Source of the DNA: Pirellula sp.
GTDB lineage: Bacteria > Planctomycetota > Planctomycetia > Pirellulales > PNKZ01
Assembly (NCBI GenBank): GCA_013822735.1
Contig: PNKZ01000024.1
Span: forward strand, 1-64,000
Length of the DNA stretch: 64,000 nt
Direction of reading: 5' to 3'
Below the pieces are notes generated by a model. It worked only from the letters and a program-made list of their open reading frames with translations, searched no databases and had not been told where the DNA came from. The position numbers and the translations under genes were made by a program. Shown here piece after piece: positions 1 through 64,000 of this stretch (position 1 is the first letter of the stretch; every line of letters begins with the position of its first letter).

Positions 1-82
1 GAGCCTGCAGCGGTCCTGCCCACGGGGCCGGCAATATCGCCGTGAGTACCAACAGGATTTGAAAGCGTCGTTGCTGCTGCAT
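1..82 (-). CDS. N-terminus of a secreted protein, cut by the window edge
   Basis: Reading the minus strand from the ATG at 82 gives 27 open codons running off the left edge. The peptide begins MQQQRRFQILLVLTAILPAP: three Gln, two Arg, then a hydrophobic core followed by Pro/Ala/Gly. That is the shape of a Sec signal peptide with a cleavage region near residues 22-27. The mature protein lies outside the window, so no function can be given. The ribosome binding site is weak (CTGGA about 8 bases upstream). It could be a chance ORF, but the signal-peptide pattern makes it credible. Confidence 0.55.
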   Translation of the reverse strand, partial: MQQQRRFQILLVLTAILPAPWAGPLQA

Positions 83-413
83 TTTGGTTATCCAGTTCTA
101 TTCCAGAAGTTAATGGGAATAATCACACGCCGGCACCGCCCTTCGTCAGCCAACGCCGAAGCGCGAGCGGCCATAGTGAAGGTCGCATCAACTGAGGGCG
201 ATTCGAGCCGCTCCGCAGCCGATGGGCCTTTTAACTGCGCGACATCCCAGCGACGGGACCATTCCGGCGGCACGACGAACGCGTAGGCGACCTACGCGGC
301 CGGCAGAGCGGAGTGGATCGTTGCCGGGCGGAGTAATGTACGTAGTATCGAACAACGAGCGTTATGCAAAGGTCGGGCTCCTCCATGGGCCCGGCGGCCG
401 TACCGACGCAGTC
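83..413. other. intergenic region, no gene recognised
   Basis: This 331 bp stretch separates a leftward gene leaving the window from a leftward small ORF. Short ORFs are present on both strands, but none has a plausible ribosome binding site or recognisable protein features. It may hold the promoter for the secreted protein at 1-82. I see no strong inverted repeat or terminator in it. Confidence 0.4.
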
Positions 414-653
414 TTACTTACCTCGAAAAATCACGACGTCGCCCTGGACGATTACCGAGGCGTCAATTCCCTCGGCCAGTTCGAAGGCCAGACAGTCGAT
501 CGGCAACGCTTGGTCGTCGAGTTGCAAAAGCTCCTCAGACGTCACCACCGCAGCTCTATGTTGCTGCAGCAGTTCATTCACGCCAAGTGCGTACCGACGT
601 AATTCGCAAAGTTCGTGGGGCGGACAAATTTCGAGCGGGCGTGGTTGAGCCAT
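414..653 (-). CDS. small hypothetical protein with strong RBS
   Basis: The 79-residue product starts MAQPRPLEICPPHELCELRR. The chosen ATG at 653 has an AGGAGG Shine-Dalgarno seven bases upstream (RNA reads AGGAGGCAACTCT before ATG), one of the best in the window. That makes it a better start than the ATG at 752. The protein is soluble, Leu/Glu-rich in the middle, and ends in a short Val/Ile-rich stretch (ASVIVQGDVVIF) like a beta hairpin. I do not recognise the family. It sits beside a decayed integrase and may be cargo of the same lost element. An overlapping 126-codon ORF on the opposite strand (222-602) has no comparable RBS. Confidence 0.5.
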   Translation of the reverse strand: MAQPRPLEICPPHELCELRRYALGVNELLQQHRAAVVTSEELLQLDDQALPIDCLAFELAEGIDASVIVQGDVVIFRGK

Positions 654-949
654 AGAGTTGCCTCCTTCATGAAGAGTTTGGCGGAAAGCTACTTTGCTGA
701 TACTCGTCAGACGCGTGGACTCGGCGCTACTAGGATTATCACGAGAAGACACTTGGAAAGACAGTTGACCTTACGTCGTCGTTTGGGAGCCCCCCGCCGT
801 GAAAATCACACTCACAGGAAGTCTTCAAAATGGGAAAACTGCAAAGCCCGGTTCTGGCACGGACATGCACAGATGTCGCCAACTGGTGCGAAGAGCAGGG
901 AGAGGGTGACCAATGAGGTACTGCCGCTGCCGTCCAATTACTTGTCTCG
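654..949. other. intergenic region with probable decayed coding DNA
   Basis: This roughly 300 bp stretch lies between the small ORF and the integrase remnant. In the same frame as the remnant, an ATG at 830 opens a 28-codon stretch (MGKLQSPVLARTCTDVANW...) that is closed by TGA at 914. Beyond that stop the frame continues into recognisable integrase sequence. The region therefore looks like mutated upstream parts of the same element, but nothing in it can be assigned with certainty. Confidence 0.35.
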
Positions 950-1400
950 CACACGCGCGAGAAGAACATCGCCAAGAAAGACGAACGGGGACGAAAGGTA
1001 GACGTACATGCCCTGCGGCATACCTACGGCACGCTACTGAGCAAAGCGGGAGTTGCGCCAGGCACCGCGCAAGCGGCGATGCGGCATTCTTCCATCGACC
1101 TCACGATGAACACTTACACCGCCCCGAAGCTGCTGGACGTGTCCGGAGCGATGGAGTCGCTACCCTCACTCCCGCGATCGGGCGGATCGCAAAAGGAGCG
1201 AAACGTTGCAAAGACAGCAGGCACTGACGATTACCGGTCCTCGCCGCTTGCACCAACTTCTGACCTTCCGAGCAAATCGTGGTCGTCTGCTGACAAGACG
1301 GCAGCCGATGTGAAGTCGGACTGGTGCGCCAAGAAACGTCGTAAGTGCCGACGCGGACAAAAGAAGCAAGCCGCTGACAACGTGTGTCAACGGCTTGCAT
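950..1400 (+). pseudogene. C-terminal remnant of a tyrosine recombinase/integrase
   Basis: One frame reads AKKDERGRKVDVHALRHTYG, then a segment ending RHSSIDLTMNTYTAPKLLDV. These are the second half of a phage-type integrase catalytic domain: the ArgHis of the RxxH box (LRHT), the second His (RHSS) and the nucleophilic Tyr in NTYT. The part after that (LPSLP, LAPTSD, SSADK) resembles the tails of planctomycete integrases. The N-terminal domain and the first catalytic Arg are missing, the frame is closed by TGA at 914, and no start or RBS is visible. The frame runs into the tRNA-Ala gene. This is a dead integrase left beside its probable tRNA attachment site. Confidence 0.75.
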
Positions 1401-1404
1401 GTAG

Positions 1405-1477
<73 letters not shown>

Positions 1478-1522
1478 GTGTCGCCCCCGCCAGCGAGTCA
1501 AAGTGCTGACAACAGGCCGCAG

Positions 1523-1596
1523 TGCGCGCGCCAAGATTCGAACTTGGGACCTCAGCCTTATCAGGGCTGCGCTCTAACCAACTGAGCTACGCGCGC
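1523..1596 (-). tRNA. tRNA-Ile (anticodon GAT)
   Basis: The minus strand gives a 74-base cloverleaf: acceptor GCGCGCG paired with CGCGCGC plus discriminator A, D-arm AGCTCAGTTGGTTAGAGC, anticodon stem CAGCC/GGCTG around a loop containing GAT, and T-arm with GTTCGAATC. CCA is not encoded. It is 45 bases upstream of tRNA-Ala and probably co-transcribed with it. Confidence 0.95.
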
Positions 1597-1870
1597 ATCG
1601 AATCAAACGGAACCAAACCAAACAGTCGAACCAAACAATGGTCGGGCAAGGCCTTACGCTCGGCGCTCAGATCGCCCGCCATGAGCGGGACACCGGTTCG
1701 CCGACAAAGGTTCTGCCTCCCAGGCGACCAGTTCGCCGAATGGGAGCGGGCAATTGTAAAACATGACTCGCCCGGAGAGAAGTGGCTTTCGACGGAAAAA
1801 CACCCGTCGCGGGCTCGCGCACCTCCCGGCAGGTTGCACCGGCGGCGTAAGCGGCACAATCGTTCGCCTG

Positions 1871-2251
1871 CTACGGCTTGGCTTGCAACCCGCCGGTCGA
1901 GAGGAACGCCGCGAAGAAACCGACGCCCAGCAGCAAGTCGATCCCCGCAAACGCCATCACGCTCCCCGGGATGCGTCCTTGTTGCAAGAGCCAGAGCGCC
2001 GCGAACCCGAACGAGGCCTTCTCAAGCATCGCGGCCGGCATCAGCAAACGATATCGCGCCGGATCGCGCGCGATCACGAGAAATGCAACCTGCCACGCGA
2101 CGGCCGTGCCGACAAAGCCGTAGAAGAATTCCGGATGCGTGATCGCCGGCGGATACTCGCGCCCGATCAGGTCTTCCATAAAGTAATACGGCACGAGCAG
2201 CAGCAAGCCGTAGGTGCCGGCAAGCCCGAACATCCAGCGGGCAAACTTCAT
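1871..2251 (-). CDS. small four-helix membrane protein, hypothetical
   Basis: This 126-residue protein has about four hydrophobic segments: residues 5-24, 44-62, 70-88 and 97-118. It has few charged residues, so it is an inner-membrane protein. A GAGG motif lies seven bases before the ATG. It follows the lipoprotein gene on the same strand after 14 bases, so the two probably form an operon. The layout resembles DoxX-like or other small four-helix families, but I see no diagnostic motif and do not assign a function. Confidence 0.75.
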   Translation of the reverse strand: MKFARWMFGLAGTYGLLLLVPYYFMEDLIGREYPPAITHPEFFYGFVGTAVAWQVAFLVIARDPARYRLLMPAAMLEKASFGFAALWLLQQGRIPGSVMAFAGIDLLLGVGFFAAFLSTGGLQAKP

Positions 2252-2265
2252 GACGAGCCTCGCGT

Positions 2266-2868
2266 TTACTTTTCACGAACCAGCGCGCCGGTCGCATCGA
2301 GATAGCGAAACTTCTTGCCGTTGGCGCGCACGGCGGCAATCCCCTTTTGTTCGTACGACACCGGCTGCTCGGGATCGCTCCCCGGCTCTTTCGGCAGCGG
2401 CTTCCCTTCGACGACGAACTCGTCGACCAAATCGAAGCCGTCGACCTCGTTGCCGTGGAATGTGAAATATCGGTCTTTGTGTCGCAGCGGTACTTCCAGG
2501 CCGATGACGTAGGTAATCTTGCAATCCTTCGGAGTCTTCGGATCGCCGAGCCGCTCCTCAATCACCATTCGCGCGTACTCGGGAAACTGAATCGTTTCCA
2601 TCGCGGCGAGAATGTCCGCCAGCGAAGCGTAATGCGGCTCCGGCTTGGCGGCGAGCATGAGTTCTTCGATGCGCGGAGCGTCTTCCTCGCGGGCCATTTT
2701 GCGCAAGTCCGTGGCGTCGAAGTTCGTCACCGGTTGCACGACGACAAACGTCTCCCCTTGGTACTTCACCGTAGATTGTTTCTCTCCTTGCGGAGCGTCG
2801 AGGCTGCAGCCGGTCACGGCTACAAGCGTCATCAAGACGAGTCGGGAAAGCGTGCGATTCAAATTCAT
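2266..2868 (-). CDS. predicted lipoprotein, hypothetical
   Basis: This protein of about 200 residues starts at MNLNRTLSRLVLMTLVAVTG and then Cys21 (lipobox V-T-G-C), so it is likely lipid-anchored. The mature part is soluble and mixed alpha/beta. It mentions no known catalytic motif: an acidic segment MAREEDAPRIEELML, then aromatic strands around residues 120-170. I preferred this ATG over the upstream one at 2910 because it places the signal peptide at the N-terminus. The membrane protein gene at 1871-2251 follows in the same direction. The function is unknown. Confidence 0.75.
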   Translation of the reverse strand: MNLNRTLSRLVLMTLVAVTGCSLDAPQGEKQSTVKYQGETFVVVQPVTNFDATDLRKMAREEDAPRIEELMLAAKPEPHYASLADILAAMETIQFPEYARMVIEERLGDPKTPKDCKITYVIGLEVPLRHKDRYFTFHGNEVDGFDLVDEFVVEGKPLPKEPGSDPEQPVSYEQKGIAAVRANGKKFRYLDATGALVREK

Positions 2869-2934
2869 GGCGACGGATCTCAGAGGGCGGAGGCGAGGGA
2901 ATGCCGGCAAGTGTATGCCGGGAGCAAATAATAG

Positions 2935-4146
2935 TTACGCGGGCGACGTTTGCAGTTCATCGAGCGAGTGCAGGGCAAAGGCCGTATGCAATGCGGAGCC
3001 GATGGGAAGCGCCGCTTCGTCGACCTTGAATTTCGGATGATGCACGCCGTAGACGGCCCCCAAGGCTTCGTTACCGATGCCGAGAGCCACGAAACAGCCG
3101 GGCACGACATTCGTGTAATAGGCGAAGTCTTCGCCTCCCATCGTCGGCGGCAGTTCCAGCACCGCCGCATCGCCGAGCGTCGCGCGGCCGAGCCCCTGTG
3201 CGACTTCCCAGCAGTAGGCGTCGTTCACCGTCGGCGGATAGTCGTTGCCGGGAAAGCTCACCTCGGCCGTGCAGCGGTTCGCCTTCGCGACAAGCTCCAC
3301 CAATTCGCGGACGCGTCCTTGGAGAAATTGCATCCCCGGCATGGTAAGCGAGCGAATCGTGCCGGTGAGTTGCACTTCCGCCGGAATCACATTGTAAGCA
3401 TGGCCCGCGCGCACCGTCGTAACGCTGATCACCGCCGGCTCCAGCGGATCGACCTCGCGAGAAACGATAGTTTGCAGTTCGACGATGATTTTCGCCGCCG
3501 TGACGACGGGATCGATCGTCGTGTTCGGCTTCGCAGCATGTCCCCCCTGCCCGCGTACAGTGATGTTGAGCGACCCGGCCGATGCCAGAAACACCCCCGC
3601 GCGCGAACCGATCGTGCCGGTCTTCAATTGCGGCCAAACGTGGAGCCCAAACACGCGCTCGACGCGCGGCGTCTGCAACGCTCCTTCTTCGCACATCCGT
3701 TTGCCCCCTGCGCCCCCTTCCTCCGCCGGCTGGAACAATAGCTTCACCACGCCGGGCAGTTCGTCTTCGCGGGCCTTGAGCATTTTGGCCGCGCCCAGCA
3801 GCATGGCCGTGTGGCAATCGTGCCCGCAGGCATGCATCTTCCCCGGCGTCCGGCTGCGAAACGGCACGTCGGCCTCTTCTTCGATCGGCAATGCGTCGAT
3901 ATCGGCTCGCAGCGCCACGCACGGGCCTTCGCCTCGGCCGATCGTCGCCACGATGCCGGTTTCCGCCACCGGCCAGCGGTACGGAATTCCCAGTTCATCA
4001 AGCCGGGCGCGGATCACTTCGCTAGTCCGCTTTTCTTCGTAGCCGAGTTCGGGATACTCATGCAGTGTCCGACGGATGCCGGTGATCCAGTCCGCATGAG
4101 TGCGGGCTTCGGCGAGCAATGCGGCGGGCGAGGTTTGCGTCGGCAT
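2935..4146 (-). CDS. M20 family amidohydrolase (hippurate/IAA-amino acid hydrolase type)
   Basis: This protein of about 403 residues is a zinc or manganese-dependent amidohydrolase of peptidase family M20D, which releases an amino acid from N-acyl conjugates. Visible family signatures are LHEYPELGYEEKRTSEVI near the N-terminus, the metal-binding MHACGHDCHTAMLLGAA, QPAEEGGAGGK with the catalytic Glu, GHAYNVIP, and GGEDFAYYT near the C-terminus. The start at 4146 (MPTQTSPAALL) fits the family better than the upstream ATG at 4194. miaA lies 51 bases upstream on the same strand. The natural substrate cannot be told from sequence. Confidence 0.92.
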   Translation of the reverse strand: MPTQTSPAALLAEARTHADWITGIRRTLHEYPELGYEEKRTSEVIRARLDELGIPYRWPVAETGIVATIGRGEGPCVALRADIDALPIEEEADVPFRSRTPGKMHACGHDCHTAMLLGAAKMLKAREDELPGVVKLLFQPAEEGGAGGKRMCEEGALQTPRVERVFGLHVWPQLKTGTIGSRAGVFLASAGSLNITVRGQGGHAAKPNTTIDPVVTAAKIIVELQTIVSREVDPLEPAVISVTTVRAGHAYNVIPAEVQLTGTIRSLTMPGMQFLQGRVRELVELVAKANRCTAEVSFPGNDYPPTVNDAYCWEVAQGLGRATLGDAAVLELPPTMGGEDFAYYTNVVPGCFVALGIGNEALGAVYGVHHPKFKVDEAALPIGSALHTAFALHSLDELQTSPA

Positions 4147-4197
4147 GATGGCGTGCGCGAGGTGAGAGGAAGGGCGAACCGTAACAACCGGCATATT

Positions 4198-5139
4198 CTA
4201 ACCGCTCGCCAGCTGCGCATAAATGCGCTGGGCAATCTGGCGCGAGTCGACCGGTTCCGTCATCGGAACCGTACGGCACTCCTCCAAGCTGCGAAACCAC
4301 GTCCCTTGCCGCTTGGCAAATTGTCGCGTGTGGGTCTTAATCGCCGCGGCGAGCTCTTCGCGCGGCAACGTGCCTGCCAGCATCTCGATGGTTTCACGAT
4401 AGCCGAGTCCTTGCCGGGCCGTGCGACTCATGCCGCCGGGAGCCGCCAAAGCATGCACGGTTTCGTCGACGAGCCCCGCCGCAAGCATCGCGTCGACGCG
4501 ACTTTCGATCCGCGCAAACAGCACCTCCCGCGGCCACTCCAGCAGAAACACGCGCCCCACGGCTTCGCTTCGCGGCCGCTCAAATTCGCGCTGCAATGTG
4601 CTCAGCGGCCGCCCGGTGAGTTCGTGCACTTCCAAGGCCCGAATGATTCGGCGACGGTCGTTCGCATGCAGCTTCGTCGCCGTCGGGGGGTCGACCTCGG
4701 CCAGTCGTTCTTGCAGAAACGTCGGACCGTTGCGATCGGCCTCCGCTTCCCAGCGTCGGCGCAGCTCCCAATCGGCCGGCGGACCCTCGAACATGCCGCG
4801 CAGCAACGTCTTCAAGTAAAGCGGCGTGCCGCCGACAATGAGCGGCGTTTTGCCGCGGGCCAGAATGTCGTCGACCACGCGGCGTGCCGCCACGGCGTAA
4901 TCGGCTTGGCTGTATTCTTCGCTCGGCTCGACGATGTCGAGCATGTGGTGCGGCACCGTGGCCCGTTCTTCCGGCGAGGCCTTGGCCGTGCCGATGTCCA
5001 GACCGCGATAGACGGTCATGGAGTCCAACGCCACGATCTCGGCGCCGAGCAGCCGCGCGAGTTCCAGGCCGATGGCGCTCTTGCCGCTTGCCGTCGGTCC
5101 CGTCAGATACACGCACGCCGCAGGAAACGGTTCGGGCAT
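4198..5139 (-). CDS. miaA: tRNA dimethylallyltransferase
   Basis: MiaA transfers the dimethylallyl group to N6 of A37 in tRNAs that read codons starting with U. The 313-residue protein has the P-loop GPTASGKS at residues 14-21, the DSMTVYRGLDIGTAK segment, PHHMLDI, the GGTPLYLKTLLRG segment and NDRRRIIRALEV. Its length matches the family. The C-terminal half carries RQFAKRQGTWFR, the usual tRNA-contacting region. It sits between the M20 hydrolase and a rhodanese, all leftward, and is probably co-transcribed with them. Confidence 0.96.
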   Translation of the reverse strand: MPEPFPAACVYLTGPTASGKSAIGLELARLLGAEIVALDSMTVYRGLDIGTAKASPEERATVPHHMLDIVEPSEEYSQADYAVAARRVVDDILARGKTPLIVGGTPLYLKTLLRGMFEGPPADWELRRRWEAEADRNGPTFLQERLAEVDPPTATKLHANDRRRIIRALEVHELTGRPLSTLQREFERPRSEAVGRVFLLEWPREVLFARIESRVDAMLAAGLVDETVHALAAPGGMSRTARQGLGYRETIEMLAGTLPREELAAAIKTHTRQFAKRQGTWFRSLEECRTVPMTEPVDSRQIAQRIYAQLASG

Positions 5140-5170
5140 CGCAGCGCTGCTCCGCTCGTCGACCGCCGAC

Positions 5171-5515
5171 CTAGTACTTGACCATGCCGGGCTCGATATC
5201 TTCGGCCCATTGATGGATGCCGCCGGCCATGCTCTGCGCCTGCGCGAAGCCGTTTTGCCGCAGCCATTGGGCCACGCGCATGCTGCGGCCGCCGTGGTGG
5301 CAATGCACGACGATCGGGCCGTTGCGGTGCGCTTCGATTTCCTTCACGCGCGTGGTCAGCTCGCTCATCGGCAGCAGCATCGCCCCTTCAATGCGCACGG
5401 TGTCGTACTCGCTCTTCTCGCGGCAATCGAGCAGCAGAAACGCCTCGCCGGCGTCGAGCTTTTGCTTGACCGTACGACAATCGACTTCCCAGGGCAAACT
5501 TGCAGGTCCCGACAT
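5171..5515 (-). CDS. single-domain rhodanese-like protein
   Basis: This 114-residue protein is a stand-alone rhodanese domain, a sulfurtransferase fold. The aspartate and arginine of LLLDCREKSEYD come at about residues 30-36, and the active-site loop HCHHGGRS has the catalytic Cys at residue 72. The start has a GAGGA RBS five bases upstream. It ends 31 bases before miaA, suggesting one transcript. The loop CHHGGRS is one residue type away from classical CRxGxR, so transferase activity is likely but the acceptor is unknown. Confidence 0.92.
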   Translation of the reverse strand: MSGPASLPWEVDCRTVKQKLDAGEAFLLLDCREKSEYDTVRIEGAMLLPMSELTTRVKEIEAHRNGPIVVHCHHGGRSMRVAQWLRQNGFAQAQSMAGGIHQWAEDIEPGMVKY

Positions 5516-5655
5516 AGTGCTCCTCGCAGCGCGTAAACTTTCGTCAACCGCCGACTATTGTAATCCATGCCCCGGCGCTGCGGCTACGATACCGGTCCGA
5601 TTTCGGGTAGAATGCTTGGTTGTCGCACGTTCTCGCACGGAGGGTTGCCGCAGGT

Positions 5656-8600
5656 ATGACGAGCCGCGTCACGGTTGTTGCCGGGCCCGCGCGCAGCGGC
5701 AAGACCCATGCGCTGCTCCACGACTATCGTGTCGTGCTGCGCAATCAGCGTAGCGGCGGTTCGATCGGCGGCACACTTTGGATCGGCCCCAACCGCCGCG
5801 CAGTCGAGCAAGTGCGCGACGCTCTCCTGGCCGACGGCCTGGCCGGTTGCTTTGATCCCGGCATTCAAACGTTCGACCAATTCGCGCGCCGCGTCACGTC
5901 GCACGCGGCCACGGAAATCCGCCCGCTCGACGACCGCAGCAAGCGGCTGCTGCTCGAACAGCTGTTGCGTGAAGCCTTGGCCGCCGGGAAGTTGAAACAC
6001 TTCGCCGCGATCGCCCATACGCCGGGCTTTCTCGACCTGACGGCCCGTTTCATCAGCGAATTGAAGCGCGTCGAGATTTGGCCGGAGCAATTCGAGGAAG
6101 CCTGCAAGCAAGCGGCCGACTTTGCGCACCGCGGCAAGCCGGCCCAACGCGAGCGCGAACTGATCGAGATCTACAGGAGCTATCAAGTCATCCTGGAGCA
6201 GCATCAGCTCTACGACGCGGAGGGCTTGTTTTGGTCGGCCCGGAGTCTCTTGCATGCAGGACAGCAGGCTCCGTGCGAAGGCCTGAAGCTGGTCGTCGTC
6301 GACGGCTTTACCGACTTTACCCGCACGCAGCTCGAAATCCTCGAGGAACTCGCCCGCCGAAGCGAGCAACTCGTGATTTCGCTGCCGGACGAAGAGTCGG
6401 ACGAACGCGAAGACCTCTTCGCCAAGCCGCGGCGGACGCTCGCCGAACTTCGCAAGCGACACGCCGGCCTGGAAGTGCGCCGATTGCCTCGTCGGTCGGA
6501 AGCCCAATGGCCGGCGCTTGCGCATGTGGAGCGCGAGCTCTTCAAAAGCCCGCGCCGCATGCAGCCGACCGATTCGCACGAGCGGATCGAATTCATTGCC
6601 GCGTCCGGCACCGTGGCCGAAGTGGAAGAACTGGCGCGGCGCGTGAAGCGACTGATCGTCGTCGGCGACGAAAGCGCGAAGCCGCCGCGGCCCGTCCGGC
6701 CCGAGGAGATCACCATCGTTTGCCGTTCGCTCGGCGATAACGGCTCGCTGCTGCGAGAGTTCTTTACGCGGTACGGTATCCCGACGGCGCTCGAGTCCGG
6801 CCGACCGCTGGGACAATCGCCGAGCCTTACCGCCTTGATGGCGCTCGTGAAGCTCGGCCACGACGATTGGCCGTTTCGCGATTTGCTCGCGGTCCTCGGC
6901 GGCAATTACTTTCGGCCCCATTGGCAAGAGACCGCTTCGCCCGGCGTACCGGAAGCTACCGAACGAACCATCCGCCGCGTGCAGGTACCGTCGGGCCGCT
7001 CCGTATTGCTCGAGATGATCGAGAAGGTCGCACTGCGGGCTCCGGACGTCGTCGATCCGCGTGATCCGTTTTCGGAGCGGAGCGAGAAACGGAACCGTGC
7101 CCGGGAGGAGGCTTTGCTGGCGCTGCCGGTCTTGAAGCGTTTGGCGGCCGCGCTCGACGCCCTCCCCTCGCAGGCTTCGGCCGCCGAGTGGTCGGAGGCG
7201 TTGAAGGGTCTCGCCCGCGAGACCGGCATTCTGCAAAGCATGAGCGACGCCAAGTCCGACGAACTCCACTCTCAGCCGCTCCGCGATCTCGGCGACGACT
7301 TCGCGGCCTGGAATTCGTTTCATCAGGCGCTCGGCGCAGGCGACCGACTTGCCCAACTGACGCGCGGCGCCGCGGCGATGATTCCGCGCAGCGAGTTGGT
7401 CGACTACTTGGAAGCGATCGTTCAAACGGAGCAATTGCCCGGCGAGCGCGACGAGACCGGGCGGGTTCGCATCCTCTCGGCCATCACGGCCCGCACGCTG
7501 GCGGCGCCGTATCTCTTCGTGGCGGGGCTGACGGAGAAATCGTTTCCCGCCAACGACGGCGGCGGGCAGATCTATAGCGATGGCGAAATCCAGCAACTTG
7601 TGAGCTGCGGACTGCCGCTCACGTCGGCTTCGCAACGGCGTCGCGACGAGATGTTGCTCTTCTACGAAACGATTCTCCGCGCCGAGCGCCGGCTCTGGCT
7701 GTCGTTTCCCGCGCTGAATGAAAAGGCCGAGCCGCTGCTGCCGAGCCCTTACTTGGCGGAGCTGGCGCGCATTTGCAAGCACGACCTGCACAAACACGAC
7801 GAGCTTTCCGACCTGAGCCCGATTGCGCCCGAAGGCGTGTTGCTGAACATCTTCGATGCCCGCATCCGCGCCGCCGCCCACGCCGGCCGGCCGGACGGCG
7901 ACGTTGCGGAACTTGCCGCCGTCGTGCGACACTCGGCCGAGACGGGGCGCAATCTCTTGGCCGGGCTGGCGATCGTCGAAGAGCGCAGCCGTCGCGGAGC
8001 GTTTGGCGCTTATGAGGGGATGATCCTCGGCGAAGATTCGCGTCGCATGCTGGAGCATCGCTTCGCGGCCGATTTCCCGTGGAGCGCCGGACAACTTGAG
8101 CAATACGGCGGCTGTCCGTACCAATTCTTTCTCGAACGGGTTCTACGGCTGCAACCGGTCGGCGAGGTCGGGCTGGAGATCGACTACGGCAAGCGGGGCA
8201 GCCGGGTACACGACGTGCTCGCCGAGTTGCACGCCCAAATGAACGAACGTCTCGGCCGTTTTGCGCTCCCCAGCGAAACGGCGCCCGCCGACTACGAGCA
8301 GATTGTCGAAGAAGCGATTCGTACGTTCTTGAAAAGGGAAACCGACGAATCGCTGCTCGAGGCTTTCCGCGCGGTCGATGAAAAGCTCCTGCGTCGGTGG
8401 CTCCTCAACTACGCGGAGCAGCACGGAGCTTACGAGAAGACGAACGTGAAGTGCGACGAACTGCCCCGCCCTCGGCACTTCGAAGCCTCGTTCGGTATGC
8501 CGAATCCGCCCGCCGACAAGATTTCGACGTCCGAGCCGCTGGAACTAACGCTCCATGACGAGCGCGTGAAGATTACGGGCCGGATCGATCGGATCGACGT

Positions 8601-9048
8601 CGGCATGTCGGCCGGGCGGGCCGTGTTCACGATCGTCGACTACAAAACCGGCAGCAGTGCCGGGTACTCGAAAAGCCACGTGGTTTCCGGGCAAGCGCTG
8701 CAGCTCACGCTCTACGCGATGGCCACCGAACGGCTTCTGCTGCGCGGCGACGGGGCCGTGCCGTGGCAATTCGGCTATTGGTTCGTCGCCGATTCCGGTT
8801 TCAAGAAGACGCTGTTGCTCCACGAAGTTGACTCGGGAGATCTGAAGGCGACCGGCGATTGGACGGAGCTTCGCGAGCGGATCGTCGAGAGGGTCGTGTC
8901 GCTCGTGCGCGGCATTCGGCGCGGCGAGTTTCCGGTCTACAACGAGGACGAAGACTGCACGTCGCGCTGCGACTTCCGCACCGTTTGCCGAGTAGCACAA
9001 ATCCGCAGCTTGGAGAAAGTATGGCAACCGCCGTCGCCCCAACGCTGA
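5656..9048 (+). CDS. addB: AddB-like helicase-nuclease subunit (PD-(D/E)XK, Fe-S)
   Basis: This protein of about 1130 residues resembles the AddB/RexB partner of the AddAB double-strand break resection enzyme. A P-loop GPARSGKT lies at residues 10-17. The C-terminal RecB-type nuclease has GRIDRIDVG and VDYKTGSSAG. Four cysteines around the nuclease (Cys820 in GGCPYQFF, then Cys1101, Cys1105 and Cys1111 in CTSRCDFRTVC) match the AddB iron-sulfur staple. The final spacing is CX3CX5C rather than the CX2CX5C I recall for Bacillus. The ATG at 5656 places the P-loop correctly; an in-frame TTG at 5620 is less likely. It overlaps addA by 28 bases. Confidence 0.9.
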   Translation: MTSRVTVVAGPARSGKTHALLHDYRVVLRNQRSGGSIGGTLWIGPNRRAVEQVRDALLADGLAGCFDPGIQTFDQFARRVTSHAATEIRPLDDRSKRLLLEQLLREALAAGKLKHFAAIAHTPGFLDLTARFISELKRVEIWPEQFEEACKQAADFAHRGKPAQRERELIEIYRSYQVILEQHQLYDAEGLFWSARSLLHAGQQAPCEGLKLVVVDGFTDFTRTQLEILEELARRSEQLVISLPDEESDEREDLFAKPRRTLAELRKRHAGLEVRRLPRRSEAQWPALAHVERELFKSPRRMQPTDSHERIEFIAASGTVAEVEELARRVKRLIVVGDESAKPPRPVRPEEITIVCRSLGDNGSLLREFFTRYGIPTALESGRPLGQSPSLTALMALVKLGHDDWPFRDLLAVLGGNYFRPHWQETASPGVPEATERTIRRVQVPSGRSVLLEMIEKVALRAPDVVDPRDPFSERSEKRNRAREEALLALPVLKRLAAALDALPSQASAAEWSEALKGLARETGILQSMSDAKSDELHSQPLRDLGDDFAAWNSFHQALGAGDRLAQLTRGAAAMIPRSELVDYLEAIVQTEQLPGERDETGRVRILSAITARTLAAPYLFVAGLTEKSFPANDGGGQIYSDGEIQQLVSCGLPLTSASQRRRDEMLLFYETILRAERRLWLSFPALNEKAEPLLPSPYLAELARICKHDLHKHDELSDLSPIAPEGVLLNIFDARIRAAAHAGRPDGDVAELAAVVRHSAETGRNLLAGLAIVEERSRRGAFGAYEGMILGEDSRRMLEHRFAADFPWSAGQLEQYGGCPYQFFLERVLRLQPVGEVGLEIDYGKRGSRVHDVLAELHAQMNERLGRFALPSETAPADYEQIVEEAIRTFLKRETDESLLEAFRAVDEKLLRRWLLNYAEQHGAYEKTNVKCDELPRPRHFEASFGMPNPPADKISTSEPLELTLHDERVKITGRIDRIDVGMSAGRAVFTIVDYKTGSSAGYSKSHVVSGQALQLTLYAMATERLLLRGDGAVPWQFGYWFVADSGFKKTLLLHEVDSGDLKATGDWTELRERIVERVVSLVRGIRRGEFPVYNEDEDCTSRCDFRTVCRVAQIRSLEKVWQPPSPQR

Positions 9049-12000
9049 AAACAACACTGACGCCGCAGCAGCAGCAAGCGCTGGAAACGCGTGACGTGAG
9101 CGTTGCGCTCTCGGCCGGCGCGGGCTGCGGGAAGACGTTCGTCTTGACCGAACGTTTCTTGAGCCATTTGGCACCGCAGCCGGGTACCGATGTCTCGAGC
9201 CAGTTGGGCCGGTTGATCGCGATTACGTTCACGGAACGGGCCGCCCGCGAAATGCGGCAGCGCATTCGGGCCGGCGTGCGCGATCGATTGTTGCAGGCCG
9301 CGCCCGAGCACGAGGCGCACTGGCTCGATATTTTGCGTCGTATCGATTCGGCCCGGATCAGCACGATCCATTCGTTTTGCGGCACGCTTCTGCGATCGCA
9401 CGCCGTGGAAGCGCAGCTCGATCCCGGGTTCAGCGTTTTGGAGCCGACTGCCGCGCGCTTGTTGCTGGGAGAACTCATCGACGACCATCTCCGCGAACTG
9501 CTGGCCAAGCAAGACGCCGATATGATCGAACTGGTCGCGGGCTACGACTTGAACGGCGTACGCGAACGGATGGGACGATTGCTGGCCGAGCGCTTTCGAC
9601 TCGACTTCGCCGAGTGGCTACCGCTGGCTCCGCGCGACTTAGTCGATATCTGGCGCGAGTTTCATGCGCAGCATATCAAGCCCGAAGCGTTGCGCACGCT
9701 GCGCGAAGCGCCGGCGGTGCTCCGATTGCGAAACGAGATTCTGCCGCAAGGCGCGCCGCACGAGAAGCTTGCCGAGCGAGCGTTGATTGTCGGCGAGATC
9801 TTAGAGCGCATCGCGGACAGCGATCCGTCGGACGCCGATCTCGACTCGTTGGAGGAGCACGCCCGCGTGCAAGGCTGCACCGGCAAAAAGGTCTGGGCCG
9901 GGCACGAGGCGCTGTACGAAGATTACAAGACGGCGTTCGAAGAGCTGCGCGAGCTCGTCGGGAAGGTTCGCAAGCAACTCGTGTTCGACGCGCGCGGCGC
10001 ATTGCCCGCGGCCGAGGCGTCGCTGCGGTTCGTCCGCATCACCGCTCCGGTGCGCGAAGCATACGAAAAGCGCAAGCGCGAACTCGGCGTCCTCGACTTC
10101 GACGATTTGTTGATCAAGGCGCACAAGCTGTTGCACGACGAGGCCCACGCGAACTTGCGTAAGCGGCTGGCGATGAGCATCGAGTTGCTCTTGGTCGACG
10201 AATGTCAGGACACCGACGACTTGCAGGTGCAATTGATCAACGATTTATCGGGAGGTAAGGAACTCGGCCGCGGCAAGATGTTTCACGTCGGGGATTTCAA
10301 GCAATCGATCTACCGCTTCCGGGGCGCGGAGCCGCAGCTGTTTCAGAAGCTGCAAGATGAAACGGCCGAGCGCGGCCGCATCCCTCTCTCGCTCAACTTT
10401 CGCAGCCAGCCGGAGATTCTCAACTTCGTCAACGTGCTCTTCGAGCCGATCTTCGGCGAGAAGTATCAGGCGCTCGCCGCCAAGCGAGAACAAACCTCGC
10501 CTACGCCGGCCATTGAGTTTCTCTGGGCCGTGCAAACGCCGCCGCAAGACGAGGAAACCGGCGAACTGGCGCGACAGGCTGATGCATATCAGGTTCCGCC
10601 GAAGGCCAGCGCCGAAGACTTGCGACGCCTGGAAGCCGATTGGCTGGCCCGCCGCATTCGCGGGCTTGTCGACGGCCGCGCCCCGCGCATTCCCGCCGAC
10701 AAACGCGACGGCGCCTTGCCCCTGCGTCCGGTCGAATACGGGGATTGCGCGCTGCTGTTTCGAGCCCTGTCGAACGTCGCCATCTATGAAGCCGCATTGC
10801 AGCGGTACGGCATTCCCTATTACGTCGTCGGCGGAAAGGCGTTTTACGCGCAGCAGGAGATCTACGATCTACTGAACTTCCTGAAGACGCTCGATTCGGT
10901 CTGCGACGACGTCGCGTTGGCCGGCGTGTTGCGCAGCCCGTTCTTTTCGCTCTCCGACGAAACACTGCTGCTTCTGGCCCAGCACACGGGCGGACTCGCC
11001 GGCGGACTGTTCGCACCGCAACTTTCCGAATCGCTGGAGCCGGAAGCGCGTCGCAAGGCGGACTTCGCGGCGCGAACCTTACGCGAACTCCGGGCCATCA
11101 AGAACCGGCTGCCGATCGCCGAGTTGATCAATGAGATTTTTGCCCGTACGGCCTACGATGCCGTCGTGACCGCCGAATTCCTCGGCGATCGCAAACTCGC
11201 CAACTTGCGGAAGCTCGTCGATCAGGCGCGGGCCTTTGATCGCTCGGGCATTTTCACGCTTACCGCCTTCATCGAGCAACTGGCGACTTCGGTCGTCGAA
11301 CAGCCGGATGAAGCCACGGCCGCCGCGTTTGCCGAAGGGGCGAACGTCGTGCGGATCATGTCGATTCATCAGTCGAAAGGCTTGGAGTTTCCGGTCGTCG
11401 TCGTGCCCGACTTGGAACGGAAGCGACAGCCGAATCGGGCGACGGTCGGCTTCCACCCCGAACTTGGCCCCATGGTTGGCCCGCCGTATCGCGAGGAAGG
11501 CGCTTCGGGCTTGGATTTGTTCCGAGTCGTTGAGAATCGTGAAGACGAAGCGGAGAGTCGCCGGTTGTTCTATGTGGCGACCACGCGCGCGGCCGATTAC
11601 CTCATTCTCTCTTCCGGCGTAATCGATCCGGCAGTGCCGGTCGGCGAATGGCGCGAGTTGCTGGCCGAGCGGTTCGATTTGGCCTCGGGGAAGTTGCTCG
11701 GCGTTCCCGGCAAGGGGCATCATCATCCTGAGATTCTCGTAACGACCGAGCGACCGGAACTGACCGACGATCGCGTAGCGCAAGTCGAACGTCCCGACTG
11801 GCCGAAGGTACTTGAGCAAACCGCTCGAGCCGCCAAGAGTGCGAAAGCGACGTTGCTCGCAGGTACCGAGCCGATCGCGTGCAGCGGCCAAGGGCGGCGG
11901 CGGTTTTCCTTTTCGCGGCTCTCGGGACGCATCGTCACGGAACGCGAAGCGGCGGATGAACGGGATGCGGCCGAATCGGCGTTATCGCAGGCCGCCGTCG

Positions 12001-12611
12001 ACGACTTAGGCGAGGCGGCCCCGGAAGCGCGCACGATCGGCATTGCGGCGCATGATGTGCTGGCGAAGTTCGACTATCGCCAAACTCAGCCGGCCACGCG
12101 GCGTGCGACCGTCGAGAGCCTGGTCCGTCGGGCAATGGGCGCTCTGCTGACGGCGACGCCGGAGTCGATTGCGGAACTTACCGCATTGGTCGAAGCGTTC
12201 CTGGCCTCGCCGCGCGGGGAAGCCGTGGCCGGCGCCAAGCAGGTGTTTCGCGAGCTGGAGTTTCTCCTGGCGTGGCCGCTCGATAGGCCGGTCGCCGACG
12301 GCGGAATTCACCTGCAAGGATTTTTGGATCTCTTGTACGAAGATGCCGCCGGGCGGTGGTGCATCGTCGACTTCAAATCGCACCGTACGACGAGCGGCAA
12401 TCTCGCCGTGGTCGCCGAGCCGTATCGCTTGCAACTGGCCGTGTATGCTTTGGCCGTCGAGCAAATTCTCGGCCGAGGGCCGGATGAATTGACGCTCTTT
12501 TTCCTCCGCAGCGGGCAGGAATTCTCCGTCCCTTGGAACGCCGCCGAAAAGCGTCGCGCCGTGGCGGCCGTGAACCAGGCGCTGGCCGCCGCCGTCTTAG
12601 AATTGCCATGA
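9021..12611 (+). CDS. addA: AddA-like UvrD-family helicase/nuclease
   Basis: This protein of 1196 residues is the motor and nuclease partner of the AddB-like protein. The Walker A motif is SAGAGCGKT at residues 31-39, followed by ITFTERAAREMRQRI (motif Ia) and STIHSFC. Walker B LLLVDECQDTDDLQ is near residue 390, then GDFKQSIYRFRGA, MSIHQSKGLEFPVV and LFYVATTRAADYL (motif VI). The C-terminal nuclease has GFLDLLYED and IVDFKSHRT near residue 1115. The start at 9021 lies inside the end of addB, and the stop overlaps the cca start as ATGA, so the three are translationally coupled. Pairing with AddB makes a recombinational repair role likely. Confidence 0.92.
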   Translation: MATAVAPTLKTTLTPQQQQALETRDVSVALSAGAGCGKTFVLTERFLSHLAPQPGTDVSSQLGRLIAITFTERAAREMRQRIRAGVRDRLLQAAPEHEAHWLDILRRIDSARISTIHSFCGTLLRSHAVEAQLDPGFSVLEPTAARLLLGELIDDHLRELLAKQDADMIELVAGYDLNGVRERMGRLLAERFRLDFAEWLPLAPRDLVDIWREFHAQHIKPEALRTLREAPAVLRLRNEILPQGAPHEKLAERALIVGEILERIADSDPSDADLDSLEEHARVQGCTGKKVWAGHEALYEDYKTAFEELRELVGKVRKQLVFDARGALPAAEASLRFVRITAPVREAYEKRKRELGVLDFDDLLIKAHKLLHDEAHANLRKRLAMSIELLLVDECQDTDDLQVQLINDLSGGKELGRGKMFHVGDFKQSIYRFRGAEPQLFQKLQDETAERGRIPLSLNFRSQPEILNFVNVLFEPIFGEKYQALAAKREQTSPTPAIEFLWAVQTPPQDEETGELARQADAYQVPPKASAEDLRRLEADWLARRIRGLVDGRAPRIPADKRDGALPLRPVEYGDCALLFRALSNVAIYEAALQRYGIPYYVVGGKAFYAQQEIYDLLNFLKTLDSVCDDVALAGVLRSPFFSLSDETLLLLAQHTGGLAGGLFAPQLSESLEPEARRKADFAARTLRELRAIKNRLPIAELINEIFARTAYDAVVTAEFLGDRKLANLRKLVDQARAFDRSGIFTLTAFIEQLATSVVEQPDEATAAAFAEGANVVRIMSIHQSKGLEFPVVVVPDLERKRQPNRATVGFHPELGPMVGPPYREEGASGLDLFRVVENREDEAESRRLFYVATTRAADYLILSSGVIDPAVPVGEWRELLAERFDLASGKLLGVPGKGHHHPEILVTTERPELTDDRVAQVERPDWPKVLEQTARAAKSAKATLLAGTEPIACSGQGRRRFSFSRLSGRIVTEREAADERDAAESALSQAAVDDLGEAAPEARTIGIAAHDVLAKFDYRQTQPATRRATVESLVRRAMGALLTATPESIAELTALVEAFLASPRGEAVAGAKQVFRELEFLLAWPLDRPVADGGIHLQGFLDLLYEDAAGRWCIVDFKSHRTTSGNLAVVAEPYRLQLAVYALAVEQILGRGPDELTLFFLRSGQEFSVPWNAAEKRRAVAAVNQALAAAVLELP

Positions 12612-13915
12612 AGCAGGAAACTCCGCAACGCCGGTTCGCTTTCGAAGTCGTCGAGCGACTACGCTCGGCCGGCTTCGCTGCCTATTGGGCCGGGGGCTGC
12701 GTGCGCGATGAGCTGCTCGGCATCACGCCGAAGGATTACGACGTCGCCACCAGTGCACGACCGGAGCAAGTGCGCGAGTTGTTCGGCCGACGGCAGACGC
12801 TGGCCGTCGGCGAAGCGTTTGGCGTGATCATCGTCGTCGGTTCGCGCGAGGCGGGCAATGTGGAAGTGGCGACGTTTCGTCGTGATGCCGGTTACAGCGA
12901 CGGTCGGCGACCGGACGCCGTCGTCTTCACCGACGCTGAAGAAGATGCCCGTCGGCGCGATTTCACGATGAACGCGCTGTTCTACGATCCGGTCGCCGGC
13001 GAAGTGATCGACTTCGTCGCAGGCAGAGCCGATATCGAACGGAAGCTGGTGCGGGCCGTCGGCGATGCGTCGCTGCGCTTTCAAGAAGACAAACTGCGGA
13101 TGTTGCGCGGCGTCCGCATGGCATCGACGTTCGGCTTCGAGCTCGAAGCGGCGACCTTTGCCGCGATTCAGAAGTCGGCGGGTGAAATCGGCGTTGTGAG
13201 CCCGGAACGGATTGCCCAAGAAGTGCGCGCAATGTTCGGCAGACCGGGGCAGGCCGAGGCCGCGCGGCTGTTGATGGCCGCGGGCTTGGCCGGCGAAATC
13301 TTGCCGGAGGTGCTGCCGCTGCGCGAGAGGCGGTCGTCGCTGGCCGCGGGCTCCGCTTGGGAGGCGGCCGTGGCGATGTTGGCGGAGTTTGAGCAGGCCG
13401 GCATTCGCAAGCCGCCGCTGGCGCTGGCGGCGCTGTTGCAAGAAACATCGGCCGACGATTCACATGACTCCGTCCACACGGCCACGGCAGTGTTGCGCCG
13501 ATGGCGAATGTCGAACGAAGAACGTGAGCAGGTCGAGTGGTTGCTCGAGCATCGTCGAAGGCTCGACCGCGCAGCGACGCGCCGTTGGTCGGAAGTGCAA
13601 CCGGCATTGGCCCATCGTTGGGGGCCGGACTTGGTCGAGTTTGCAGCCGCTCGCAATGCGATTGCCGCCGACGGCGCGACGCAGCGCCGTGCGGCAGATA
13701 TCGCCTTCGCGCGCGAAAAACTTGCGGAACCACGCGCCGTGCTCGATCCGCCTCCTTTGCTGACGGGGAACGATCTTGTGCGCCGGGGCTTGAGGCCGGG
13801 CCGGCAATTTGCCGTTTTACTCGAGAAAGTTCGGGCCGCGCAGCTCGACGGCGTGATCGCGTCGGTAGACGAAGCGGCGACGCTGGTCGCCGAGTTGTTG
13901 AAAGCCGGGCCGTAG
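12608..13915 (+). CDS. cca: CCA-adding enzyme / poly(A) polymerase family nucleotidyltransferase
   Basis: This 435-residue protein carries the class II nucleotidyltransferase head: YWAGGCVRDELLG, then KDYDVATSARPEQV with the metal-binding Asp-x-Asp, and RRDFTMNALFYD. The arm region has LRMLRGVRMASTFGFE and SPERIAQEV, typical of bacterial tRNA nucleotidyltransferases. None of the tRNA genes in this window encodes CCA, so the genome needs such an enzyme. The ATG overlaps the addA stop by one base. The family also includes PcnB, and separating the two needs phylogeny. An HD-type C-terminus is not obvious. Confidence 0.9.
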   Translation: MKQETPQRRFAFEVVERLRSAGFAAYWAGGCVRDELLGITPKDYDVATSARPEQVRELFGRRQTLAVGEAFGVIIVVGSREAGNVEVATFRRDAGYSDGRRPDAVVFTDAEEDARRRDFTMNALFYDPVAGEVIDFVAGRADIERKLVRAVGDASLRFQEDKLRMLRGVRMASTFGFELEAATFAAIQKSAGEIGVVSPERIAQEVRAMFGRPGQAEAARLLMAAGLAGEILPEVLPLRERRSSLAAGSAWEAAVAMLAEFEQAGIRKPPLALAALLQETSADDSHDSVHTATAVLRRWRMSNEEREQVEWLLEHRRRLDRAATRRWSEVQPALAHRWGPDLVEFAAARNAIAADGATQRRAADIAFAREKLAEPRAVLDPPPLLTGNDLVRRGLRPGRQFAVLLEKVRAAQLDGVIASVDEAATLVAELLKAGP

Positions 13916-14025
13916 CGCGCCGGCATCTGGACGATCGGCCGGCGACCGCCTACGATCAGACACGTTTGGCGCCCCAGCAAGGCGAGTGATTCCGGCTTTT
14001 CCGCAACGCCCCGTGAGAATGCATC

Positions 14026-14538
14026 GTGAGCGAAATCGATCCCATCCAGTTGTTGTCGCGTTGGTTGCACATCGTCGCCGCCGTGACGGCCGCCGGCGGC
14101 GCGATTTTCATGAAACTCGCGCTGCATCCCGCCTCGGAGACGTTGCCGGAAGCCGAACGGAAGCAATTGCGCGAAGCCGTGCGCTCGCGCTGGGCGAAAG
14201 TGGTGATGGCCTCGATCACGGTGCTGCTCGTGACCGGACTCTACAACTTTCTCCGCATCAACAGCGCATACGTTCTGAAGGGAACTCCCTACCACGCCCT
14301 GTTCGGGGTGAAGGTGCTGCTGGCGTTCGGCGTTTTCGCGCTGGCTAGCTTCCTTGTCGGCCGGAGCAATTTGGGACAAAAGCTGCGCACGAACGCCGGC
14401 AAATGGCTCACCGTGTTGGTGACCCTCGTGCTCCTGGTACTGTTGCTGTCCAGCACGCTGAAGAACTTGGGAGTGAAGCCGAAAACGCCGGTTTCCGCAA
14501 CGCAAGCGACGCTCGACGGCGGAAATCCCGCAACTTGA
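14026..14538 (+). CDS. four-helix integral membrane protein, hypothetical
   Basis: This 170-residue protein starts with GTG. It has hydrophobic segments at about residues 12-30, 60-78, 94-112 and 126-145. The first contains RWLHIVAAVTAAGGAIFMKL, with a His after Leu that recalls CopD-type or haem-handling families of planctomycete membrane proteins. I cannot confirm cofactor binding. The hydrophilic tail after residue 148 is Thr/Ala-rich. It lies 110 bases after cca and may be read through from that operon. Confidence 0.75.
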   Translation: MSEIDPIQLLSRWLHIVAAVTAAGGAIFMKLALHPASETLPEAERKQLREAVRSRWAKVVMASITVLLVTGLYNFLRINSAYVLKGTPYHALFGVKVLLAFGVFALASFLVGRSNLGQKLRTNAGKWLTVLVTLVLLVLLLSSTLKNLGVKPKTPVSATQATLDGGNPAT

Positions 14539-14716
14539 TTCGTTACGCGTAAAAGTGGTTGCCCGAGCCAACCCCACCGCCTATTCTAGAAGAATATCCG
14601 GCGAGACCTCTGACGGCTCGCTTGGAGGGTAGGCGGCAGGCAGTCGTGCTGCGTAAGAAGTCGAATTCGGCGGACCGAAATCCGGCGACTTGCGGTGGCG
14701 ACGAGGAGCAAGCTTC

Positions 14717-15427
14717 ATGAACGATCGAGCGCGAGCGATCTCCGTTCTTCAACAGGCTCGGGATATTCTTTCCGAGCGCCTTACCGAACGAGTGCTGGAA
14801 AGTCGCGAAGCGATTCTCGAAGACGCGCTCGGTCTCTCGTATGCTAGCGAGATCGACGCCGTTCAAGAACAGATCGGCCTGCGCCTCAACAACGTGCAGA
14901 TGTTGTTGAACAATCTACCGCCGCTAGAAGATTCGCCGCTGCCGACGTCGGAAGAAATCGTCTCAGCCGCGCCGACGCCGGCGTTGGGATACGAGCCGGA
15001 AGTCTCTGCCGAAGGGGAAGAAATCGGCACTGCGGCTGACGTACATCTCTATTACGGCGATGCCGCGATTGTCAGTGCGGCGCCTACTTTACCTGCCCCG
15101 GCGCCAGTCGTGATTTCGTTCCAATCGTTCGCCGAACGGGTCCTGGCCAACGACGTGGATGGGGCCGGAATCGTTCTGGCGGGCTTACTGGACGTCTCCC
15201 AGAGCCGAGGGCGAGAATGTGCCCGACGGTTTCAGGAGCAGCTCGCGGAACGTCCGCAGTTTCTGCAAAAGGCTATGACGCTACGCAGCGAGTTGGCCGC
15301 GGGAAGCGTTAATGGAGCCCTGCTGCTGCTGTGGGAATGTTTTGGGCTGCAAGGTTTGGAATCGATCGCCGCCCTGCAATCGCTCAAAACGCGCCTCGGC
15401 GGCGAAATGGCGAACTCGACGACCTAG
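14717..15427 (+). CDS. hypothetical cytosolic protein
   Basis: This 236-residue protein was not recognised. A GAGGAG Shine-Dalgarno at 14703-14708 supports the ATG at 14717 over the one at 14690. The N-terminal 75 residues are helical and charged (ILSERLTERVLESREAILED), the middle about 60 are low-complexity Ala/Pro/Glu, and the C-terminal 100 are again helical with conserved-looking LLLLWECFGLQGLESI. No signal peptide or membrane segment is visible. The two-domain arrangement joined by a flexible linker suggests a scaffold or partner-binding role, but this is only inference. Confidence 0.7.
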   Translation: MNDRARAISVLQQARDILSERLTERVLESREAILEDALGLSYASEIDAVQEQIGLRLNNVQMLLNNLPPLEDSPLPTSEEIVSAAPTPALGYEPEVSAEGEEIGTAADVHLYYGDAAIVSAAPTLPAPAPVVISFQSFAERVLANDVDGAGIVLAGLLDVSQSRGRECARRFQEQLAERPQFLQKAMTLRSELAAGSVNGALLLLWECFGLQGLESIAALQSLKTRLGGEMANSTT

Positions 15428-15615
15428 CCCCATGCTCGGTCGCTTCTTGGCCGCAGCCGGCGGTGGTAAAGCGGCACTTTCTTCGTGGCTTCCCCGGTAA
15501 TCGCCCCGGCTTGCTGCTTGACCCGCTCCCCGGCGGGTACGTACCATTTGAGTTGTCGGCGGGGCTGCATGGCGTAACCATCGTCCTCGACCGCAACTTC
15601 GGCGTTTGCATCCAT
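15424..15615 (-). CDS. possible small basic protein (weak candidate)
   Basis: A 63-codon frame from the ATG at 15615 reads MDANAEVAVEDDGYAMQPRR and ends in an Arg/Lys-rich tail. The third-codon GC looks like local genes, and it fills an otherwise empty 280 bp gap. Against it, there is no clear RBS and it overlaps the stop of the plus-strand gene by four bases. It may be spurious. Confidence 0.25.
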   Translation of the reverse strand: MDANAEVAVEDDGYAMQPRRQLKWYVPAGERVKQQAGAITGEATKKVPLYHRRLRPRSDRAWG

Positions 15616-15710
15616 CGCGGCACACGACCGCATACGCCCGAAAGTGTTGATTCCGTACTGCGCCCATTTAATACAGCGCGGTGACCCCAACTTTTTCGGC
15701 AAGGTGGTTC

Positions 15711-16436
15711 ATGTCTCGAAGTTTCTCGCTCGGAGCGCCCGCTCTCTTGTTTGCCGCGGCACTTCTCGCCGGCCCTGCTCAGGCTCAGCAATACACGTAT
15801 GGTTCGGTCGATCCGAATCAATATGCGCGGCCCGCCGGTGCGCCGGTCACCGTCATGCCGGAGTGGCAAACCAATCCCTTCCAAGTGGGCTACAGCTTGG
15901 TCGGCGGGTATCGACCGCTTTACAGCGGAGCCGCGCAACCAATCGGTCATGAGACGATCTCCACGCATGGCGGCAACGGGTATGTGTATCGCCCCGTGTA
16001 CGGCGCACAACCTTATTACGCTCCGCAGTATTTCGGTTCCTACGGCGTCGTCCCGTCGCGCTCAAGTTGGGCCAACATAAATCATGGTTCGCGCGGCCAT
16101 GAACTGGTGATTGACAACCCCGGCACGCCTTACGAATCGCGCTATTCGCCGGGCATGGGCGCCGGAACCGGGCATGCGGCCCTGCTCAACGTAATGCCGC
16201 AATACATCGAAGATTCGTTTTACGGCTCCGACTACGCACTGCGTACCGCGTATCCCGAGCCTTTTGCTTATGCACCTGGGGCCGACGAGTCGAACATCGC
16301 ACCGCAAACCGCCGAAGAGTTGCCCAGCGGCGACTTGCGTCTTCCCGACGGTACGATTGTGCCGAAGTCGAACGTCAAGCCGGCCCCGCCGCGCGCGCCG
16401 GCTCCTAAGCCCGCTCCGAAGAAGACCGAGTTCTAG
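15711..16436 (+). CDS. secreted Tyr/Pro-rich hypothetical protein
   Basis: This 241-residue protein starts MSRSFSLGAPALLFAAALLA and then GPAQAQQ, a clean signal peptide with likely cleavage after AQA. An AAGGTGG RBS precedes the ATG at 15711. The mature protein is rich in Tyr, Pro, Gly and Ser and low in charge (YRPLYSG, GYVYRPVYGAQPYYAPQYF), ending in Pro/Ala/Lys repeats (PAPKPAPKK). Such composition suggests an extracellular or envelope structural protein, as is common in planctomycetes. No enzyme motif is seen. A T-run after the stop (16446-16451) lacks a convincing stem. Confidence 0.72.
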   Translation: MSRSFSLGAPALLFAAALLAGPAQAQQYTYGSVDPNQYARPAGAPVTVMPEWQTNPFQVGYSLVGGYRPLYSGAAQPIGHETISTHGGNGYVYRPVYGAQPYYAPQYFGSYGVVPSRSSWANINHGSRGHELVIDNPGTPYESRYSPGMGAGTGHAALLNVMPQYIEDSFYGSDYALRTAYPEPFAYAPGADESNIAPQTAEELPSGDLRLPDGTIVPKSNVKPAPPRAPAPKPAPKKTEF

Positions 16437-16576
16437 CGAACAAGCTTTTTTCACGGGGCGATTGCGATACGCCGCCGAGCTTGCGCATCTTGAGAGATGT
16501 CGCGAGCGGCGGCGTTCGTCGTTTTGCCGCCCGCGATTATTCGATTCCTTGCATCTCCCCACGTCGAGACAATGAG

Positions 16577-17317
16577 ATGAAGCCCTTGTTTTGGATGAGT
16601 CTGATTTGCGGCTCTTCTATCTGTGCTGCGGTGACCGCTGCCGAGCCGTCGTTGAAGGAGATCCGCGTCGTGCTCGTGGGCGATTCCACGGTCGCCGACA
16701 ATGCGGGCTGGGGCTCGGCGTTTGCCGAGTTGCTCAAGCCGGAAGCGGCATGCTTCAACCATGGCAAGGGAGGCGCGAGCACCAAAAGCTTCTACAAGGG
16801 AAACTATTGGGAGAACGCGCTGGCGCGAAAGCCCGACTTCGTGCTGATTCAATTCGGCCACAACGACCAGCCGGGCAAAGGTCCGCAGCGCGAGACCGAT
16901 CCGCAGACGACCTACCGCGAGAATCTGGTGCACTTCATCACCGAGGCGAGAGCCGCCGGGGCGCAGCCGATCTTGGTCACTTCGCTCGTTCGCCGCATCT
17001 TCCTTCCCGACGGCAAGCTGCAGGGTGAGCTCGCTCCATACGCCGCGGCAGCTCGGGCCGTTGCGAAGGAGCAGAACGTGCCGCTCGTCGATCTCTTCGC
17101 GCGGAGCATGGAACTTCACGAACGGATCGGCGTGAAAGCTTCCCAATCGTTCGGCCCTATCCACCCAACGCTGCCCGGAAAGTTCGACGGCACGCATCTG
17201 TCGAAAGAAGGAGCACGACAGATCGCTCGCATCGTCGCCGACGAACTCAAGCAAGCGGCACCGGAACTCGCGGCCTACATCCGCGCCGATAGTGACGCCG
17301 CCCCGAAGTCGCCTTGA
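16577..17317 (+). CDS. secreted SGNH hydrolase, rhamnogalacturonan acetylesterase-like (CE12)
   Basis: This 246-residue protein has a signal peptide ending near AVTAAEP. The SGNH blocks are visible: VVLVGDSTVAD (nucleophile Ser, block I), GKGGASTKSF (Gly, block II), LIQFGHNDQPGKG (Asn, block III) and DGTHLSKEGA (Asp and His, block V). The GDSTV opening and FGHND place it with the CE12 rhamnogalacturonan acetylesterase group, which removes acetyl groups from pectin-type polysaccharide. The start at 16577 gives the signal peptide. The exact sugar substrate is not determinable. It stands alone, with no linked polysaccharide lyase. Confidence 0.88.
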   Translation: MKPLFWMSLICGSSICAAVTAAEPSLKEIRVVLVGDSTVADNAGWGSAFAELLKPEAACFNHGKGGASTKSFYKGNYWENALARKPDFVLIQFGHNDQPGKGPQRETDPQTTYRENLVHFITEARAAGAQPILVTSLVRRIFLPDGKLQGELAPYAAAARAVAKEQNVPLVDLFARSMELHERIGVKASQSFGPIHPTLPGKFDGTHLSKEGARQIARIVADELKQAAPELAAYIRADSDAAPKSP

Positions 17318-17339
17318 TCGATTACTTTTCGAGCGACGG

Positions 17340-17996
17340 CTACTCCGCCCGCACGTACTGATTGGAGCGTTTCTCGCGCCCTACGGTCGTCTCGGGGCCG
17401 TGTCCGGAGAGAACGCGCGTGTCGTCGGGCAAAGTGTAGAGCTTCTTGCGAATACCGCCGGCCAAAGCTTCCAGGCTGCCGCCGGGGAAATCGGTGCGGC
17501 CGATGCTGCCGCGAAAGAGGACGTCGCCGCCGAAGACGATGGCCGGCTGTGCGCCCTCGAAGATGTAAACGATGTGCCCTGATGAATGCCCGGGAATCTC
17601 CGCGACGCGCAAGGTCATGCCTGCCACGGTAAACGACTCCCCTTCGTCGAGTAGCACGTCGGCCGGCGGCAAGACGATGGGCATGCCGAACTGAGCGGAA
17701 AGGTTTTGCCACGGGTCGCCGAGTTTCGGCGCTTCATTGCGACCGATGTAGACCGGACATTCCGGCCACGCCGCCTTCAGGCTTGCAATGCCGGCAATGT
17801 GGTCGCCGTGCGCGTGGGTGATCAAAATCGCCTCAAGTTCAAGCTTTTGTTGCGTTAAGTACTCTTCGATGAGGTCGGGCTCCATGCCGGGGTCGACCAC
17901 CACGCACTCGGGGTTGTGTTTAAAGTGTGCTATATAGGAGTTTTCCGCAAAAGGTTGGGATTCAATACATTCGATTTGGAGAGATAAGGGGGACAA
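17340..17996 (-). CDS. metallo-beta-lactamase-fold hydrolase (glyoxalase II-like)
   Basis: This protein of about 218 residues has the metal-binding ITHAHGDHIAG (His61, His63, Asp65, His66 counted from the TTG start), GHSSGHIVYI, the bridging Asp in VFGGDVLFRGSIGRTD, and HGPETTVGREKRSNQYV at the end. This pattern fits the YcbL/glyoxalase II-like group that hydrolyses thioesters. I chose the TTG at 17996 because GGAGGT lies four bases upstream and homologues begin at the QIECIESQPFAEN segment. The ATG at 18059 lacks an RBS. It ends 22 bases past the convergent SGNH gene. Confidence 0.9.
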   Translation of the reverse strand: MSPLSLQIECIESQPFAENSYIAHFKHNPECVVVDPGMEPDLIEEYLTQQKLELEAILITHAHGDHIAGIASLKAAWPECPVYIGRNEAPKLGDPWQNLSAQFGMPIVLPPADVLLDEGESFTVAGMTLRVAEIPGHSSGHIVYIFEGAQPAIVFGGDVLFRGSIGRTDFPGGSLEALAGGIRKKLYTLPDDTRVLSGHGPETTVGREKRSNQYVRAE

Positions 17997-18166
17997 GCTG
18001 ACCTCCGCAGAAAAACAGAATCCGGCTACAATTCGCGCGACCACCCCAGTCGCGCTCATTTAGCCGGCGCAGCAGACTTCGCGGAGCGAATTCTAGTTGC
18101 CAGGACCGCCGGAGGCGAGACGGCGGTGAATTGTCCAGCACGAGTGCCACGGAAGGCCTAAGTTCG

Positions 18167-19429
18167 ATGAATCGAATCTGCTCTGCTCGCGCAATTTCTC
18201 GCAATCAAATTGCCGCGTTCATTCTCGGCGCCTTCGCAAGTGCGTCGGGCGTCGTCTTCGCTCAACAAGGGTATCCGTCGACCGGCGCACCGGCAGAAGT
18301 GTACGGAAGCGTCGGCGTTTCAAGCGGTCGCGCCTATCTTGCCGAAGGAAATCCTTTCTGGCGACAAGGGCGACCGCGTGCCACGCTGCTCGGCGGAAGC
18401 CACACCGCGTCGAGCGCGCCCGCCGGTCCGAACTTGGGCCTGGGAACGATGACGCCCGTGCCGACGCCCATCCCGGTGGCGGTGCAGACGCTTCCGATCG
18501 CTCCGGCGTATCCGGAAGCCGGCCATATGGCTGCCGTCCCTTCGACCATCGTTCCACCGAATCCGGTATTGCCGAACGTGGTTGCGCCGCCGGTAAACAA
18601 CGCGCTGGCGTCAACCACGCCTGTTTATGAACAGCAACCGCCGGTTGCGGAGGTTCCAAGTCCCGCAGCTGTTGCGCCGCCTGTCGCGCAGCCCGAACTT
18701 CACGGCACGGCGATCCTGATTCAACGATCGGCCGACGGCAATCCGGTGGCGCCGGTCATCGCGTGGGGCGAAGACGCTTTACGACAAATGGAAGGCTTGC
18801 GCGACTACACCTGCACGTTTAAGAAGCGCGAAGTCGTCGACGGCAAGTTGCTCGATCAGCAAACGATGTTCGTCAAATCGCGCCCGGCGCCGCTGAGCGT
18901 ATACATGTACTTCCTCGATCAAGACGTGCGCGGCCAGGAAGCAATCTACGTCGAAGGGCGCAACAACGGCCACATCGTCGCACATCCGGTCGGCTTCAAA
19001 CAGACGCTGGTCGGAACGCTGTCGCTGGCCCCCAACGATTCGCAAGCGATGGACGGCAATCGCTACCCCATTACGTCGTTCGGCATCAAGAACTTGCTGG
19101 GCCGCTACCTCAAGGGGATGTACAGCGATATGCAGACCGGCGAAACCGAAGTCCGCATCATTGAAAAAGCTCGGGTCAACGATCGCGTTTGCACCTGCAT
19201 CCAAGTCTCGCATCCGACGAAGCGTCCTGAGTTCGTCTACTCGATGACGCGACTCTACGTCGACGACGAGTTGAACGTGCCGATTCGGTACGAAGGGTAC
19301 GACTGGCCGCGCCGTCCCGGAGAAGGGCCGCCGTTGGCCGAAGAATACACATATGCGAACATGAAGCTGAACGTCGGTCTGACCGACGCCGACTTCGATC
19401 CGCGCAATCCGCAATACGGCTACAAGTAA
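18167..19429 (+). CDS. secreted DUF1571 domain protein
   Basis: This protein of about 420 residues starts at MNRICSARAISRNQIAAFIL with a signal peptide ending near VVFAQQ. Residues about 30-190 are a low-complexity Pro/Ala/Thr/Val linker (PTPIPVAVQTLPIAP). The C-terminal 235 residues form the DUF1571 domain: EDALRQMEGLRDYTCTFKKR, GQEAIYVEGRN, ARVNDRVCTCIQVSHPTKR and TRLYVDDELNVPIRYEGYDW. DUF1571 is frequent in planctomycetes, and its LolA/LolB-like strand pattern suggests a lipid- or ligand-binding periplasmic fold. The role is unknown. It is divergent from the MBL gene, sharing a 170 bp promoter region. Confidence 0.85.
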   Translation: MNRICSARAISRNQIAAFILGAFASASGVVFAQQGYPSTGAPAEVYGSVGVSSGRAYLAEGNPFWRQGRPRATLLGGSHTASSAPAGPNLGLGTMTPVPTPIPVAVQTLPIAPAYPEAGHMAAVPSTIVPPNPVLPNVVAPPVNNALASTTPVYEQQPPVAEVPSPAAVAPPVAQPELHGTAILIQRSADGNPVAPVIAWGEDALRQMEGLRDYTCTFKKREVVDGKLLDQQTMFVKSRPAPLSVYMYFLDQDVRGQEAIYVEGRNNGHIVAHPVGFKQTLVGTLSLAPNDSQAMDGNRYPITSFGIKNLLGRYLKGMYSDMQTGETEVRIIEKARVNDRVCTCIQVSHPTKRPEFVYSMTRLYVDDELNVPIRYEGYDWPRRPGEGPPLAEEYTYANMKLNVGLTDADFDPRNPQYGYK

Positions 19430-19458
19430 GACGGCCGCGCTGTGAGTTACTCGCGGCG

Positions 19459-21585
19459 TTAATCATAAGCAAGCGGTGCGTCCGGCCCTGCTCTATTAGG
19501 AGCCGTGCTCACTTCGAAGCGTAGCGCTTCATCGAGTTCTGCCGCAGAAAGACGGTAGACCAGCAGCGCGCCGTTGACGATGTGCAACGGTCGCCGATGA
19601 CGCAGGTAAGCGCAGAGCCGAGCTAATCGCGCCTGCTCGAAATCGTCGGTGAATCGAACCCACCATTGCGGATTCGGCTTGTTCAACAACTCGGCCCGAG
19701 CCTTTTGGTCGTAAGCGGTTCGTTCGAGGTCGGCGGCATGAGGGAGCAACTCTCGATAACGTTCCTCGTAGCTCCGTTGCCACGGTCCTTCGAAGGGGCT
19801 GACATACAACGTTTGCAACATCGTGGCGCTGATGCAGTAAACCCCCGGTGCAAGGCGGGGTTCGAAAGGTTGTCGCAGCGTCGGGTCGAGCATTTCACGG
19901 CGAAAGTAACAGGGGAGCAGCGTGGGATCAAAACCGACGGAGCGCGGCGGCGTCGTGCCGAAGTAAGACAAGTAGAGACGCGGCCTCGTCGGACCGGAGA
20001 GGATCCCTTGCTCGTCGAGCCAGTCTTTCAGGGCCGGTAGTTCTTGGCCCCAATCGAGCGAACTGTCGACGAGGTGCTGATGTCCTTCGTCGAGTCCGCC
20101 CGAGGGGAGATTGAAGTAAGCGAGATAGTTGGGAAAGGCCGCCGCCGTATCGCCGATATAAAGTGTGAGGCAGACGACCGTCCCTACTTGGGCCGCGCGC
20201 AGCAGCTGCGAAGCTCGGGTAGCAAGAACATTGAACCAGTTACCCGCGACGCCGCATATGATGAACAACGGCGCAAACATCGGCAGGATGTGCCGAATGC
20301 CGATATTCAACGGACCGGTAATCGACGTGTAACCGTATACGACGAGAATGTACCACAGCGGATAGGTTGCGTAGAAGCCGACCCACAACAGCTGCCGGGG
20401 GCGTGAGCCGGACTGCATTTGTGATCGCCGCAGCGACACGTGTGCGGCAAGCCCGAGGGCAAGCACGAAGAAAAACGCCGGCGGGGTCTTATAAAGAAAG
20501 CTGAGCGGGAAGAACGACGGAAAGCCGCGCGTGCCGAACCAGCCGTCGAGAAATGCGACGCGTCCTCCGGTCGTGCGTACGGTTTCCGCGAAGCAATACA
20601 GGTACGCTTCGGGCAGCATCCGCATTGCGTGAGCACGTCGCAGGACCGGCTCAAATCGCCCTGTCTGGGCCGCGATTTCCGTAAACCTGCCGAGGTAGAT
20701 GCGCCGTTCATCGTTGGGGAACTCGCGAAACGTGTCGAACGTGAAATCGAACATCGCCCAAATCACGGCCCAAGCGCCGACGGCGTGCACGACGGCAATC
20801 ATCAGAAAGTGGGGTAGCCGTCGCAGTCGCGGCGTGACGATGCTTTCCTTCCCGCCGAACCACGTCGGAATCAACTGAACGCGGAGTGAAGCCGGCGCGG
20901 CAATTCGAATAAGGAGCATCAGCGCAGCGATCGGCAACAGCAACACGGTCGAGAACTTCGCCGTCAGCGCCAATCCCCAAACGAGCGACGAACAGAGTAA
21001 TCGTACGAGCGTCACGCGCTCCAGCACCAGTTGCAAGGAATACGCCGCAGCCGTGAACGCCAACGCTCCGAACGTATCGGGCGTTGCCGCCGCCGCGTGC
21101 GCCAGCACCGTCGGGTTGAAAGCGTAGAGCACCAGTGCGACAAAGCCGCCGGCCGCGCCGAACAGTTTCCGCGACCAGAGAAATACTAGCAACCCGAGTA
21201 CCACGCTGCCGAGCGAGTTCATCATCCGGCAACGGTGCACGACTTGCATCGGATCGTTGCCGACTTCGAAAAGCAGTTGCCGACCGTAGCCCCAGTTGTC
21301 GGCCTGCCGCCAGAGCGGTTGGTCCGTCGAAGGGGCCCGGGCGCGCATCCATTCCAGCGGCCAGGTCATCCAGAGTTGCTGACTGATCGCGAGCGGCAAG
21401 ATGCGAAAATCGCCCGTCCGCCGCGCGGCGAAGCCGCTGGCAATGTGCGTCCCTTCGTCGAACATGGCACACTTGTTCCAAGCGGCGGCATTGGCCAGTG
21501 CGAAATGCGCAACGAGCAGCGCGCCTACCACGCCGGCGATCCGGATTTCACGCCAATAAACGGTGCTCGGCGTGTCGTCCGACAT
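19459..21585 (-). CDS. GT39-like membrane glycosyltransferase
   Basis: This 708-residue protein has about ten hydrophobic helices in the first 480 residues and a hydrophilic C-terminal region. After the first helix comes NKCAMFDEGTHIASG, the acidic DE motif in the first periplasmic loop typical of GT-C enzymes such as protein O-mannosyltransferases and ArnT. GPLNIGIRHILPMFAPL in a later helix is also typical. It is likely to move a sugar from a polyprenyl phosphate donor onto protein, lipid or glycan at the outer face. GGGAGA-like bases precede the ATG. Donor and acceptor are unknown. Confidence 0.82.
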   Translation of the reverse strand: MSDDTPSTVYWREIRIAGVVGALLVAHFALANAAAWNKCAMFDEGTHIASGFAARRTGDFRILPLAISQQLWMTWPLEWMRARAPSTDQPLWRQADNWGYGRQLLFEVGNDPMQVVHRCRMMNSLGSVVLGLLVFLWSRKLFGAAGGFVALVLYAFNPTVLAHAAAATPDTFGALAFTAAAYSLQLVLERVTLVRLLCSSLVWGLALTAKFSTVLLLPIAALMLLIRIAAPASLRVQLIPTWFGGKESIVTPRLRRLPHFLMIAVVHAVGAWAVIWAMFDFTFDTFREFPNDERRIYLGRFTEIAAQTGRFEPVLRRAHAMRMLPEAYLYCFAETVRTTGGRVAFLDGWFGTRGFPSFFPLSFLYKTPPAFFFVLALGLAAHVSLRRSQMQSGSRPRQLLWVGFYATYPLWYILVVYGYTSITGPLNIGIRHILPMFAPLFIICGVAGNWFNVLATRASQLLRAAQVGTVVCLTLYIGDTAAAFPNYLAYFNLPSGGLDEGHQHLVDSSLDWGQELPALKDWLDEQGILSGPTRPRLYLSYFGTTPPRSVGFDPTLLPCYFRREMLDPTLRQPFEPRLAPGVYCISATMLQTLYVSPFEGPWQRSYEERYRELLPHAADLERTAYDQKARAELLNKPNPQWWVRFTDDFEQARLARLCAYLRHRRPLHIVNGALLVYRLSAAELDEALRFEVSTAPNRAGPDAPLAYD

Positions 21586-21609
21586 CGAGGTCTCCCCAGC
21601 GGCGCCCGT

Positions 21610-22557
21610 TTAGCGGAGGCGAATTTCATAACCGCAGGTCATCGATTGGCCCGGAGCCAACGTCTGCGGCGCGGCGATAATCCCCTGCTCCGCCATCGCG
21701 AACTGGTCCGGCAAACAGGTGTATGGCTCGATACAAATGGCTTCGCGATGCGGCGGGTTGTAGACCACGCACTGCGAGAAGTGATCGTCGAAGACCACGT
21801 CCAACGTTCGGCCGCTACCGCCGTCGGCAATCGTCGCCGTCGCCGCGTGGTTCGTGAATTCGACGTCCGTGAAAACGTCGTCGAGCTTTGTTTCGGGAAA
21901 CATCAGGCCGGCGGCAAGCCCGTGAGCTCCGGTCGCAGGCAGCTTCTTGCCCGACGGGAGCATGTTGACGAGTTCCCAGTATTTTCGCACCGGTACGGTC
22001 ACACGGCAGCTTTCCGCCGAGCCGCCGGCACCCAGCGGAATGCGGAAGTATGGGTGCGATCCGAATCCATACGGCAGCGGTTTGTTGTCGGGATTGCTGA
22101 TGGTGATCGTGCTTGCGAGCGTGTTCCCCTTGAGCTCGTAGCTCACGACGATCCGAAAATCGGCGGGCCATTTCGTCAGGATCGACGGGTCGACTTGCGA
22201 AGCGTGAAACTCGCCGACGACGCGCGCGGCCGATTGTTCAATCGTCTTCCAAGGGCGATTCAAGCAGAAGCCGTGAATCGCGTTGCCGCGGGTGTCGTTT
22301 CCTTCCAGTTCATACGTCTTGCCGCCGTAGCTCAACGTCGTGCCCCGCAGCCGGCCGGGATAAGGGAAGAGCAACGGAATACCGCTATGCGACGGGCGTT
22401 CCTTACCGCTTGCAAAGTTTGGATGCGACCAGAGCACGTCGACGGGAGCGCCGTCGACGACTCCCTGAAACTTGTAGCAGTTGAATCCATAGCCGACGAG
22501 TACGGTCGCTTGGGAGCCGACCTTGGGGTCGACGAGCGTTACTTGTTCCAGGCTCAT
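21610..22557 (-). CDS. galM: aldose 1-epimerase family protein
   Basis: This 315-residue protein is a GalM-type mutarotase. Visible signatures are HSGIPLLFPYPGRL (substrate loop), NAIHGF with a catalytic His, YGFGSHPYFRIPLG with the second conserved His, and AICIEPYT with the catalytic Glu. The start at 22557 overlaps the stop of the upstream membrane gene as ATGA, so the two are translationally coupled. The much longer frame that begins at 22890 is an artefact crossing that gene. Some members act on glucose-6-phosphate or other sugars, so the exact substrate is unproven. Confidence 0.9.
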   Translation of the reverse strand: MSLEQVTLVDPKVGSQATVLVGYGFNCYKFQGVVDGAPVDVLWSHPNFASGKERPSHSGIPLLFPYPGRLRGTTLSYGGKTYELEGNDTRGNAIHGFCLNRPWKTIEQSAARVVGEFHASQVDPSILTKWPADFRIVVSYELKGNTLASTITISNPDNKPLPYGFGSHPYFRIPLGAGGSAESCRVTVPVRKYWELVNMLPSGKKLPATGAHGLAAGLMFPETKLDDVFTDVEFTNHAATATIADGGSGRTLDVVFDDHFSQCVVYNPPHREAICIEPYTCLPDQFAMAEQGIIAAPQTLAPGQSMTCGYEIRLR

Positions 22558-23603
22558 GACAAACTTCCTATCGATAGTGAGGAGTTCCGGTGAGGCGTTT
22601 CCGGCTGTTCGAACGAAGCGACCGACGGCCGCGTCGTGAGATAGAGCGGCTCGCGCGACAGATGACGGACGGCGGTCATCATTGCAATGGTAATGCCGAG
22701 CCAAAGCAGCCCTGAGCGTACTTCGGCCGGCGAGGTTTCGCCGAAGCTCGCGGTGGCCAGGCGATGCATGAGCATCACCACCGCGCCGAGCGAGAGGGCG
22801 AAGAGCGACGTGATGGCCGTGTGGTAGCCGAGGAGCGTGTCGCGGGCCGCTTCGGGAAGTTGCAGCATCACGACGACGCCGACCGGCCATTGAAGCAGCG
22901 TCGCGACGAGCGCAACTTGCGCTCCGCGCGCTTTCAGGCGAGCGGAGGCGAATGCTAAGTCGACGGCCTGTGCATCGTTTGCGGCGGCGGCCGCCAGAGA
23001 GCGCATGATGAGCCGAGGTTTGGCCGTAGCAAGCGCCATGAGCATGGCTCCGGCGACCGCAAGCGAAGCCAGCGTGAAGTGCGTCACCCGTGCGACGACC
23101 TCAGGATCGATCAAGACGTGGACGTAGCGGAGCGGCAATTCGGCGGCCGCCGGTCGGGTGCTAAGAACGCTCAAAATCGAGAACAGCGTAGGGAAATGGT
23201 AAACGGTGTTGGTAATCGCCGCGGCGGCGAGGAAGTAAGCCAACGCAGTGCGGCGCGAACCGCTGCGCCAAAGTGCGAGCCAAGCTTCAAAACACACGGC
23301 CGAGAAGACGAGTTCGGCGATCGTGAAATAGTACCGGCTTCGCGGCAGCGATTCGAAGGCGATGAGCACTTCGCGCGGTTGCGAGGTATACCAAATCCAC
23401 GCGGAAAGAACGCCCAGGACCATGCCCGTATAGAGGCCGTGCATCGAACCGCGCAGGAGCCGAAGGCCGACAGCGTCGGCAAGCGGATCGCTGCGACGAC
23501 GCGATCGAATGTAGAGCCAGAGAGCCAGAATCGGCCCGCCAAACGCCGCATTAACCGCCGTAAGATGCAGCGCCGTGACGAGGATTTGCAGCAGATCCAA
23601 CAA
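22554..23603 (-). CDS. multi-pass membrane protein, hypothetical
   Basis: This 349-residue protein starts with TTG at 23603, with GGAG eight bases upstream. It has about eight hydrophobic helices, at residues 5-30, 53-70, 90-110, 120-145, 170-195, 225-250, 262-285 and 300-315. His residues fall within or near helices (LTAVNAAF preceded by LH, VHVL, THFTL), a pattern compatible with haem binding, though I cannot establish it. It is coupled to galM by an ATGA overlap. I do not recognise a named family. Confidence 0.72.
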   Translation of the reverse strand: MLDLLQILVTALHLTAVNAAFGGPILALWLYIRSRRRSDPLADAVGLRLLRGSMHGLYTGMVLGVLSAWIWYTSQPREVLIAFESLPRSRYYFTIAELVFSAVCFEAWLALWRSGSRRTALAYFLAAAAITNTVYHFPTLFSILSVLSTRPAAAELPLRYVHVLIDPEVVARVTHFTLASLAVAGAMLMALATAKPRLIMRSLAAAAANDAQAVDLAFASARLKARGAQVALVATLLQWPVGVVVMLQLPEAARDTLLGYHTAITSLFALSLGAVVMLMHRLATASFGETSPAEVRSGLLWLGITIAMMTAVRHLSREPLYLTTRPSVASFEQPETPHRNSSLSIGSLS

Positions 23604-23798
23604 AGCCCGAGCTCCGGCCGATGACGATGGCGAGTGCGAAGAAAGCCGATTATAGAGCGCGGGCCGGCGGGCGAAAGCCGCCGATTTGCGAGCTTGCGGG
23701 GCACGCGCGGCTGATTTCGAGCGAAGTTCGCGCGTCGAGCCGTCGTCGGATTGACAGAGCTTGTCTCAGCCGACTACCATCGAACGATCGATATCTCA

Positions 23799-23871
23799 GG
23801 GCGGTTAGCTCAGCTGGCAGAGCGCCATGTTTACACCGTGGATGTCGTGGGTTCGATCCCCTCACCGCCCA
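23799..23871 (+). tRNA. tRNA-Val (anticodon TAC)
   Basis: A 73-base cloverleaf: acceptor GGGCGGT with ACCGCCC plus A, D-arm AGCTCAGCTGGCAGAGC, anticodon stem CCATG/CGTGG around loop TTTACAC giving TAC, and T-arm with GTTCGATCC. One T-T mismatch is present in the T stem. CCA is not encoded. The gene is preceded by TTGACA at 23750-23755, which may be its promoter -35 element. Confidence 0.96.
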
Positions 23872-24553
23872 CTTTTGACGCTTCGTGTCGTTGCGACGTT
23901 TGGCGTTTCCCGCCGCTTCTCGGCGAACCGAGCTCCGCTTGGCGGATGTTCGGCTTTTGATCCTGCGCAGATGCTGCTTTTTACAGACATTTTCCTGCGC
24001 GGTACCTTCTTTTTCTTGCGCAGTGCGCCCGCTGCTCCGTGCCGCGATGTGCGCGAGCAGGTTCATTTTGCGCACTTCGCATGGTCGTCCGACCGGCGCG
24101 CGGCGCCGTTTGCGGCAAATGTTGCCGGTCGCCGCGCCCGAAATCGACGTAAGTCTCTCGAGTGCCCACCGCCGCGTGCGCACTACGTCCCCGCCGTGGT
24201 GCGCGGCCTTGTTGGTAAGCGCTCCGACGCGCACTTCGAGGGCTCCGTTGTGCGCAATTTGCCGATTTAGTGCGCGACACTTACGTCGATTTTGCGATCC
24301 GCGTCGGCGCTCACGTATGGGCCTTTGCCGAACTGTCGAGTGCCGGTCGGCAACGTTATTTCGGAGTAGCATGGAGTAACTCACGAGGGACCTCTCGGCC
24401 CGCAACGGCTCAAGCTTCGGGGCGAGAAACGGCGCCATTGCTCCCGGCGACTTTTGCCTAAGCGAAGACGGCGCCACAAATCACGCCGCATTATCCCCGA
24501 ACTGCCGGCCCACTTTCCAGAGTAGATTTGGCCGGGGCTTCGCAGGCGTTCGG
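23872..24553. repeat. gene-free region with TGCGCA-rich repeats and paired ACTTACGTCGATTT copies
   Basis: No convincing gene is present in these 680 bp. The stretch contains AAATCGACGTAAGT at 24141-24154 and its exact reverse complement at 24279-24292, forming an inverted pair about 124 bases apart. The flanks and interior are peppered with TGCGCA/GCGCAC motifs (for example near 23977, 24012, 24066, 24177, 24252 and 24272). The same 14-mer and TGCGCAGTGCG occur in the 54 kb intergenic block, so this is a diverged copy of a repeat family rather than random sequence. Confidence 0.6.
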
Positions 24554-25240
24554 CTACCGTTGCCCGAGGCGTTTCCAGGCCTGCAGTTGCGCCGCGGTCG
24601 GGGGTGCGTCGGGGTGTCCGAGTTCGGCTTCCCAGGAGAACTCGTGCAGGAAGCGCGTGATCGGGTGCCAGTCGTTCCCGTGTTCTTCACGAACGCGCAC
24701 GCTCGGTAGGCGAAGCAGCCCTTGGCTGTAGGCGGCAGCCATTTGTTCCGCATTGAGCAATGCCGCTTTCTGGCCGTTTTGCACCCACCACCGCTTTTCA
24801 CGGGGAAGCGTCGGTTGACGGGACGCTGCGGCGGCGGGCTTCGGCTTGTGGGCAGCTTTCTCGTCGGCCGGCTTGGCCTTCGTAGGAGCGGCAACCGGCG
24901 GCGGGTCGATTACCGGCCGAATCCGCCGCTTCTCTAAAGCCGTTTGCAGGAGCGTCTGTTCGAGCGATCCCGGCGTTTTGCCGGAATTCTGCGGCTTCGA
25001 GGAGGTTGGGACGGAATTGTTCGGAGAAGGTGCGGCCGTTGGCGAGGACGTCTTTGCGACCGTTTTGCCGCGTGCTGCTTTATCTGCCCCCGTAACTCCG
25101 GCGATCAGGCTTTCCACCTCGTCTTGCAACTTCTTGTGTTGATTGGCGAGGAGGGTCGACGTAATGGATTTACGTACGACATTGCCCGGAGCGGTTGAGC
25201 CCGGGTTGGTAGCGCGTTGTGTGGTCGGCTCGTTATTCAT
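24554..25240 (-). CDS. hypothetical protein with Pro/Ala/Lys linker and C-terminal globular domain
   Basis: This 228-residue protein starts at MNNEPTTQRATNPGSTAPGN. The first 130 residues are low-complexity Ser/Thr/Pro/Ala/Lys with one short helix (LANQHKKLQDEVESLIAG). The last 80 residues look folded: REKRWWVQNGQKAALLNAEQ, then SQGLLRLPSVRVREEHGNDW. The Trp-Val, Gly-Leu and Trp spacing resembles a GYF_2-type protein-interaction domain, but this is tentative. There is no signal peptide. It is divergent from imuA across a 700 bp gap. The function is unknown. Confidence 0.65.
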   Translation of the reverse strand: MNNEPTTQRATNPGSTAPGNVVRKSITSTLLANQHKKLQDEVESLIAGVTGADKAARGKTVAKTSSPTAAPSPNNSVPTSSKPQNSGKTPGSLEQTLLQTALEKRRIRPVIDPPPVAAPTKAKPADEKAAHKPKPAAAASRQPTLPREKRWWVQNGQKAALLNAEQMAAAYSQGLLRLPSVRVREEHGNDWHPITRFLHEFSWEAELGHPDAPPTAAQLQAWKRLGQR

Positions 25241-25956
25241 GCGGGATAAGGCCCGACGCCGGGTACTTATTGAGTGGGGTGCATTCCGTTTTAGTCGGAG
25301 TGTGTACACATCGTCAACTGTTATCGAAATTACTTCTTCTTTACGGATCGATTGTCGTATTTCCGTTATTTAAGCATGTAAAGTCAGTGAATTATTCGCA
25401 GCTTAACAGGCTATTGTCTGTTTGCGCGTCCACGGGATGCCCGACCTCAGGCTCATGATGCGATGCCATTTCGGACAAGTGTGTGCGATTTAGCGCGCAT
25501 TCGTCGCAATTCGGGTGGTGGTGCGGCACCCACTTTTCTTGTCGTGCCGGGATTGAGACGCACGGAGCGTGGAATTCGTTACCGTCGCTTGTGCGTCACG
25601 CGTAAGAGATTGGCGCGAGAGGGATGTTTGTGCCCGCGAGCAGTAGGTTCGTTCGGGACGATTCGGAGCGCTGCTTTGGTGATGCTATTTGGAAAGGTGC
25701 GCAGTAGCGATTACCGACGGCTTCGAGCCGGCACCTGTGTCGGCGCAAGGTGCTAGAGGAGGCAGCTTTTCATTTGCGATAATTCGTAATGTGGCAGGCG
25801 GAATTTCATCTAGGCCACTGGGGTGAATACGTCAAACATATTGCCCCATTGCGTCAAAAAGACACCATCCACTTCTTAAGCAATCAACCCACAAGAGTTA
25901 TTTTAAGTGAACGTAGGTTCACTACACTGGCGGGCGCGGATGCTTTCCCTTTTGGA
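25241..25956. other. long intergenic region upstream of imuA
   Basis: These 716 bp are more AT-rich than the surroundings and separate two divergent genes. The only long frames (for example 25463-25756) lack RBSs and have skewed Arg/Cys composition, so I do not call them. The right end carries the GAAC-N4-GTTC palindrome described separately. The length suggests the promoters of both flanking genes lie here, and possibly an unrecognised small RNA. Confidence 0.4.
25907..25922. promoter_or_regulatory. putative LexA (SOS) operator
   Basis: The 16-base perfect palindrome GTGAACGTAGGTTCAC contains GAAC-N4-GTTC, the LexA box of the Firmicutes/Actinobacteria type. It lies 35 bases before the imuA ATG at 25957, where a repressor would block the promoter. 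imuA-imuB-dnaE2 cassettes are LexA-controlled in many bacteria, so position and motif agree. LexA specificity in this organism is not known from this window. Confidence 0.65.
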
Positions 25957-26649
25957 ATGAAGCTCATGACGCCCAATACCTTAGAGCAGCTGCGCGAAGA
26001 CCTACGTCGCGTCGAAAGCAATGCCGGCAAGGCCTGGGGCGTGGTATCGAGCGGGCGGGAGGTTGTAGATCGCCTTCTCCCTGCCGGAGGTTTGCGACGC
26101 GGCACGCTTGTGGAATGGCTCGCCTCGGAGCCGGGGAGCGGCGCGACGACGCTGGCCCTCGACGCAGCCCGGTCGGCCGCGGGCGACGGTCGACCGATGG
26201 TCGTCGTCGATCGGCGCGGCTGGTTCTATCCTCCCGCGCTCTCTATCGATTGGCCGCTGGAGCGATTGCTCGTGGTCCGTTGTCGTCGCGACGACGAAGC
26301 CTTTTGGGCCTGCGACCAAGCGCTGCGGACTTCGGGCGTCGGCGCCGTGCTCACGCAGTGCGATGCCGTCGACGAGCGCCGCTTGCGCTGTTGGCAACTT
26401 GCGGCCGAGCAGAGCGGTGCGGTCGGGCTCGTGGTGCGGCACTTGGCCCGCCAGCCCGAGGCTTGTTTCAGTGATTTGCGGTTGTTGGTCGCTCCCTCGT
26501 GCGCCGTCGGGAGGCGGCGTGTTTCTCTTACGTTGCTCCGCGCCAGACAGGGACGTCCCGGCGCAGTGGTCGAGGTGGCCCTCGATGACCATGCGTATTC
26601 TTTGCCTCCGCCTACGGCTTCGCCACGACGGCGAGCCGCCGGGGCGTGA
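25957..26649 (+). CDS. imuA: ImuA, RecA-like mutasome component
   Basis: This protein of about 230 residues is a short RecA-like protein. It has LLPAGGLRRGTLVEWLASEP, a P-loop-like EPGSGATTLALDAARSAA, VVVDRRGWFYPPAL, and CRRDDEAFWACDQALR, all typical of ImuA/SulA-like proteins in front of imuB. ImuA recruits or stabilises the ImuB-DnaE2 translesion complex. I start it at 25957 (or the ATG at 25966) because the operator palindrome lies just upstream; the in-frame GTG/ATG codons further upstream would put the operator inside the gene. Its end overlaps imuB by about 65 bases. Confidence 0.85.
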   Translation: MKLMTPNTLEQLREDLRRVESNAGKAWGVVSSGREVVDRLLPAGGLRRGTLVEWLASEPGSGATTLALDAARSAAGDGRPMVVVDRRGWFYPPALSIDWPLERLLVVRCRRDDEAFWACDQALRTSGVGAVLTQCDAVDERRLRCWQLAAEQSGAVGLVVRHLARQPEACFSDLRLLVAPSCAVGRRRVSLTLLRARQGRPGAVVEVALDDHAYSLPPPTASPRRRAAGA

Positions 26650-28060
26650 ACGAACCGCTTCCCTGCATCATGCCGCGGCGCGCGCGACCGTGCCGGACGG
26701 GGCGCTGCGCGCGCGGCTGGCCGACGACGTCGAAGAGTTCAGCCCGCTCATCGGTTGGGTCGGCGCGGGAGAGTCGGCTTCGCTCTGTTTAGACGTCGGC
26801 CCGACTGCGCACGGCTTCGGCGGCGAAGCGGCGCTCGTCGAGCGCTTGCGCGCCTGGACCGAGCAGCGCCGGTTGCTTGCCACGGTCGCGCTGGCCGATA
26901 CGCTCGGCGCGGCGTGGGCCGTAGCGCATTGCGGCGAGAGCGAGGAACCGGCGACGTGGCGTTGCCGCGTGATTCCTCCCGGTCGGCAAGCGGCGGCGCT
27001 GGCGACGCTCCCCGTCGCCGCGCTGCGCCTCTCGTTCGGCACCACGGCTTTATTGCAGGAATTGGGATTCTCGCACATCGGGCCGCTCTTGCCGCTGCCG
27101 CGCGAAGCCTTGGCCGAGCGTTTTCCTCCGGAACTTCTGCTGCGCATCGACCAAGCGCTCGGCAAAGTACCGGAGCTGTTCGCCGCGCATCGCCCGTTGC
27201 CCGTGTGGGAAGCCAAGCTCGCGTGGGAGGGAAGTATTGCGAGCGCTGAGTCGCTCGTGGCCGCGTGGCAACATCTGCTGCCGCAGTTGCTCGAGCCGCT
27301 CCGGCAACGAGGACGCGGCGTCGCGCGATTGCTCGCCGAGCAAACCGGCGAATCGCACACGCTCCGCCGGTTTGTCGTCGGCTTGCTGCGCCCCACGCTC
27401 GACGCCGATCACTTGCTCGGCCTGTTGCAGCTGCGGCTGGAAACGGAACGGCTGCGTGAGCCGATCGTCGGCACCCGTTTGGCCGTGTTGGAAGAATCGC
27501 CCCTCGCCGTGCAACAGCAGGTGCTCTTCGCCGATTTGGCCCCGCCGGTCGAATCGCAAGCGTGGGCGACGCTCGTCGAACGGCTCTCCGGCCGGTTGGG
27601 CCATGAGGCGGTCGTACGCGTGCGTCCCCGTGCCGATCATCAGCCCGAGCGCGCTTGGCAGGGCGTGCCGTGGTTGCAACCGCGTGAAACCAACGGGGCA
27701 ACGAATGGACCAGTGAAAGCCTCTCCTTTACGCAAGCGCTCCGCTTCGCGCCAAGGGGCGCCTGCGGCCGATGCGGTGCCGTCGCACGCTCTGCCGCGTC
27801 CGACGTTGCTGCTTCCCCGCCCGCAGCCGATTCGCGTTTTCGCCGTCGCTCCGCAAGGGCATCCGCATCGCTTCGAGAGCGGCGGCCGCGAGCAGCAGGT
27901 CGTCGAAAGCTGGGGACCCGAGCGGTTGGAAACCGGTTGGTGGCGCGGGCCGAGCCTGCGTCGCGATTATTTCCGCGCGCTCCTCGACGACGGTCGCCGC
28001 TGCTGGCTTTTTCGCGAACTCCGCAGCGGCCGCTGGTTTTTGCACGGTTGGTTCGATTAA
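26585..28060 (+). CDS. imuB: ImuB, Y-family polymerase-like protein
   Basis: This 491-residue protein resembles a DNA polymerase IV-like protein acting as the hub of the ImuA-ImuB-DnaE2 mutasome. Visible are MRILCLRLRLR at the start, VEEFSPLIGWVGAGESASLC, LDVGPTAHGFGGEAALVERL, and VALADTLGAAWAVAH of the palm. A little-finger-like region (RRFVVGLLRPTLDADHLL) and a long C-terminal tail follow. The segment between the first strand and SPLIGW, normally near 80-100 residues, is only about 40 here and Arg/Ala-rich, so part of the palm appears missing. The start overlaps imuA. Catalytic acids are generally absent in ImuB. Confidence 0.82.
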   Translation: MTMRILCLRLRLRHDGEPPGRERTASLHHAAARATVPDGALRARLADDVEEFSPLIGWVGAGESASLCLDVGPTAHGFGGEAALVERLRAWTEQRRLLATVALADTLGAAWAVAHCGESEEPATWRCRVIPPGRQAAALATLPVAALRLSFGTTALLQELGFSHIGPLLPLPREALAERFPPELLLRIDQALGKVPELFAAHRPLPVWEAKLAWEGSIASAESLVAAWQHLLPQLLEPLRQRGRGVARLLAEQTGESHTLRRFVVGLLRPTLDADHLLGLLQLRLETERLREPIVGTRLAVLEESPLAVQQQVLFADLAPPVESQAWATLVERLSGRLGHEAVVRVRPRADHQPERAWQGVPWLQPRETNGATNGPVKASPLRKRSASRQGAPAADAVPSHALPRPTLLLPRPQPIRVFAVAPQGHPHRFESGGREQQVVESWGPERLETGWWRGPSLRRDYFRALLDDGRRCWLFRELRSGRWFLHGWFD

Positions 28061-28079
28061 CTCCGACGAGGTCGCCCCG

Positions 28080-31000
28080 ATGCTCCGCTATGCCGAACTT
28101 CACTGCTTGAGCAACTTCACCTTTCTCCGTGCGGCTTCGCATCCGGACGAACTGGTGGCGCGGGCGGTCGAACTCGGCTACTCGGCGTTGGCCGTCACTG
28201 ATCGGCATAGTCTCGCAGGCGTCGTAGAAGCACATGCCGCCGCGAAGGAAGCCGACCTGAAGTTACTGATCGGCGCGGAAGTGCATCCGAGCGATGCCCC
28301 GAGCACGGTGCTTTTGGCGACCGATCGGGCCGCGTACGGTCGGCTGGCGCGGCTGCTCACGCTCGGCAAATCGCGCGCTCCCAAAGGGGAATGCCATTTG
28401 ACCTTTGCCGACCTCGCGACCTACGGCGAAGGACTACTGGCCTGCGTCTTCGCCGATCCCGCGGCGTCGACGCCGCCGACGGTCTCGCAGCTTTCGGCCT
28501 ACCGTGAACTGTTCGGCGATCGGGCTTATCTCTTGGCCGAGGCGCATTGCGGGCCCGACGACCGCGCGTGGTTTGCCGAGCTGCAAACGTTGTCGCGTCG
28601 TGCAAAGCTCCCGCTCGCGGCGGCCGGCGGCGTTTACTACCACACGCCCCAGCGCAGGCCGCTACAAGACGTACTCACGGCCATTCGCCTCGGTCGTCCG
28701 GTGGCCGAATGCGGCAAAGAATTGTTCGCCAACGCCGAGCGGCATCTCCACGCGATCGACGAATTGGAACTGCTCTACGAGTCGCTCCCCGGCGCGATCG
28801 CGCGCTCCGCGGAAGTCGCCGACCGTTGCCGGTTTTGCCTCGACGAACTCCGTTATGAATATCCCGAAGAGCTCGCGCCGGTCGGCGTTACTCCGGCGGA
28901 ATACCTTCGCAAGCTGGCCTGGGACGGGGCGGCCGAGCGTTATCCGCAAGGCGTTCCCGTGAAGGTGCGCGACCTCGTGACGCGCGAGCTCGGGCTCATC
29001 GAGGAGCTGCACTACGAAGCCTACTTTCTCACGGTGTGGGACCTCGTGCGCTTCGCTCGCTCGCAAGATATCCTCTGCCAAGGGCGCGGCTCCGCGGCCA
29101 ATTCGGCCGTCTGCTATTGCCTCGGCGTCACGGCCGTCGACCCCGACCGCACCGACGTCCTCTTCGAACGGTTCATCAGCAAAGAACGGGACGAAGCGCC
29201 CGACATCGATATCGATTTCGAACACGAGCGCCGCGAAGAAGTGCTGCAATACGTGTACGACAAGTACGGTCGCGAACGGGCCGCCATGACCGGCGTGACC
29301 ATTCGCTATCGCACTCGTTCCGCATCGCGCGAAGTCGGCAAGGCGCTCGGCCTGCTCGAAGAGCAAATCGACGCGCTGGCCAAGACGTTCGTCGACCATC
29401 ATCGCAATCCGGAAACTAAATGGCAGGAGTGTTGCCAAGACGGCGGGCTCGATCTCGACAATCGACAGACGGCCCAATTCATTCTGCTGGCGAGCGAATT
29501 GGTCGGCTTTCCGCGACACTTGTCGCAACATGTCGGCGGCATGGTCGTGAGCCGTGGTCCGCTTTGCGAAATGGTGCCGATCGAAAATGCCGCGATGCCG
29601 GGGCGGACCGTGATCGAGTGGAACAAAGACGATCTCGACGTGCTCGGTTTGCTCAAGGTCGATTGCTTGGCGCTCGGCATGCTCACGGCGATCCGCAAAT
29701 GCTTCACGCTCATCGAAGGCGCCGGTGGCCCTAAGCTCACGCTGGCCGACGTTCCCGCGGAAGATCCGGCGGTATACGAGATGGTGTCGCGGGCCGACAC
29801 GATGGGGGTGTTTCAGATCGAAAGCCGCGCCCAAATGAGCATGCTGCCTCGTTTGCGGCCGGCGAAGTTTTACGACCTCGTGATCGAGGTGGCGATCGTG
29901 CGCCCCGGCCCGATTCAGGGAAACATGGTCCATCCGTACTTGCGACGCCGCGCGGGAGAAGAGCCGGTGGAGTATCCCACCGAAGAGGTTTGCCAGGTGC
30001 TCTACAAGACGCTCGGCGTGCCGATCTTCCAAGAGCAGGCGATGAAGCTGGCCATCGTCGCCGCGGGTTTCTCGCCGGGGGAAGCCGATCAATTGCGCCG
30101 TGCGATGGCCGCTTGGCGACGCAAAGGAGGCATCGACGCCTTTCGCGACAAGCTGCTCGACGGCATGCGCGCCAACGGCATCTCCGACGAATTTGCCGAG
30201 CGGCTCTACCAGCAAATTTGCGGCTTCGGTGAATACGGCTTTCCGGAGTCGCACGCCGCCAGTTTCGCGCTGCTGGTCTATGTATCGGCCTGGTTGAAGT
30301 GCCATTATCCGGCCGCTTTTTGCGCGGCGCTGATTAATAGCCAGCCGATGGGTTTCTACGCCCCGGGCCAGCTCGTTCGCGATGCCCGGGAGCATGGCGT
30401 CGCGATTCGCGCCATCGACGTGAGCCATAGCGATTGGGATCTCACGCTGGAGCCCGGCGACGAGATCCACGGAGAAACCCCGGCCGTACGGCTCGGCTTG
30501 CGGCTGCTGCAAGGGATGCCTGAAGCGGCGGCTCGGCGGATCGTCGAGGCCCGTCGCGCCGGTCCGTTCTTGTCGACGACCGACTTGGCCCGCCGCGCCG
30601 ACCTCGGGCAGCCGCTGCTGCTGCTCCTGGCCCGAGCCGATGCATTGCGCCTGGCCTCGGAGAATCGCCGCGCAGCCCTCTGGAGCGCCCTGGCCGAGCG
30701 GCGCGATCGGAATCGCCCGCTGTTTGCCGAACTGGGCGTCGGCGACGACGAACCTGCCGTCGCCGCTTCGCTCCCGCCGACGCTGACGCCGCTCGAGGAA
30801 GTTTTGGCCGATTATCGTTCGGCAGGCTTTTCACTGCGCGCCCATCCCGTTTCGTTTCTCCGCGAACAATTGCGGCGGCGTCAGAGCCTTTCGGCCGGAG
30901 AACTTGCAGAGCACAAGCATGGCGAGCTGGTTCGCACGGCCGGCTTGGTGCTGCTCCGCCAGCGCCCGAGCACGGCCAAGGGCATTACGTTTGTGACGCT

Positions 31001-31205
31001 CGAAGACGAGACGGGCGTCATCAATCTCGTGCTGCACGCGGCCGTTTGGCAGCGCTATCGCGAAGTGGCCCGCGCCGCGAAGGTGTGGCTGGTCGACGGA
31101 CGTTTGGAAAGGCAGGGGCCCATCGTGCACGTCGTGGCCGCACGGTTGGTCGATCTTACATCGAATCTAAGGGATATCGCCCAGCGTTCGCGCGACTTCC
31201 AATAG
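28080..31205 (+). CDS. dnaE2: error-prone DNA polymerase DnaE2
   Basis: This 1041-residue protein is a C-family polymerase that performs translesion synthesis with ImuB. The N-terminal PHP domain has LHCLSNFTFLRAASHPDELV, ALAVTDRHSLAGVVEAH and LLIGAEV. The palm has GRGSAANSAVCYCLGVT and PDIDIDFEHERREEV with the catalytic aspartates near residues 375-379. Later segments are FPRHLSQHVGGMVV, GVFQIESRAQMSML and GFGEYGFPESHAASFALLVY, the last being characteristic of DnaE2 rather than DnaE1. An OB-fold (TFVTLEDETGVINLVL) is near residue 965. Its ATG follows imuB by 19 bases. Confidence 0.95.
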   Translation: MLRYAELHCLSNFTFLRAASHPDELVARAVELGYSALAVTDRHSLAGVVEAHAAAKEADLKLLIGAEVHPSDAPSTVLLATDRAAYGRLARLLTLGKSRAPKGECHLTFADLATYGEGLLACVFADPAASTPPTVSQLSAYRELFGDRAYLLAEAHCGPDDRAWFAELQTLSRRAKLPLAAAGGVYYHTPQRRPLQDVLTAIRLGRPVAECGKELFANAERHLHAIDELELLYESLPGAIARSAEVADRCRFCLDELRYEYPEELAPVGVTPAEYLRKLAWDGAAERYPQGVPVKVRDLVTRELGLIEELHYEAYFLTVWDLVRFARSQDILCQGRGSAANSAVCYCLGVTAVDPDRTDVLFERFISKERDEAPDIDIDFEHERREEVLQYVYDKYGRERAAMTGVTIRYRTRSASREVGKALGLLEEQIDALAKTFVDHHRNPETKWQECCQDGGLDLDNRQTAQFILLASELVGFPRHLSQHVGGMVVSRGPLCEMVPIENAAMPGRTVIEWNKDDLDVLGLLKVDCLALGMLTAIRKCFTLIEGAGGPKLTLADVPAEDPAVYEMVSRADTMGVFQIESRAQMSMLPRLRPAKFYDLVIEVAIVRPGPIQGNMVHPYLRRRAGEEPVEYPTEEVCQVLYKTLGVPIFQEQAMKLAIVAAGFSPGEADQLRRAMAAWRRKGGIDAFRDKLLDGMRANGISDEFAERLYQQICGFGEYGFPESHAASFALLVYVSAWLKCHYPAAFCAALINSQPMGFYAPGQLVRDAREHGVAIRAIDVSHSDWDLTLEPGDEIHGETPAVRLGLRLLQGMPEAAARRIVEARRAGPFLSTTDLARRADLGQPLLLLLARADALRLASENRRAALWSALAERRDRNRPLFAELGVGDDEPAVAASLPPTLTPLEEVLADYRSAGFSLRAHPVSFLREQLRRRQSLSAGELAEHKHGELVRTAGLVLLRQRPSTAKGITFVTLEDETGVINLVLHAAVWQRYREVARAAKVWLVDGRLERQGPIVHVVAARLVDLTSNLRDIAQRSRDFQ

Positions 31206-31616
31206 CCGTTTGCCCCCGAACAAGATTTCCCAAGTTACCAACCTGCCGCTGCACACATCGCGACTCGCAAATCGCCTCAGAAATCGCCGCACGTCGACTG
31301 CTTGCGTACGCCACGAGCATGAATCCACTTCTCTTGAGCAAAACGCTCTTGCTCAATGCCGCGCGAACGGGCATAAGTGCTTACGCGACGCCGGGAGTTG
31401 CTTGTTATCGAGCACGAGCTGCTCCGACGTAAACCTTGTGCACGCAATGCTCTGCGTCGGCGAGCAGAGTCAAACAAACGACGCCGCAATATTCTGCGGC
31501 ACACGGTTTGCCAATTGCTCGCTGTTGATTCTCGTCGCAGAACGATTCCTCGCCCCGCTGCGACGACTAGAAGGCCCCGATTCCGATCGCACGCACCCCG
31601 CCAAGAGCTGAACCCC
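31206..31616. other. intergenic region between dnaE2 and the ATP-grasp cluster
   Basis: These 411 bp contain no convincing gene. Two stem-loops are visible: TTGAGCAA/TTGCTCAA arms with a 7-base loop at 31334-31356, and GCCGCA/TGCGGC arms at 31483-31500. Neither has a T-run. The first may end the dnaE2 message or act in the 5' leader of the next cluster. The promoter for the ATP-grasp cluster should be here. Confidence 0.4.
31334..31356. repeat. stem-loop with perfect 8-bp arms
   Basis: TTGAGCAA at 31334-31341 is the exact inverse of TTGCTCAA at 31349-31356, with a 7-base loop. It lies 129 bases after the dnaE2 stop. Without a T-run, a terminator role is only possible; it could also be a protein-binding site. 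Confidence 0.45.
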
Positions 31617-33146
31617 ATGTGCTTTGACGCCTACGACAGCGAAGGCTTCTACGACGAAATGTTCGACGCCGCCGGCAAGCCCCGCCTGCGTGCGTCGCTC
31701 CTCGCCGACAAAATTAGCGCCCTGAACGACGGCGAGCTTTCGCGTCGCCAACAAGCGGCCGAACGGGCCTTGCTCAATATGGGCATCACATTCAACGTCT
31801 ACGGTCACGAAGCCGGGACCGAAAAGGTTTGGCCGTTCGACGTGATTCCCCGCATTATCGAACATGCCGAATGGCAATACTTGGAACGCGGCCTGAAGCA
31901 GCGTATCCGAGCTTTGAATCTCTTCATCGACGATCTGTACCACGATCGGAAGATCGTGAAAGACGGCATCGTGCCGGCCGACCTCGTCGAATCGGGCAAG
32001 TGCTACCTGCGCCCCTGCCAAGGGTTTGATCCTCCCGGCGGCGTCTGGTGCCACATCACCGGCACGGATCTCGTGCGCGACGCCGACGGACAATTCTTCG
32101 TTCTCGAAGACAACTTGCGCTGCCCGTCGGGCGTGTCGTACGTGATCGAAAACCGCGAAGTGATGAAGCGGACGTTCCCGCAAGTGTTCCAAGGTCTCGG
32201 CGTCGTCGCCGTGGAAGACTATCCGGAAAAGCTGTTGGAGACGTTGCAGTTCGTCGCCCCCAAGGGTTGCGACGATCCGACGGTCGTGGTGATGACGCCC
32301 GGCCCTTACAACTCGGCTTACTTCGAGCATTCGTTCCTCGCGCAGCAGATGGGCGTAGAACTCGTGGAAGGGCGCGACCTCGTCGTTTCCGACGGCTACG
32401 TGCACATGCGTACGACGCACGGCCTGAAGCGCGTCGACGTTATCTACCGCCGCATTGACGACGATTTCCTCGATCCGCTCGCCTTCCGTCCCGATTCGAC
32501 CTTGGGCGTGCCCGGCTTGGCCGAGGTGTATCGCAACGGCAAGGTGGCGCTCGCCAACGCCCCCGGCACCGGCATCGCCGACGACAAGGCCGTGTACGCA
32601 TACGTGCCGCAGATCATCAAATACTACTTGGGCGAAGACATCATCCTCCCCAATGTTCCCACGTTCCTCTGCTCCGACGAAAAACAGCGCGAGCACGTGT
32701 TGGCAAACATCGACAAACTCGTTGTGAAGCCGACCAACGAGTCGGGCGGTTACGGCATCGTGCTCGGACCAAAAGCAACGCCGGAAGAACTGGTCGCCGC
32801 GGCCGATCGTATTCGCGAGAACCCGCGCAACTACGTGGCCCAGCCGATGCTCAATCTCTCGCGCGTGCCGTCGCTCGTCGACGATCGCTTTGAGGGACGC
32901 CACGTCGACTTACGCCCCTACATTTTGTACGGCAAAGACATCTTCGTACTCCCCGGCGGCCTAACGCGCGTGGCCCTCAAGAAGGGCTCGATGGTCGTCA
33001 ACTCGTCGCAGGGAGGCGGCAGCAAAGACACCTGGGTTCTCGGCAGCGACGTCATTCCGACCGTGACGAACGTCGCCGGCGATGTCGTCGTGCCGCCGGA
33101 ACCGCCGAGCGGTCCGACGCAACGACAAATGCAAACGACGTCGTAA
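31617..33146 (+). CDS. circularly permuted ATP-grasp protein (DUF404/DUF407 type)
   Basis: This 509-residue protein belongs to the circularly permuted type 2 ATP-grasp family. Signatures include [20 protein letters not shown] at the start, [72 protein letters not shown], and [17 protein letters not shown] near residue 375. The family is predicted to form amide bonds, probably making or modifying a small peptide. It heads a three-gene cluster with alpha-E and transglutaminase genes, a known association of unknown chemistry. The ATG at 31617 fits the family start; the longer upstream frame does not. Confidence 0.92.
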
Positions 33147-33220
33147 CGCATCACGACTTCGCTTGTAGTGAAACGCGGTCTCTGATTCCGAATTGCCTCT
33201 ATTGAGTTCGTCGCACACCC

Positions 33221-34198
33221 ATGCTCAGTCGCGTCGCCGATTCCGTTTACTGGATGAGTCGCTATCTAGAACGCGCCGAAAACGTCGCGCGTTTCGTCGA
33301 CGTCAACTACAACCTCTCGCTCGATCTGGGCAACCGGGTTCGCGAGCAATGGGAACCGCTTGTTTACACGACCGGCGACCAGGAAGTGTTTCTGGAGAAC
33401 TACGGCAACTTCTCCCAACGCAACGTCATCAACTTCTTGACGTTCGAGATGAAGAATTTCAACTCGGTGCTGGCCTGCTTGAGCGGCGCCCGTGAAAACG
33501 CGCGTACCGTGCGCGACATCATCTCCTCGGCGGTGTGGGAAGAAATCAACAAGTTCTACCTCTACGTGAAGAACTCCGCCGGTGACAAACGTCTGCTGGA
33601 GGAGCCGCACGACTTCTTCCATCAGGTGAAGCGCAGCAGTCACCTGATCCTCGGCTTGCTCGACGCCACGATCTCGCGCGACGAGGCGTGGTTCTTCGCG
33701 CACGTCGGCCGGCTCATCGAACGGGCCGATAAGACGTCCCGGATTCTCGACGTCAAATACTACATTCTGCTGCCGACGGTGACCGACGTCGGCACGCCGC
33801 TCGACAGTATTCAATGGGCAGCGTTGTTGAAATCGGCCGGCGCGTTGGAGATGTACCGCAAAAGCCGCGGCCGCATCACGCCGCGCGACGTCGTCGATTT
33901 CCTCCTGCTCGATCGCGAATTCCCCCGCTCGATTCGCTTCTGCCTCAGCGAAGCGGAAGAGTCGCTCCTGGCGATTCTCGGCACCTCGCATTCGCACTTC
34001 CGCAACGAAGCGGAACGCCGCATGGGCCAACTAAGCGCGGATCTCGACTATGCACAGGTCGACGACATTATCAAAAGCGGTCTGCACGAATATCTCGACG
34101 GTTTCCAAGACAAGCTGAATGCGGTCGGCGCGGCCATCAGCGATTCGTTCTTTCAAACAAGTCCGGCGGCTAGCAACGGCGCGGTCCTCGCCAAATAG
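33221..34198 (+). CDS. alpha-E domain protein (DUF403)
   Basis: This 325-residue all-alpha protein starts MLSRVADSVYWMSRYLERAE, the hallmark opening of the alpha-E family. Further on are RTVRDIISSAVWEEINKFYL, DEAWFFAHVGRLIERADKTS and RILDVKYYILL. Alpha-E proteins almost always neighbour the permuted ATP-grasp gene, as here (74 bases after it), and are thought to act with it. The conserved E/R-rich helical surface suggests substrate or partner binding. No enzymatic reaction is established. Confidence 0.92.
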   Translation: MLSRVADSVYWMSRYLERAENVARFVDVNYNLSLDLGNRVREQWEPLVYTTGDQEVFLENYGNFSQRNVINFLTFEMKNFNSVLACLSGARENARTVRDIISSAVWEEINKFYLYVKNSAGDKRLLEEPHDFFHQVKRSSHLILGLLDATISRDEAWFFAHVGRLIERADKTSRILDVKYYILLPTVTDVGTPLDSIQWAALLKSAGALEMYRKSRGRITPRDVVDFLLLDREFPRSIRFCLSEAEESLLAILGTSHSHFRNEAERRMGQLSADLDYAQVDDIIKSGLHEYLDGFQDKLNAVGAAISDSFFQTSPAASNGAVLAK

Positions 34199-34326
34199 TC
34201 GACCGAACGCGGTTCTGATTCATTGCAATTCCACGGCCTTGCGCGCCGTGCCTACGTACGTTCCTTAGGCGGAATCGATACGCTCCCGTTCTGATCGACA
34301 CCACTTCGAGTAAGCTTCCGCCTTCG

Positions 34327-35247
34327 ATGCAGTTTCACATTAAGCATGCGACCCGGTATCGCTACACGCGGCCGGTATTTTGCGAACCGATGACTATTCG
34401 CCTGCGGCCGCGCGAAGACGCGGCGCAGCGCTTGCTCCGCTACAATCTGTGGATCGATCCGCAGCCGGCGGGCATGTCCGACTACGTCGACGTCGACGGC
34501 CACACGTCGACGCAGGTCTGGTTCGATCAACCGGCCACGGCGCTCTCGATTGTCGTGTCGAGCGTCGTCGAAACGTTGCGGACGAACCCGTTCGACTATT
34601 TGCTCAGTCCCGAAGGCCTCACGGCGCCGCTGCGATACAACGAGGCGGTGCGCCTCGCGCTGACTCCCTACCTGCAACAAGGGCCGGCCGATCCGGAGGT
34701 CGTCGCCGCCGCCGATCACATCTTGAAGATAAGCGGCGGTCGGCTCCCCGCGTTTTTGACCGAGCTCACGCTTTGGCTCAACGCCAACTTCCCTCGCTAC
34801 GTGCGCTTAGATGGGCCGCCGCTGGAGCCCGCTGAAACGCTCCGCGAAAAAAGCGGAACCTGCCGCGACCTGACGGAACTGTTCAACGCGATCTGCCGCA
34901 GCGTCGGCCTGGCGGCGCGTTTCGTGAGCGGCTATCACGAACGAGAAGATTCCGAAGGTCGCCGATTTCTGCATGCCTGGAGCGAAGTGTATCTGCCGGG
35001 CGCCGGCTGGCGCGGCTACGATCCGACCGCCGGCCTCGCCGTCGCAGATCGTCATGTGGCGCTGGCCGCTTCGGCCTCGCCGATTCTCGCGGCCCCCACG
35101 TGCGGCACGTTCCGCGGCAACGGCGCCGAGTCGACCATGGACACGCAACTTGTGATCCGCACCGTGGAACGTGGCGATCCGGTCGAGCAACCGCTCCACG
35201 CCCACTTCTCGCTGGCCGACGCCGTGGTCGATTTAGGGCTTCGCTGA
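34327..35247 (+). CDS. transglutaminase-like cysteine protease family protein
   Basis: This 306-residue protein has the N-terminal beta domain typical of bacterial transglutaminase-like proteins (MQFHIKHATRYRYTRPVFCE) and the catalytic core: Cys179 in EKSGTCRDLTELFNAICR, His216 in FLHAWSEVYLP and Asp232 in WRGYDPTAGL. These form a Cys-His-Asp triad for peptide cleavage or crosslinking. No signal peptide is seen, so it acts in the cytoplasm. It is the third member of the ATP-grasp/alpha-E cluster and probably trims or releases its product. Its last 15 bases overlap the convergent sulfatase gene. Confidence 0.92.
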   Translation: MQFHIKHATRYRYTRPVFCEPMTIRLRPREDAAQRLLRYNLWIDPQPAGMSDYVDVDGHTSTQVWFDQPATALSIVVSSVVETLRTNPFDYLLSPEGLTAPLRYNEAVRLALTPYLQQGPADPEVVAAADHILKISGGRLPAFLTELTLWLNANFPRYVRLDGPPLEPAETLREKSGTCRDLTELFNAICRSVGLAARFVSGYHEREDSEGRRFLHAWSEVYLPGAGWRGYDPTAGLAVADRHVALAASASPILAAPTCGTFRGNGAESTMDTQLVIRTVERGDPVEQPLHAHFSLADAVVDLGLR

Positions 35248-36684
35248 GTCGACGGCCTGCAATGAGTCGCCGTGTTCGCGCAGCCACGTGGTTAGCCTCG
35301 CTCGCAGATCGTCGGCGACGTCCTTGTATACCGGGTCGCCGATCTGGTCGTGCAGTTCGTCAGGATCGGACTTGAGATCGAATAGCTGCTCGCGGCCGAT
35401 CTTCGGATAGCGAATGAGCTTCCACCGTTCCGAGCGGATCATTCGTTGCGTGTCGGTAAAGTAGCCGAAGACGTAGTGATGAGGGCCCGAGGCATCGGCG
35501 TTCGTAAGCAACTGCGTGAGGTCCCGGCCGTCGAGATTCGCCGGCGCGGGAACTTGGCACCGATTGCAAATCGTCGGATAGAGATCACGCAGATAGCAGA
35601 GCCCGTCCGTGCGACGATTTGCGTCGACGCCCGGCCCGGCCATGATGAGCGGCACGCGAATCGTGTGGTCGTACATGTTTTGCTTGCCGGTGAGCCCGTG
35701 GCTGCCGAGTGCGAGACCGTGATCGCTTGTGAAGATGACGATCGTGTTCTTCGTCAGGCCTGATTTCTCCAGCGCCGCGGTAATTCGGCCGATCTGGGCG
35801 TCCAAGTGCTCGATCAGCGCATAGTACACCGCAAGCTCATTGCGAATGAGTTCGGGCGTGAGCGGTCGCGGCAACAGCACTTCATCCCGACCATGCAAGT
35901 TGCCGTGTTCGAAAGGGTGGTCAGGCACAAAGTTCTTCGGCAACGGCAGCTTCGCCGCGTCGTAAGAGGCCTTATAGCCGCGCGGCAATAAGCGAGGGTC
36001 GTGCGGCGCGGTGAAATTCACATGGATGAAAAACGGATGCGAGTCGGCAGGTCGCTCCATCAGTTCGATCGCTGCGTCGGCAAACTGTTCGCTGATGTTT
36101 GGCGTGAGCCCGACGCCGAGCTCCGGCCGCGGTTTGCCGGCGTCGTCTTTGAAGACCCAGCCGTTGTAGCCGGTGACGGGATGGCCGCGATGATCCGTCG
36201 GGTTCGTCAGCGGCAGCTTGCCCGCGCCGGCTCCGTACCAGCCGCGTGTTTGCTCATAGCCGCAAGTGTGGGGCGTGCCGGTCGTGTGCCATTTGCCGAC
36301 ATACGCCGTGCGGTAGCCGCCCGCTTGCAGCACCTTGGGCAAAGGCGTTAGCTGGTCATTGAGCTTGCCCGAAGGATACGGCTTGAGCGCTCGAAACGCC
36401 GTGCAGCCGGTGAGCAACTCGGCCCGACTCACGACGCAGATCGGATACGCACAGGTGGCGTTGACGAACGACGTGCCGCGCCGCACCAGCGCATCGAGCG
36501 CGGGGGTGCGAATCGCCGGGTTTCCCAAGGCGGAAACGGCGTCAGGCCGCATGTCGTCGGCCACGACCAAAAGAATGTTCGGCCTGGGGGGCTCGCCCGC
36601 GATGCCGGTTTGGCACGGAGCCAAGAGGAGCAACGCCGAGAGAAGTAGCAATGTACGGCAAACCCGTGCGAGAAGGCTCGGCAT
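35233..36684 (-). CDS. exported sulfatase (family S1)
   Basis: This 483-residue protein has a signal peptide (LLLLSALLLLAPCQTGIAG) and then the sulfatase opening RPNILLVVADDMRPDAVSAL with metal-binding Asp residues. The active-site segment is ICVVSRAELLTG: the Cys to be oxidised to formylglycine is followed by V-V-S-R rather than the usual x-P-S-R. Later blocks are YVGKWHTTGTPHTCGYE, FIHVNFTAPHDPRL and FTSDHGLALGSHGLTGKQNMYD. The family resembles iduronate-2-sulfatase. It probably desulfates algal polysaccharides, as many planctomycete sulfatases do. It converges on the transglutaminase gene. Confidence 0.92.
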   Translation of the reverse strand: MPSLLARVCRTLLLLSALLLLAPCQTGIAGEPPRPNILLVVADDMRPDAVSALGNPAIRTPALDALVRRGTSFVNATCAYPICVVSRAELLTGCTAFRALKPYPSGKLNDQLTPLPKVLQAGGYRTAYVGKWHTTGTPHTCGYEQTRGWYGAGAGKLPLTNPTDHRGHPVTGYNGWVFKDDAGKPRPELGVGLTPNISEQFADAAIELMERPADSHPFFIHVNFTAPHDPRLLPRGYKASYDAAKLPLPKNFVPDHPFEHGNLHGRDEVLLPRPLTPELIRNELAVYYALIEHLDAQIGRITAALEKSGLTKNTIVIFTSDHGLALGSHGLTGKQNMYDHTIRVPLIMAGPGVDANRRTDGLCYLRDLYPTICNRCQVPAPANLDGRDLTQLLTNADASGPHHYVFGYFTDTQRMIRSERWKLIRYPKIGREQLFDLKSDPDELHDQIGDPVYKDVADDLRARLTTWLREHGDSLQAVDSAKP

Positions 36685-36879
36685 GACGAGGGCTTCCGAA
36701 GGAACGCGGAGCTCGAGGCTTGCGATAGACTATGCCCCGCGCACCTCACCGGCAAGCGTCGGCCGGAGCCCTCGGCATGTCACTATGCGTGACGATTCCG
36801 TAACCGCGGGTTATACTCTCGCCGTCGCTTGCCTGCTCCGTCTCACGCCCCACCAATAGCGAATCCCGCCGAGAACCCC

Positions 36880-38214
36880 ATGTCGCACGCTGCCGAAGCC
36901 GGATCAAGTTTGCCGTTGCCGATGAACATTCGCGCCCGGCTTTCCGTGATGATGTTCCTGCAATACTTCGTCTGGGGTGCGTGGTTCGTCACCTTAGGAA
37001 CGTACATCCTGAGCAACACGGGCCAAGAAGGGGCGACGATTTTTGAAGACGGCTTCATCGGCATCGCCTACGGCACGGCTTCTATCGGCGGCATGATCGC
37101 GCCCTTCTTCGTCGGCATGATCGCCGATCGGTTCTTCTCGTCGGAGCGCATTCTGGCCGTGCTTCATCTGGCGGGGGCCGGATTCCTCTATTATCTTTCC
37201 ACGCTCACCGACCAACGCCTAATCTATGCCGCATTGATCGGCTACTTCGTTTGCTACATGCCGACGTTGGCGCTTTCCAACTCCCTGTCGTTTCATCATC
37301 TCACCGATCCGGGTAAGCAGTTTCCCGGCGTGCGCGTCTTCGGTACGTTCGGCTGGATCGTGGCCGGGTGGATGATCGGCCGGCACGTTCGCTTGGTCGA
37401 TGGCGCACTGCAATTCTTCGGTTCCGATGCCGCAGGCGTCAGCATCGAGCCGACGACTTATCCGATGCTCATCGCCGCCATCGCGCAGGCGGCGCTTGGC
37501 GTCTACTGCTTAGTACTGCCCCACACCCCTCCGAAGAATCGCGGCACCGACGTCACCATCGGCGACATCCTCGGTTTCGATGCTTTGCGTTTGCTCAAGC
37601 GACCGTCGTTCGCCGTGTTTGTGCTCGGCTCGTTCTTGATCACCATTCCGCTGCAGTTTTATTACAACTACACGAATGCGTTTCTCAACGCGATCGGCGT
37701 CGAAAATGCCGCGGCAAAGATGACCTGGGGGCAAATGTCCGAGGTGTTCTTCATGTTGCTCATGCCGCTGTTTTTCGTCAGGCTCGGCGTGAAGTACATG
37801 TTACTCGTCGGCATGCTTTGCTGGGCCCTGCGTTATTCGCTGTTCGCCTACGGTTTCACGCCGGGCGAAGGAGGCGGCCCCAACATGCCGATGCTCTACG
37901 CCGGCATCCTGCTGCACGGTATATGCTACGACTTCTTCTTTGTCACCGGACAAATGTACGTCGATCGGGTCGCCGATTCGCGCATTCGTGGTGCCGCACA
38001 AGGTTTTATCGCTTTCGTCACGCTCGGCGTGGGCAGCTTTATCGGCGCCAATCTTTCCGGCGTCATCCAACAAAAGGTAACGACCGGCACCACGATGGAC
38101 TGGCGCAGTTTCTGGTTGTTTCCCGCCGCCGGTGCCGCTGCCGTGATGGTGCTGTTCGCCGTGTCGTTCTTCGACCGTTCGGCCGACGAAAAGCCGACTG
38201 CCGAGGCCGCATGA
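36880..38214 (+). CDS. MFS transporter, nucleoside permease (NupG) type
   Basis: This 444-residue protein has about twelve membrane helices. The N-terminus carries NIRARLSVMMFLQYFVWGAW and FEDGFIGIAYGTASIGGMIAP, close to the nucleoside:H+ symporter family. A cytoplasmic loop follows helix 6 (HTPPKNRGTDVTIGDILGFD), and later helices include VRVFGTFGWIVAGWMIG and YDFFFVTGQMYVDRVAD. The start at 36880 omits a poorly conserved 17-residue upstream extension. The true substrate may be nucleosides or sugars. The next gene is a sialidase-like protein, 96 bases downstream. Confidence 0.88.
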   Translation: MSHAAEAGSSLPLPMNIRARLSVMMFLQYFVWGAWFVTLGTYILSNTGQEGATIFEDGFIGIAYGTASIGGMIAPFFVGMIADRFFSSERILAVLHLAGAGFLYYLSTLTDQRLIYAALIGYFVCYMPTLALSNSLSFHHLTDPGKQFPGVRVFGTFGWIVAGWMIGRHVRLVDGALQFFGSDAAGVSIEPTTYPMLIAAIAQAALGVYCLVLPHTPPKNRGTDVTIGDILGFDALRLLKRPSFAVFVLGSFLITIPLQFYYNYTNAFLNAIGVENAAAKMTWGQMSEVFFMLLMPLFFVRLGVKYMLLVGMLCWALRYSLFAYGFTPGEGGGPNMPMLYAGILLHGICYDFFFVTGQMYVDRVADSRIRGAAQGFIAFVTLGVGSFIGANLSGVIQQKVTTGTTMDWRSFWLFPAAGAAAVMVLFAVSFFDRSADEKPTAEAA

Positions 38215-38220
38215 TTCCGT

Positions 38221-38262
38221 CTCCCCTCGCCCCTTGCGGGAGAGGGGCCGGGGGTGAGGGGT
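38221..38262 (+). repeat. 42-bp REP-like element, copy 1
   Basis: This GC-rich sequence starts CTCCCCTCGCCCCTTGCGGG and ends GGGGGTGAGGGGT. It is identical, in inverted orientation, to 47316-47357. It can fold through CCCCTC/GAGGGG pairing. It lies just after the MFS permease stop and may act as a terminator or a REP-type element. Confidence 0.85.
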
Positions 38263-38310
38263 AAACTTGAATTTTGACCGCGCCACACCGCCGACCGTTA
38301 GCTAAGACAC

Positions 38311-39258
38311 ATGGATCGTCGCTACATCTTCGAAACCGCGCCGTTCGTCGCGTGCCACGCTTCGACCATCGTCGAATGCGAGCCCGACAAATACCTCGCA
38401 GCGTGGTTCGCCGGCACGCAAGAAGGAGCTCCGGACGTGCGCATTTGGACCGCGCGCTCGGAAGACGGCATCCGCTGGACGCAGCCCGACGTCGTCGCCC
38501 AGGAACAAGGCGTCCCCTGTTGGAACCCGGTGCTCTTCCGCGAGCGCAAGAGCGGCGAACTCATTCTCTACTACAAAGTCGGTAGCAGCCCTCAGTCGTG
38601 GTCGGGTTTCTTCCGCCGCAGCAAAGACGCGGGCCGCACTTGGGGCGAAAGCTACATCATGCCGGCCGGGCTGCTCGGGCCGAGCAAGAACAAGCCGCTA
38701 CAGCTCGACGACGGCACCGTCCTCTCGCCCACTTCGGTCGAGTCGTACAAAAGTTGGGCCTGCTGGGTCGACCGAAGCGTTGACGGCTGTCGCAATTGGA
38801 CGCGCCACGGCCCGATCTATCATCCGAAAACCGCGCACGGCGTCACCCAGCCGACGCTGCTCAAGCGTCGCGACGGCTCGGTTCTGCTCTTGGCCCGCAG
38901 CCGGAGCATCGGGCAAGTGTGCATGGCCACGAGCCGCGACGCCGGCCTCACTTGGTCGCCCGCTCAAGAAATCGCCGGGCTGCCGAACCCCAACTCCGGC
39001 ATCGACGCCGTCACTATGGCCGACGGCCGGCACGTGCTCGTCTACAACCCGTCGCATATCGGCCGAACGCCGCTGGCCTTGGCCGTCAGCACCGACGACG
39101 GCGCGACCTGGAAACAGTCGCTCGTGCTCGAACAAGAACCGGGTGAGTACTCGTATCCCGCGGTGATTCAAGCCGCCGACGCCACGCTGCACATCACCTA
39201 CACGGCGAACCGCACGCGCATCCGGCATGTGACGCTGGAGCCGAAAGAACTGACGTAG
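38311..39258 (+). CDS. sialidase-like BNR-repeat protein
   Basis: This 315-residue protein has a six-bladed beta-propeller pattern with Asp-box motifs: SEDGIRWTQ, SKDAGRTWGE, SRDAGLTWSP and STDDGATWKQ. The opening RYIFETAPFVACHASTIVEC and the WFAGTQEGAPDVRIW segment match the exo-alpha-sialidase-like family (often called BNR_2) common in planctomycetes. No signal peptide is present, so it is probably cytoplasmic. That fits sugar uptake by the preceding permease. It may cleave unsaturated or sulfated uronic acid rather than sialic acid, which cannot be decided here. Confidence 0.85.
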   Translation: MDRRYIFETAPFVACHASTIVECEPDKYLAAWFAGTQEGAPDVRIWTARSEDGIRWTQPDVVAQEQGVPCWNPVLFRERKSGELILYYKVGSSPQSWSGFFRRSKDAGRTWGESYIMPAGLLGPSKNKPLQLDDGTVLSPTSVESYKSWACWVDRSVDGCRNWTRHGPIYHPKTAHGVTQPTLLKRRDGSVLLLARSRSIGQVCMATSRDAGLTWSPAQEIAGLPNPNSGIDAVTMADGRHVLVYNPSHIGRTPLALAVSTDDGATWKQSLVLEQEPGEYSYPAVIQAADATLHITYTANRTRIRHVTLEPKELT

Positions 39259-39415
39259 CGGTAAGCCTGTCGCCCGGCGAAGTCTCCCGACGCCGGAATT
39301 CGGGCATCTGTAACGGTCGGGCAACCGTGGCAAGTGATGTCGCCCTAGCCCGCTCCGACTCCCGTTTTCGCCACTACCGGCACGCAGTGCCGACCGGTAA
39401 ACTTTCGAGTTCTGC

Positions 39416-39453
39416 GCGGGCCGCGTAGGCGTGCTCTTTGAGCCGCGGCCCGC
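39416..39453. repeat. GC-rich stem-loop before pyruvate carboxylase
   Basis: GCGGGCCGCG at 39416-39425 pairs exactly with CGCGGCCCGC at 39444-39453 across an 18-base loop, 34 bases before the pyc GTG. It may end the preceding transcript or form a structured leader. There is no T-run. Confidence 0.45.
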
Positions 39454-39486
39454 CCTTCGAGCACACCCCACCGCGAACCACGTCCC

Positions 39487-42400
39487 GTGATCAAGACTTT
39501 CAAAAAGCTGCTGGTCGCCAACCGAAGCGAAATTGCGATTCGCGTCTTCCGTTCCGCTCATGAGCTGGGCATCAAAACGGTCGCCATCTACTCGCACGAA
39601 GATCGCTTCGCGCTGCATCGCTTCAAAGCGGACGAAGCATATCAGATCGGCAAGCCGGGCGAACCGATTCGGGCCTACCTCGATATCGACGGCATCATCG
39701 ATATCGCCAAGGCGCACGGCGTCGACGTGATCCATCCCGGCTACGGCTTCCTCTCGGAAAACCCCGATCTGGCGCGCGCTTGCGAACGGGCCGGCATCAC
39801 GTTCTGCGGACCGTCGCCGGAGATTCTAGAAAAGCTCGGCGACAAAATCACGGCCCGCGGCATTGCGCGCGCCGCCGGAGTGCCGGTGCTCTCCGGATCG
39901 AACGAGCCGCTGAAGAACGCTGACGAAGCCAAGAAGCTGGCCGAAAAGTTGGGCTACCCGGTGCTTCTGAAAGCGGCCAAGGGTGGCGGCGGCCGCGGCA
40001 TGCGCGTGGTCCCGAAACCGGATGATTTGGCCAATGCCTTGGAGCAGGCGCAGCGCGAAAGCCTGAACGCGTTCGGCAGCACCGACGTGTTCTTGGAGAA
40101 ATTCATCCAACGGCCGCGGCACATTGAAGTGCAGCTCATGGGCGACAAGCATGGCCGGCTTGTGCATTTATTTGAGCGCGATTGCTCACTGCAGCGGCGG
40201 CATCAGAAGGTCGTCGAAATCGCGCCGTCTATCAATCTCGATGAGACCCTGCGCAACGAAATCTGCCAGGCCGCGCTAGCCGTCGGGCACTCGGTAAACT
40301 ATCAGAGCGCCGGCACCGTCGAATTTCTCGTCGATTCCGATACCGACAAGTTCTATTTCATCGAAGTCAACCCGCGTATCCAGGTCGAGCATACCTGCAC
40401 GGAAGAAGTGACGGGCGTCGACTTGATCCGTACTCAAATCCTCGTGGCCCAAGGGCGTACGCTGGCCGATCCGCTCATCAACCTGCCGTCGCAAGAAGCG
40501 ATCCGCACCAACGGCTACGCCATCCAATGCCGCGTGACCACGGAAGATCCGCTCAATAAGTTCCTGCCCGACTACGGTCGGCTGTCGCACTACCGCTCCT
40601 CAGGCGGCCCCGGCGTGCGGCTTGATGCGGGCAGCGCGTTCTCAGGTGCGGTGGTCACGCCGTACTACGATTCCCTCTTGGTGAAGGTGATCACGTCCGG
40701 TCGCGAATTTACGGAAGCGGCCCGCCGTATGGAGCGCTGCCTGCAGGAGTTCCGCATTCGCGGCGTGAAGACGAACATTCCGTTTTTGATCAACCTTGTC
40801 ACGCACGACAAGTTCCTTGCCGGCCAGTGCACAACGCGGTTTTTGGACGAAACGCCCGAGCTGTTTCACTTTCAGCCGCGGCAAGACCGCGCCTCGCGGT
40901 TGTTTCATTACCTGGGCGAAACCATCGTCAACGGTAATACGACGATCAAAGGCAAGCCCGCCGCTACGCGCCGCGATGCGGCGCCGGTACCCGAGCTCGA
41001 CCACAAGCAGCCGCTTCCGAAGGGGACGCGGGATTTGTTCCTCGAGCTGGGCCCCGAGAAGTTCTCGCAATGGGTCTTGAAACAAGACCGGCTGTTGCTC
41101 ACCGATACGACGATGCGCGATGCGCATCAATCGCTCCTGGCGACCCGGCTCCGCACTTACGACATGCTGCGCATCGCCGAGCACTATGCCCGGAATCACG
41201 CAGGCCTGTTCTCCGTCGAAATGTGGGGCGGCGCGACCTTCGACACGGCGATGCGTTACTTGCGCGAATGCCCCTGGCAGCGGCTGGCCGACATCCGCGC
41301 CAAGATGCCGAACATTCTGACGCAAATGTTGCTGCGGGCCTCGAACGCGCTCGGCTACGCGAACTATCCGGACAATGTGGTGAAGACGTTCGTGCAGGAA
41401 AGCACGCAGGCCGGCATGGACGTGTACCGGGTATTCGATTCGCTCAACTGGCTGCCGAACATGAAAGTGGCGATGGACGCCGTGATCAAGAGCGGCGCCA
41501 TTTGCGAAGCGGCCATCTGTTACACGGGCGACGTGCTGGACAAATCGAAGACCAAGTACGACCTGAAGTATTATGTGGAGCTTGCGAAAGAGCTCGAAAA
41601 GATGGGCGCGCACATGCTGGCCATTAAAGACATGGCCGGCCTTTGCAAGCCGTACGCCACGGAACTACTTGTCAAAACGCTGAAGCAAGAGATCGGCATT
41701 CCGATCCATTTCCATACGCACGACACCAGCGGCGTGCAGGCGGCCGCCGTCCTTAAGGGAGCGGAACAAAAGCTCGACGTCGCCGACGCCGCCTTTGCGC
41801 CGCTTTCCGGACTGACATCGCAGCCTAATTTGAACTCGATTGTGGAATCCCTGCGCTACACGAAGCGCGATACGGGCCTCGACGCCGAGCAACTGCAGCT
41901 CACGTCCGAATATTGGGAAGTGGTTCGCGAGTTTTACGCGCCGTTTGAAAGCGATATGAAGGCGAGCACCGCCGACGTCTACCACAACGAAATGCCGGGC
42001 GGACAGTATACGAACCTGTTCGAGCAGGCGCAGGCCGTGGGCCTAGGACATCGTTGGCACGAAATCACGCGGATGTACGCCGACGTCAACCAGATGCTCG
42101 GCGACATCGTGAAGGTCACGCCGTCGTCGAAGGCGGTCGGCGATATGGCGCTCTTCATGATTGCCAACAATCTCACCGAAGCCGACGTGCTCGACGAACG
42201 CCGCGACTTGTCGTTCCCCGAATCGGTGATCGATTTGCTCTCCGGCCGCATGGGCCAGCCGCCGGGCGGTTTCCCGAAAGCGATACAGAAACGGATTCTG
42301 CGCGGCGAGAAGCCGCTGAAGGGTCGACCGGGCGCGAACTTGCCGCCGGCTGATTTTGCCGCGGCCGCCGCGGAGCTTGAGAAGAAGACCGGTAAGAAGC

Positions 42401-42933
42401 CGTCGCAGCGCGACGTGGTGACGTATCTTATCTACCCGCGCGTCTACAGCGATTTCCTCGCCCAGCAAGAAACCTACGGCGACCTAAGCGTGCTGCCGAC
42501 CCCCGTGTTCTTCTACGGCCCGCAATTGGGGGAAGAAATTACGGTCGAGATCGAAGAAGGGAAGAAGCTCATTGTGAAGCTGCTCACCGTCGGCGATCCG
42601 CAACCGGACGGCCATCGCAACGTCTTTTTCGAGCTCAACGGCCAGCAGCGCGAAGCAAACGTTCGCGATAAGTCGCAAAAGGCCGTGGCCGAGCATCGTC
42701 CGAAGGCCGACGCCGCGAACGTGCAGCAAGTCGGCGCGCCGATGCCGGGCATGGTGGTGAACGTCGCGGTGCGCGTCGGCGACAAGGTTGCCAAGGGGGC
42801 GAAGCTGCTTTCGCTCGAAGCAATGAAAATGGAAACGACGCTCTACGCCGAACGTGACGGCAAGGTCGCGGAAGTCACCGTGCAGGCCGGCAGCCATGTG
42901 GAAACCGGCGACTTAGTCGTACGGTTTGAGTAG
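39487..42933 (+). CDS. pyc: pyruvate carboxylase
   Basis: This 1148-residue protein is a full-length three-domain pyruvate carboxylase that makes oxaloacetate. The biotin carboxylase domain (about residues 1-460) has KKLLVANRSEIAIRVFRSA, VDVIHPGYGFLSENPDLARA, the ATP loop KAAKGGGGRGMRVV and FIEVNPRIQVEHTCTEEVTG. The carboxyltransferase domain has TDTTMRDAHQSLLATRLR near residue 540, MWGGATFDTAMRYLRECPW and FHTHDTSGVQ. The C-terminal carrier has LSLEAMKMETTL with the biotinyl Lys at residue 1114. It starts with GTG and stands alone with a 228 bp upstream gap. Length and order match the tetrameric type. Confidence 0.97.
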   Translation: MIKTFKKLLVANRSEIAIRVFRSAHELGIKTVAIYSHEDRFALHRFKADEAYQIGKPGEPIRAYLDIDGIIDIAKAHGVDVIHPGYGFLSENPDLARACERAGITFCGPSPEILEKLGDKITARGIARAAGVPVLSGSNEPLKNADEAKKLAEKLGYPVLLKAAKGGGGRGMRVVPKPDDLANALEQAQRESLNAFGSTDVFLEKFIQRPRHIEVQLMGDKHGRLVHLFERDCSLQRRHQKVVEIAPSINLDETLRNEICQAALAVGHSVNYQSAGTVEFLVDSDTDKFYFIEVNPRIQVEHTCTEEVTGVDLIRTQILVAQGRTLADPLINLPSQEAIRTNGYAIQCRVTTEDPLNKFLPDYGRLSHYRSSGGPGVRLDAGSAFSGAVVTPYYDSLLVKVITSGREFTEAARRMERCLQEFRIRGVKTNIPFLINLVTHDKFLAGQCTTRFLDETPELFHFQPRQDRASRLFHYLGETIVNGNTTIKGKPAATRRDAAPVPELDHKQPLPKGTRDLFLELGPEKFSQWVLKQDRLLLTDTTMRDAHQSLLATRLRTYDMLRIAEHYARNHAGLFSVEMWGGATFDTAMRYLRECPWQRLADIRAKMPNILTQMLLRASNALGYANYPDNVVKTFVQESTQAGMDVYRVFDSLNWLPNMKVAMDAVIKSGAICEAAICYTGDVLDKSKTKYDLKYYVELAKELEKMGAHMLAIKDMAGLCKPYATELLVKTLKQEIGIPIHFHTHDTSGVQAAAVLKGAEQKLDVADAAFAPLSGLTSQPNLNSIVESLRYTKRDTGLDAEQLQLTSEYWEVVREFYAPFESDMKASTADVYHNEMPGGQYTNLFEQAQAVGLGHRWHEITRMYADVNQMLGDIVKVTPSSKAVGDMALFMIANNLTEADVLDERRDLSFPESVIDLLSGRMGQPPGGFPKAIQKRILRGEKPLKGRPGANLPPADFAAAAAELEKKTGKKPSQRDVVTYLIYPRVYSDFLAQQETYGDLSVLPTPVFFYGPQLGEEITVEIEEGKKLIVKLLTVGDPQPDGHRNVFFELNGQQREANVRDKSQKAVAEHRPKADAANVQQVGAPMPGMVVNVAVRVGDKVAKGAKLLSLEAMKMETTLYAERDGKVAEVTVQAGSHVETGDLVVRFE

Positions 42934-42947
42934 GGCATTCCCCCACT

Positions 42948-44459
42948 TCAGCGTCTGCGCCTCATGACTGCCACGGTCACTGCGGCGCAGAGAGCCGCGA
43001 AGATCACATTGCGCGCCGTCATCATCGTGCGCGGGGCGGCGGTGGAAAGATCGCCGGAAAGAATGGGTTCGCCCCGTTCGTTGTCGATAAGCCGGCGGTG
43101 CTCGATCAGCGTGAATGGCGGCGGGTTCTCCGCCGAATACGGCAAGGCGTACATCTGATCGAGGTAGTGGTGCGGAAAGAGTAGGCCGGTGAGACCGCAA
43201 GCGACGATGCTCCCGGCAACGAGGGCATAGAAGCCGCGCCGTGGAAGCAGTTCGGTCCCGGCTAGCAGCAGCATCGGCACGGCCCAAAGCAGATACTGCA
43301 CCGAGAATACTTTCGCGAGCAGCGTGGCCGTGGGAATGGTGACGCAGGCCCAGCGATACGCGGCCGAGCGATCGAATGTTTCGCGCAGCGCCGGCGCGAA
43401 TAGCGCGCGAAATCCGAAGAGCAGCAGCACGGCGGGGAGCAACCACGACGAGATCACCAAGAGATCCGCCTCCCAGGCTCCTCCCAGGTTCCAAGACCCG
43501 TAGCCGTAGTAGCAACGAAGTTGATCGGCCGGGAGCGCGAGCATCATCACCGTGGCGTACGACGACTCGATTTGCACCCCGCGCACCGTGTGAAACTCAA
43601 ACATGTTCCACAAGTCGTCGCCGACGAGCGCATAGTAGTATGCGAATGGTCCGAGCCCCGTCACGCACAAAGCAACGGGACCGGCCAGCAAACGCAAGTT
43701 GCGCGGTTTGCGCCACAGCGAGTGCAGATCGGCGAGCAAAGGAAACGGCACGATAATGACCGGAATCAGCTTGAGGCTGATTCCCAGCCCGAGCGCCGCA
43801 TAAGAAGCGACGGACCAGAGCCAACTCTTCGGCGAGGCGTCGTCGGCCCGGAGCCAACAGTAGGCCCACGCCATCAGGCAAAACGTTAGGCAGATGTCGA
43901 AACGCTCCAGAAGCACGTAACCGAGCGCGCTGGTGCCGATCACATATCCCCAAAGCCCCCACGCGAGATACTCCGGCCGACGGCGACGCAGGATCAGCGC
44001 GAACAGCGAGAACGCGCCGATGTCGAACAACAGCATCAAGCCGCGAAAGCCGTAGTCGTAGTGCGCATAATGCAGCAGCAGCTTTTGCCCGTAGGCGTCG
44101 GCTAAGGCCGGATCGGTAGGCTCCGGCGGCATGCGCCAATGGGAAAGCATTCGGGGCAGCGCCATCACCCAATAGCCCGTCGGCGGGTATTCGATGATTT
44201 TGATATCGCGCAGCAGCAGCGACGACGGCTGGCTCTGCAAGTACGGCGTCCGCCCGTAATCGACCCCCTGCACCACGTAGTTGAGGTAGACCCAAATATC
44301 GGACGTCGCGGCGGAGAAAAAAGCGTAGAAGCCGATCCGCGAGACGATGTAGACCACGACGGCCCAAAAACTTGCGCTCCGTGCGGCGTGCCTGCAGCGC
44401 GCGCCGAGCGTCGGACGGCGCGACGCGGACATGGAGTCGGATTCTACGGCGGTGGGCAT
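42948..44459 (-). CDS. GT87-like integral membrane glycosyltransferase
   Basis: This protein of about 500 residues has ten or more hydrophobic helices. The first loop after helix 1 carries SDIWVYLNYVVQGVDYGRTP, similar to the mannosyltransferase family DUF2029 (GT87), followed by the Pro-rich IEYPPTGYWVMALP that recurs in these proteins. It probably transfers a sugar from a polyprenyl carrier at the outer membrane face. The N-terminus is uncertain: TTG at 44492, ATG at 44459 and ATG at 44432 are all possible, none with an RBS. It converges on pyc with 14 bases between the stops. Confidence 0.8.
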   Translation of the reverse strand: MPTAVESDSMSASRRPTLGARCRHAARSASFWAVVVYIVSRIGFYAFFSAATSDIWVYLNYVVQGVDYGRTPYLQSQPSSLLLRDIKIIEYPPTGYWVMALPRMLSHWRMPPEPTDPALADAYGQKLLLHYAHYDYGFRGLMLLFDIGAFSLFALILRRRRPEYLAWGLWGYVIGTSALGYVLLERFDICLTFCLMAWAYCWLRADDASPKSWLWSVASYAALGLGISLKLIPVIIVPFPLLADLHSLWRKPRNLRLLAGPVALCVTGLGPFAYYYALVGDDLWNMFEFHTVRGVQIESSYATVMMLALPADQLRCYYGYGSWNLGGAWEADLLVISSWLLPAVLLLFGFRALFAPALRETFDRSAAYRWACVTIPTATLLAKVFSVQYLLWAVPMLLLAGTELLPRRGFYALVAGSIVACGLTGLLFPHHYLDQMYALPYSAENPPPFTLIEHRRLIDNERGEPILSGDLSTAAPRTMMTARNVIFAALCAAVTVAVMRRRR

Positions 44460-44663
44460 CGGCGCTGGGGAGTGCGGGCGGAAGTCGAACAAAATTCAAG
44501 ATGCCGACGCGTCGCGTCGATGCGCACTCATGATAACCGCAGGCATTGTAAGACGTTAGGCCGGGAAAAAGTGCCGCAAATCGACCTTTCGGCGTTCGCA
44601 ATCGGCCGTTATTCTTCCGGCCCGCAGTTTTGCAAAGTTCGTACTCAACGCAAGGAAGCGAAG

Positions 44664-44939
44664 ATGAGTAACCTCAACGTTTACGGCTGGATTCGCGACA
44701 ACGTCCGTCGCGCGGTATTGCTTGGTTTCTCCGACGCCGTCGATCAAATCGGCGCGGTCGAAGGGAACCAGAATATCAATCCGCACTTGCTCTCGATGCT
44801 GAAACAGAACCCGGCCGCAGGCGCCGTGGCGACCGAATCGAGCCGCGCCGGTGTGGCCGTGGCGGATGAACCGGCCGCTGCGAAGCCGCGCCGTCGTCTG
44901 GGGCGCTCGCTCGACGACATTCGCGGCGACAAAAGCTAG
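44664..44939 (+). CDS. small hypothetical protein, charged
   Basis: This 91-residue protein starts MSNLNVYGWIRDNVRRAVLL and ends in Lys/Arg-rich sequence (AKPRRRLGRSLDDIRGDK). The ATG has an AAGGAAG RBS eight bases upstream, and it is the real start rather than the ATG at 44139 that overlaps the GT87 gene. The N-terminal 45 residues look helical and amphipathic, with GFSDAVDQIGAVEGN. The rest is Ala/Pro-rich and flexible. Such a small basic-tailed protein may bind membrane or nucleic acid. The family is unknown to me. Confidence 0.65.
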   Translation: MSNLNVYGWIRDNVRRAVLLGFSDAVDQIGAVEGNQNINPHLLSMLKQNPAAGAVATESSRAGVAVADEPAAAKPRRRLGRSLDDIRGDKS

Positions 44940-44976
44940 TCTCCCGTTCGGCGGCCGATGGCAAACGGAATTCAAA

Positions 44977-44997
44977 CGGCGGGGATCAACCCCGCCG
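44977..44997. terminator. bidirectional terminator-like hairpin
   Basis: CGGCGGGG at 44977-44984 pairs perfectly with CCCCGCCG at 44990-44997 around a 5-base ATCAA loop. It lies between the stop of the plus-strand gene (44939) and the stop of the minus-strand small gene (45029), where a terminator for both is expected. There is no T-run. Confidence 0.55.
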
Positions 44998-45028
44998 CTC
45001 GCTCTGCTGCGCCTAAGACGCGATAGGC

Positions 45029-45118
45029 CTATTCGGTGAGCGTAAGCCGGCCGACGATGTAAATCACGCCGAAGAGCGGGATGGAAATAAGCAGAATTCC
45101 GATGAGCGCACTGACCAT
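45029..45118 (-). CDS. 29-residue single-helix membrane protein
   Basis: The ATG at 45118 opens a 29-codon frame reading MVSALIGILLISIPLFGVIY and ending in IVGRLTLTE. It is one transmembrane helix with an Arg near the C-terminus, so it is an inner-membrane miniprotein. The RBS AGGAGT lies 5 bases upstream (RNA AGGAGTAACCC before ATG). The frame is too short for routine ORF calls. It sits between a small charged protein and a DJ-1 family gene. Its function is unknown; such proteins often sit in membrane complexes. Confidence 0.6.
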   Translation of the reverse strand: MVSALIGILLISIPLFGVIYIVGRLTLTE

Positions 45119-45181
45119 GGGTTACTCCTGTCGTCGTTAACTTGTTGAGGTTTGTTGTTGGCGAACTAAGTTCGTGCCGAC

Positions 45182-45712
45182 TCATTTGGCGCCGACGGCC
45201 ACTTCCAAAATGCCGCGGCAGAAGTCCGGAAGGTCATCCGGTTTCCGGCTCGAGATGAAATGCCGATCGACGACGACCGGCTTGTCTTCCCAAATCGCGC
45301 CGGCGTTTACCAGGTCGTCTTTGATGCCGAGCGAGCCGGTCACGTGCACGCCGCGATACACGCCGGCGGAAATTGCAATCCAGCCGCCGTGGCAAATGGC
45401 CGCAATCGGCTTCTTCGCCTCGTCGAACTCGCGCACCAGTTCCAGCACTTTCTGATCGCGCCGGAGTTTGTCGGGCATGAACCCGCCGGGGAGGATCACG
45501 CCGTCGAAATCGGCCGATTCCATATCGGCAAACGAGGCGTCGGAAGTGCAAGGATAGCCGTGCTTTCCTTCGTAACGGACGCCCCCCTTCGGGCCCGCCA
45601 CCGTAACGACCGCTCCGGCCTCGATCAGCCGGAGCTTCGGGTACCAAAGCTCCAGGTCTTCGTAAACGTCGTCTACGAAAACCAGATAACGCTTGCCTTC
45701 GAGGGGCGACAT
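45182..45712 (-). CDS. DJ-1/PfpI family protein
   Basis: This 176-residue protein has the class I glutamine amidotransferase-like fold. Visible are YLVFVDDVYEDLELWYPKLR, GKHGYPCTSDASFADMESAD, VILPGGFMPDKLRRD, and the nucleophile elbow AAICHGGWIAISAG with Cys at about residue 105. Such proteins act as glyoxalase III, deglycase-like or chaperone enzymes. The start at 45712 gives a family-like N-terminus. I see no signal peptide. The exact activity is unproven. Confidence 0.9.
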   Translation of the reverse strand: MSPLEGKRYLVFVDDVYEDLELWYPKLRLIEAGAVVTVAGPKGGVRYEGKHGYPCTSDASFADMESADFDGVILPGGFMPDKLRRDQKVLELVREFDEAKKPIAAICHGGWIAISAGVYRGVHVTGSLGIKDDLVNAGAIWEDKPVVVDRHFISSRKPDDLPDFCRGILEVAVGAK

Positions 45713-45821
45713 GGTGGGGAGTCCGCGCGAGGGGTGCCGTCGCAAAAAGTCGTGCAGTAATTATCGCAAAGCCGGGGCCGACTCGCGAGGGCAAAAATGG
45801 TCGGCAACTCTCGCGAACCGA

Positions 45822-47282
45822 TTACTTGCGCAAGGTCTGGAGCGCCGCCAAGGCCGCCTCGCGGGCTTCGGCGTGGTCGACGAGCGGCGACGGATACGTT
45901 TCTCCCAACGTCACGCCGGCGGCTTCCAGCACTTCCCGGGGAGCCTCTGCCGGGCGATGGATCCATTTGGCAGGCAACTTCGCCAACTCCGGCACGTACC
46001 GACGGACGTAGTCTCCCACAGGGTCGAACTTCTCTCCTTGGCTCGTGGGATTGAACACGCGGAAATAGGGCGCCGCGTCGGCGCCACAGCCGGCCGTCCA
46101 TTGCCAGCCCAGCGTGTTGTTGGCTAAGTCGGCGTCGACAAGCGTGTCCCAAAACCAACGCGCCCCCTCGTGCCAAGGCAGCAGCAGATCCTTCACGAGA
46201 AACGACGCAACGATCATTCGCACGCGATTGTGCATCCAGCCGGTGCGCCACAATTGCCGCATCCCGGCGTCGACGATCGGATAACCGGTGCGCCCCTGTT
46301 GCCAAGCGCTCAACTGCTTGTAGTTCTTGAGCCACGGAAACCGTGCGAACTCGTCGCGCAGCGGTTGCTCGGGCGTGTGCGGAAAGTGGTAGAGCAAGTG
46401 ATGTGCAAACTCACGCCAATAGATCTGCCGCAAAAAGCCTTCCGCCGCTTTCTTGCGCCGTGCGTCGCCGGCGTGGGCGTAAAGCTGCAGGGCTTCGCGA
46501 ATCTGCCGCGGGCCGAGTTCGCCGAAGTGTAAATGCGGCGAGAGTCGCGAAACGCCGAGATGATCGGGCCGGTCGCGCTCGTGATCGTACTCCAGTACAC
46601 CGTCGGCGAGAAACTCCTGCAGCCGCTTGAGCGCGTGCAACTCGCCTGGGCGGGCGAACTTTGGAAACTCGTCGGCCCAGGAGAGCTTCGGCAGTAGTCC
46701 GAGGCTCGTGAGCGTGTCGGATTTCGGCAAATGGGATGGTGAAGCGAGTTGGCGCGGGGCGTCGACCGGCTCTTGTTCGCGCTCCGGCGCCTCGTTTGCC
46801 GAGGCGACGCACGCTCGCCAAAACGGCGTGAACACCTGATAGGGCTTCCCCTGCTTCGTGGCGATGGTCCAAGGCTCGCGGAGCAGCGCCGAGTTGAAGC
46901 TTTGCACTTGAAGACCGTCGGCGACAAGCGCGGCTTTCACGAGCTTGTCGCGCGCGATCAGTTCCGGCTCGTAGCGACGATTCCAATACACGGCGTCGGC
47001 GCCCGTAGCACGGACGACCGATTGCAACACTTCGAGCGCCGCGCCACGGCGGATGATCAGCGGCGAGCCGAGCTTCGCGAATCGCTCGCTTAGTTCGGCC
47101 AGCGAATGATGCAGCCACCAACGTGTGGCGGCGCCCGGCTGCCACACGCCCTCTTCTTCGGGCGACCAAATAAAGAGCGGAACGACCGGGCCGCCTCGTT
47201 CCGCCGCCAGGTGTAAGGCGGGATTGTCGGCGAGTCGCAGGTCGAGCCGAAGCCAAACGACGGTGGTAAGCGGCGTGGTCAT
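45822..47282 (-). CDS. phrB: deoxyribodipyrimidine photolyase (CPD class I)
   Basis: This 486-residue protein repairs cyclobutane pyrimidine dimers with blue light and FAD. The N-terminal antenna domain starts TTVVWLRLDLRLADNPALHL. The catalytic domain has GVSRLSPHLHFGELGPRQIR, WREFAHHLLYHFP, GYPIVDAGMRQLWRTGWMHNR and LLPWHEGARWFWDTLVDADL. WQWTAGCGADAAPYFRVFNP is the FAD-binding signature near the C-terminus. The length is normal. It lies leftward of the DJ-1 gene. Repair of light damage complements the nearby translesion and recombination genes. Confidence 0.96.
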   Translation of the reverse strand: MTTPLTTVVWLRLDLRLADNPALHLAAERGGPVVPLFIWSPEEEGVWQPGAATRWWLHHSLAELSERFAKLGSPLIIRRGAALEVLQSVVRATGADAVYWNRRYEPELIARDKLVKAALVADGLQVQSFNSALLREPWTIATKQGKPYQVFTPFWRACVASANEAPEREQEPVDAPRQLASPSHLPKSDTLTSLGLLPKLSWADEFPKFARPGELHALKRLQEFLADGVLEYDHERDRPDHLGVSRLSPHLHFGELGPRQIREALQLYAHAGDARRKKAAEGFLRQIYWREFAHHLLYHFPHTPEQPLRDEFARFPWLKNYKQLSAWQQGRTGYPIVDAGMRQLWRTGWMHNRVRMIVASFLVKDLLLPWHEGARWFWDTLVDADLANNTLGWQWTAGCGADAAPYFRVFNPTSQGEKFDPVGDYVRRYVPELAKLPAKWIHRPAEAPREVLEAAGVTLGETYPSPLVDHAEAREAALAALQTLRK

Positions 47283-47315
47283 GCGCTGATCTTAGTATGC
47301 GTCAAAACATTGGCG

Positions 47316-47357
47316 ACCCCTCACCCCCGGCCCCTCTCCCGCAAGGGGCGAGGGGAG
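47316..47357 (-). repeat. 42-bp REP-like element, copy 2
   Basis: The reverse complement of this stretch is identical over 42 bases to 38221-38262. It lies between the photolyase start and the FIST gene end. Two exact inverted copies nine kilobases apart indicate a dispersed element rather than coincidence. Confidence 0.85.
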
Positions 47358-47380
47358 GCAAACCGAAATTCGGCAATTGG

Positions 47381-48568
47381 TCACGCTTCCGGCGGGCCGA
47401 AGAGGCCGAGGCTTGCCGTGAAGCCGTGCATGAAATTTTTCCCGCCGACGGGGCCGAGTTCCCCTTGCGCGAAGAAGCCGGCCAACGGCAGGCCGGGCCA
47501 TTGTTGCTGCACGAGTCCGGCGTCATGGTCGGCGGTGTCGAAGAGGCGTGAGCCGCGACCGTTGCAGGTGAAGAGCAGGCCCCCGAGCGGTGTGAAGCCG
47601 CCGGCTGCCGCATGGAGCAGCTCGCGCAGTTCGCGGTCGGCGCTCGCGGCGTCGCGCACGTGAAACTGCACCGTCTGCCCGGGCCGCATAAATTCGCCGA
47701 CCGCCAATGCGCCGGTCTCCCGTTCCGCGCCGAGGCAGTTGCGAATCAAGAAGTCGCCGGGTCCAAACGTCGCTTGGTATTCGTTGATCACGCGCCCCAT
47801 GTGCAAGCCGCGCTGCATCAGGGCCCGCTCTTCGGGGTCGAGTCCGGCGAAGAGTTCTTGAATGATCTCTAGCGGCGCCCGTCCGCCCAGGGTCTGGATC
47901 CACTGCTGTTCGGATTTCGTGATGACCATCGGAGCCCCGATCGGTCGGCAACCTTGCGAAACCACGGTCTTCACGCTCAACGGGCCGTGCAGCAGCACTG
48001 CAACGGCGCCGCTCGTGTACGATTGCTTGCCGATCGCCACGCGGTTCTTCCCCGGCCCTGGCGCGCCGCTCGCCATGCCGCCGATTACGGGCACGCCCGG
48101 CCGGTCGGAATTCAGCCGCTCGAGTAGCCAGTCGGCCGGGAAGCTAAAAGGCTCTCCTAGTACAACGAGCGCCGCACCCGCGGGCCACGGGCCGGCGAGC
48201 GCCTCGGGCCAGCCGACGATCGTCGGGCCTTCCGGCGTACGTTGAAATTCCAAGTGCATGGGAGTGGCGCTCACGCCGGGAAGGCGCGCAGCCCATACGC
48301 TCAGGGCCGGCCCCTCTTCGACTTCACGCAAGCCCCCGACGATCGACTCGCCATTGCAACTGAGCATCGTCCCGGCGTGCAAAGCGTCGTCGAGCAGTTG
48401 CGGCAACTCGGCCACCGCAGGGCCGTAGCGATGCGAATAGAACGCCAATGCGAGGTCGATCGTGCCGCCGAGCCGGTCGCGAATTTCGTCACACGCCTCG
48501 CGCACGGCCGCCCGCGGATCGGCGTTCAAGGAAAGCGCGGCGGCGAACTGCAATGCGGTGTCCGACAT
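47381..48568 (-). CDS. FIST domain sensor protein
   Basis: This 395-residue protein has an N-terminal FIST_N part (residues about 35-200) and FIST_C after about residue 200, the pair thought to bind small ligands such as amino acids or peptides. Visible are LALAFYSHRYGPAVAELPQL, GCRPIGAPMVITKSEQQWI, IRNCLGAERETGALAVGEF and GGFTPLGGLLFTCNGRGSRL. It carries no kinase or regulator domain, so it is a stand-alone sensor. It is soluble and lacks a signal peptide. The ligand is unknown. Confidence 0.9.
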   Translation of the reverse strand: MSDTALQFAAALSLNADPRAAVREACDEIRDRLGGTIDLALAFYSHRYGPAVAELPQLLDDALHAGTMLSCNGESIVGGLREVEEGPALSVWAARLPGVSATPMHLEFQRTPEGPTIVGWPEALAGPWPAGAALVVLGEPFSFPADWLLERLNSDRPGVPVIGGMASGAPGPGKNRVAIGKQSYTSGAVAVLLHGPLSVKTVVSQGCRPIGAPMVITKSEQQWIQTLGGRAPLEIIQELFAGLDPEERALMQRGLHMGRVINEYQATFGPGDFLIRNCLGAERETGALAVGEFMRPGQTVQFHVRDAASADRELRELLHAAAGGFTPLGGLLFTCNGRGSRLFDTADHDAGLVQQQWPGLPLAGFFAQGELGPVGGKNFMHGFTASLGLFGPPEA

Positions 48569-48701
48569 GAGCGGCCTCGAGCGAGCAAAGGGTATTGCTC
48601 GGCATTATAGGCCAGCAGACCGCAACGCCCGAGGGGGTGCTCCGCGTCAATTCGCGACGCGATTTCGCCGTGTCATTTCACAGGGCGATTTCGGCGACGG
48701 T

Positions 48702-50078
48702 CTATTGCGTATTGCGGGCCACGCTCAGATGGCCGTAGAGCGTTTCCGTTCCGCGCACAATGTAGAACTTCACCGGTTCGAGCGTGGCGAAGTCGGGACG
48801 ATCGAGAATGTAATTCACATTGTCCGAAGTGATCGTTTCCCAAATGTGCATGCCGACGAGTATGTCGCCCCGGCGGATGCCTTGCTTCGCGGCCGGCCCG
48901 TCTTGGCGAACATCAGTGACCACAAGGCCGCCGCGATAGCGTGTGCGATACGCTTGGAACTGGCGTTGCGGCACGGTTTCGAGCTTCATGCCTAGAATGT
49001 TCCAAGAGCGATCCCCCTCGGCGACGGCGTCCGTAGCGGGGCGGATGCGATCCGGAAGCGATGCGATGGTGAGGTCGAACGTTTCCGTCTTCGAATCGCG
49101 CTCGATCGTCACGGGTATCGAGGCGCCGGCCTGCTTGCCGAGAAATGCCCGTTCGATATCGAGCACGCGGAACACCGGCTTCGAACCGATCGACTTGATC
49201 AGGTCGCCCGGCTTCAGTCCGACGCGGGCCGCTGGGCTTTCTTCGTGCACTTCCTTGATCAATGCGCCGTCGATCGTCGGACGTGCGCTTTCCACCACGA
49301 GGCCGTGCCAAGTCCGGTCGATACGCCGGCTGCTCAGAAGCTCCGTGGCGATGGTCAACGCGTTGTCGATCGGAATGGCGAAGCCGATCCCTTGGGCTCC
49401 GGCCCGCACGGCCACGTTGATGCCGATCATTTCGCCGTCGATGTTGAGCAGCGGGCCGCCCGAGTTGCCGGGATTGATGGCGGCGCTGGTTTGGATCAGG
49501 TCTTCGTAGCTCTGGGTGTCGCTCACTTGCACGCTGCGGTGCAGAGCGCTGATGATCCCTTCGGTTACGGTGTGCTCGTAGCCGAACGCGTTGCCGATGG
49601 CAATCACGGTTTCGCCCGACATCAGGTCGCTCGACGTCCCGATTTTGATCACCGGCAGCGCTTCCGCGGCGTCGATCTTGATGATCGCCAAGTCGGTCTT
49701 CGGATCGTGCGAAACCAGCGTCGCGATATAGGTTTGCTCGTCGTTCGTGGTGACGAGAATCTTCTTCACGCCGTCGACGACGTGGTGATTCGTGATGATG
49801 TAGCCCCGCTCGTCGATGACGATGCCGGTGCCCATGCCGTTGACGCGGCGACGATCGCCGGGAGCCGCTCCGGCAGCTTCACCGCCGACGACCTTTTCCC
49901 CATGGATGTTGACGATCGAGAGGCGAGCCCCTTGCACGGCTCGTACGAGCGGCGTCATCCGGAGCTCGGAAGCGGCGGCCGAACCTACGACCTGAGTCTC
50001 GGCGAGACATCCGAGCATTGCGATAACCGCCGCCGCGGTTCGCAAGCACGAGACTAGGCGTGTGAAGGGCACGGGCAT
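48702..50078 (-). CDS. exported HtrA/DegP-type serine protease with two PDZ domains
   Basis: This 458-residue protein has a signal peptide ending near VVGSAAAS. The trypsin-like core carries the triad His99 (ITNHHVVD), Asp129 (KTDLAIIKID) and Ser206 (INPGNSGGPLLN). PDZ1 has SPAARVGLKPGDLIKSIGSK and PDZ2 has GPAAKQGIRRGDILVGMHIW. It probably degrades misfolded envelope proteins. The start at 50078 gives the signal peptide; longer upstream frames do not. No linked sigma-E-type regulator is seen. Confidence 0.93.
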   Translation of the reverse strand: MPVPFTRLVSCLRTAAAVIAMLGCLAETQVVGSAAASELRMTPLVRAVQGARLSIVNIHGEKVVGGEAAGAAPGDRRRVNGMGTGIVIDERGYIITNHHVVDGVKKILVTTNDEQTYIATLVSHDPKTDLAIIKIDAAEALPVIKIGTSSDLMSGETVIAIGNAFGYEHTVTEGIISALHRSVQVSDTQSYEDLIQTSAAINPGNSGGPLLNIDGEMIGINVAVRAGAQGIGFAIPIDNALTIATELLSSRRIDRTWHGLVVESARPTIDGALIKEVHEESPAARVGLKPGDLIKSIGSKPVFRVLDIERAFLGKQAGASIPVTIERDSKTETFDLTIASLPDRIRPATDAVAEGDRSWNILGMKLETVPQRQFQAYRTRYRGGLVVTDVRQDGPAAKQGIRRGDILVGMHIWETITSDNVNYILDRPDFATLEPVKFYIVRGTETLYGHLSVARNTQ

Positions 50079-50364
50079 GGATTGCTCGTCGCGGTGGGTG
50101 ACGGATGACTCGCGGTCGAACGCCGTCGCGACGGTGCGGGCGCAGTTCGCCCGCTGAATCGCGATAGCATGACAACCAGGACGTTTCATCGGCCCGGTGT
50201 AAATTAACCCTTCAACTAGCAGTGGACCGCCCTTACAAAGCACCCAGGTTGCCGGCGGCAATCCGCGGGCTCGGCGTGTTTTTCCGAATAGTGCGGCTCG
50301 CCGGCGAACGTTGTCGGGAAATGAATTCCACGCCCCGAATTCGCTTAAGTCGCAGGGGACGTTT

Positions 50365-51192
50365 CTAGGCGCGGCGACGCGCGACTTTCCACGTTACGGT
50401 GTTCTTGCCGGTCGCAGGAATCGCGAGGTTCTTCGCCGTGGTCGCAGATTCGACGTCAGGCGTCGCCTCCTCGCTTGCAGGGGCCTCTTCGACGGCCTCG
50501 GCGTGCGACACCTGACGCACTTCGCCGGCGGGCTGCTCGAGCTCCACAAGCACGTATCGCTGCGATTGCTGCGCTGTAGGAGCCGAGCCGACGGACGACG
50601 TCGGCCGCCGCACGGTGCTCGGACTTGTGGAGGTGCGGCGCTTCGAGGCGCCGTCGAGCGGCGGCAGGCGTTCGACCTGCGGCTGCGGCGGAGCGCCCAT
50701 TGCCGGGTGATAGGCTACCGGCTGCGGCTCAAACACCGGCCGGGTCGGCACGGGATGAAAGCGCGAGAAGGCCGGAGCCGCGGGATCGTGCTGGACGTAG
50801 TTCTCGCCGTTCTCGCCCCCGGCATAGGCGTCGCCATAAGCTCCGCCGTGGCCTTCGTCGAAATACTCGCCCCCTGCCCCGCCGACCATCCGGCCGCGTT
50901 GCACGAGGCAGCGGCTTCCGCCACCATCGACGGCGCCGAATTCTTGCCCCCCCGCGGCGCTCAGAGCGTCGCCGCAGGTGCAGCTTCCCGAAGTGCACGA
51001 CGTGCAACTCGGTGCGGCGCAGTCGGCGTCGTAGGTCGGGCCGTTCGACCGCATGTGCGGCACGCGGTTGAGCTCGAGCGACCAATCGCCGCGTAGGACG
51101 AGGCCTTTGCGTGTGCAGCAACAGCCGACCGATGCAACGGCCGCCAGTGCGATGAGCGCGAGCGCGTAGCGTCGCGAATGAAGCAACTTCAT
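50365..51192 (-). CDS. lipoprotein-like, Cys/Gly-rich hypothetical protein
   Basis: This 275-residue protein starts MKLLHSRRYALALIALAAVA, with a signal peptide ending at Cys24 to Cys26 (SVGCCC), a loose lipobox. The next part is Cys-rich (CAAPSCTSCTSGSCTCGD). The middle is Gly/Asp-rich, and the C-terminal half is Pro/Ser/Thr low complexity with two short beta-rich segments. GGGGGG precedes the ATG. Such secreted Cys-rich proteins are common in planctomycetes. The function is unknown. Confidence 0.7.
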   Translation of the reverse strand: MKLLHSRRYALALIALAAVASVGCCCTRKGLVLRGDWSLELNRVPHMRSNGPTYDADCAAPSCTSCTSGSCTCGDALSAAGGQEFGAVDGGGSRCLVQRGRMVGGAGGEYFDEGHGGAYGDAYAGGENGENYVQHDPAAPAFSRFHPVPTRPVFEPQPVAYHPAMGAPPQPQVERLPPLDGASKRRTSTSPSTVRRPTSSVGSAPTAQQSQRYVLVELEQPAGEVRQVSHAEAVEEAPASEEATPDVESATTAKNLAIPATGKNTVTWKVARRRA

Positions 51193-51448
51193 AAGTCCCC
51201 CCGATATGCGCTCCGGCCGTCGGTTTTACGTGCCGCCATCTTGTCGATGACGCCAATCGCACGCTCGCTTGCACCTGCCCGACGAATCGGGACCGCGCAA
51301 ACGACACCTTGCCGGAGCATGGATATTTGTCTCATCGGCCCAGGCGAGTCGCTAAATTGAGCACAACCGCTAAACTCATCCTGACCGGAATTGTCTCGCG
51401 AGTGCTTGCCGCGGTCGTTTCGCCGCCGGCGGAGCCCCCGCCGGATGT

Positions 51449-52627
51449 GTGTTGACCCCGAAAGGCATGGCCCCCTACAATCCTAAGGCCAAGACGGCTA
51501 TAGGCTTGCGCTTAGCGGCAGGCCGACCGGTTGCTGCCTTTACATGGCCCCCGTTTGCCGAGGTCGAAACGTTGCCCGAAGCTCCTGTGCTGGAAGTTCG
51601 CGACCTGCGGACCTATTTCCATACCGAACGCGGCACGGCCCGAGCCGTCGACGGCGTGTCGTTTAGCGTTGGTCGGGGCCGAACGTTGGCCGTGGTCGGC
51701 GAAAGCGGCTGCGGCAAGACGGTCACCGCCTTGAGCATCTTGAAGCTGCTCAACATGCCTCCCGCCGAAATCGTGTCGGGCCAGATCCTGCTCGACGGCC
51801 GTGATCTTGTTCCTCTCACGCCGAAGGAAATGCAACCGGTGCGCGGCGGTCAGGCGGCGATGATCTTCCAAGAGCCTGCCACCAGCTTGAACCCGGTGTT
51901 TACCGTGGGCGATCAAATCGGCGAAGCGATCCGGATGCACCGGCGGATCAGCAAGCAAGACGAGCGGGCCGAGGTAATCCGCCTGTTGCGCGAAGTGCGT
52001 ATGAGCGAGCCGGAGCGTCGCGTCGATCAGTATCCTCACGAACTTTCCGGCGGTATGAAGCAACGGGCCATGATCGCGATGGCGCTCTCATGCAACCCGA
52101 AGCTGATCATTGCCGACGAACCGACGACGGCGCTCGACGTCACGATGCAGGCCCGCATTTTGGAACTGTTGCGTCAGATGCGCGAGACGCACGGCACGGC
52201 GGTGCTGCTGATTACGCACGATCTCGGAGTGGTCGCGGAAACGGCCGACGACGTCGTCGTGATGTACGCCGGCCGCGTGGCCGAGCAAGCGGACGTTCGC
52301 TCGCTCTTCGCCAAGCCGCTGCATCCGTACTCCATCGGGCTGTTTAAAAGTTTGCCGCGCGTCGATCGAAGCGAAGAGCGGTTGCAAGAGATCCCGGGCA
52401 ACGTGCCGTCGCCGACGAAGTTCCCGAGCGGTTGCCGTTTCCGCACGCGCTGCCCGCTCGCGGTGGCAAAGTGCTCCGAAGAGCCGCCGCTGGTCGAGGT
52501 GGAGCCCGGGCATCGCTCGGCCTGTTGGTTTGCCGCCGATCTCGCGGCCGGCCGGGAAGTGAATTTTACGGCTTCGGTTTCGTCGCAGGTTCCCAAAGCA
52601 GCGGGTCTCGCGGGAGGCGCCGCATGA
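51449..52627 (+). CDS. oppD: Opp/Dpp-type ABC transporter ATP-binding protein
   Basis: This protein of up to 392 residues has Walker [35 protein letters not shown], signature [15 protein letters not shown], Walker [13 protein letters not shown] and [17 protein letters not shown]. The C-terminal oligopeptide-type extension has [20 protein letters not shown] with conserved Cys residues. It energises peptide or nickel import. The start is uncertain: GTG at 51449, ATG at 51467, or later; the conserved part begins near [10 protein letters not shown] at residue 48. The stop overlaps oppF by ATGA. No permease or binding protein gene is adjacent. Confidence 0.9.
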
Positions 52628-53718
52628 GCGCCAGTACTTCCGCTCCGACGAGCCACGCCAAGAAATCGGATACGGCGACGACGGACATGCCGCTCTTGAA
52701 CGTGGCGGGCCTCAGCAAGTTCTTCCCCGTGCGGCGCGGCATCTTTGCGCGCGTGAAGCAATGGGTGCGCGCGGTCGACGATGTGAGCTTCACGCTCGGC
52801 AAAGGGGAAACGCTCGGATTGGTCGGGGAAAGCGGCTGCGGCAAGACCACGGTCGGTCGCACGATTCTCCGTTTGACGCGAGCAACCGCGGGCCAAGTGA
52901 TGTTCGAAGGAGAAGACATTCTCCAACTGCCGCGTTCGCGACTGCATGAACTTCGGCCGAAGATGCAGATCATATTTCAAGACCCTTACGGCTCGCTCAA
53001 TCCGCGCATGACCGTCGGGAACGCGGTTGCGGAGCCGTTTCGGATTCACGGCGACGTGACAAGCGGTGGCGAACCGGTGCGACTTACCGGCGTACAACTG
53101 CGCGAGCGCGTCGGCCGATTGCTCGAGCAAGTCGGCATGCCCGCCGATGCGCAGTATCGCTACCCGCATGAATTCAGCGGCGGCCAACGGCAGCGCATCG
53201 GCATTGCCCGCGCTTTGGCGCTGAAGCCGAAGTTCATCGTGTGCGACGAGCCGACTAGCGCGCTCGATGTTTCGGTGCGGGCCCAGGTGATCAACCTGCT
53301 GCAGGACTTGCAGAAGGCCTATGGCTTAAGCTACTTGATGATCAGCCATGATCTGGCAGCCGTGCGGCACATTAGTCGTCAGGTTGCCGTGATGTACTTG
53401 GGCCGGATCGTCGAGCAAGCGCCGACGACGGAACTCTATGATCGCCCGCGTCATCCGTATACGCGCGTGCTCCTCTCGGCGATTCCGCTGCCCGACCCGA
53501 CCAAGCGTCGTGCTCGCGTCACCGCGGCCGACGATGAGATTCCGTCACCGATCAACGTACCGACGGGTTGCGCCTTCCATCCGCGCTGCCCGCTCTACGC
53601 ACTCTTGGGGAAGCCGGAACGTTGTCATACGGAATTGCCGGCTCTATCGCCCGTCGCACCCGGCTCGCAGCACGTCGTGCGTTGCCACTACCACGAAGAG
53701 ATCGGCAAGCTCGGGTAG
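52624..53718 (+). CDS. oppF: Opp/Dpp-type ABC transporter ATP-binding protein, second subunit
   Basis: This 364-residue protein has Walker [35 protein letters not shown], signature [15 protein letters not shown], Walker [16 protein letters not shown] and [20 protein letters not shown]. Its C-terminus has [17 protein letters not shown]-terminal residues 1-25 are Ser/Thr-rich. OppD and OppF-type ATPases form a heterodimer with two permeases. Here only the ATPases are present, coupled by ATGA, so the membrane partners must be elsewhere. Confidence 0.92.
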
Positions 53719-53849
53719 GCCGTAGGGTGGGTCGAACGCAGTGAGGCCCACGCGGTACGGAGTGCAAGGCCCGATTGGGCCGGCCAAAAATCGCCTGGAG
53801 ATCGCTTCGCTACGTTGCTAACGTGACGAGTTGATCTTTGGCAATTGAC

Positions 53850-53954
53850 AGTAGGCCGCCGCTCCGTGGCGGCAATGGACGATGCGCCGCCGTGCACGAT
53901 GGCCATCTGTGTTGTTAGGGAGCGCGCTTTTCCGCCGCGGAGCGGCGGACTACT
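53850..53954. repeat. 26-base inverted repeat pair
   Basis: The arm at 53850-53875 (AGTAGGCCGCCGCTCCGTGG...) is matched in reverse complement by 53929-53954 with 23 of 26 bases equal. The loop is about 53 bases. It lies between oppF and the amidohydrolase gene and may form a cruciform or a mobile palindromic element. Confidence 0.7.
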
Positions 53955-54008
53955 TTGTCGTAAGTCGCTTCGCATTTTCGGCACTTACGTCAACGTTCGA
54001 ATACGGCC

Positions 54009-54036
54009 TGCGCAGATAAATCGAGGTATCTGCGCA
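54009..54036. repeat. TGCGCAGATA hairpin 1
   Basis: A 28-base palindrome with perfect 10-base arms TGCGCAGATA/TATCTGCGCA and an 8-base centre. A second, similar hairpin follows 22 bases later. Confidence 0.75.
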
Positions 54037-54058
54037 CACCCCCAAAACCCACAAGGGG

Positions 54059-54086
54059 TGCGCAGATAACTTGAGTTATCTGCGCA
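54059..54086. repeat. TGCGCAGATAACT hairpin 2
   Basis: A 28-base palindrome with perfect 13-base arms TGCGCAGATAACT/AGTTATCTGCGCA and a TG centre. It is a direct repeat of the hairpin at 54009-54036 in its outer bases. It could be a dyad binding site or part of a palindromic element. Confidence 0.75.
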
Positions 54087-54149
54087 GTGCGAAAAAGGTC
54101 GTCGACGTAAGTAGCCCCAAGGATTTGGCACTTACGTCGATTTGTCGGA

Positions 54150-54225
54150 TCTGTAGGGAACGCCCTCCGTGGCGTTTCGAGCACATGGTTGGCTGCGGAA
54201 CGCCACGGAGGGCGTTCCCTACAGA
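54150..54225. repeat. 30-base inverted repeat pair (planctomycete-type palindrome)
   Basis: The left arm at 54150-54179 starts TCTGTAGGGAACGCCCTCCG and the right arm at 54196-54225 is its reverse complement except for one base (29 of 30). The loop is 16 bases. It lies 20 bases after the stop codon (minus strand) of the amidohydrolase gene, so it could also end that message. Confidence 0.85.
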
Positions 54226-54244
54226 AGGAGCGGACACGTCGGCC

Positions 54245-55168
54245 TTACGGCTCGACGCTCGCCTTGGCGGCGGATGGTTTCGCAGCCGGCTTCTTCTTCA
54301 CGATGTACGCCTCGTAGAACTTCGCCACGCCGTCGGCCGTTTTGCGGGCCGAATCGACGATGTTTTCCGCCTTGCGGTAATTCGAGCCGTATTCGAACTG
54401 CACGGCTTCCAAGGCCGTCGGTCGACTGCTGCCGTAGGTTTGCACGGTGTAGCCGCCGTTGAGCCCGGCGGCTACGTCGAAGGTTTCCGAATTTAAGTCG
54501 GGCTTCACCTTCGTGCCGGCGTCGAGCATGATGCCGACCAGTCCTTCTTTACCGACGAGGGCTCCGCGACCGAAGCGTTCGACGAGGAGGCGCACCGTGG
54601 TGCCGCCGAACGTGCCGATGAGGATTTCATCCTTGAACGAAGCCTGGCCGTGGACGTCGATCACGAGGCCGGTGCCGAATTTCTTCTGCACCTCGCGGCA
54701 ATATTCGGCGATCGTGTCGTGGTAGGCGTCGTAATAGAACTTCGCTTCGGGTACTTCGTAGGAATGCTCCGGGGCGCGGTTCGCGTCGATGAACTTACGT
54801 TGGAATCGCGCCATCACGTAGTACGGCTTGCCGCCGAGCCGCTTCTCAAGATCGGCGACCAATTCTTGCGCGAGCTCGCGCGTGTTGACGTCGGTGCCGG
54901 TGACCCACTTCGGGTCCCCTTTCTTCGGAGTCACGGGACGATTCTTCCGCGGCGGCACGTCCGGCACGACTTCTTTACCGCCGTGCGGCGAGCAGATGAT
55001 GATCGGAATCGTGCCGCGCCGTACGTCGACCAACGGATCGGAAGGGGTCTGTTTGGTCACCGCTTTCGGAGCTTCCGCTTGGTCGGCGGCGGCGGCAGAC
55101 GTGATATTCAGCGTCGCGAGGACCGTTGCCGTGACGAGCAATCCGAAGAACATGCGCAAGGTCGACAT
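54245..55168 (-). CDS. exported N-formylglutamate amidohydrolase-like protein
   Basis: This 307-residue protein has a signal peptide (FFGLLVTATVLATLNITSAA). The mature part has the family motifs IIICSPHGGKEVVPD, TDVNTRELAQELV, FIDANRAPEHSYEV and GLVIDVHGQASFKDEI, with His and Asp residues expected to bind metal. N-formylglutamate amidohydrolases are normally cytoplasmic histidine-degradation enzymes, so an exported version points to another amide substrate. The Lys/Ala tail is disordered. It is divergent from truB. Confidence 0.85.
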   Translation of the reverse strand: MSTLRMFFGLLVTATVLATLNITSAAAADQAEAPKAVTKQTPSDPLVDVRRGTIPIIICSPHGGKEVVPDVPPRKNRPVTPKKGDPKWVTGTDVNTRELAQELVADLEKRLGGKPYYVMARFQRKFIDANRAPEHSYEVPEAKFYYDAYHDTIAEYCREVQKKFGTGLVIDVHGQASFKDEILIGTFGGTTVRLLVERFGRGALVGKEGLVGIMLDAGTKVKPDLNSETFDVAAGLNGGYTVQTYGSSRPTALEAVQFEYGSNYRKAENIVDSARKTADGVAKFYEAYIVKKKPAAKPSAAKASVEP

Positions 55169-55303
55169 GGCGAGGGCGTGGTGTGAGTGCTGGTGAAAAC
55201 ACGGACCAGGGCTTATCGTAATCGATCCCCGCGCGCGGGGTCACGAGGATTTCCGCGTGCGGGCCGAGGAATTGTCTGACGAATTGTTTAGCTTGAGACG
55301 TCG

Positions 55304-56209
55304 ATGCCGGAGCGGATCACCTTGCCTATCAGCGGAATCTTGAATGTTGCGAAGCCCGCCGGCATGACGTCGCGGCGGGTCGTCGATGTAGTGCAACGTT
55401 TTGTACGCCCGGCGAAAGCCGGACATGCCGGAACGCTCGATCCGCTCGCCACCGGCGTGCTCGTCGTGTGCATCGGCCAAGCGACGCGGCTGATTGAGTA
55501 CGTGCAGCGAATGCCGAAGACTTACGAAGGAACGTTTCTACTGAGTCGGACGAGCGACACGGAAGACGTCGAGGGAACGGTCGTCGAGTTGGAGAATCCG
55601 CCGCAACCGACGCGCGCGGCGATCGACGAAGCGGCGACCAAGTTCCTGGGGACGATTCAGCAACGGCCCCCCGCGTACTCGGCGCTGAAGGTGCAAGGGC
55701 AACGGGCTTACGACTTGGCCCGAGCCGGCAAGGCGGTCGACCTCGCGCCGCGACCGGTGGAGATCTACGGCATCGAAGTGCTGGGCTACGCATATCCGGA
55801 GTTGCGACTACGCATTCGCTGCGGCTCGGGCACCTACGTCCGATCGCTCGGGCGCGACTTGGCGGAATCGCTCGGCACCGGCGCAGTGATGAGTGCGCTG
55901 GTACGTACGGCGATCGGCTGTTTCACGCTTGCCGAAGCGTGCGACCTCGAAGGGATGACGGCCGAAGAACTGTCGGCCCGATTGCAATCGCCGAGCACGG
56001 CCGTCGCCGGGTTGCCGAGCGTGGTGCTCGACGAGCGGGAACGACGAACGTTGAACTTCGGGCAGTCGATCGAAAAGCAGGCACCCTGCGCGACCGACGA
56101 ACTGATCGGGCTGACGGAGTCGGGCGAACTCTGTTCGATTCTCGAACCGGCCGGCGAGGGGCGCTGGAAACCTGTGAATAACTTCGCCGTCGATGAGCCG
56201 TTGGTGTAA
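55304..56209 (+). CDS. truB: tRNA pseudouridine-55 synthase
   Basis: This 301-residue protein has the TruB signatures GILNVAKPAGMTSRRVVDVV, AGHAGTLDPLATGVLVVCIG with the catalytic Asp, RPPAYSALKVQGQRAYDLAR and GSGTYVRSLGRDLAESLG. It makes pseudouridine 55 in the T-loop of tRNA. The ATG at 55304 gives the normal start. The C-terminal 60 residues are a PUA-like extension. It is not next to rbfA or rpsO in this genome, unlike the usual arrangement. Confidence 0.95.
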   Translation: MPERITLPISGILNVAKPAGMTSRRVVDVVQRFVRPAKAGHAGTLDPLATGVLVVCIGQATRLIEYVQRMPKTYEGTFLLSRTSDTEDVEGTVVELENPPQPTRAAIDEAATKFLGTIQQRPPAYSALKVQGQRAYDLARAGKAVDLAPRPVEIYGIEVLGYAYPELRLRIRCGSGTYVRSLGRDLAESLGTGAVMSALVRTAIGCFTLAEACDLEGMTAEELSARLQSPSTAVAGLPSVVLDERERRTLNFGQSIEKQAPCATDELIGLTESGELCSILEPAGEGRWKPVNNFAVDEPLV

Positions 56210-56504
56210 TCGCTACAACTCGCGTATCCGCGCCGTGATCTCCGGCTTCGCCGTCCCAATAAGCGTGTAGAGTTTCGGTGACGTCGCTTCGTAGCGGTAA
56301 TGACCGCGAATTGGCCCTTGCCGCATGTTCGGCCAGGGTAAGCGGCGACGCTGCTCGGCGGATTGCTCAATCCCGCCTCTTCCGAATGTCGAAAACAGCC
56401 GATGACCACGGAAAGTGTTCGGGCATGGACTCGCCCTGGAACCACTCTCGTCGCAAGGCGAGAAGTCCCATCGTGAGAACGTTCCGCAAGGAACGGAGAT
56501 CGAC

Positions 56505-59201
56505 ATGCTCGCAGAGCGCAACGTACGGCTCGACTTATTCGCATTACTCCTCGCCGCGTGTACCGTCTTCTTGACGCTCACGCTGCTGACGTATTCGCCG
56601 GCGGACCCGCCGTCGACGTTGGTCTATCCCAGCGCCGCCGCGCCCGCGAACGCCTGCGGCAAGATGGGAGCTTACACGGCCCACGCCCTGTTCGAAGGGC
56701 TCGGCATCGGGGCGTACTTCATCGCCTTTTCGCTCGGCACCTTGGCCACGTTGCTCCTCCAAGGTCGCAAGATTGAGCAACCCTGGGTACGAGCCGTGGG
56801 TTGGACGATGTCGCTCGTCGGGCTGACGACACTGATTCAATTGGCCGCGCCGGGCGCTTCGCCGGGGCCCGTGGTCGGCTCGGGGGGCTACATCGGCGCG
56901 ATGGGGCGGGCGTTTCTGGAGTCGCACTTTGCCATGACCGGCTCGGTGATCTTGCTGGTGAGCGTAGTCGCCGGCGGGCTCTTGTTATGCACCGATTACG
57001 TACTGCTGCGGCTCTCGGCCGCGGTGTTTGGCACGCCCGTGCGTCAGATGGGGCGCGGCATTGCCAAGGGGGCGGGAGCCTTGGCGGCGCGGCGCACTGC
57101 GAAGCCGGCCGAAGTACGCACCGACATTCCACCGTATGCCGGGGAAAGTGCGGAGCCGGCAATCCGCATCGGCGGCAAGTCGATCGCAGCGATTGACGAA
57201 GAGGCGGAAGAAGACGAAGTCGATGAGGAATTGGAAGACTCGGCGGAACTTGCCGAGGTTGAAGAACTCGAAGAGGAAGAAGCCGCCGAAGTGGCCGAGG
57301 CCGTGCCGGCGCTTGCCGCCGCCGCCAAGATTGCGGAAACCAAAAGTGCCGAAGAACCGGCGGGCCCGCGTATTCGCTCGAAGGCAATTAAGAAGAGCGA
57401 ACGCGACGCGATGATGGCCGAGCTCGACAAGGCGGCGAACAAAACCGAAGAACAGCCGGAGTTTGAACTGCCGCCGCTCGACTTGCTCGTGCGCGGCACC
57501 GGCATCAATACCGATGAGCAGGAGAAAGACGTTCGCAAGAAGGCGAAGATGCTGGAGAAGACGTTCGCCAGCTTCGGCTTCAACGTCAAGGTTGTGGAGA
57601 TCGAAACCGGGCCGGTGATTGCACAGTTTGAAATCGAACTCGAGGCCGGCCTGCGGCTCAGCAAGATCTCGAGCCTGGCCGACGACTTGGCGATCGCCTT
57701 GCGCGTGCCAAGCGTGCGCATCGTGGCGCCGATTCCGGGGAAGAATACCGTCGGTATCGAAGTGCCGAACGCCGAGCGGCAGATCGTGCACATGCGCGAA
57801 GTGATCGAAGAGGCCAACGGCAAGGCGCAGAAGATGAAGATCCCGATCTACCTCGGGAAGGACGTCGCCGGCAATCCGATGATCGCCGACTTGGCCAGCT
57901 TGCCGCACTTGCTGATCGCCGGACGAACCGGCACCGGAAAGTCGGTCTGTCTGAACACGCTGATCATGAGCATGCTCATGACCCGCCGGCCCGATGAACT
58001 GCGCATGTTGCTGATCGATCCGAAGATGGTCGAGCTCAGCTGCTATAAGACCTTGCCGCACCTTATGCATCCGGTCGTCACCGACATGAAGAAGGCCGAG
58101 GCGATCTTGGCCTGGGCCGTTGAGAAGATGGAAGAACGCTACGCGCTGCTCGCGCGGGCCGGAGTGCGGCATATCTCGGCGTACAACCAGCTCGGCGAAG
58201 AAGAGCTGATGGATCGGCTACAGCCGGAGAACGACGAAGAGAAGAAGAACATCCCGCAGCACCTGCCGTATATCGTGATCGTGGCCGACGAAATGGCCGA
58301 CCTCATGATGACGGCCGCGAAGGAAGTGGAAACGCACATCATTCGCTTGGCCCAAAAGAGTCGCGCGGTCGGTATCCACCTCGTACTCGCCACGCAGAAG
58401 CCGACGGTCGACGTCATCACCGGCTTGATCAAGTCGAACTTGCCGGCACGCATCGCGTTTCAAGTGGCGAGCCGGACCGATAGTCGCGTCGTGCTCGACG
58501 AAATGGGGGCCGACAAGCTGCTGGGCAACGGCGATATGCTCTTCCTCTGGCCGGGCACCAGCACGCTGATCCGCGGCCAAGGCACATACGTAAGCGACGA
58601 CGAGATCAACAAGGTCGTGGAGTTCGTCGGCAAGACGCCGCCGGACTTCGTCACCGAACTCGTGGCCCTCAAACCCGCCGGAACGACGGCCGAAACGGGG
58701 AGCGACCACTGGAAGAGCCGCGATGAATTGTATGAAGCGGCCATCGATTGCATCGTGCGCGAAGGACGCGGCAGCGTATCGCTGCTGCAGCGCGCGCTCG
58801 GAGTCGGCTACGGTCGCGGGGCGCGGCTCATCGACTTCATGGCGGAAGACGGCATTGTCGGGCCGTATAACGGCTCGCAAGCACGCGAGGTATTGATCAC
58901 CGTCGAGCAGTGGGAAGAAATGGCCGGCTATGCCAAGGGAAGCGGCGCGCCTCTAGCTCCGTCGTCGCCGGCGCCGCCTGCCAAGCCTCCCGCGAAGTCG
59001 AACCGGATCGTACCGAAACTAGAGAAACCGAAGGTCGACGAGGAAGACGACGATGTTGCATCGGCAGAGCTCGACGATGACGAGTCGGACGCGTTTGACG
59101 ACGCGGAAGCCGAGGAAGTGGACGAAGTCGAGGATTGGGACGGCGACGAAGAGGCTGATTCCGACGAAGACCGGCCGCCGCTGCGTCATCGCACGGCATA
59201 G
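56505..59201 (+). CDS. ftsK: DNA translocase FtsK
   Basis: This 898-residue protein moves DNA at the septum and supports dif resolution. The N-terminus has four membrane helices. Residues about 225-290 are very acidic (EEAEEDEVDEELEDSAELAE). The motor has Walker A AGRTGTGKSVCLNTL near residue 471 and Walker B IVIVADEMADLMM near 589. The gamma domain (ELYEAAIDCIVREGRGSVS to REVLITVEQWEEM) is about residues 738-805 and reads FtsK-orienting sequences. The last 90 residues are an unusual acidic tail (DEEDDDVASAELDDDESDAF). The start at 56505 has an AAGGAACGG-type RBS. Confidence 0.95.
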   Translation: MLAERNVRLDLFALLLAACTVFLTLTLLTYSPADPPSTLVYPSAAAPANACGKMGAYTAHALFEGLGIGAYFIAFSLGTLATLLLQGRKIEQPWVRAVGWTMSLVGLTTLIQLAAPGASPGPVVGSGGYIGAMGRAFLESHFAMTGSVILLVSVVAGGLLLCTDYVLLRLSAAVFGTPVRQMGRGIAKGAGALAARRTAKPAEVRTDIPPYAGESAEPAIRIGGKSIAAIDEEAEEDEVDEELEDSAELAEVEELEEEEAAEVAEAVPALAAAAKIAETKSAEEPAGPRIRSKAIKKSERDAMMAELDKAANKTEEQPEFELPPLDLLVRGTGINTDEQEKDVRKKAKMLEKTFASFGFNVKVVEIETGPVIAQFEIELEAGLRLSKISSLADDLAIALRVPSVRIVAPIPGKNTVGIEVPNAERQIVHMREVIEEANGKAQKMKIPIYLGKDVAGNPMIADLASLPHLLIAGRTGTGKSVCLNTLIMSMLMTRRPDELRMLLIDPKMVELSCYKTLPHLMHPVVTDMKKAEAILAWAVEKMEERYALLARAGVRHISAYNQLGEEELMDRLQPENDEEKKNIPQHLPYIVIVADEMADLMMTAAKEVETHIIRLAQKSRAVGIHLVLATQKPTVDVITGLIKSNLPARIAFQVASRTDSRVVLDEMGADKLLGNGDMLFLWPGTSTLIRGQGTYVSDDEINKVVEFVGKTPPDFVTELVALKPAGTTAETGSDHWKSRDELYEAAIDCIVREGRGSVSLLQRALGVGYGRGARLIDFMAEDGIVGPYNGSQAREVLITVEQWEEMAGYAKGSGAPLAPSSPAPPAKPPAKSNRIVPKLEKPKVDEEDDDVASAELDDDESDAFDDAEAEEVDEVEDWDGDEEADSDEDRPPLRHRTA

Positions 59202-59411
59202 CACCTCGCAAGCTCGCGATTTCCCCGCACCGTCGGCAGAACCGATACAGGCGGACCGTCAGTCTTGCCGGAGTTCGGGCAAGCGCCTTCGGCGTTGCAA
59301 GGTCGCTAAGGCTCACCCTTTTGTAAGCTAGGTTTCATCCGTGCCGTAGGGCTGCGCCGATTGCCGGCGTCTGCGATTCTACGAAAGCTTTGACACGGAT
59401 AAACGTGCCCG

Positions 59412-60623
59412 ATGCGCGCGGAAGTTGTTACGTCGGAATCCGCCTTCCTCGCGCTGCGCGACGATTGGAATCGCCTAGCTGCCGGCGATCCGTTAGCCAC
59501 GTGGGAATGGCGCCACGCATGGTGGCAATCGTGGAGCAATCGACGCCGGCTCGCAATCGGCGTCGTCCGCGACGGCGAACGCGTGGTCGCGATTTTGCCC
59601 GGGTTCACGGAGCTTCGCCCTTGGAGCGGTCGCACGCTGGCGTTGCTGGGCAACGGCAAGGCCTGCACCGACTATCAACGCGTGTTGCTCGACCGGGACT
59701 TAGTCGATCGAGAACGTTATGCGGCGATCGAACTTTTGCTCGATGAAATGTTACGGCGGGGCGGGGCCCTGCCGAATATCGACCTCTTCGAACTCGACGG
59801 CGTGAACGTATCCGAACCGTCGGTCGCGACGATCGTCGAATTGCTCGCACAACGAAAGTTCGCGGTCGATCACGAGCCGTTGGACTCGAGCTGGATCACC
59901 GACTTAAACGAAACCTGGGACGGCTTTGTCGCGGGAACGCCCCGACAACTGCGCCGCAAAATCCACAAAGCGATGCGACGAGCGGAAAGCCCGGACATCA
60001 GCTATCACGAGGCGGGCGATCCGGAAACCGTCGCCGCGATTTGGTCGGAGTTTGTGCGGCTCCACCAGGCCCGCTTTCGCGACCGTACCGACGACGGCGG
60101 CTGCTTCGTGGATTCGCGCTTCGAGCAGTTTCTCCGCGACGCGGCCATCGCGTTGGCGGCCAAGCAACAAGCCAAGATCGTGTGGTGTGAGCACCTTGGT
60201 CGGGCCATCTCGGCTCATCTGTATTTGCTGGGCCGCCGCACGGTCGCCATGTACCAATCGGGCTTCGATCCCGACTATCAACATTTGGAACCCGGCTACC
60301 TGCTCTACTCGCTCGCCATCCGCAGCCTGATCAATGCCGGCTACGCCCACTTCGACTTCTTGCGCGGGGACGAGACGTACAAATCGGGTTGGGCAGCGCG
60401 ACCCATTCCGCTCGCGCGCTTGGTGTGCGTCGCTCCGCGGGCCACATCGCGCATTCGGCATCGAACCCGTTGTTGGGCCCGTTCGCTCAAGCGAGTAGCC
60501 GTGCGAACGTGGAAGAGTCGTCGCGGTGAAGGCGCTGCGTCGCCGGCGGCCCCCGCTCCGATTGGTTCCGACGGCGTCGAACTCGTGCGCGAGCAGGACG
60601 CGAAAGAGACGGTGAACGTATGA
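59412..60623 (+). CDS. CelD/BcsL-type GNAT acyltransferase
   Basis: This 403-residue protein belongs to the FemAB-like GNAT group (Acetyltransf_6). Visible are FLALRDDWNRLAAGDPLATW, WEWRHAWWQSWSNRRRLAIG, and the C-terminal hallmark GYLLYSLAIRSLINAGYAHF followed by DFLRGDETYKSGW. These enzymes acylate or aminoacylate polysaccharide or peptidoglycan-like acceptors. The C-terminal 60 residues are flexible. Its stop overlaps the next GNAT start, so the two are coupled. The substrate is unknown. Confidence 0.85.
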   Translation: MRAEVVTSESAFLALRDDWNRLAAGDPLATWEWRHAWWQSWSNRRRLAIGVVRDGERVVAILPGFTELRPWSGRTLALLGNGKACTDYQRVLLDRDLVDRERYAAIELLLDEMLRRGGALPNIDLFELDGVNVSEPSVATIVELLAQRKFAVDHEPLDSSWITDLNETWDGFVAGTPRQLRRKIHKAMRRAESPDISYHEAGDPETVAAIWSEFVRLHQARFRDRTDDGGCFVDSRFEQFLRDAAIALAAKQQAKIVWCEHLGRAISAHLYLLGRRTVAMYQSGFDPDYQHLEPGYLLYSLAIRSLINAGYAHFDFLRGDETYKSGWAARPIPLARLVCVAPRATSRIRHRTRCWARSLKRVAVRTWKSRRGEGAASPAAPAPIGSDGVELVREQDAKETVNV

Positions 60624-61897
60624 CGCCCGCAGTTGCGCACCAAGAACCTGAATCGAAAGAACACGCCGCTGCGAGCGTTCCGAAGAAGTCGAAGCCGGCG
60701 GCCACGACTCCCCCACCACGTCAAGACGAGCCCGATCTTCCGCTACTGAAGTTCGAGACGCGGTTCGTCACTTCGCCGGAAGAAGCCGAATCGCTGATGC
60801 CGGCCTGGAAACGATTGGCGGAAACGGCGATCGAGGCCAATCCGTTCTACGAGCATTGGTCGCTGCTGCCGGCTTGGAAAACCTTGGCGCCGGAGCTGAG
60901 CCCGGAGCTTTTGGTGATCGAGGCCCCGAAGCGCGTCCACCCTACGGGCCCGAAAGTGCTTTGCGGCCTATTCCCGATCATTCGGCACAAACGTTTCTAC
61001 GGTCTCCCGGTCCGCTGTTGGGAACTATGGCGGCACGTGCATTGCTTTCTGTCGACCCCGCTGGTGCGCCGCGACTGCGCACGCGAAGTGATCGACTGCT
61101 TCTTTGAAACGGCGGCGACCGCGCCGCACGGCGCGGCGGTGGTGAGCGCGTCGATGCTGCCTGCCGAAGGCCCGCTGCATCAGTTGCTGGTCGACGCGAA
61201 CTTCGCCGCCGGTCGTAATCAATTCATTCGCGAACTTTCCGGCCGAGCCTTGTTTCGCAAAGCCGACGATGCGGAGACTTTTCTCAAGGCCTCGCTGTCG
61301 CGAAGCAAGCGCCAAGGCATGCAGCGCTCCGAGCGGCGTTTGGCGGAAAAGGGAAAGCTCGAGACACGCTGGTTTACCGCGAACGACGATCTCGCGCTGT
61401 GGACGCAAGACTTCCTGAAGCTCGAAGCCTCGGGCTGGAAAGGAGGCGAGCACACCGCTCTGGCTTGCAGCGCAGCCGGCGCTTACTTCTTCCGCACGAT
61501 GGTCAAAGAGGGAATGGCCGAAGGCCGGGTTCAACTCGGGCGGCTCGATTTCGACGGTCGCCCGATCGCCATAATCTGCAACCTCCTGGCACGCGACGGC
61601 GGCTACAGCTTCAAGATCGCCTATGACGAAGCGTTCGCTGATGACTCCCCCGGCCTGCTGTTGGAGCTCTCGCTCATCCGCGAGCTTCACGACCGGGGCA
61701 TTTCCTGGATGGATTCGTGCGCGGCGAGCGACCATCCGATGATCAATCCCCTTTGGCCGCAACGGTGCTTGCGACAATCCGTGGTCTTCGCCACCGGCCG
61801 GCGGGGCGGAGATTTGGCCGTGGCGCTGATGCCGCTCTTGCGGTGGGTGAAGAATTTGCGGAACCGGAAGCCACGGGTGAAGCCGCAAGCGGACTAG
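60620..61897 (+). CDS. second CelD/BcsL-type GNAT acyltransferase
   Basis: This 425-residue protein starts 4 bases inside the upstream GNAT gene. Residues 1-45 are Pro/Ala/Lys low complexity. The core has FVTSPEEAESLMPAWKRLAE, NPFYEHWSLLPAWKTL, LSRSKRQGMQRSERRLAEKG and a GGYSFKIAYDEAFADDSPGL segment, again the Acetyltransf_6 layout. It differs from its neighbour in sequence, so it is not a recent copy. The pair may modify two positions of one acceptor. Confidence 0.82.
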   Translation: MTPAVAHQEPESKEHAAASVPKKSKPAATTPPPRQDEPDLPLLKFETRFVTSPEEAESLMPAWKRLAETAIEANPFYEHWSLLPAWKTLAPELSPELLVIEAPKRVHPTGPKVLCGLFPIIRHKRFYGLPVRCWELWRHVHCFLSTPLVRRDCAREVIDCFFETAATAPHGAAVVSASMLPAEGPLHQLLVDANFAAGRNQFIRELSGRALFRKADDAETFLKASLSRSKRQGMQRSERRLAEKGKLETRWFTANDDLALWTQDFLKLEASGWKGGEHTALACSAAGAYFFRTMVKEGMAEGRVQLGRLDFDGRPIAIICNLLARDGGYSFKIAYDEAFADDSPGLLLELSLIRELHDRGISWMDSCAASDHPMINPLWPQRCLRQSVVFATGRRGGDLAVALMPLLRWVKNLRNRKPRVKPQAD

Positions 61898-61953
61898 CTT
61901 CCGCACTACTAGACAACGTTCATCTGAAGTTACGAGAGACAGGAGAGATTCCC

Positions 61954-62838
61954 ATGATACCTATGACGCAAACTAACACGAGCGCTTCGCTGCTCGATCG
62001 CCTCGACCAAGCAACGTTCGACGCCCGCTTCAATCGCCGTCCGTTCGTGATCGGTCATCATCTGGCCGACCATCCGCTCTTCGCGCTGCCGCGTCTGATC
62101 GAGCTGGCTCAGAAGCTGCCGCAGCGTAAGGTCGAATACAATTCGGGTGAGTTGCCGGTATCGCAAGACCCCACGAAGACGCCGCTCAACGGGCTTTCGA
62201 TCCCGGAAACCATCCAGCGGATCGAAGAATGCCGCTCCTGGATGGTGCTCAAGAACGTCGAGCTCGACGAAGAATATTCGGACCTGCTCAATAGCTGCTT
62301 GGCCGAAGTGCGGCAGTTTTCCGACCAGGTTTCGCCCGGCATGAAGCACCAAGCCGGCTTCATCTTCATTTCGTCCCCCGGCTCGGTGACCCCGTATCAC
62401 ATCGACCCGGAAAATAACTTCTTGCTGCAGATCCGCGGGCAGAAGTTCGTGCACATGTTCCCGCAAGACGATCGCGACATCCTCTCGGAAGAGAGCCTCG
62501 AAGCGTTCTTCACCGGCGGCCATCGCAATCTGCCGTTCGAAGATTGGTACAACGAACGGAGCGAGCAATTCGAGCTCAACCCCGGCGACGGACTTCACTT
62601 CCCGGTCGCCGCGCCGCATTGGGTGCAAAACGGTCCGGAGGTTTCCGTATCGTTCAGCATCACGTTCCAAACGAAAGACTCGGCCGACCGCAAGTCGCTC
62701 CATCGGCTGAATAAGCAAATGCGCCGCTGGGGTCTGAAGCCGTCGAACTTGGGTAAGTCCCCCTGGCGCGATCGCTGCAAGCTCGGGCTCGTCAACGGCA
62801 TCCGCGCGGCCAAGCGGGCCGTCGGCATGAAGGACTAA
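61954..62838 (+). CDS. JmjC/cupin-like 2OG-Fe(II) oxygenase-type protein
   Basis: This 294-residue protein has a cupin-like fold. The metal triad candidates are His149 and Asp151 in YHIDPENNFLLQI and His222 in APHWVQNGP. KFVHMFPQDDRDIL and FHFPVAAPHW-type strands are also typical of the Cupin_8/JmjC family. An AGGAGAG RBS lies seven bases before the ATG at 61954. It follows the GNAT pair by 56 bases and probably acts with them, perhaps hydroxylating a shared substrate. The actual reaction is unknown. Confidence 0.85.
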   Translation: MIPMTQTNTSASLLDRLDQATFDARFNRRPFVIGHHLADHPLFALPRLIELAQKLPQRKVEYNSGELPVSQDPTKTPLNGLSIPETIQRIEECRSWMVLKNVELDEEYSDLLNSCLAEVRQFSDQVSPGMKHQAGFIFISSPGSVTPYHIDPENNFLLQIRGQKFVHMFPQDDRDILSEESLEAFFTGGHRNLPFEDWYNERSEQFELNPGDGLHFPVAAPHWVQNGPEVSVSFSITFQTKDSADRKSLHRLNKQMRRWGLKPSNLGKSPWRDRCKLGLVNGIRAAKRAVGMKD

Positions 62839-62877
62839 GGGCGACTAATGCGTCGGTTTGCCGACCAAGCCCTTGGT

Positions 62878-62906
62878 TTGACAGCCCGAACCGACGACCT
62901 TATCGT
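62878..62906 (+). promoter_or_regulatory. putative sigma-70-type promoter
   Basis: TTGACA (62878-62883) is followed by a 17-base spacer and TATCGT (62901-62906), a perfect -35 with a moderate -10. A transcript from about 62913 would cover the small ORF at 62937 and end at the terminator at 63128-63163. Confidence 0.5.
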
Positions 62907-62936
62907 AATGTCTAGTGCTTCTATTAGGTAAAACCA

Positions 62937-63100
62937 TGCTCGACCCTACGGACACTTACGCCGCAAATAACTTGCCGACGCTCCCGCTTGGGACGTTTGG
63001 GCAAGGTGCGTGCGTTGTCGTGCAGATCGTCGATGTAGGCATCCGAATTAATACGGACGGCGCCATTATTATTAGTGGCATCAAAGAGGGTCGGCCTTAA
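62937..63100 (+). CDS. possible 54-residue small protein or leader ORF
   Basis: The frame starts MLDPTDTYAANNLPTLPLGT and ends IIISGIKEGRP, with AGG eight bases upstream. The Val/Ile-rich centre looks beta-structured. It lies between a good promoter (62878-62906) and a strong terminator, so it could be an independent small gene. Alternatively it is noncoding leader RNA ahead of cimA. Codon use is not clearly like neighbouring genes. Confidence 0.35.
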
Positions 63101-63127
63101 GGGAACACGCGAGCTAACGCCATACGC

Positions 63128-63163
63128 AACCCTGGGGCCGAACAACGGCCGCAGGGTTTTTTT
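63128..63163 (+). terminator. intrinsic terminator upstream of cimA
   Basis: The stem AACCCTGGGGCCG pairs with CGGCCGCAGGGTT (one G-G mismatch) around an AACAA loop and is followed by seven T residues, the best intrinsic terminator in the window. It lies 60 bases before the cimA ATG, so it either closes the small transcript above or serves as an attenuator for cimA. Confidence 0.85.
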
Positions 63164-63222
63164 GTTTTGTTACTGTCGGAACCTGCTGCGGGTATGCGCT
63201 CGCGGCTCACTGGAAGAATCTT

Positions 63223-64000
63223 ATGCGTCGCATTGAAATCTACGACACCACGCTCCGCGACGGCAGCCAAGGAGAAGGGGTCAGCTTCTCGCTGCAAGAT
63301 AAGGTTCTCGTGGCCCGACGCCTTGCTGAGTTGGGCTTCGACTACGTGGAAGGAGGTTATCCTCTTTCGAACGACAAGGACGCCCAGTTCTTCCAGAAGG
63401 TGCGCGACGCGAAGTTCCCGCATACCCGGATCGCCGCCTTCGGTATGACGCGCCGCAAAGGGGTGCAGCCAGCCGACGATCCGGGCATGAAAGCCCTGAT
63501 CGAGTCGGGCGCTCCGGCCGTGACGATCGTCGGCAAGACATCCGATTTTCATGTGACGGAAGTGCTGCGCGTGTCGCTGGAAGAGAACCTCGCCATGATC
63601 AGCGAAACCGTGGCGTACTTCCGCTCACAAGGGCGTGAAGTGATCTACGACGCCGAGCACTTCTTCGACGGCTGGAAAGCCAATCCGGCGTATGCAGCCA
63701 AGACAGTGCAAGCCGCGGCCGAGGCGGGAGCGCGGATCATCGTGTGCTGCGACACCAACGGCGGCACGCTCCCCGAAGATGTTGCGAAGTACATCAAAGA
63801 GGCAATTGCGGCGCTGAAGAAAACGAATACGCCTGTCGGAATCCATACACATAACGATTGCGAACTCGCGGTGGCCAACAGCTTGGCGGCCGTCGACGCC
63901 GGCGCCGTACAGGTACAAGGCACGATCAACGGCCTCGGCGAACGCTGCGGCAATGCCGATTTGGTTTCCGTTGTCGCGAACTTGGCGCTCAAGAAGGGTT
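63223..64000 (+). CDS. cimA: citramalate synthase, 5' part (cut by window edge)
   Basis: The first 259 codons of a HMGL/IPMS family enzyme are present. It starts MRRIEIYDTTLRDGSQGEGV with the metal-binding DTTLRDG, and has DYVEGGYPLSNDKDAQFF, IYDAEHFFDGWKANPAYA, CCDTNGGTLPEDV, GIHTHNDCELAVANSLAAV and GTINGLGERCGNADL. The DAEHFFDGWKANP segment is the mark of (R)-citramalate synthase rather than 2-isopropylmalate synthase. It condenses pyruvate and acetyl-CoA for isoleucine synthesis. A GGAAGA RBS precedes the ATG. The C-terminal regulatory domain lies beyond the window. Confidence 0.93.
   Translation, partial: MRRIEIYDTTLRDGSQGEGVSFSLQDKVLVARRLAELGFDYVEGGYPLSNDKDAQFFQKVRDAKFPHTRIAAFGMTRRKGVQPADDPGMKALIESGAPAVTIVGKTSDFHVTEVLRVSLEENLAMISETVAYFRSQGREVIYDAEHFFDGWKANPAYAAKTVQAAAEAGARIIVCCDTNGGTLPEDVAKYIKEAIAALKKTNTPVGIHTHNDCELAVANSLAAVDAGAVQVQGTINGLGERCGNADLVSVVANLALKKG

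Follow-up and report, generated by a model that had tools for sequence, protein, structure and literature searches.

According to PMC5362036, FemX is the nearest structurally known homologue of Caulobacter HfsK, and HfsK may acylate amines that the deacetylase HfsH has exposed. Several GNAT-fold aminoacyl-tRNA transferases acting in natural-product pathways are presented in excerpts of PMC12945691, and those of PMC2922099 describe predicted operons in which 2-oxoglutarate (2OG) oxygenases, including members of the JmjC superfamily, lie beside peptide synthesis genes related to tRNA synthetases. For a PF13480 transferase paired with a JmjC oxygenase, a partial literature search returned no description, and an earlier mention in a survey of peptide-modifying dioxygenases is possible. 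Such a pair, A2 and CUP, is part of a three-gene stretch in the window analysed here (the whole stretch of 64,000 nucleotides from Pirellula sp.). The families of A2 and CUP are otherwise named by superfamily only.

Gene structure and predicted folds

An earlier note on this DNA had described three genes in a row, two of them overlapping, that encode two non-identical CelD-type transferases and a JmjC-like oxygenase. All three ORFs exist, on the forward strand, and the description held in each respect. A1 (59412..60623, 403 aa) encodes a PF13480 (CelD/FemAB-like) transferase and is the optional third member of the module. The core members are A2 (60620..61897, 425 aa), for a PF13480 double-GNAT transferase of predicted Fem fold, and CUP (61954..62838, 294 aa), for a putative JmjC/Cupin_8 oxygenase. 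The stop of A1 and the start of A2 share 4 bp (ATGA, 60620..60623, forward strand, read from the sequence), with the coordinates correctly given before, and this overlap suggests translational coupling. The ATG of CUP at 61954 lies 56 bp past the A2 stop, and a Shine-Dalgarno-like AGGAGA (61941..61946, forward strand, also read from the sequence) stands 7 nt in front of it. The CUP frame is open from a GTG at 61717, and a start there would overlap A2; we rejected it because the conserved protein begins at or near the ATG.

Both transferases match PF13480 Acetyltransf_6 (A1 95.4 bits, A2 79.4 bits, cut-off 22), and the two have diverged: comparison of the two family profiles gave 16 % identity over 360 columns with a probability of 99.8. 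A1 scored below the cut-offs of FemAB_like (15.8 bits, cut-off 27) and of the XrtA/PEP-CTERM FemAB model TIGR03019 (14.1 bits, cut-off 260.35). Membership in an XrtA/exosortase system was rejected, as TIGR03098, TIGR03108, TIGR03088, TIGR04063 and TIGR03019 match neighbours or A1 below their cut-offs only. No Pfam Fem match was recovered for A2 at E 0.01, and phmmer found no PDB chain for A1 or A2 at the same E-value. The best curated-family match of A2 was the acyltransferase BspF (crotonyl transferase, NCBIfam NF047385) over residues 138-388, with 114.6 bits, far below the cut-off of 775.

The AlphaFold2 model of A2 (pLDDT 92.7, pTM 0.88) has a predicted double-GNAT Fem fold, with R209, R236, E269, W273, K274, K332, G345, S366 and W379 invariant in 48/48 A2 sequences. 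By VIA the model is closest to aminoacyl-tRNA-dependent transferases, with Z 20.7 for FemX and 19.9 for FemA (19.9-20.7 for FemX, FemA and Sbb17/Sba18). Rows 1-23 (Z 20.7-16.1) comprise FemX/FemA, Sbb17/Sba18, L-PGS/A-PGS/MprF and one uncharacterised Bacteroides protein, followed by a Mycobacterium tandem GNAT (Z 15.4) and mycothiol synthase with CoA (14.8); such rows tell which folds are close and leave room for absent families. The top Foldseek match by E-value was 2wpw, an acetyl-CoA-binding tandem GNAT (E 4e-11), with a TM-score below that of FemX. The fold does not set the donor of A2, and its pI (median 7.5, range 5.5-9.3, n=48) is not uniformly basic and gives no clear sign on a tRNA donor.

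CUP matches Cupin_8 with 40.4 bits (cut-off 27.4) and JmjC_2 with 26.0 bits (cut-off 22). H149-x-D151, K164 and H222 are invariant in 54/54 CUP sequences; we take H149, D151 and H222 to be the metal ligands and K164 the 2OG lysine of FIH-type enzymes. The AlphaFold2 model (pLDDT 94.4, pTM 0.91) has the JmjC double-stranded beta-helix fold according to both Foldseek and VIA. The region of these residues aligns with JMJD5. Foldseek gave E 3.3e-13 to 1vrb, a putative asparaginyl hydroxylase of B. subtilis, and VIA gave Z 18.7 for YcfD, 18.1 for JMJD5 and 18.0 for NO66; the closest folds are those of YcfD, JMJD5, NO66, MINA53, YxbC and FIH. TYW5, which modifies a tRNA base, is among the fold neighbours too (Z 16.2, VIA). 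Judged by these residues and the modelled fold, CUP is probably an Fe(II)/2OG-dependent oxygenase.

Conservation of the A2-CUP pair

The scan for CUP relied on two peptide patterns derived from 15 sequences, a choice that favours the kin of those sequences, and close relatives are present among the 76 loci. HMM training drew on 15 CUP and 12 A2 sequences, every one of them from the window's phylum, and gene calls in the relatives are mechanical ORFs. Eight stretches of DNA carried two labels (L037 = L064, L039 = L057, L040 = L109, L041 = L074, L042 = L073, L047 = L094, L051 = L126 and L052 = L124), of which the copies numbered from L057 upwards alone entered the adjacency and A1 counts.

Using ORF borders, with no lower bound on the gap, we found that 55 of the 58 loci with CUP of at least 280 bits carry A2 directly upstream of CUP and in the same orientation. 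The stricter rule, based on HMM envelopes and a gap of -150 to 500 bp, retained 54 of the 58. L110 drops out of the envelope count although its A2 and CUP ORFs overlap by 4 bp, and L058, with a partial A2 (134 bits), is in the ORF-border 55 and outside the set of 54 loci used for neighbours. A 4-bp overlap between A2 and CUP occurs in 10/55 loci by ORF borders. None of the 18 loci with CUP below 280 bits has A2 beside it; two of them (L109 and L114) lie at contig edges.

The pair spans Planctomycetota and several other phyla, with changing flanking genes. Among 392 genomes of the phylum, scanned with at most 6 and 4 candidates scored per genome, the nine with CUP of at least 295 bits all have A2 of at least 531 bits, a value that is high by construction because these genes and their kin had gone into the model. 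The informative part of the scan is that no other genome has A2 above 286 bits. Moreover, A2 and CUP co-diverge: their pairwise identities correlate (Mantel r 0.72, n=53), with none of 2000 permutations as high. On the question of a single origin for the association with A2, a quick CUP tree, drawn without L109 and L120, needs four changes, of which the starred branches force only one, and long branches meet. The neighbours of an A2 sister clade without CUP had no common content in the 5 of 7 loci scanned; HSP70, phage portal, fasciclin, aldehyde dehydrogenase, acyltransferase and other genes were seen there. Three plasmid matches were distant (30-35 % identity).

What is conserved is A2 together with CUP; the exact trio was rejected as a unit, since an A1-type gene accompanies the pair in just 16/54 loci (upstream of A2 in seven, downstream of CUP in nine; the gene of L086, at 229 bits, was included manually). 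The earlier note had proposed comparing synteny across relatives, with random neighbours as the result that would count against it. Neighbours are not random for A2 and CUP, whose adjacency is kept in several phyla and exceeds chance, and are random for most outer positions. Of the small modification pathway suggested there, the kept adjacency and the co-divergence of A2 and CUP speak in favour, while the unit is the pair and A1 is optional.

W19, W33, W37, D315 and K324 are invariant in 17/17 A1-type sequences, and the A1 of the window aligns from residue 1 in three relatives. On a quick tree with many open forks and several long branches, A1-type genes fall in several clades and the A1 label needs four changes. 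The clade of the window's A1 clusters with a paralogue from another part of its own genome (L001, SH-aLRT 98), and A1_L126 groups with other paralogues. The A1 paralogue at L159 in the window's genome is flanked by an O-antigen-ligase-like gene on one side and by DUF58/VWA genes on the other.

Neighbouring genes and possible functions

A polysaccharide deacetylase lies directly upstream of A2 in 7/54 loci, the window not among them. PF01522 was matched by 9/60 operon-like neighbours and by at most 1/54 distant control genes; this linkage stems from about three lineages. The scan covered 60 of 66 operon-like genes (left out were two of the window, three of L057/L064 and one longer than 1100 aa) and 54 of 70 controls drawn at random from 221, after 16 had been dropped by hand as ORFs cut by or near the locus end or as coming from the near relative L064. 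The neighbour component c6 has nine operon-like members, equal to the nine PF01522 matches, and three were checked singly. One PF01522 gene is found elsewhere in the window's genome. Glycosyltransferases were not enriched (3/60 operon-like neighbours vs 2/54 GT4 and 2/54 GT2 controls), and in most loci, the window's included, no glycan gene was seen within the gene run. The pair is often alone, and beside it only the deacetylase and A1 recur among biosynthesis genes. A polysaccharide substrate, as the earlier note had it, is favoured by the deacetylase upstream of A2; against it, the flanks of the window by Pfam (FGase-like, TruB, FtsK and HMGL-like synthase) are not glycan genes.

The retention of A2 and CUP side by side in distantly related bacteria suggests a decoration in two steps, whose target may be a surface sugar polymer. 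We tentatively favour a module in which an amine on a glycan, or on the precursor of one, receives an acyl or aminoacyl group from A2 and CUP hydroxylates that group, while giving this reading somewhat less than an even chance. As we infer donor, acceptor, order of steps and product, A2 would acylate a free amine, the group most likely being aminoacyl and supplied by aminoacyl-tRNA; in some lineages a neighbouring polysaccharide deacetylase would expose that amine. CUP would then hydroxylate the attached group. A1, where it occurs, shares the superfamily of A2 and may act as a second transferase, either working on the same product or attaching another group.

The donor could instead be a CoA thioester, with A2 (and A1) N-acylating a deacetylated amino sugar and CUP hydroxylating the acyl chain. 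PF13480 is annotated as GNAT, the first Foldseek match of A2 binds acetyl-CoA, and the deacetylase linkage would fit too. Moreover, an acyl-CoA-ligase-like gene lies upstream in L086 (TIGR03098 477.6 bits, below the cut-off of 592) and an amino-acid adenylation domain in L076 (TIGR01733 405 bits, cut-off 317). However, the closest VIA folds of A2 are aminoacyl-tRNA transferases and those of CUP mostly hydroxylate amino-acid residues, not acyl chains, and we consider this version unlikely.

Equally doubtful is a small peptide or natural-product pathway, in which the module would make and hydroxylate a diffusible aminoacyl or peptidyl metabolite instead of decorating a polymer. CUP relatives without A2 adjoin NRPS/PKS genes at L115 and L113, and genes of the same BLAST component (grouped by BLAST, outside the Pfam scan) occur at L117, L120 and L121. 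Sbb17/Sba18, which share the fold of A2, bind streptothrisamine, and the natural-product transferases of PMC12945691 set a precedent. Nevertheless, beyond the deacetylase and A1 no biosynthesis gene recurs near the pair.

Protein modification seems improbable. A2 would act like a lysine acyltransferase on the side chain of a protein, in line with its BspF match far below the cut-off, and CUP would hydroxylate a protein residue in the manner of the ribosomal oxygenases, to which its fold is closest; yet the neighbourhood holds no conserved target gene, and the patchy spread within one family speaks against a universal ribosomal target. An aminoacyl-lipid pathway of the MprF/ornithine-lipid sort, in which A2 would aminoacylate a lipid head group for CUP to hydroxylate, agrees with the MprF/L-PGS folds (Z 16.1-17.6 to A2) and is very improbable, as no lipid-gene linkage was noticed among the scanned neighbours and the deacetylase linkage would be left unexplained.

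The two-step glycan decoration also has a bolder form, to which we give a low probability: a tRNA-dependent pathway of wide occurrence, in which an amino acid would be placed on an exopolysaccharide amine by a Fem-fold ligase and then hydroxylated by a dedicated JmjC oxygenase, yielding hydroxyaminoacylated surface glycans. No such decoration was found described in the literature searched. If true, an oxygen-dependent step would tie charged tRNA, a translation substrate, to the chemistry of surface glycans, and the known range of bacterial JmjC substrates, proteins and secondary metabolites, would grow by a further class. Should the substrate be a different one, two genes kept intact in several phyla while their flanks change still form a clear functional unit.

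Comparison with known systems

AAtRS-like enzymes and cyclodipeptide synthases are the subject of the excerpts of PMC2922099, and a pairing of PF13480 with JmjC is not. A2 has the double-GNAT fold in common with FemABX/Sbb17-type transferases over 273-313 aligned residues (Z about 20), a likeness by predicted fold at 8-13 % identity, and differs in being partnered with a JmjC oxygenase. CUP has the fold of the JmjC hydroxylases YcfD, JMJD5, NO66/MINA53, FIH and YxbC (Z about 16-18.7) and their HxD...H and lysine, with 14-20 % identity in the listed alignments; unlike them, it is kept beside a transferase gene.

By analogy, A2-CUP may resemble the Caulobacter HfsH/HfsK system plus an added oxygenase, a parallel that we draw with less than even confidence. 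In the excerpts of PMC5362036 and PMC8449245, the holdfast system of Caulobacter crescentus combines a polysaccharide deacetylase with a FemX-related tandem-GNAT transferase, likened here by description and with a counterpart in 7/54 A2-CUP loci, the window's not among them, and the proposed acylation of deacetylase-freed amines is what we propose for A2. These excerpts place hfsK outside the hfs locus and name no oxygenase partner, whereas A2 has CUP. In the present module it is the oxygenase that stays constant, while the deacetylase is optional.

Architecture of the three genes

Three genes lie in a row on the plus strand of the window. A1 (59412-60623, 403 aa) and A2 (60620-61897, 425 aa) overlap by 4 bp, and both match PF13480, a family of CelD/FemAB-like transferases. 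The third gene, the oxygenase gene CUP (61954-62838, 294 aa), scores over the cut-off for both Cupin_8 and JmjC_2; its start, at or near the ATG at 61954, is preceded by AGGAGA and located 56 bp past the end of A2. Comparison of A1 with A2 by hhalign gave a probability of 99.8 over 360 columns with 16 % identity; judged from this alignment, homology extends through most of both proteins, yet the two are far apart. The earlier note had described two non-identical CelD-type genes, an overlap between two of the genes and a JmjC-like oxygenase, and all three descriptions hold, the last also in the JmjC fold of the CUP structure model (pLDDT 94.4). The trio is flanked on one side by an N-formylglutamate-amidohydrolase-like gene, TruB and FtsK, a set also found together in L057 and L064, the two closest loci with sufficient flanking sequence, and on the other by an HMGL-like synthase.

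The A2-CUP pair and its optional companion

In the window's own family, CUP was found in five of seven genomes and A2 in four; the fifth CUP is truncated by the contig end. Among 392 genomes of the phylum, CUP reaches at least 295 bits in nine, and exactly these nine have an A2 of at least 531 bits, although these A2 scores are high by construction, as the A2 model was made from these genes and their kin. The informative part of that search is that A2 does not exceed 286 bits in any of the remaining genomes. The next A2 (G141, 285.7 bits) is without a CUP match at E 1e-10, the next CUP (G389, 190.6 bits) is without an A2 match at E 1e-20, and two genomes (G240 and G207) carry both genes with low scores.

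Scanning the CUP alignment against 84,980 species genomes resulted in 75 loci. Using HMMs built in this analysis, we counted a pair when A2 lay 5′ of CUP on the same strand with a gap below 300 bp by ORF borders. Such pairs were present in 55 of 76 loci (the 75 and the window): in 55 of the 58 where CUP scored at least 280 bits (54 by HMM envelopes) and in none of the 18 below, two of which (L109 and L114) lie at contig edges where pairing cannot be judged. Of the three unpaired loci above 280 bits, L089 is another contig edge, whereas L124 and L126 belong to divergent planctomycetes, L126 with an A1-type gene, i.e. a relative of A1, 1.7 kb off on the opposite strand. The divergence of A2 and CUP is correlated (Mantel r 0.72, n=53), CUP being the more constant (median identity 48 % vs 34 %). 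The A2-CUP neighbourhood, for which the earlier note had suggested a synteny check, is thus not random across relatives, and the pair almost certainly forms a functional unit. A separate arrangement was seen in a divergent planctomycete family (L050:6817-9557), where CUP and a remotely A2-like gene (89.6 bits) point away from each other across 450 bp instead of standing in tandem.

An A1-type gene lies no more than two genes away from the pair in 16 of 54 loci, seven times upstream of A2 and nine times downstream of CUP. The conserved unit is therefore the pair, with A1 as an option; of the trio noted earlier, the A2-CUP part is kept and the A1 part is present in some loci. The A1-type sequences carry D315 and K324 in 17/17 cases, with other residues at these places in the A2 profile. 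The window's genome also encodes an A1 paralogue (L159:8988-10220), whose neighbours are DUF58/VWA genes and a gene resembling O-antigen ligase.

In the CUP tree, 56 rows are linked to A2; they comprise Planctomycetota (33), Gammaproteobacteria (7), Myxococcota (4), and Betaproteobacteria, Alphaproteobacteria, Rokuibacteriota and Acidobacteriota (2 each), plus four rows without a label, including the window and one genome of its genus; many carriers are metagenome bins whose labels may be wrong. Named carriers other than bins include Thiothrix lacustris, Thiothrix fructosivorans (plasmid pTfr446) and Planctomycetes bacterium Poly30.

Genomic company and distant CUP relatives

Polysaccharide deacetylase was the commonest family in operon-like neighbours (9 of 60 scanned, against at most 1/54 in distant control genes), and seven of the nine lie directly upstream of A2 (L063, L066-L071). 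In the CUP tree these seven loci form two groups and L077 a third, so the linkage represents about three lineages and not nine independent cases. Glycosyltransferases were not enriched beside the pair (3/60, controls GT4 2/54 and GT2 2/54). A single run of L077 contains deacetylase, glycosyltransferase and A2 genes, two of each, besides CUP and an A1-type gene, and in L086 asparagine-synthase, acyl-CoA-ligase-like, NAD-synthase and methyltransferase genes precede A1-type, A2 and CUP; such company is absent from most loci, the window's included. An ORF at L077:9705-10745 links a glycosyltransferase family 4 half to a TatA-like end, which may be a genuine fusion or may stem from an error of assembly or reading frame.

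CUP relatives without A2 have NRPS/PKS genes alongside in five loci (L113 and L115 by scanning; L117, L120 and L121 by BLAST component). Component c21, a protein of roughly 270 aa, recurs in L115, L116, L117, L121 and L129; the single copy scanned had no Pfam match. The CUP relatives of two cyanobacteria and one acidobacterial bin (L123, L125, L128) sit within a common run of genes (c72-c75), located at about 5.3-11.5 kb of each locus; in L125, the only one scanned, the run encodes a methyltransferase and an ATP-grasp protein similar to D-Ala-D-Ala ligase, and its Caps_synth-like gene after CUP belongs to a component also found in L128. A gammaproteobacterial bin (L113:9944-12503) has two CUP-family genes near each other on opposite strands.

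Predicted chemistry and described analogues

The A2 structure model (pLDDT 92.7) is a double GNAT. Its VIA Z scores are highest for FemX (20.7), Sbb17/Sba18 (20.2) and FemA (19.9), followed by L-PGS/A-PGS/MprF (16.1-17.6) and, after this group, by a Mycobacterium tandem GNAT (15.4) and mycothiol synthase with CoA (14.8). Against the Fem likeness, Foldseek ranks first by E-value the clavulanic acid pathway protein 2wpw, a tandem GNAT which binds acetyl-CoA; however, its TM-scores to A2 are lower than those of FemX and Sbb17. The best curated family is BspF, with a score far below its cut-off. R236, W273, K274, K332 and W379 are unchanged in 48/48 rows.

By VIA Z score, the CUP model is closest to YcfD (18.7), JMJD5 (18.1), NO66 (18.0) and MINA53 (17.8), then YxbC (17.2), TYW5 (16.2) and FIH (about 16). 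H149, D151, H222 and K164 are unchanged in 54/54 sequences, and JMJD5 and FIH also align weakly in sequence across this region (E about 1e-4).

Fem-fold transferases take amino acids from tRNA and pass them to amines; the JmjC folds nearest to CUP are mostly hydroxylases of amino-acid residues. From this background and the deacetylase linkage we derive, as the most likely mechanism, a three-step chain: a deacetylase would expose an amine, A2 (in some loci also A1) would attach an (amino)acyl group to it, and CUP would then hydroxylate the attached group. The A2-CUP pair, the gap in Z scores and the deacetylase all point to this reading, but the whole chain, with its putative donor, acceptor and product, is tentative and somewhat less than an even bet.

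The closest described analogue is HfsH/HfsK of the Caulobacter holdfast, where HfsK is suggested to acylate amines that HfsH exposes and FemX is, according to the authors, its closest homologue of known structure (PMC5362036). In H. baltica, a later study found that HfsK and its paralogues made no contribution to holdfast binding under the conditions used (PMC8449245). No description of a PF13480-JmjC pair was found in the full-text literature searched, whose coverage is partial. Compared with HfsH/HfsK, the new element of the A2-CUP module is the oxygenase step, and the general idea has a precedent in PMC2922099, which predicts 2OG oxygenases, among them members of the JmjC superfamily, next to other peptide systems linked to tRNA.
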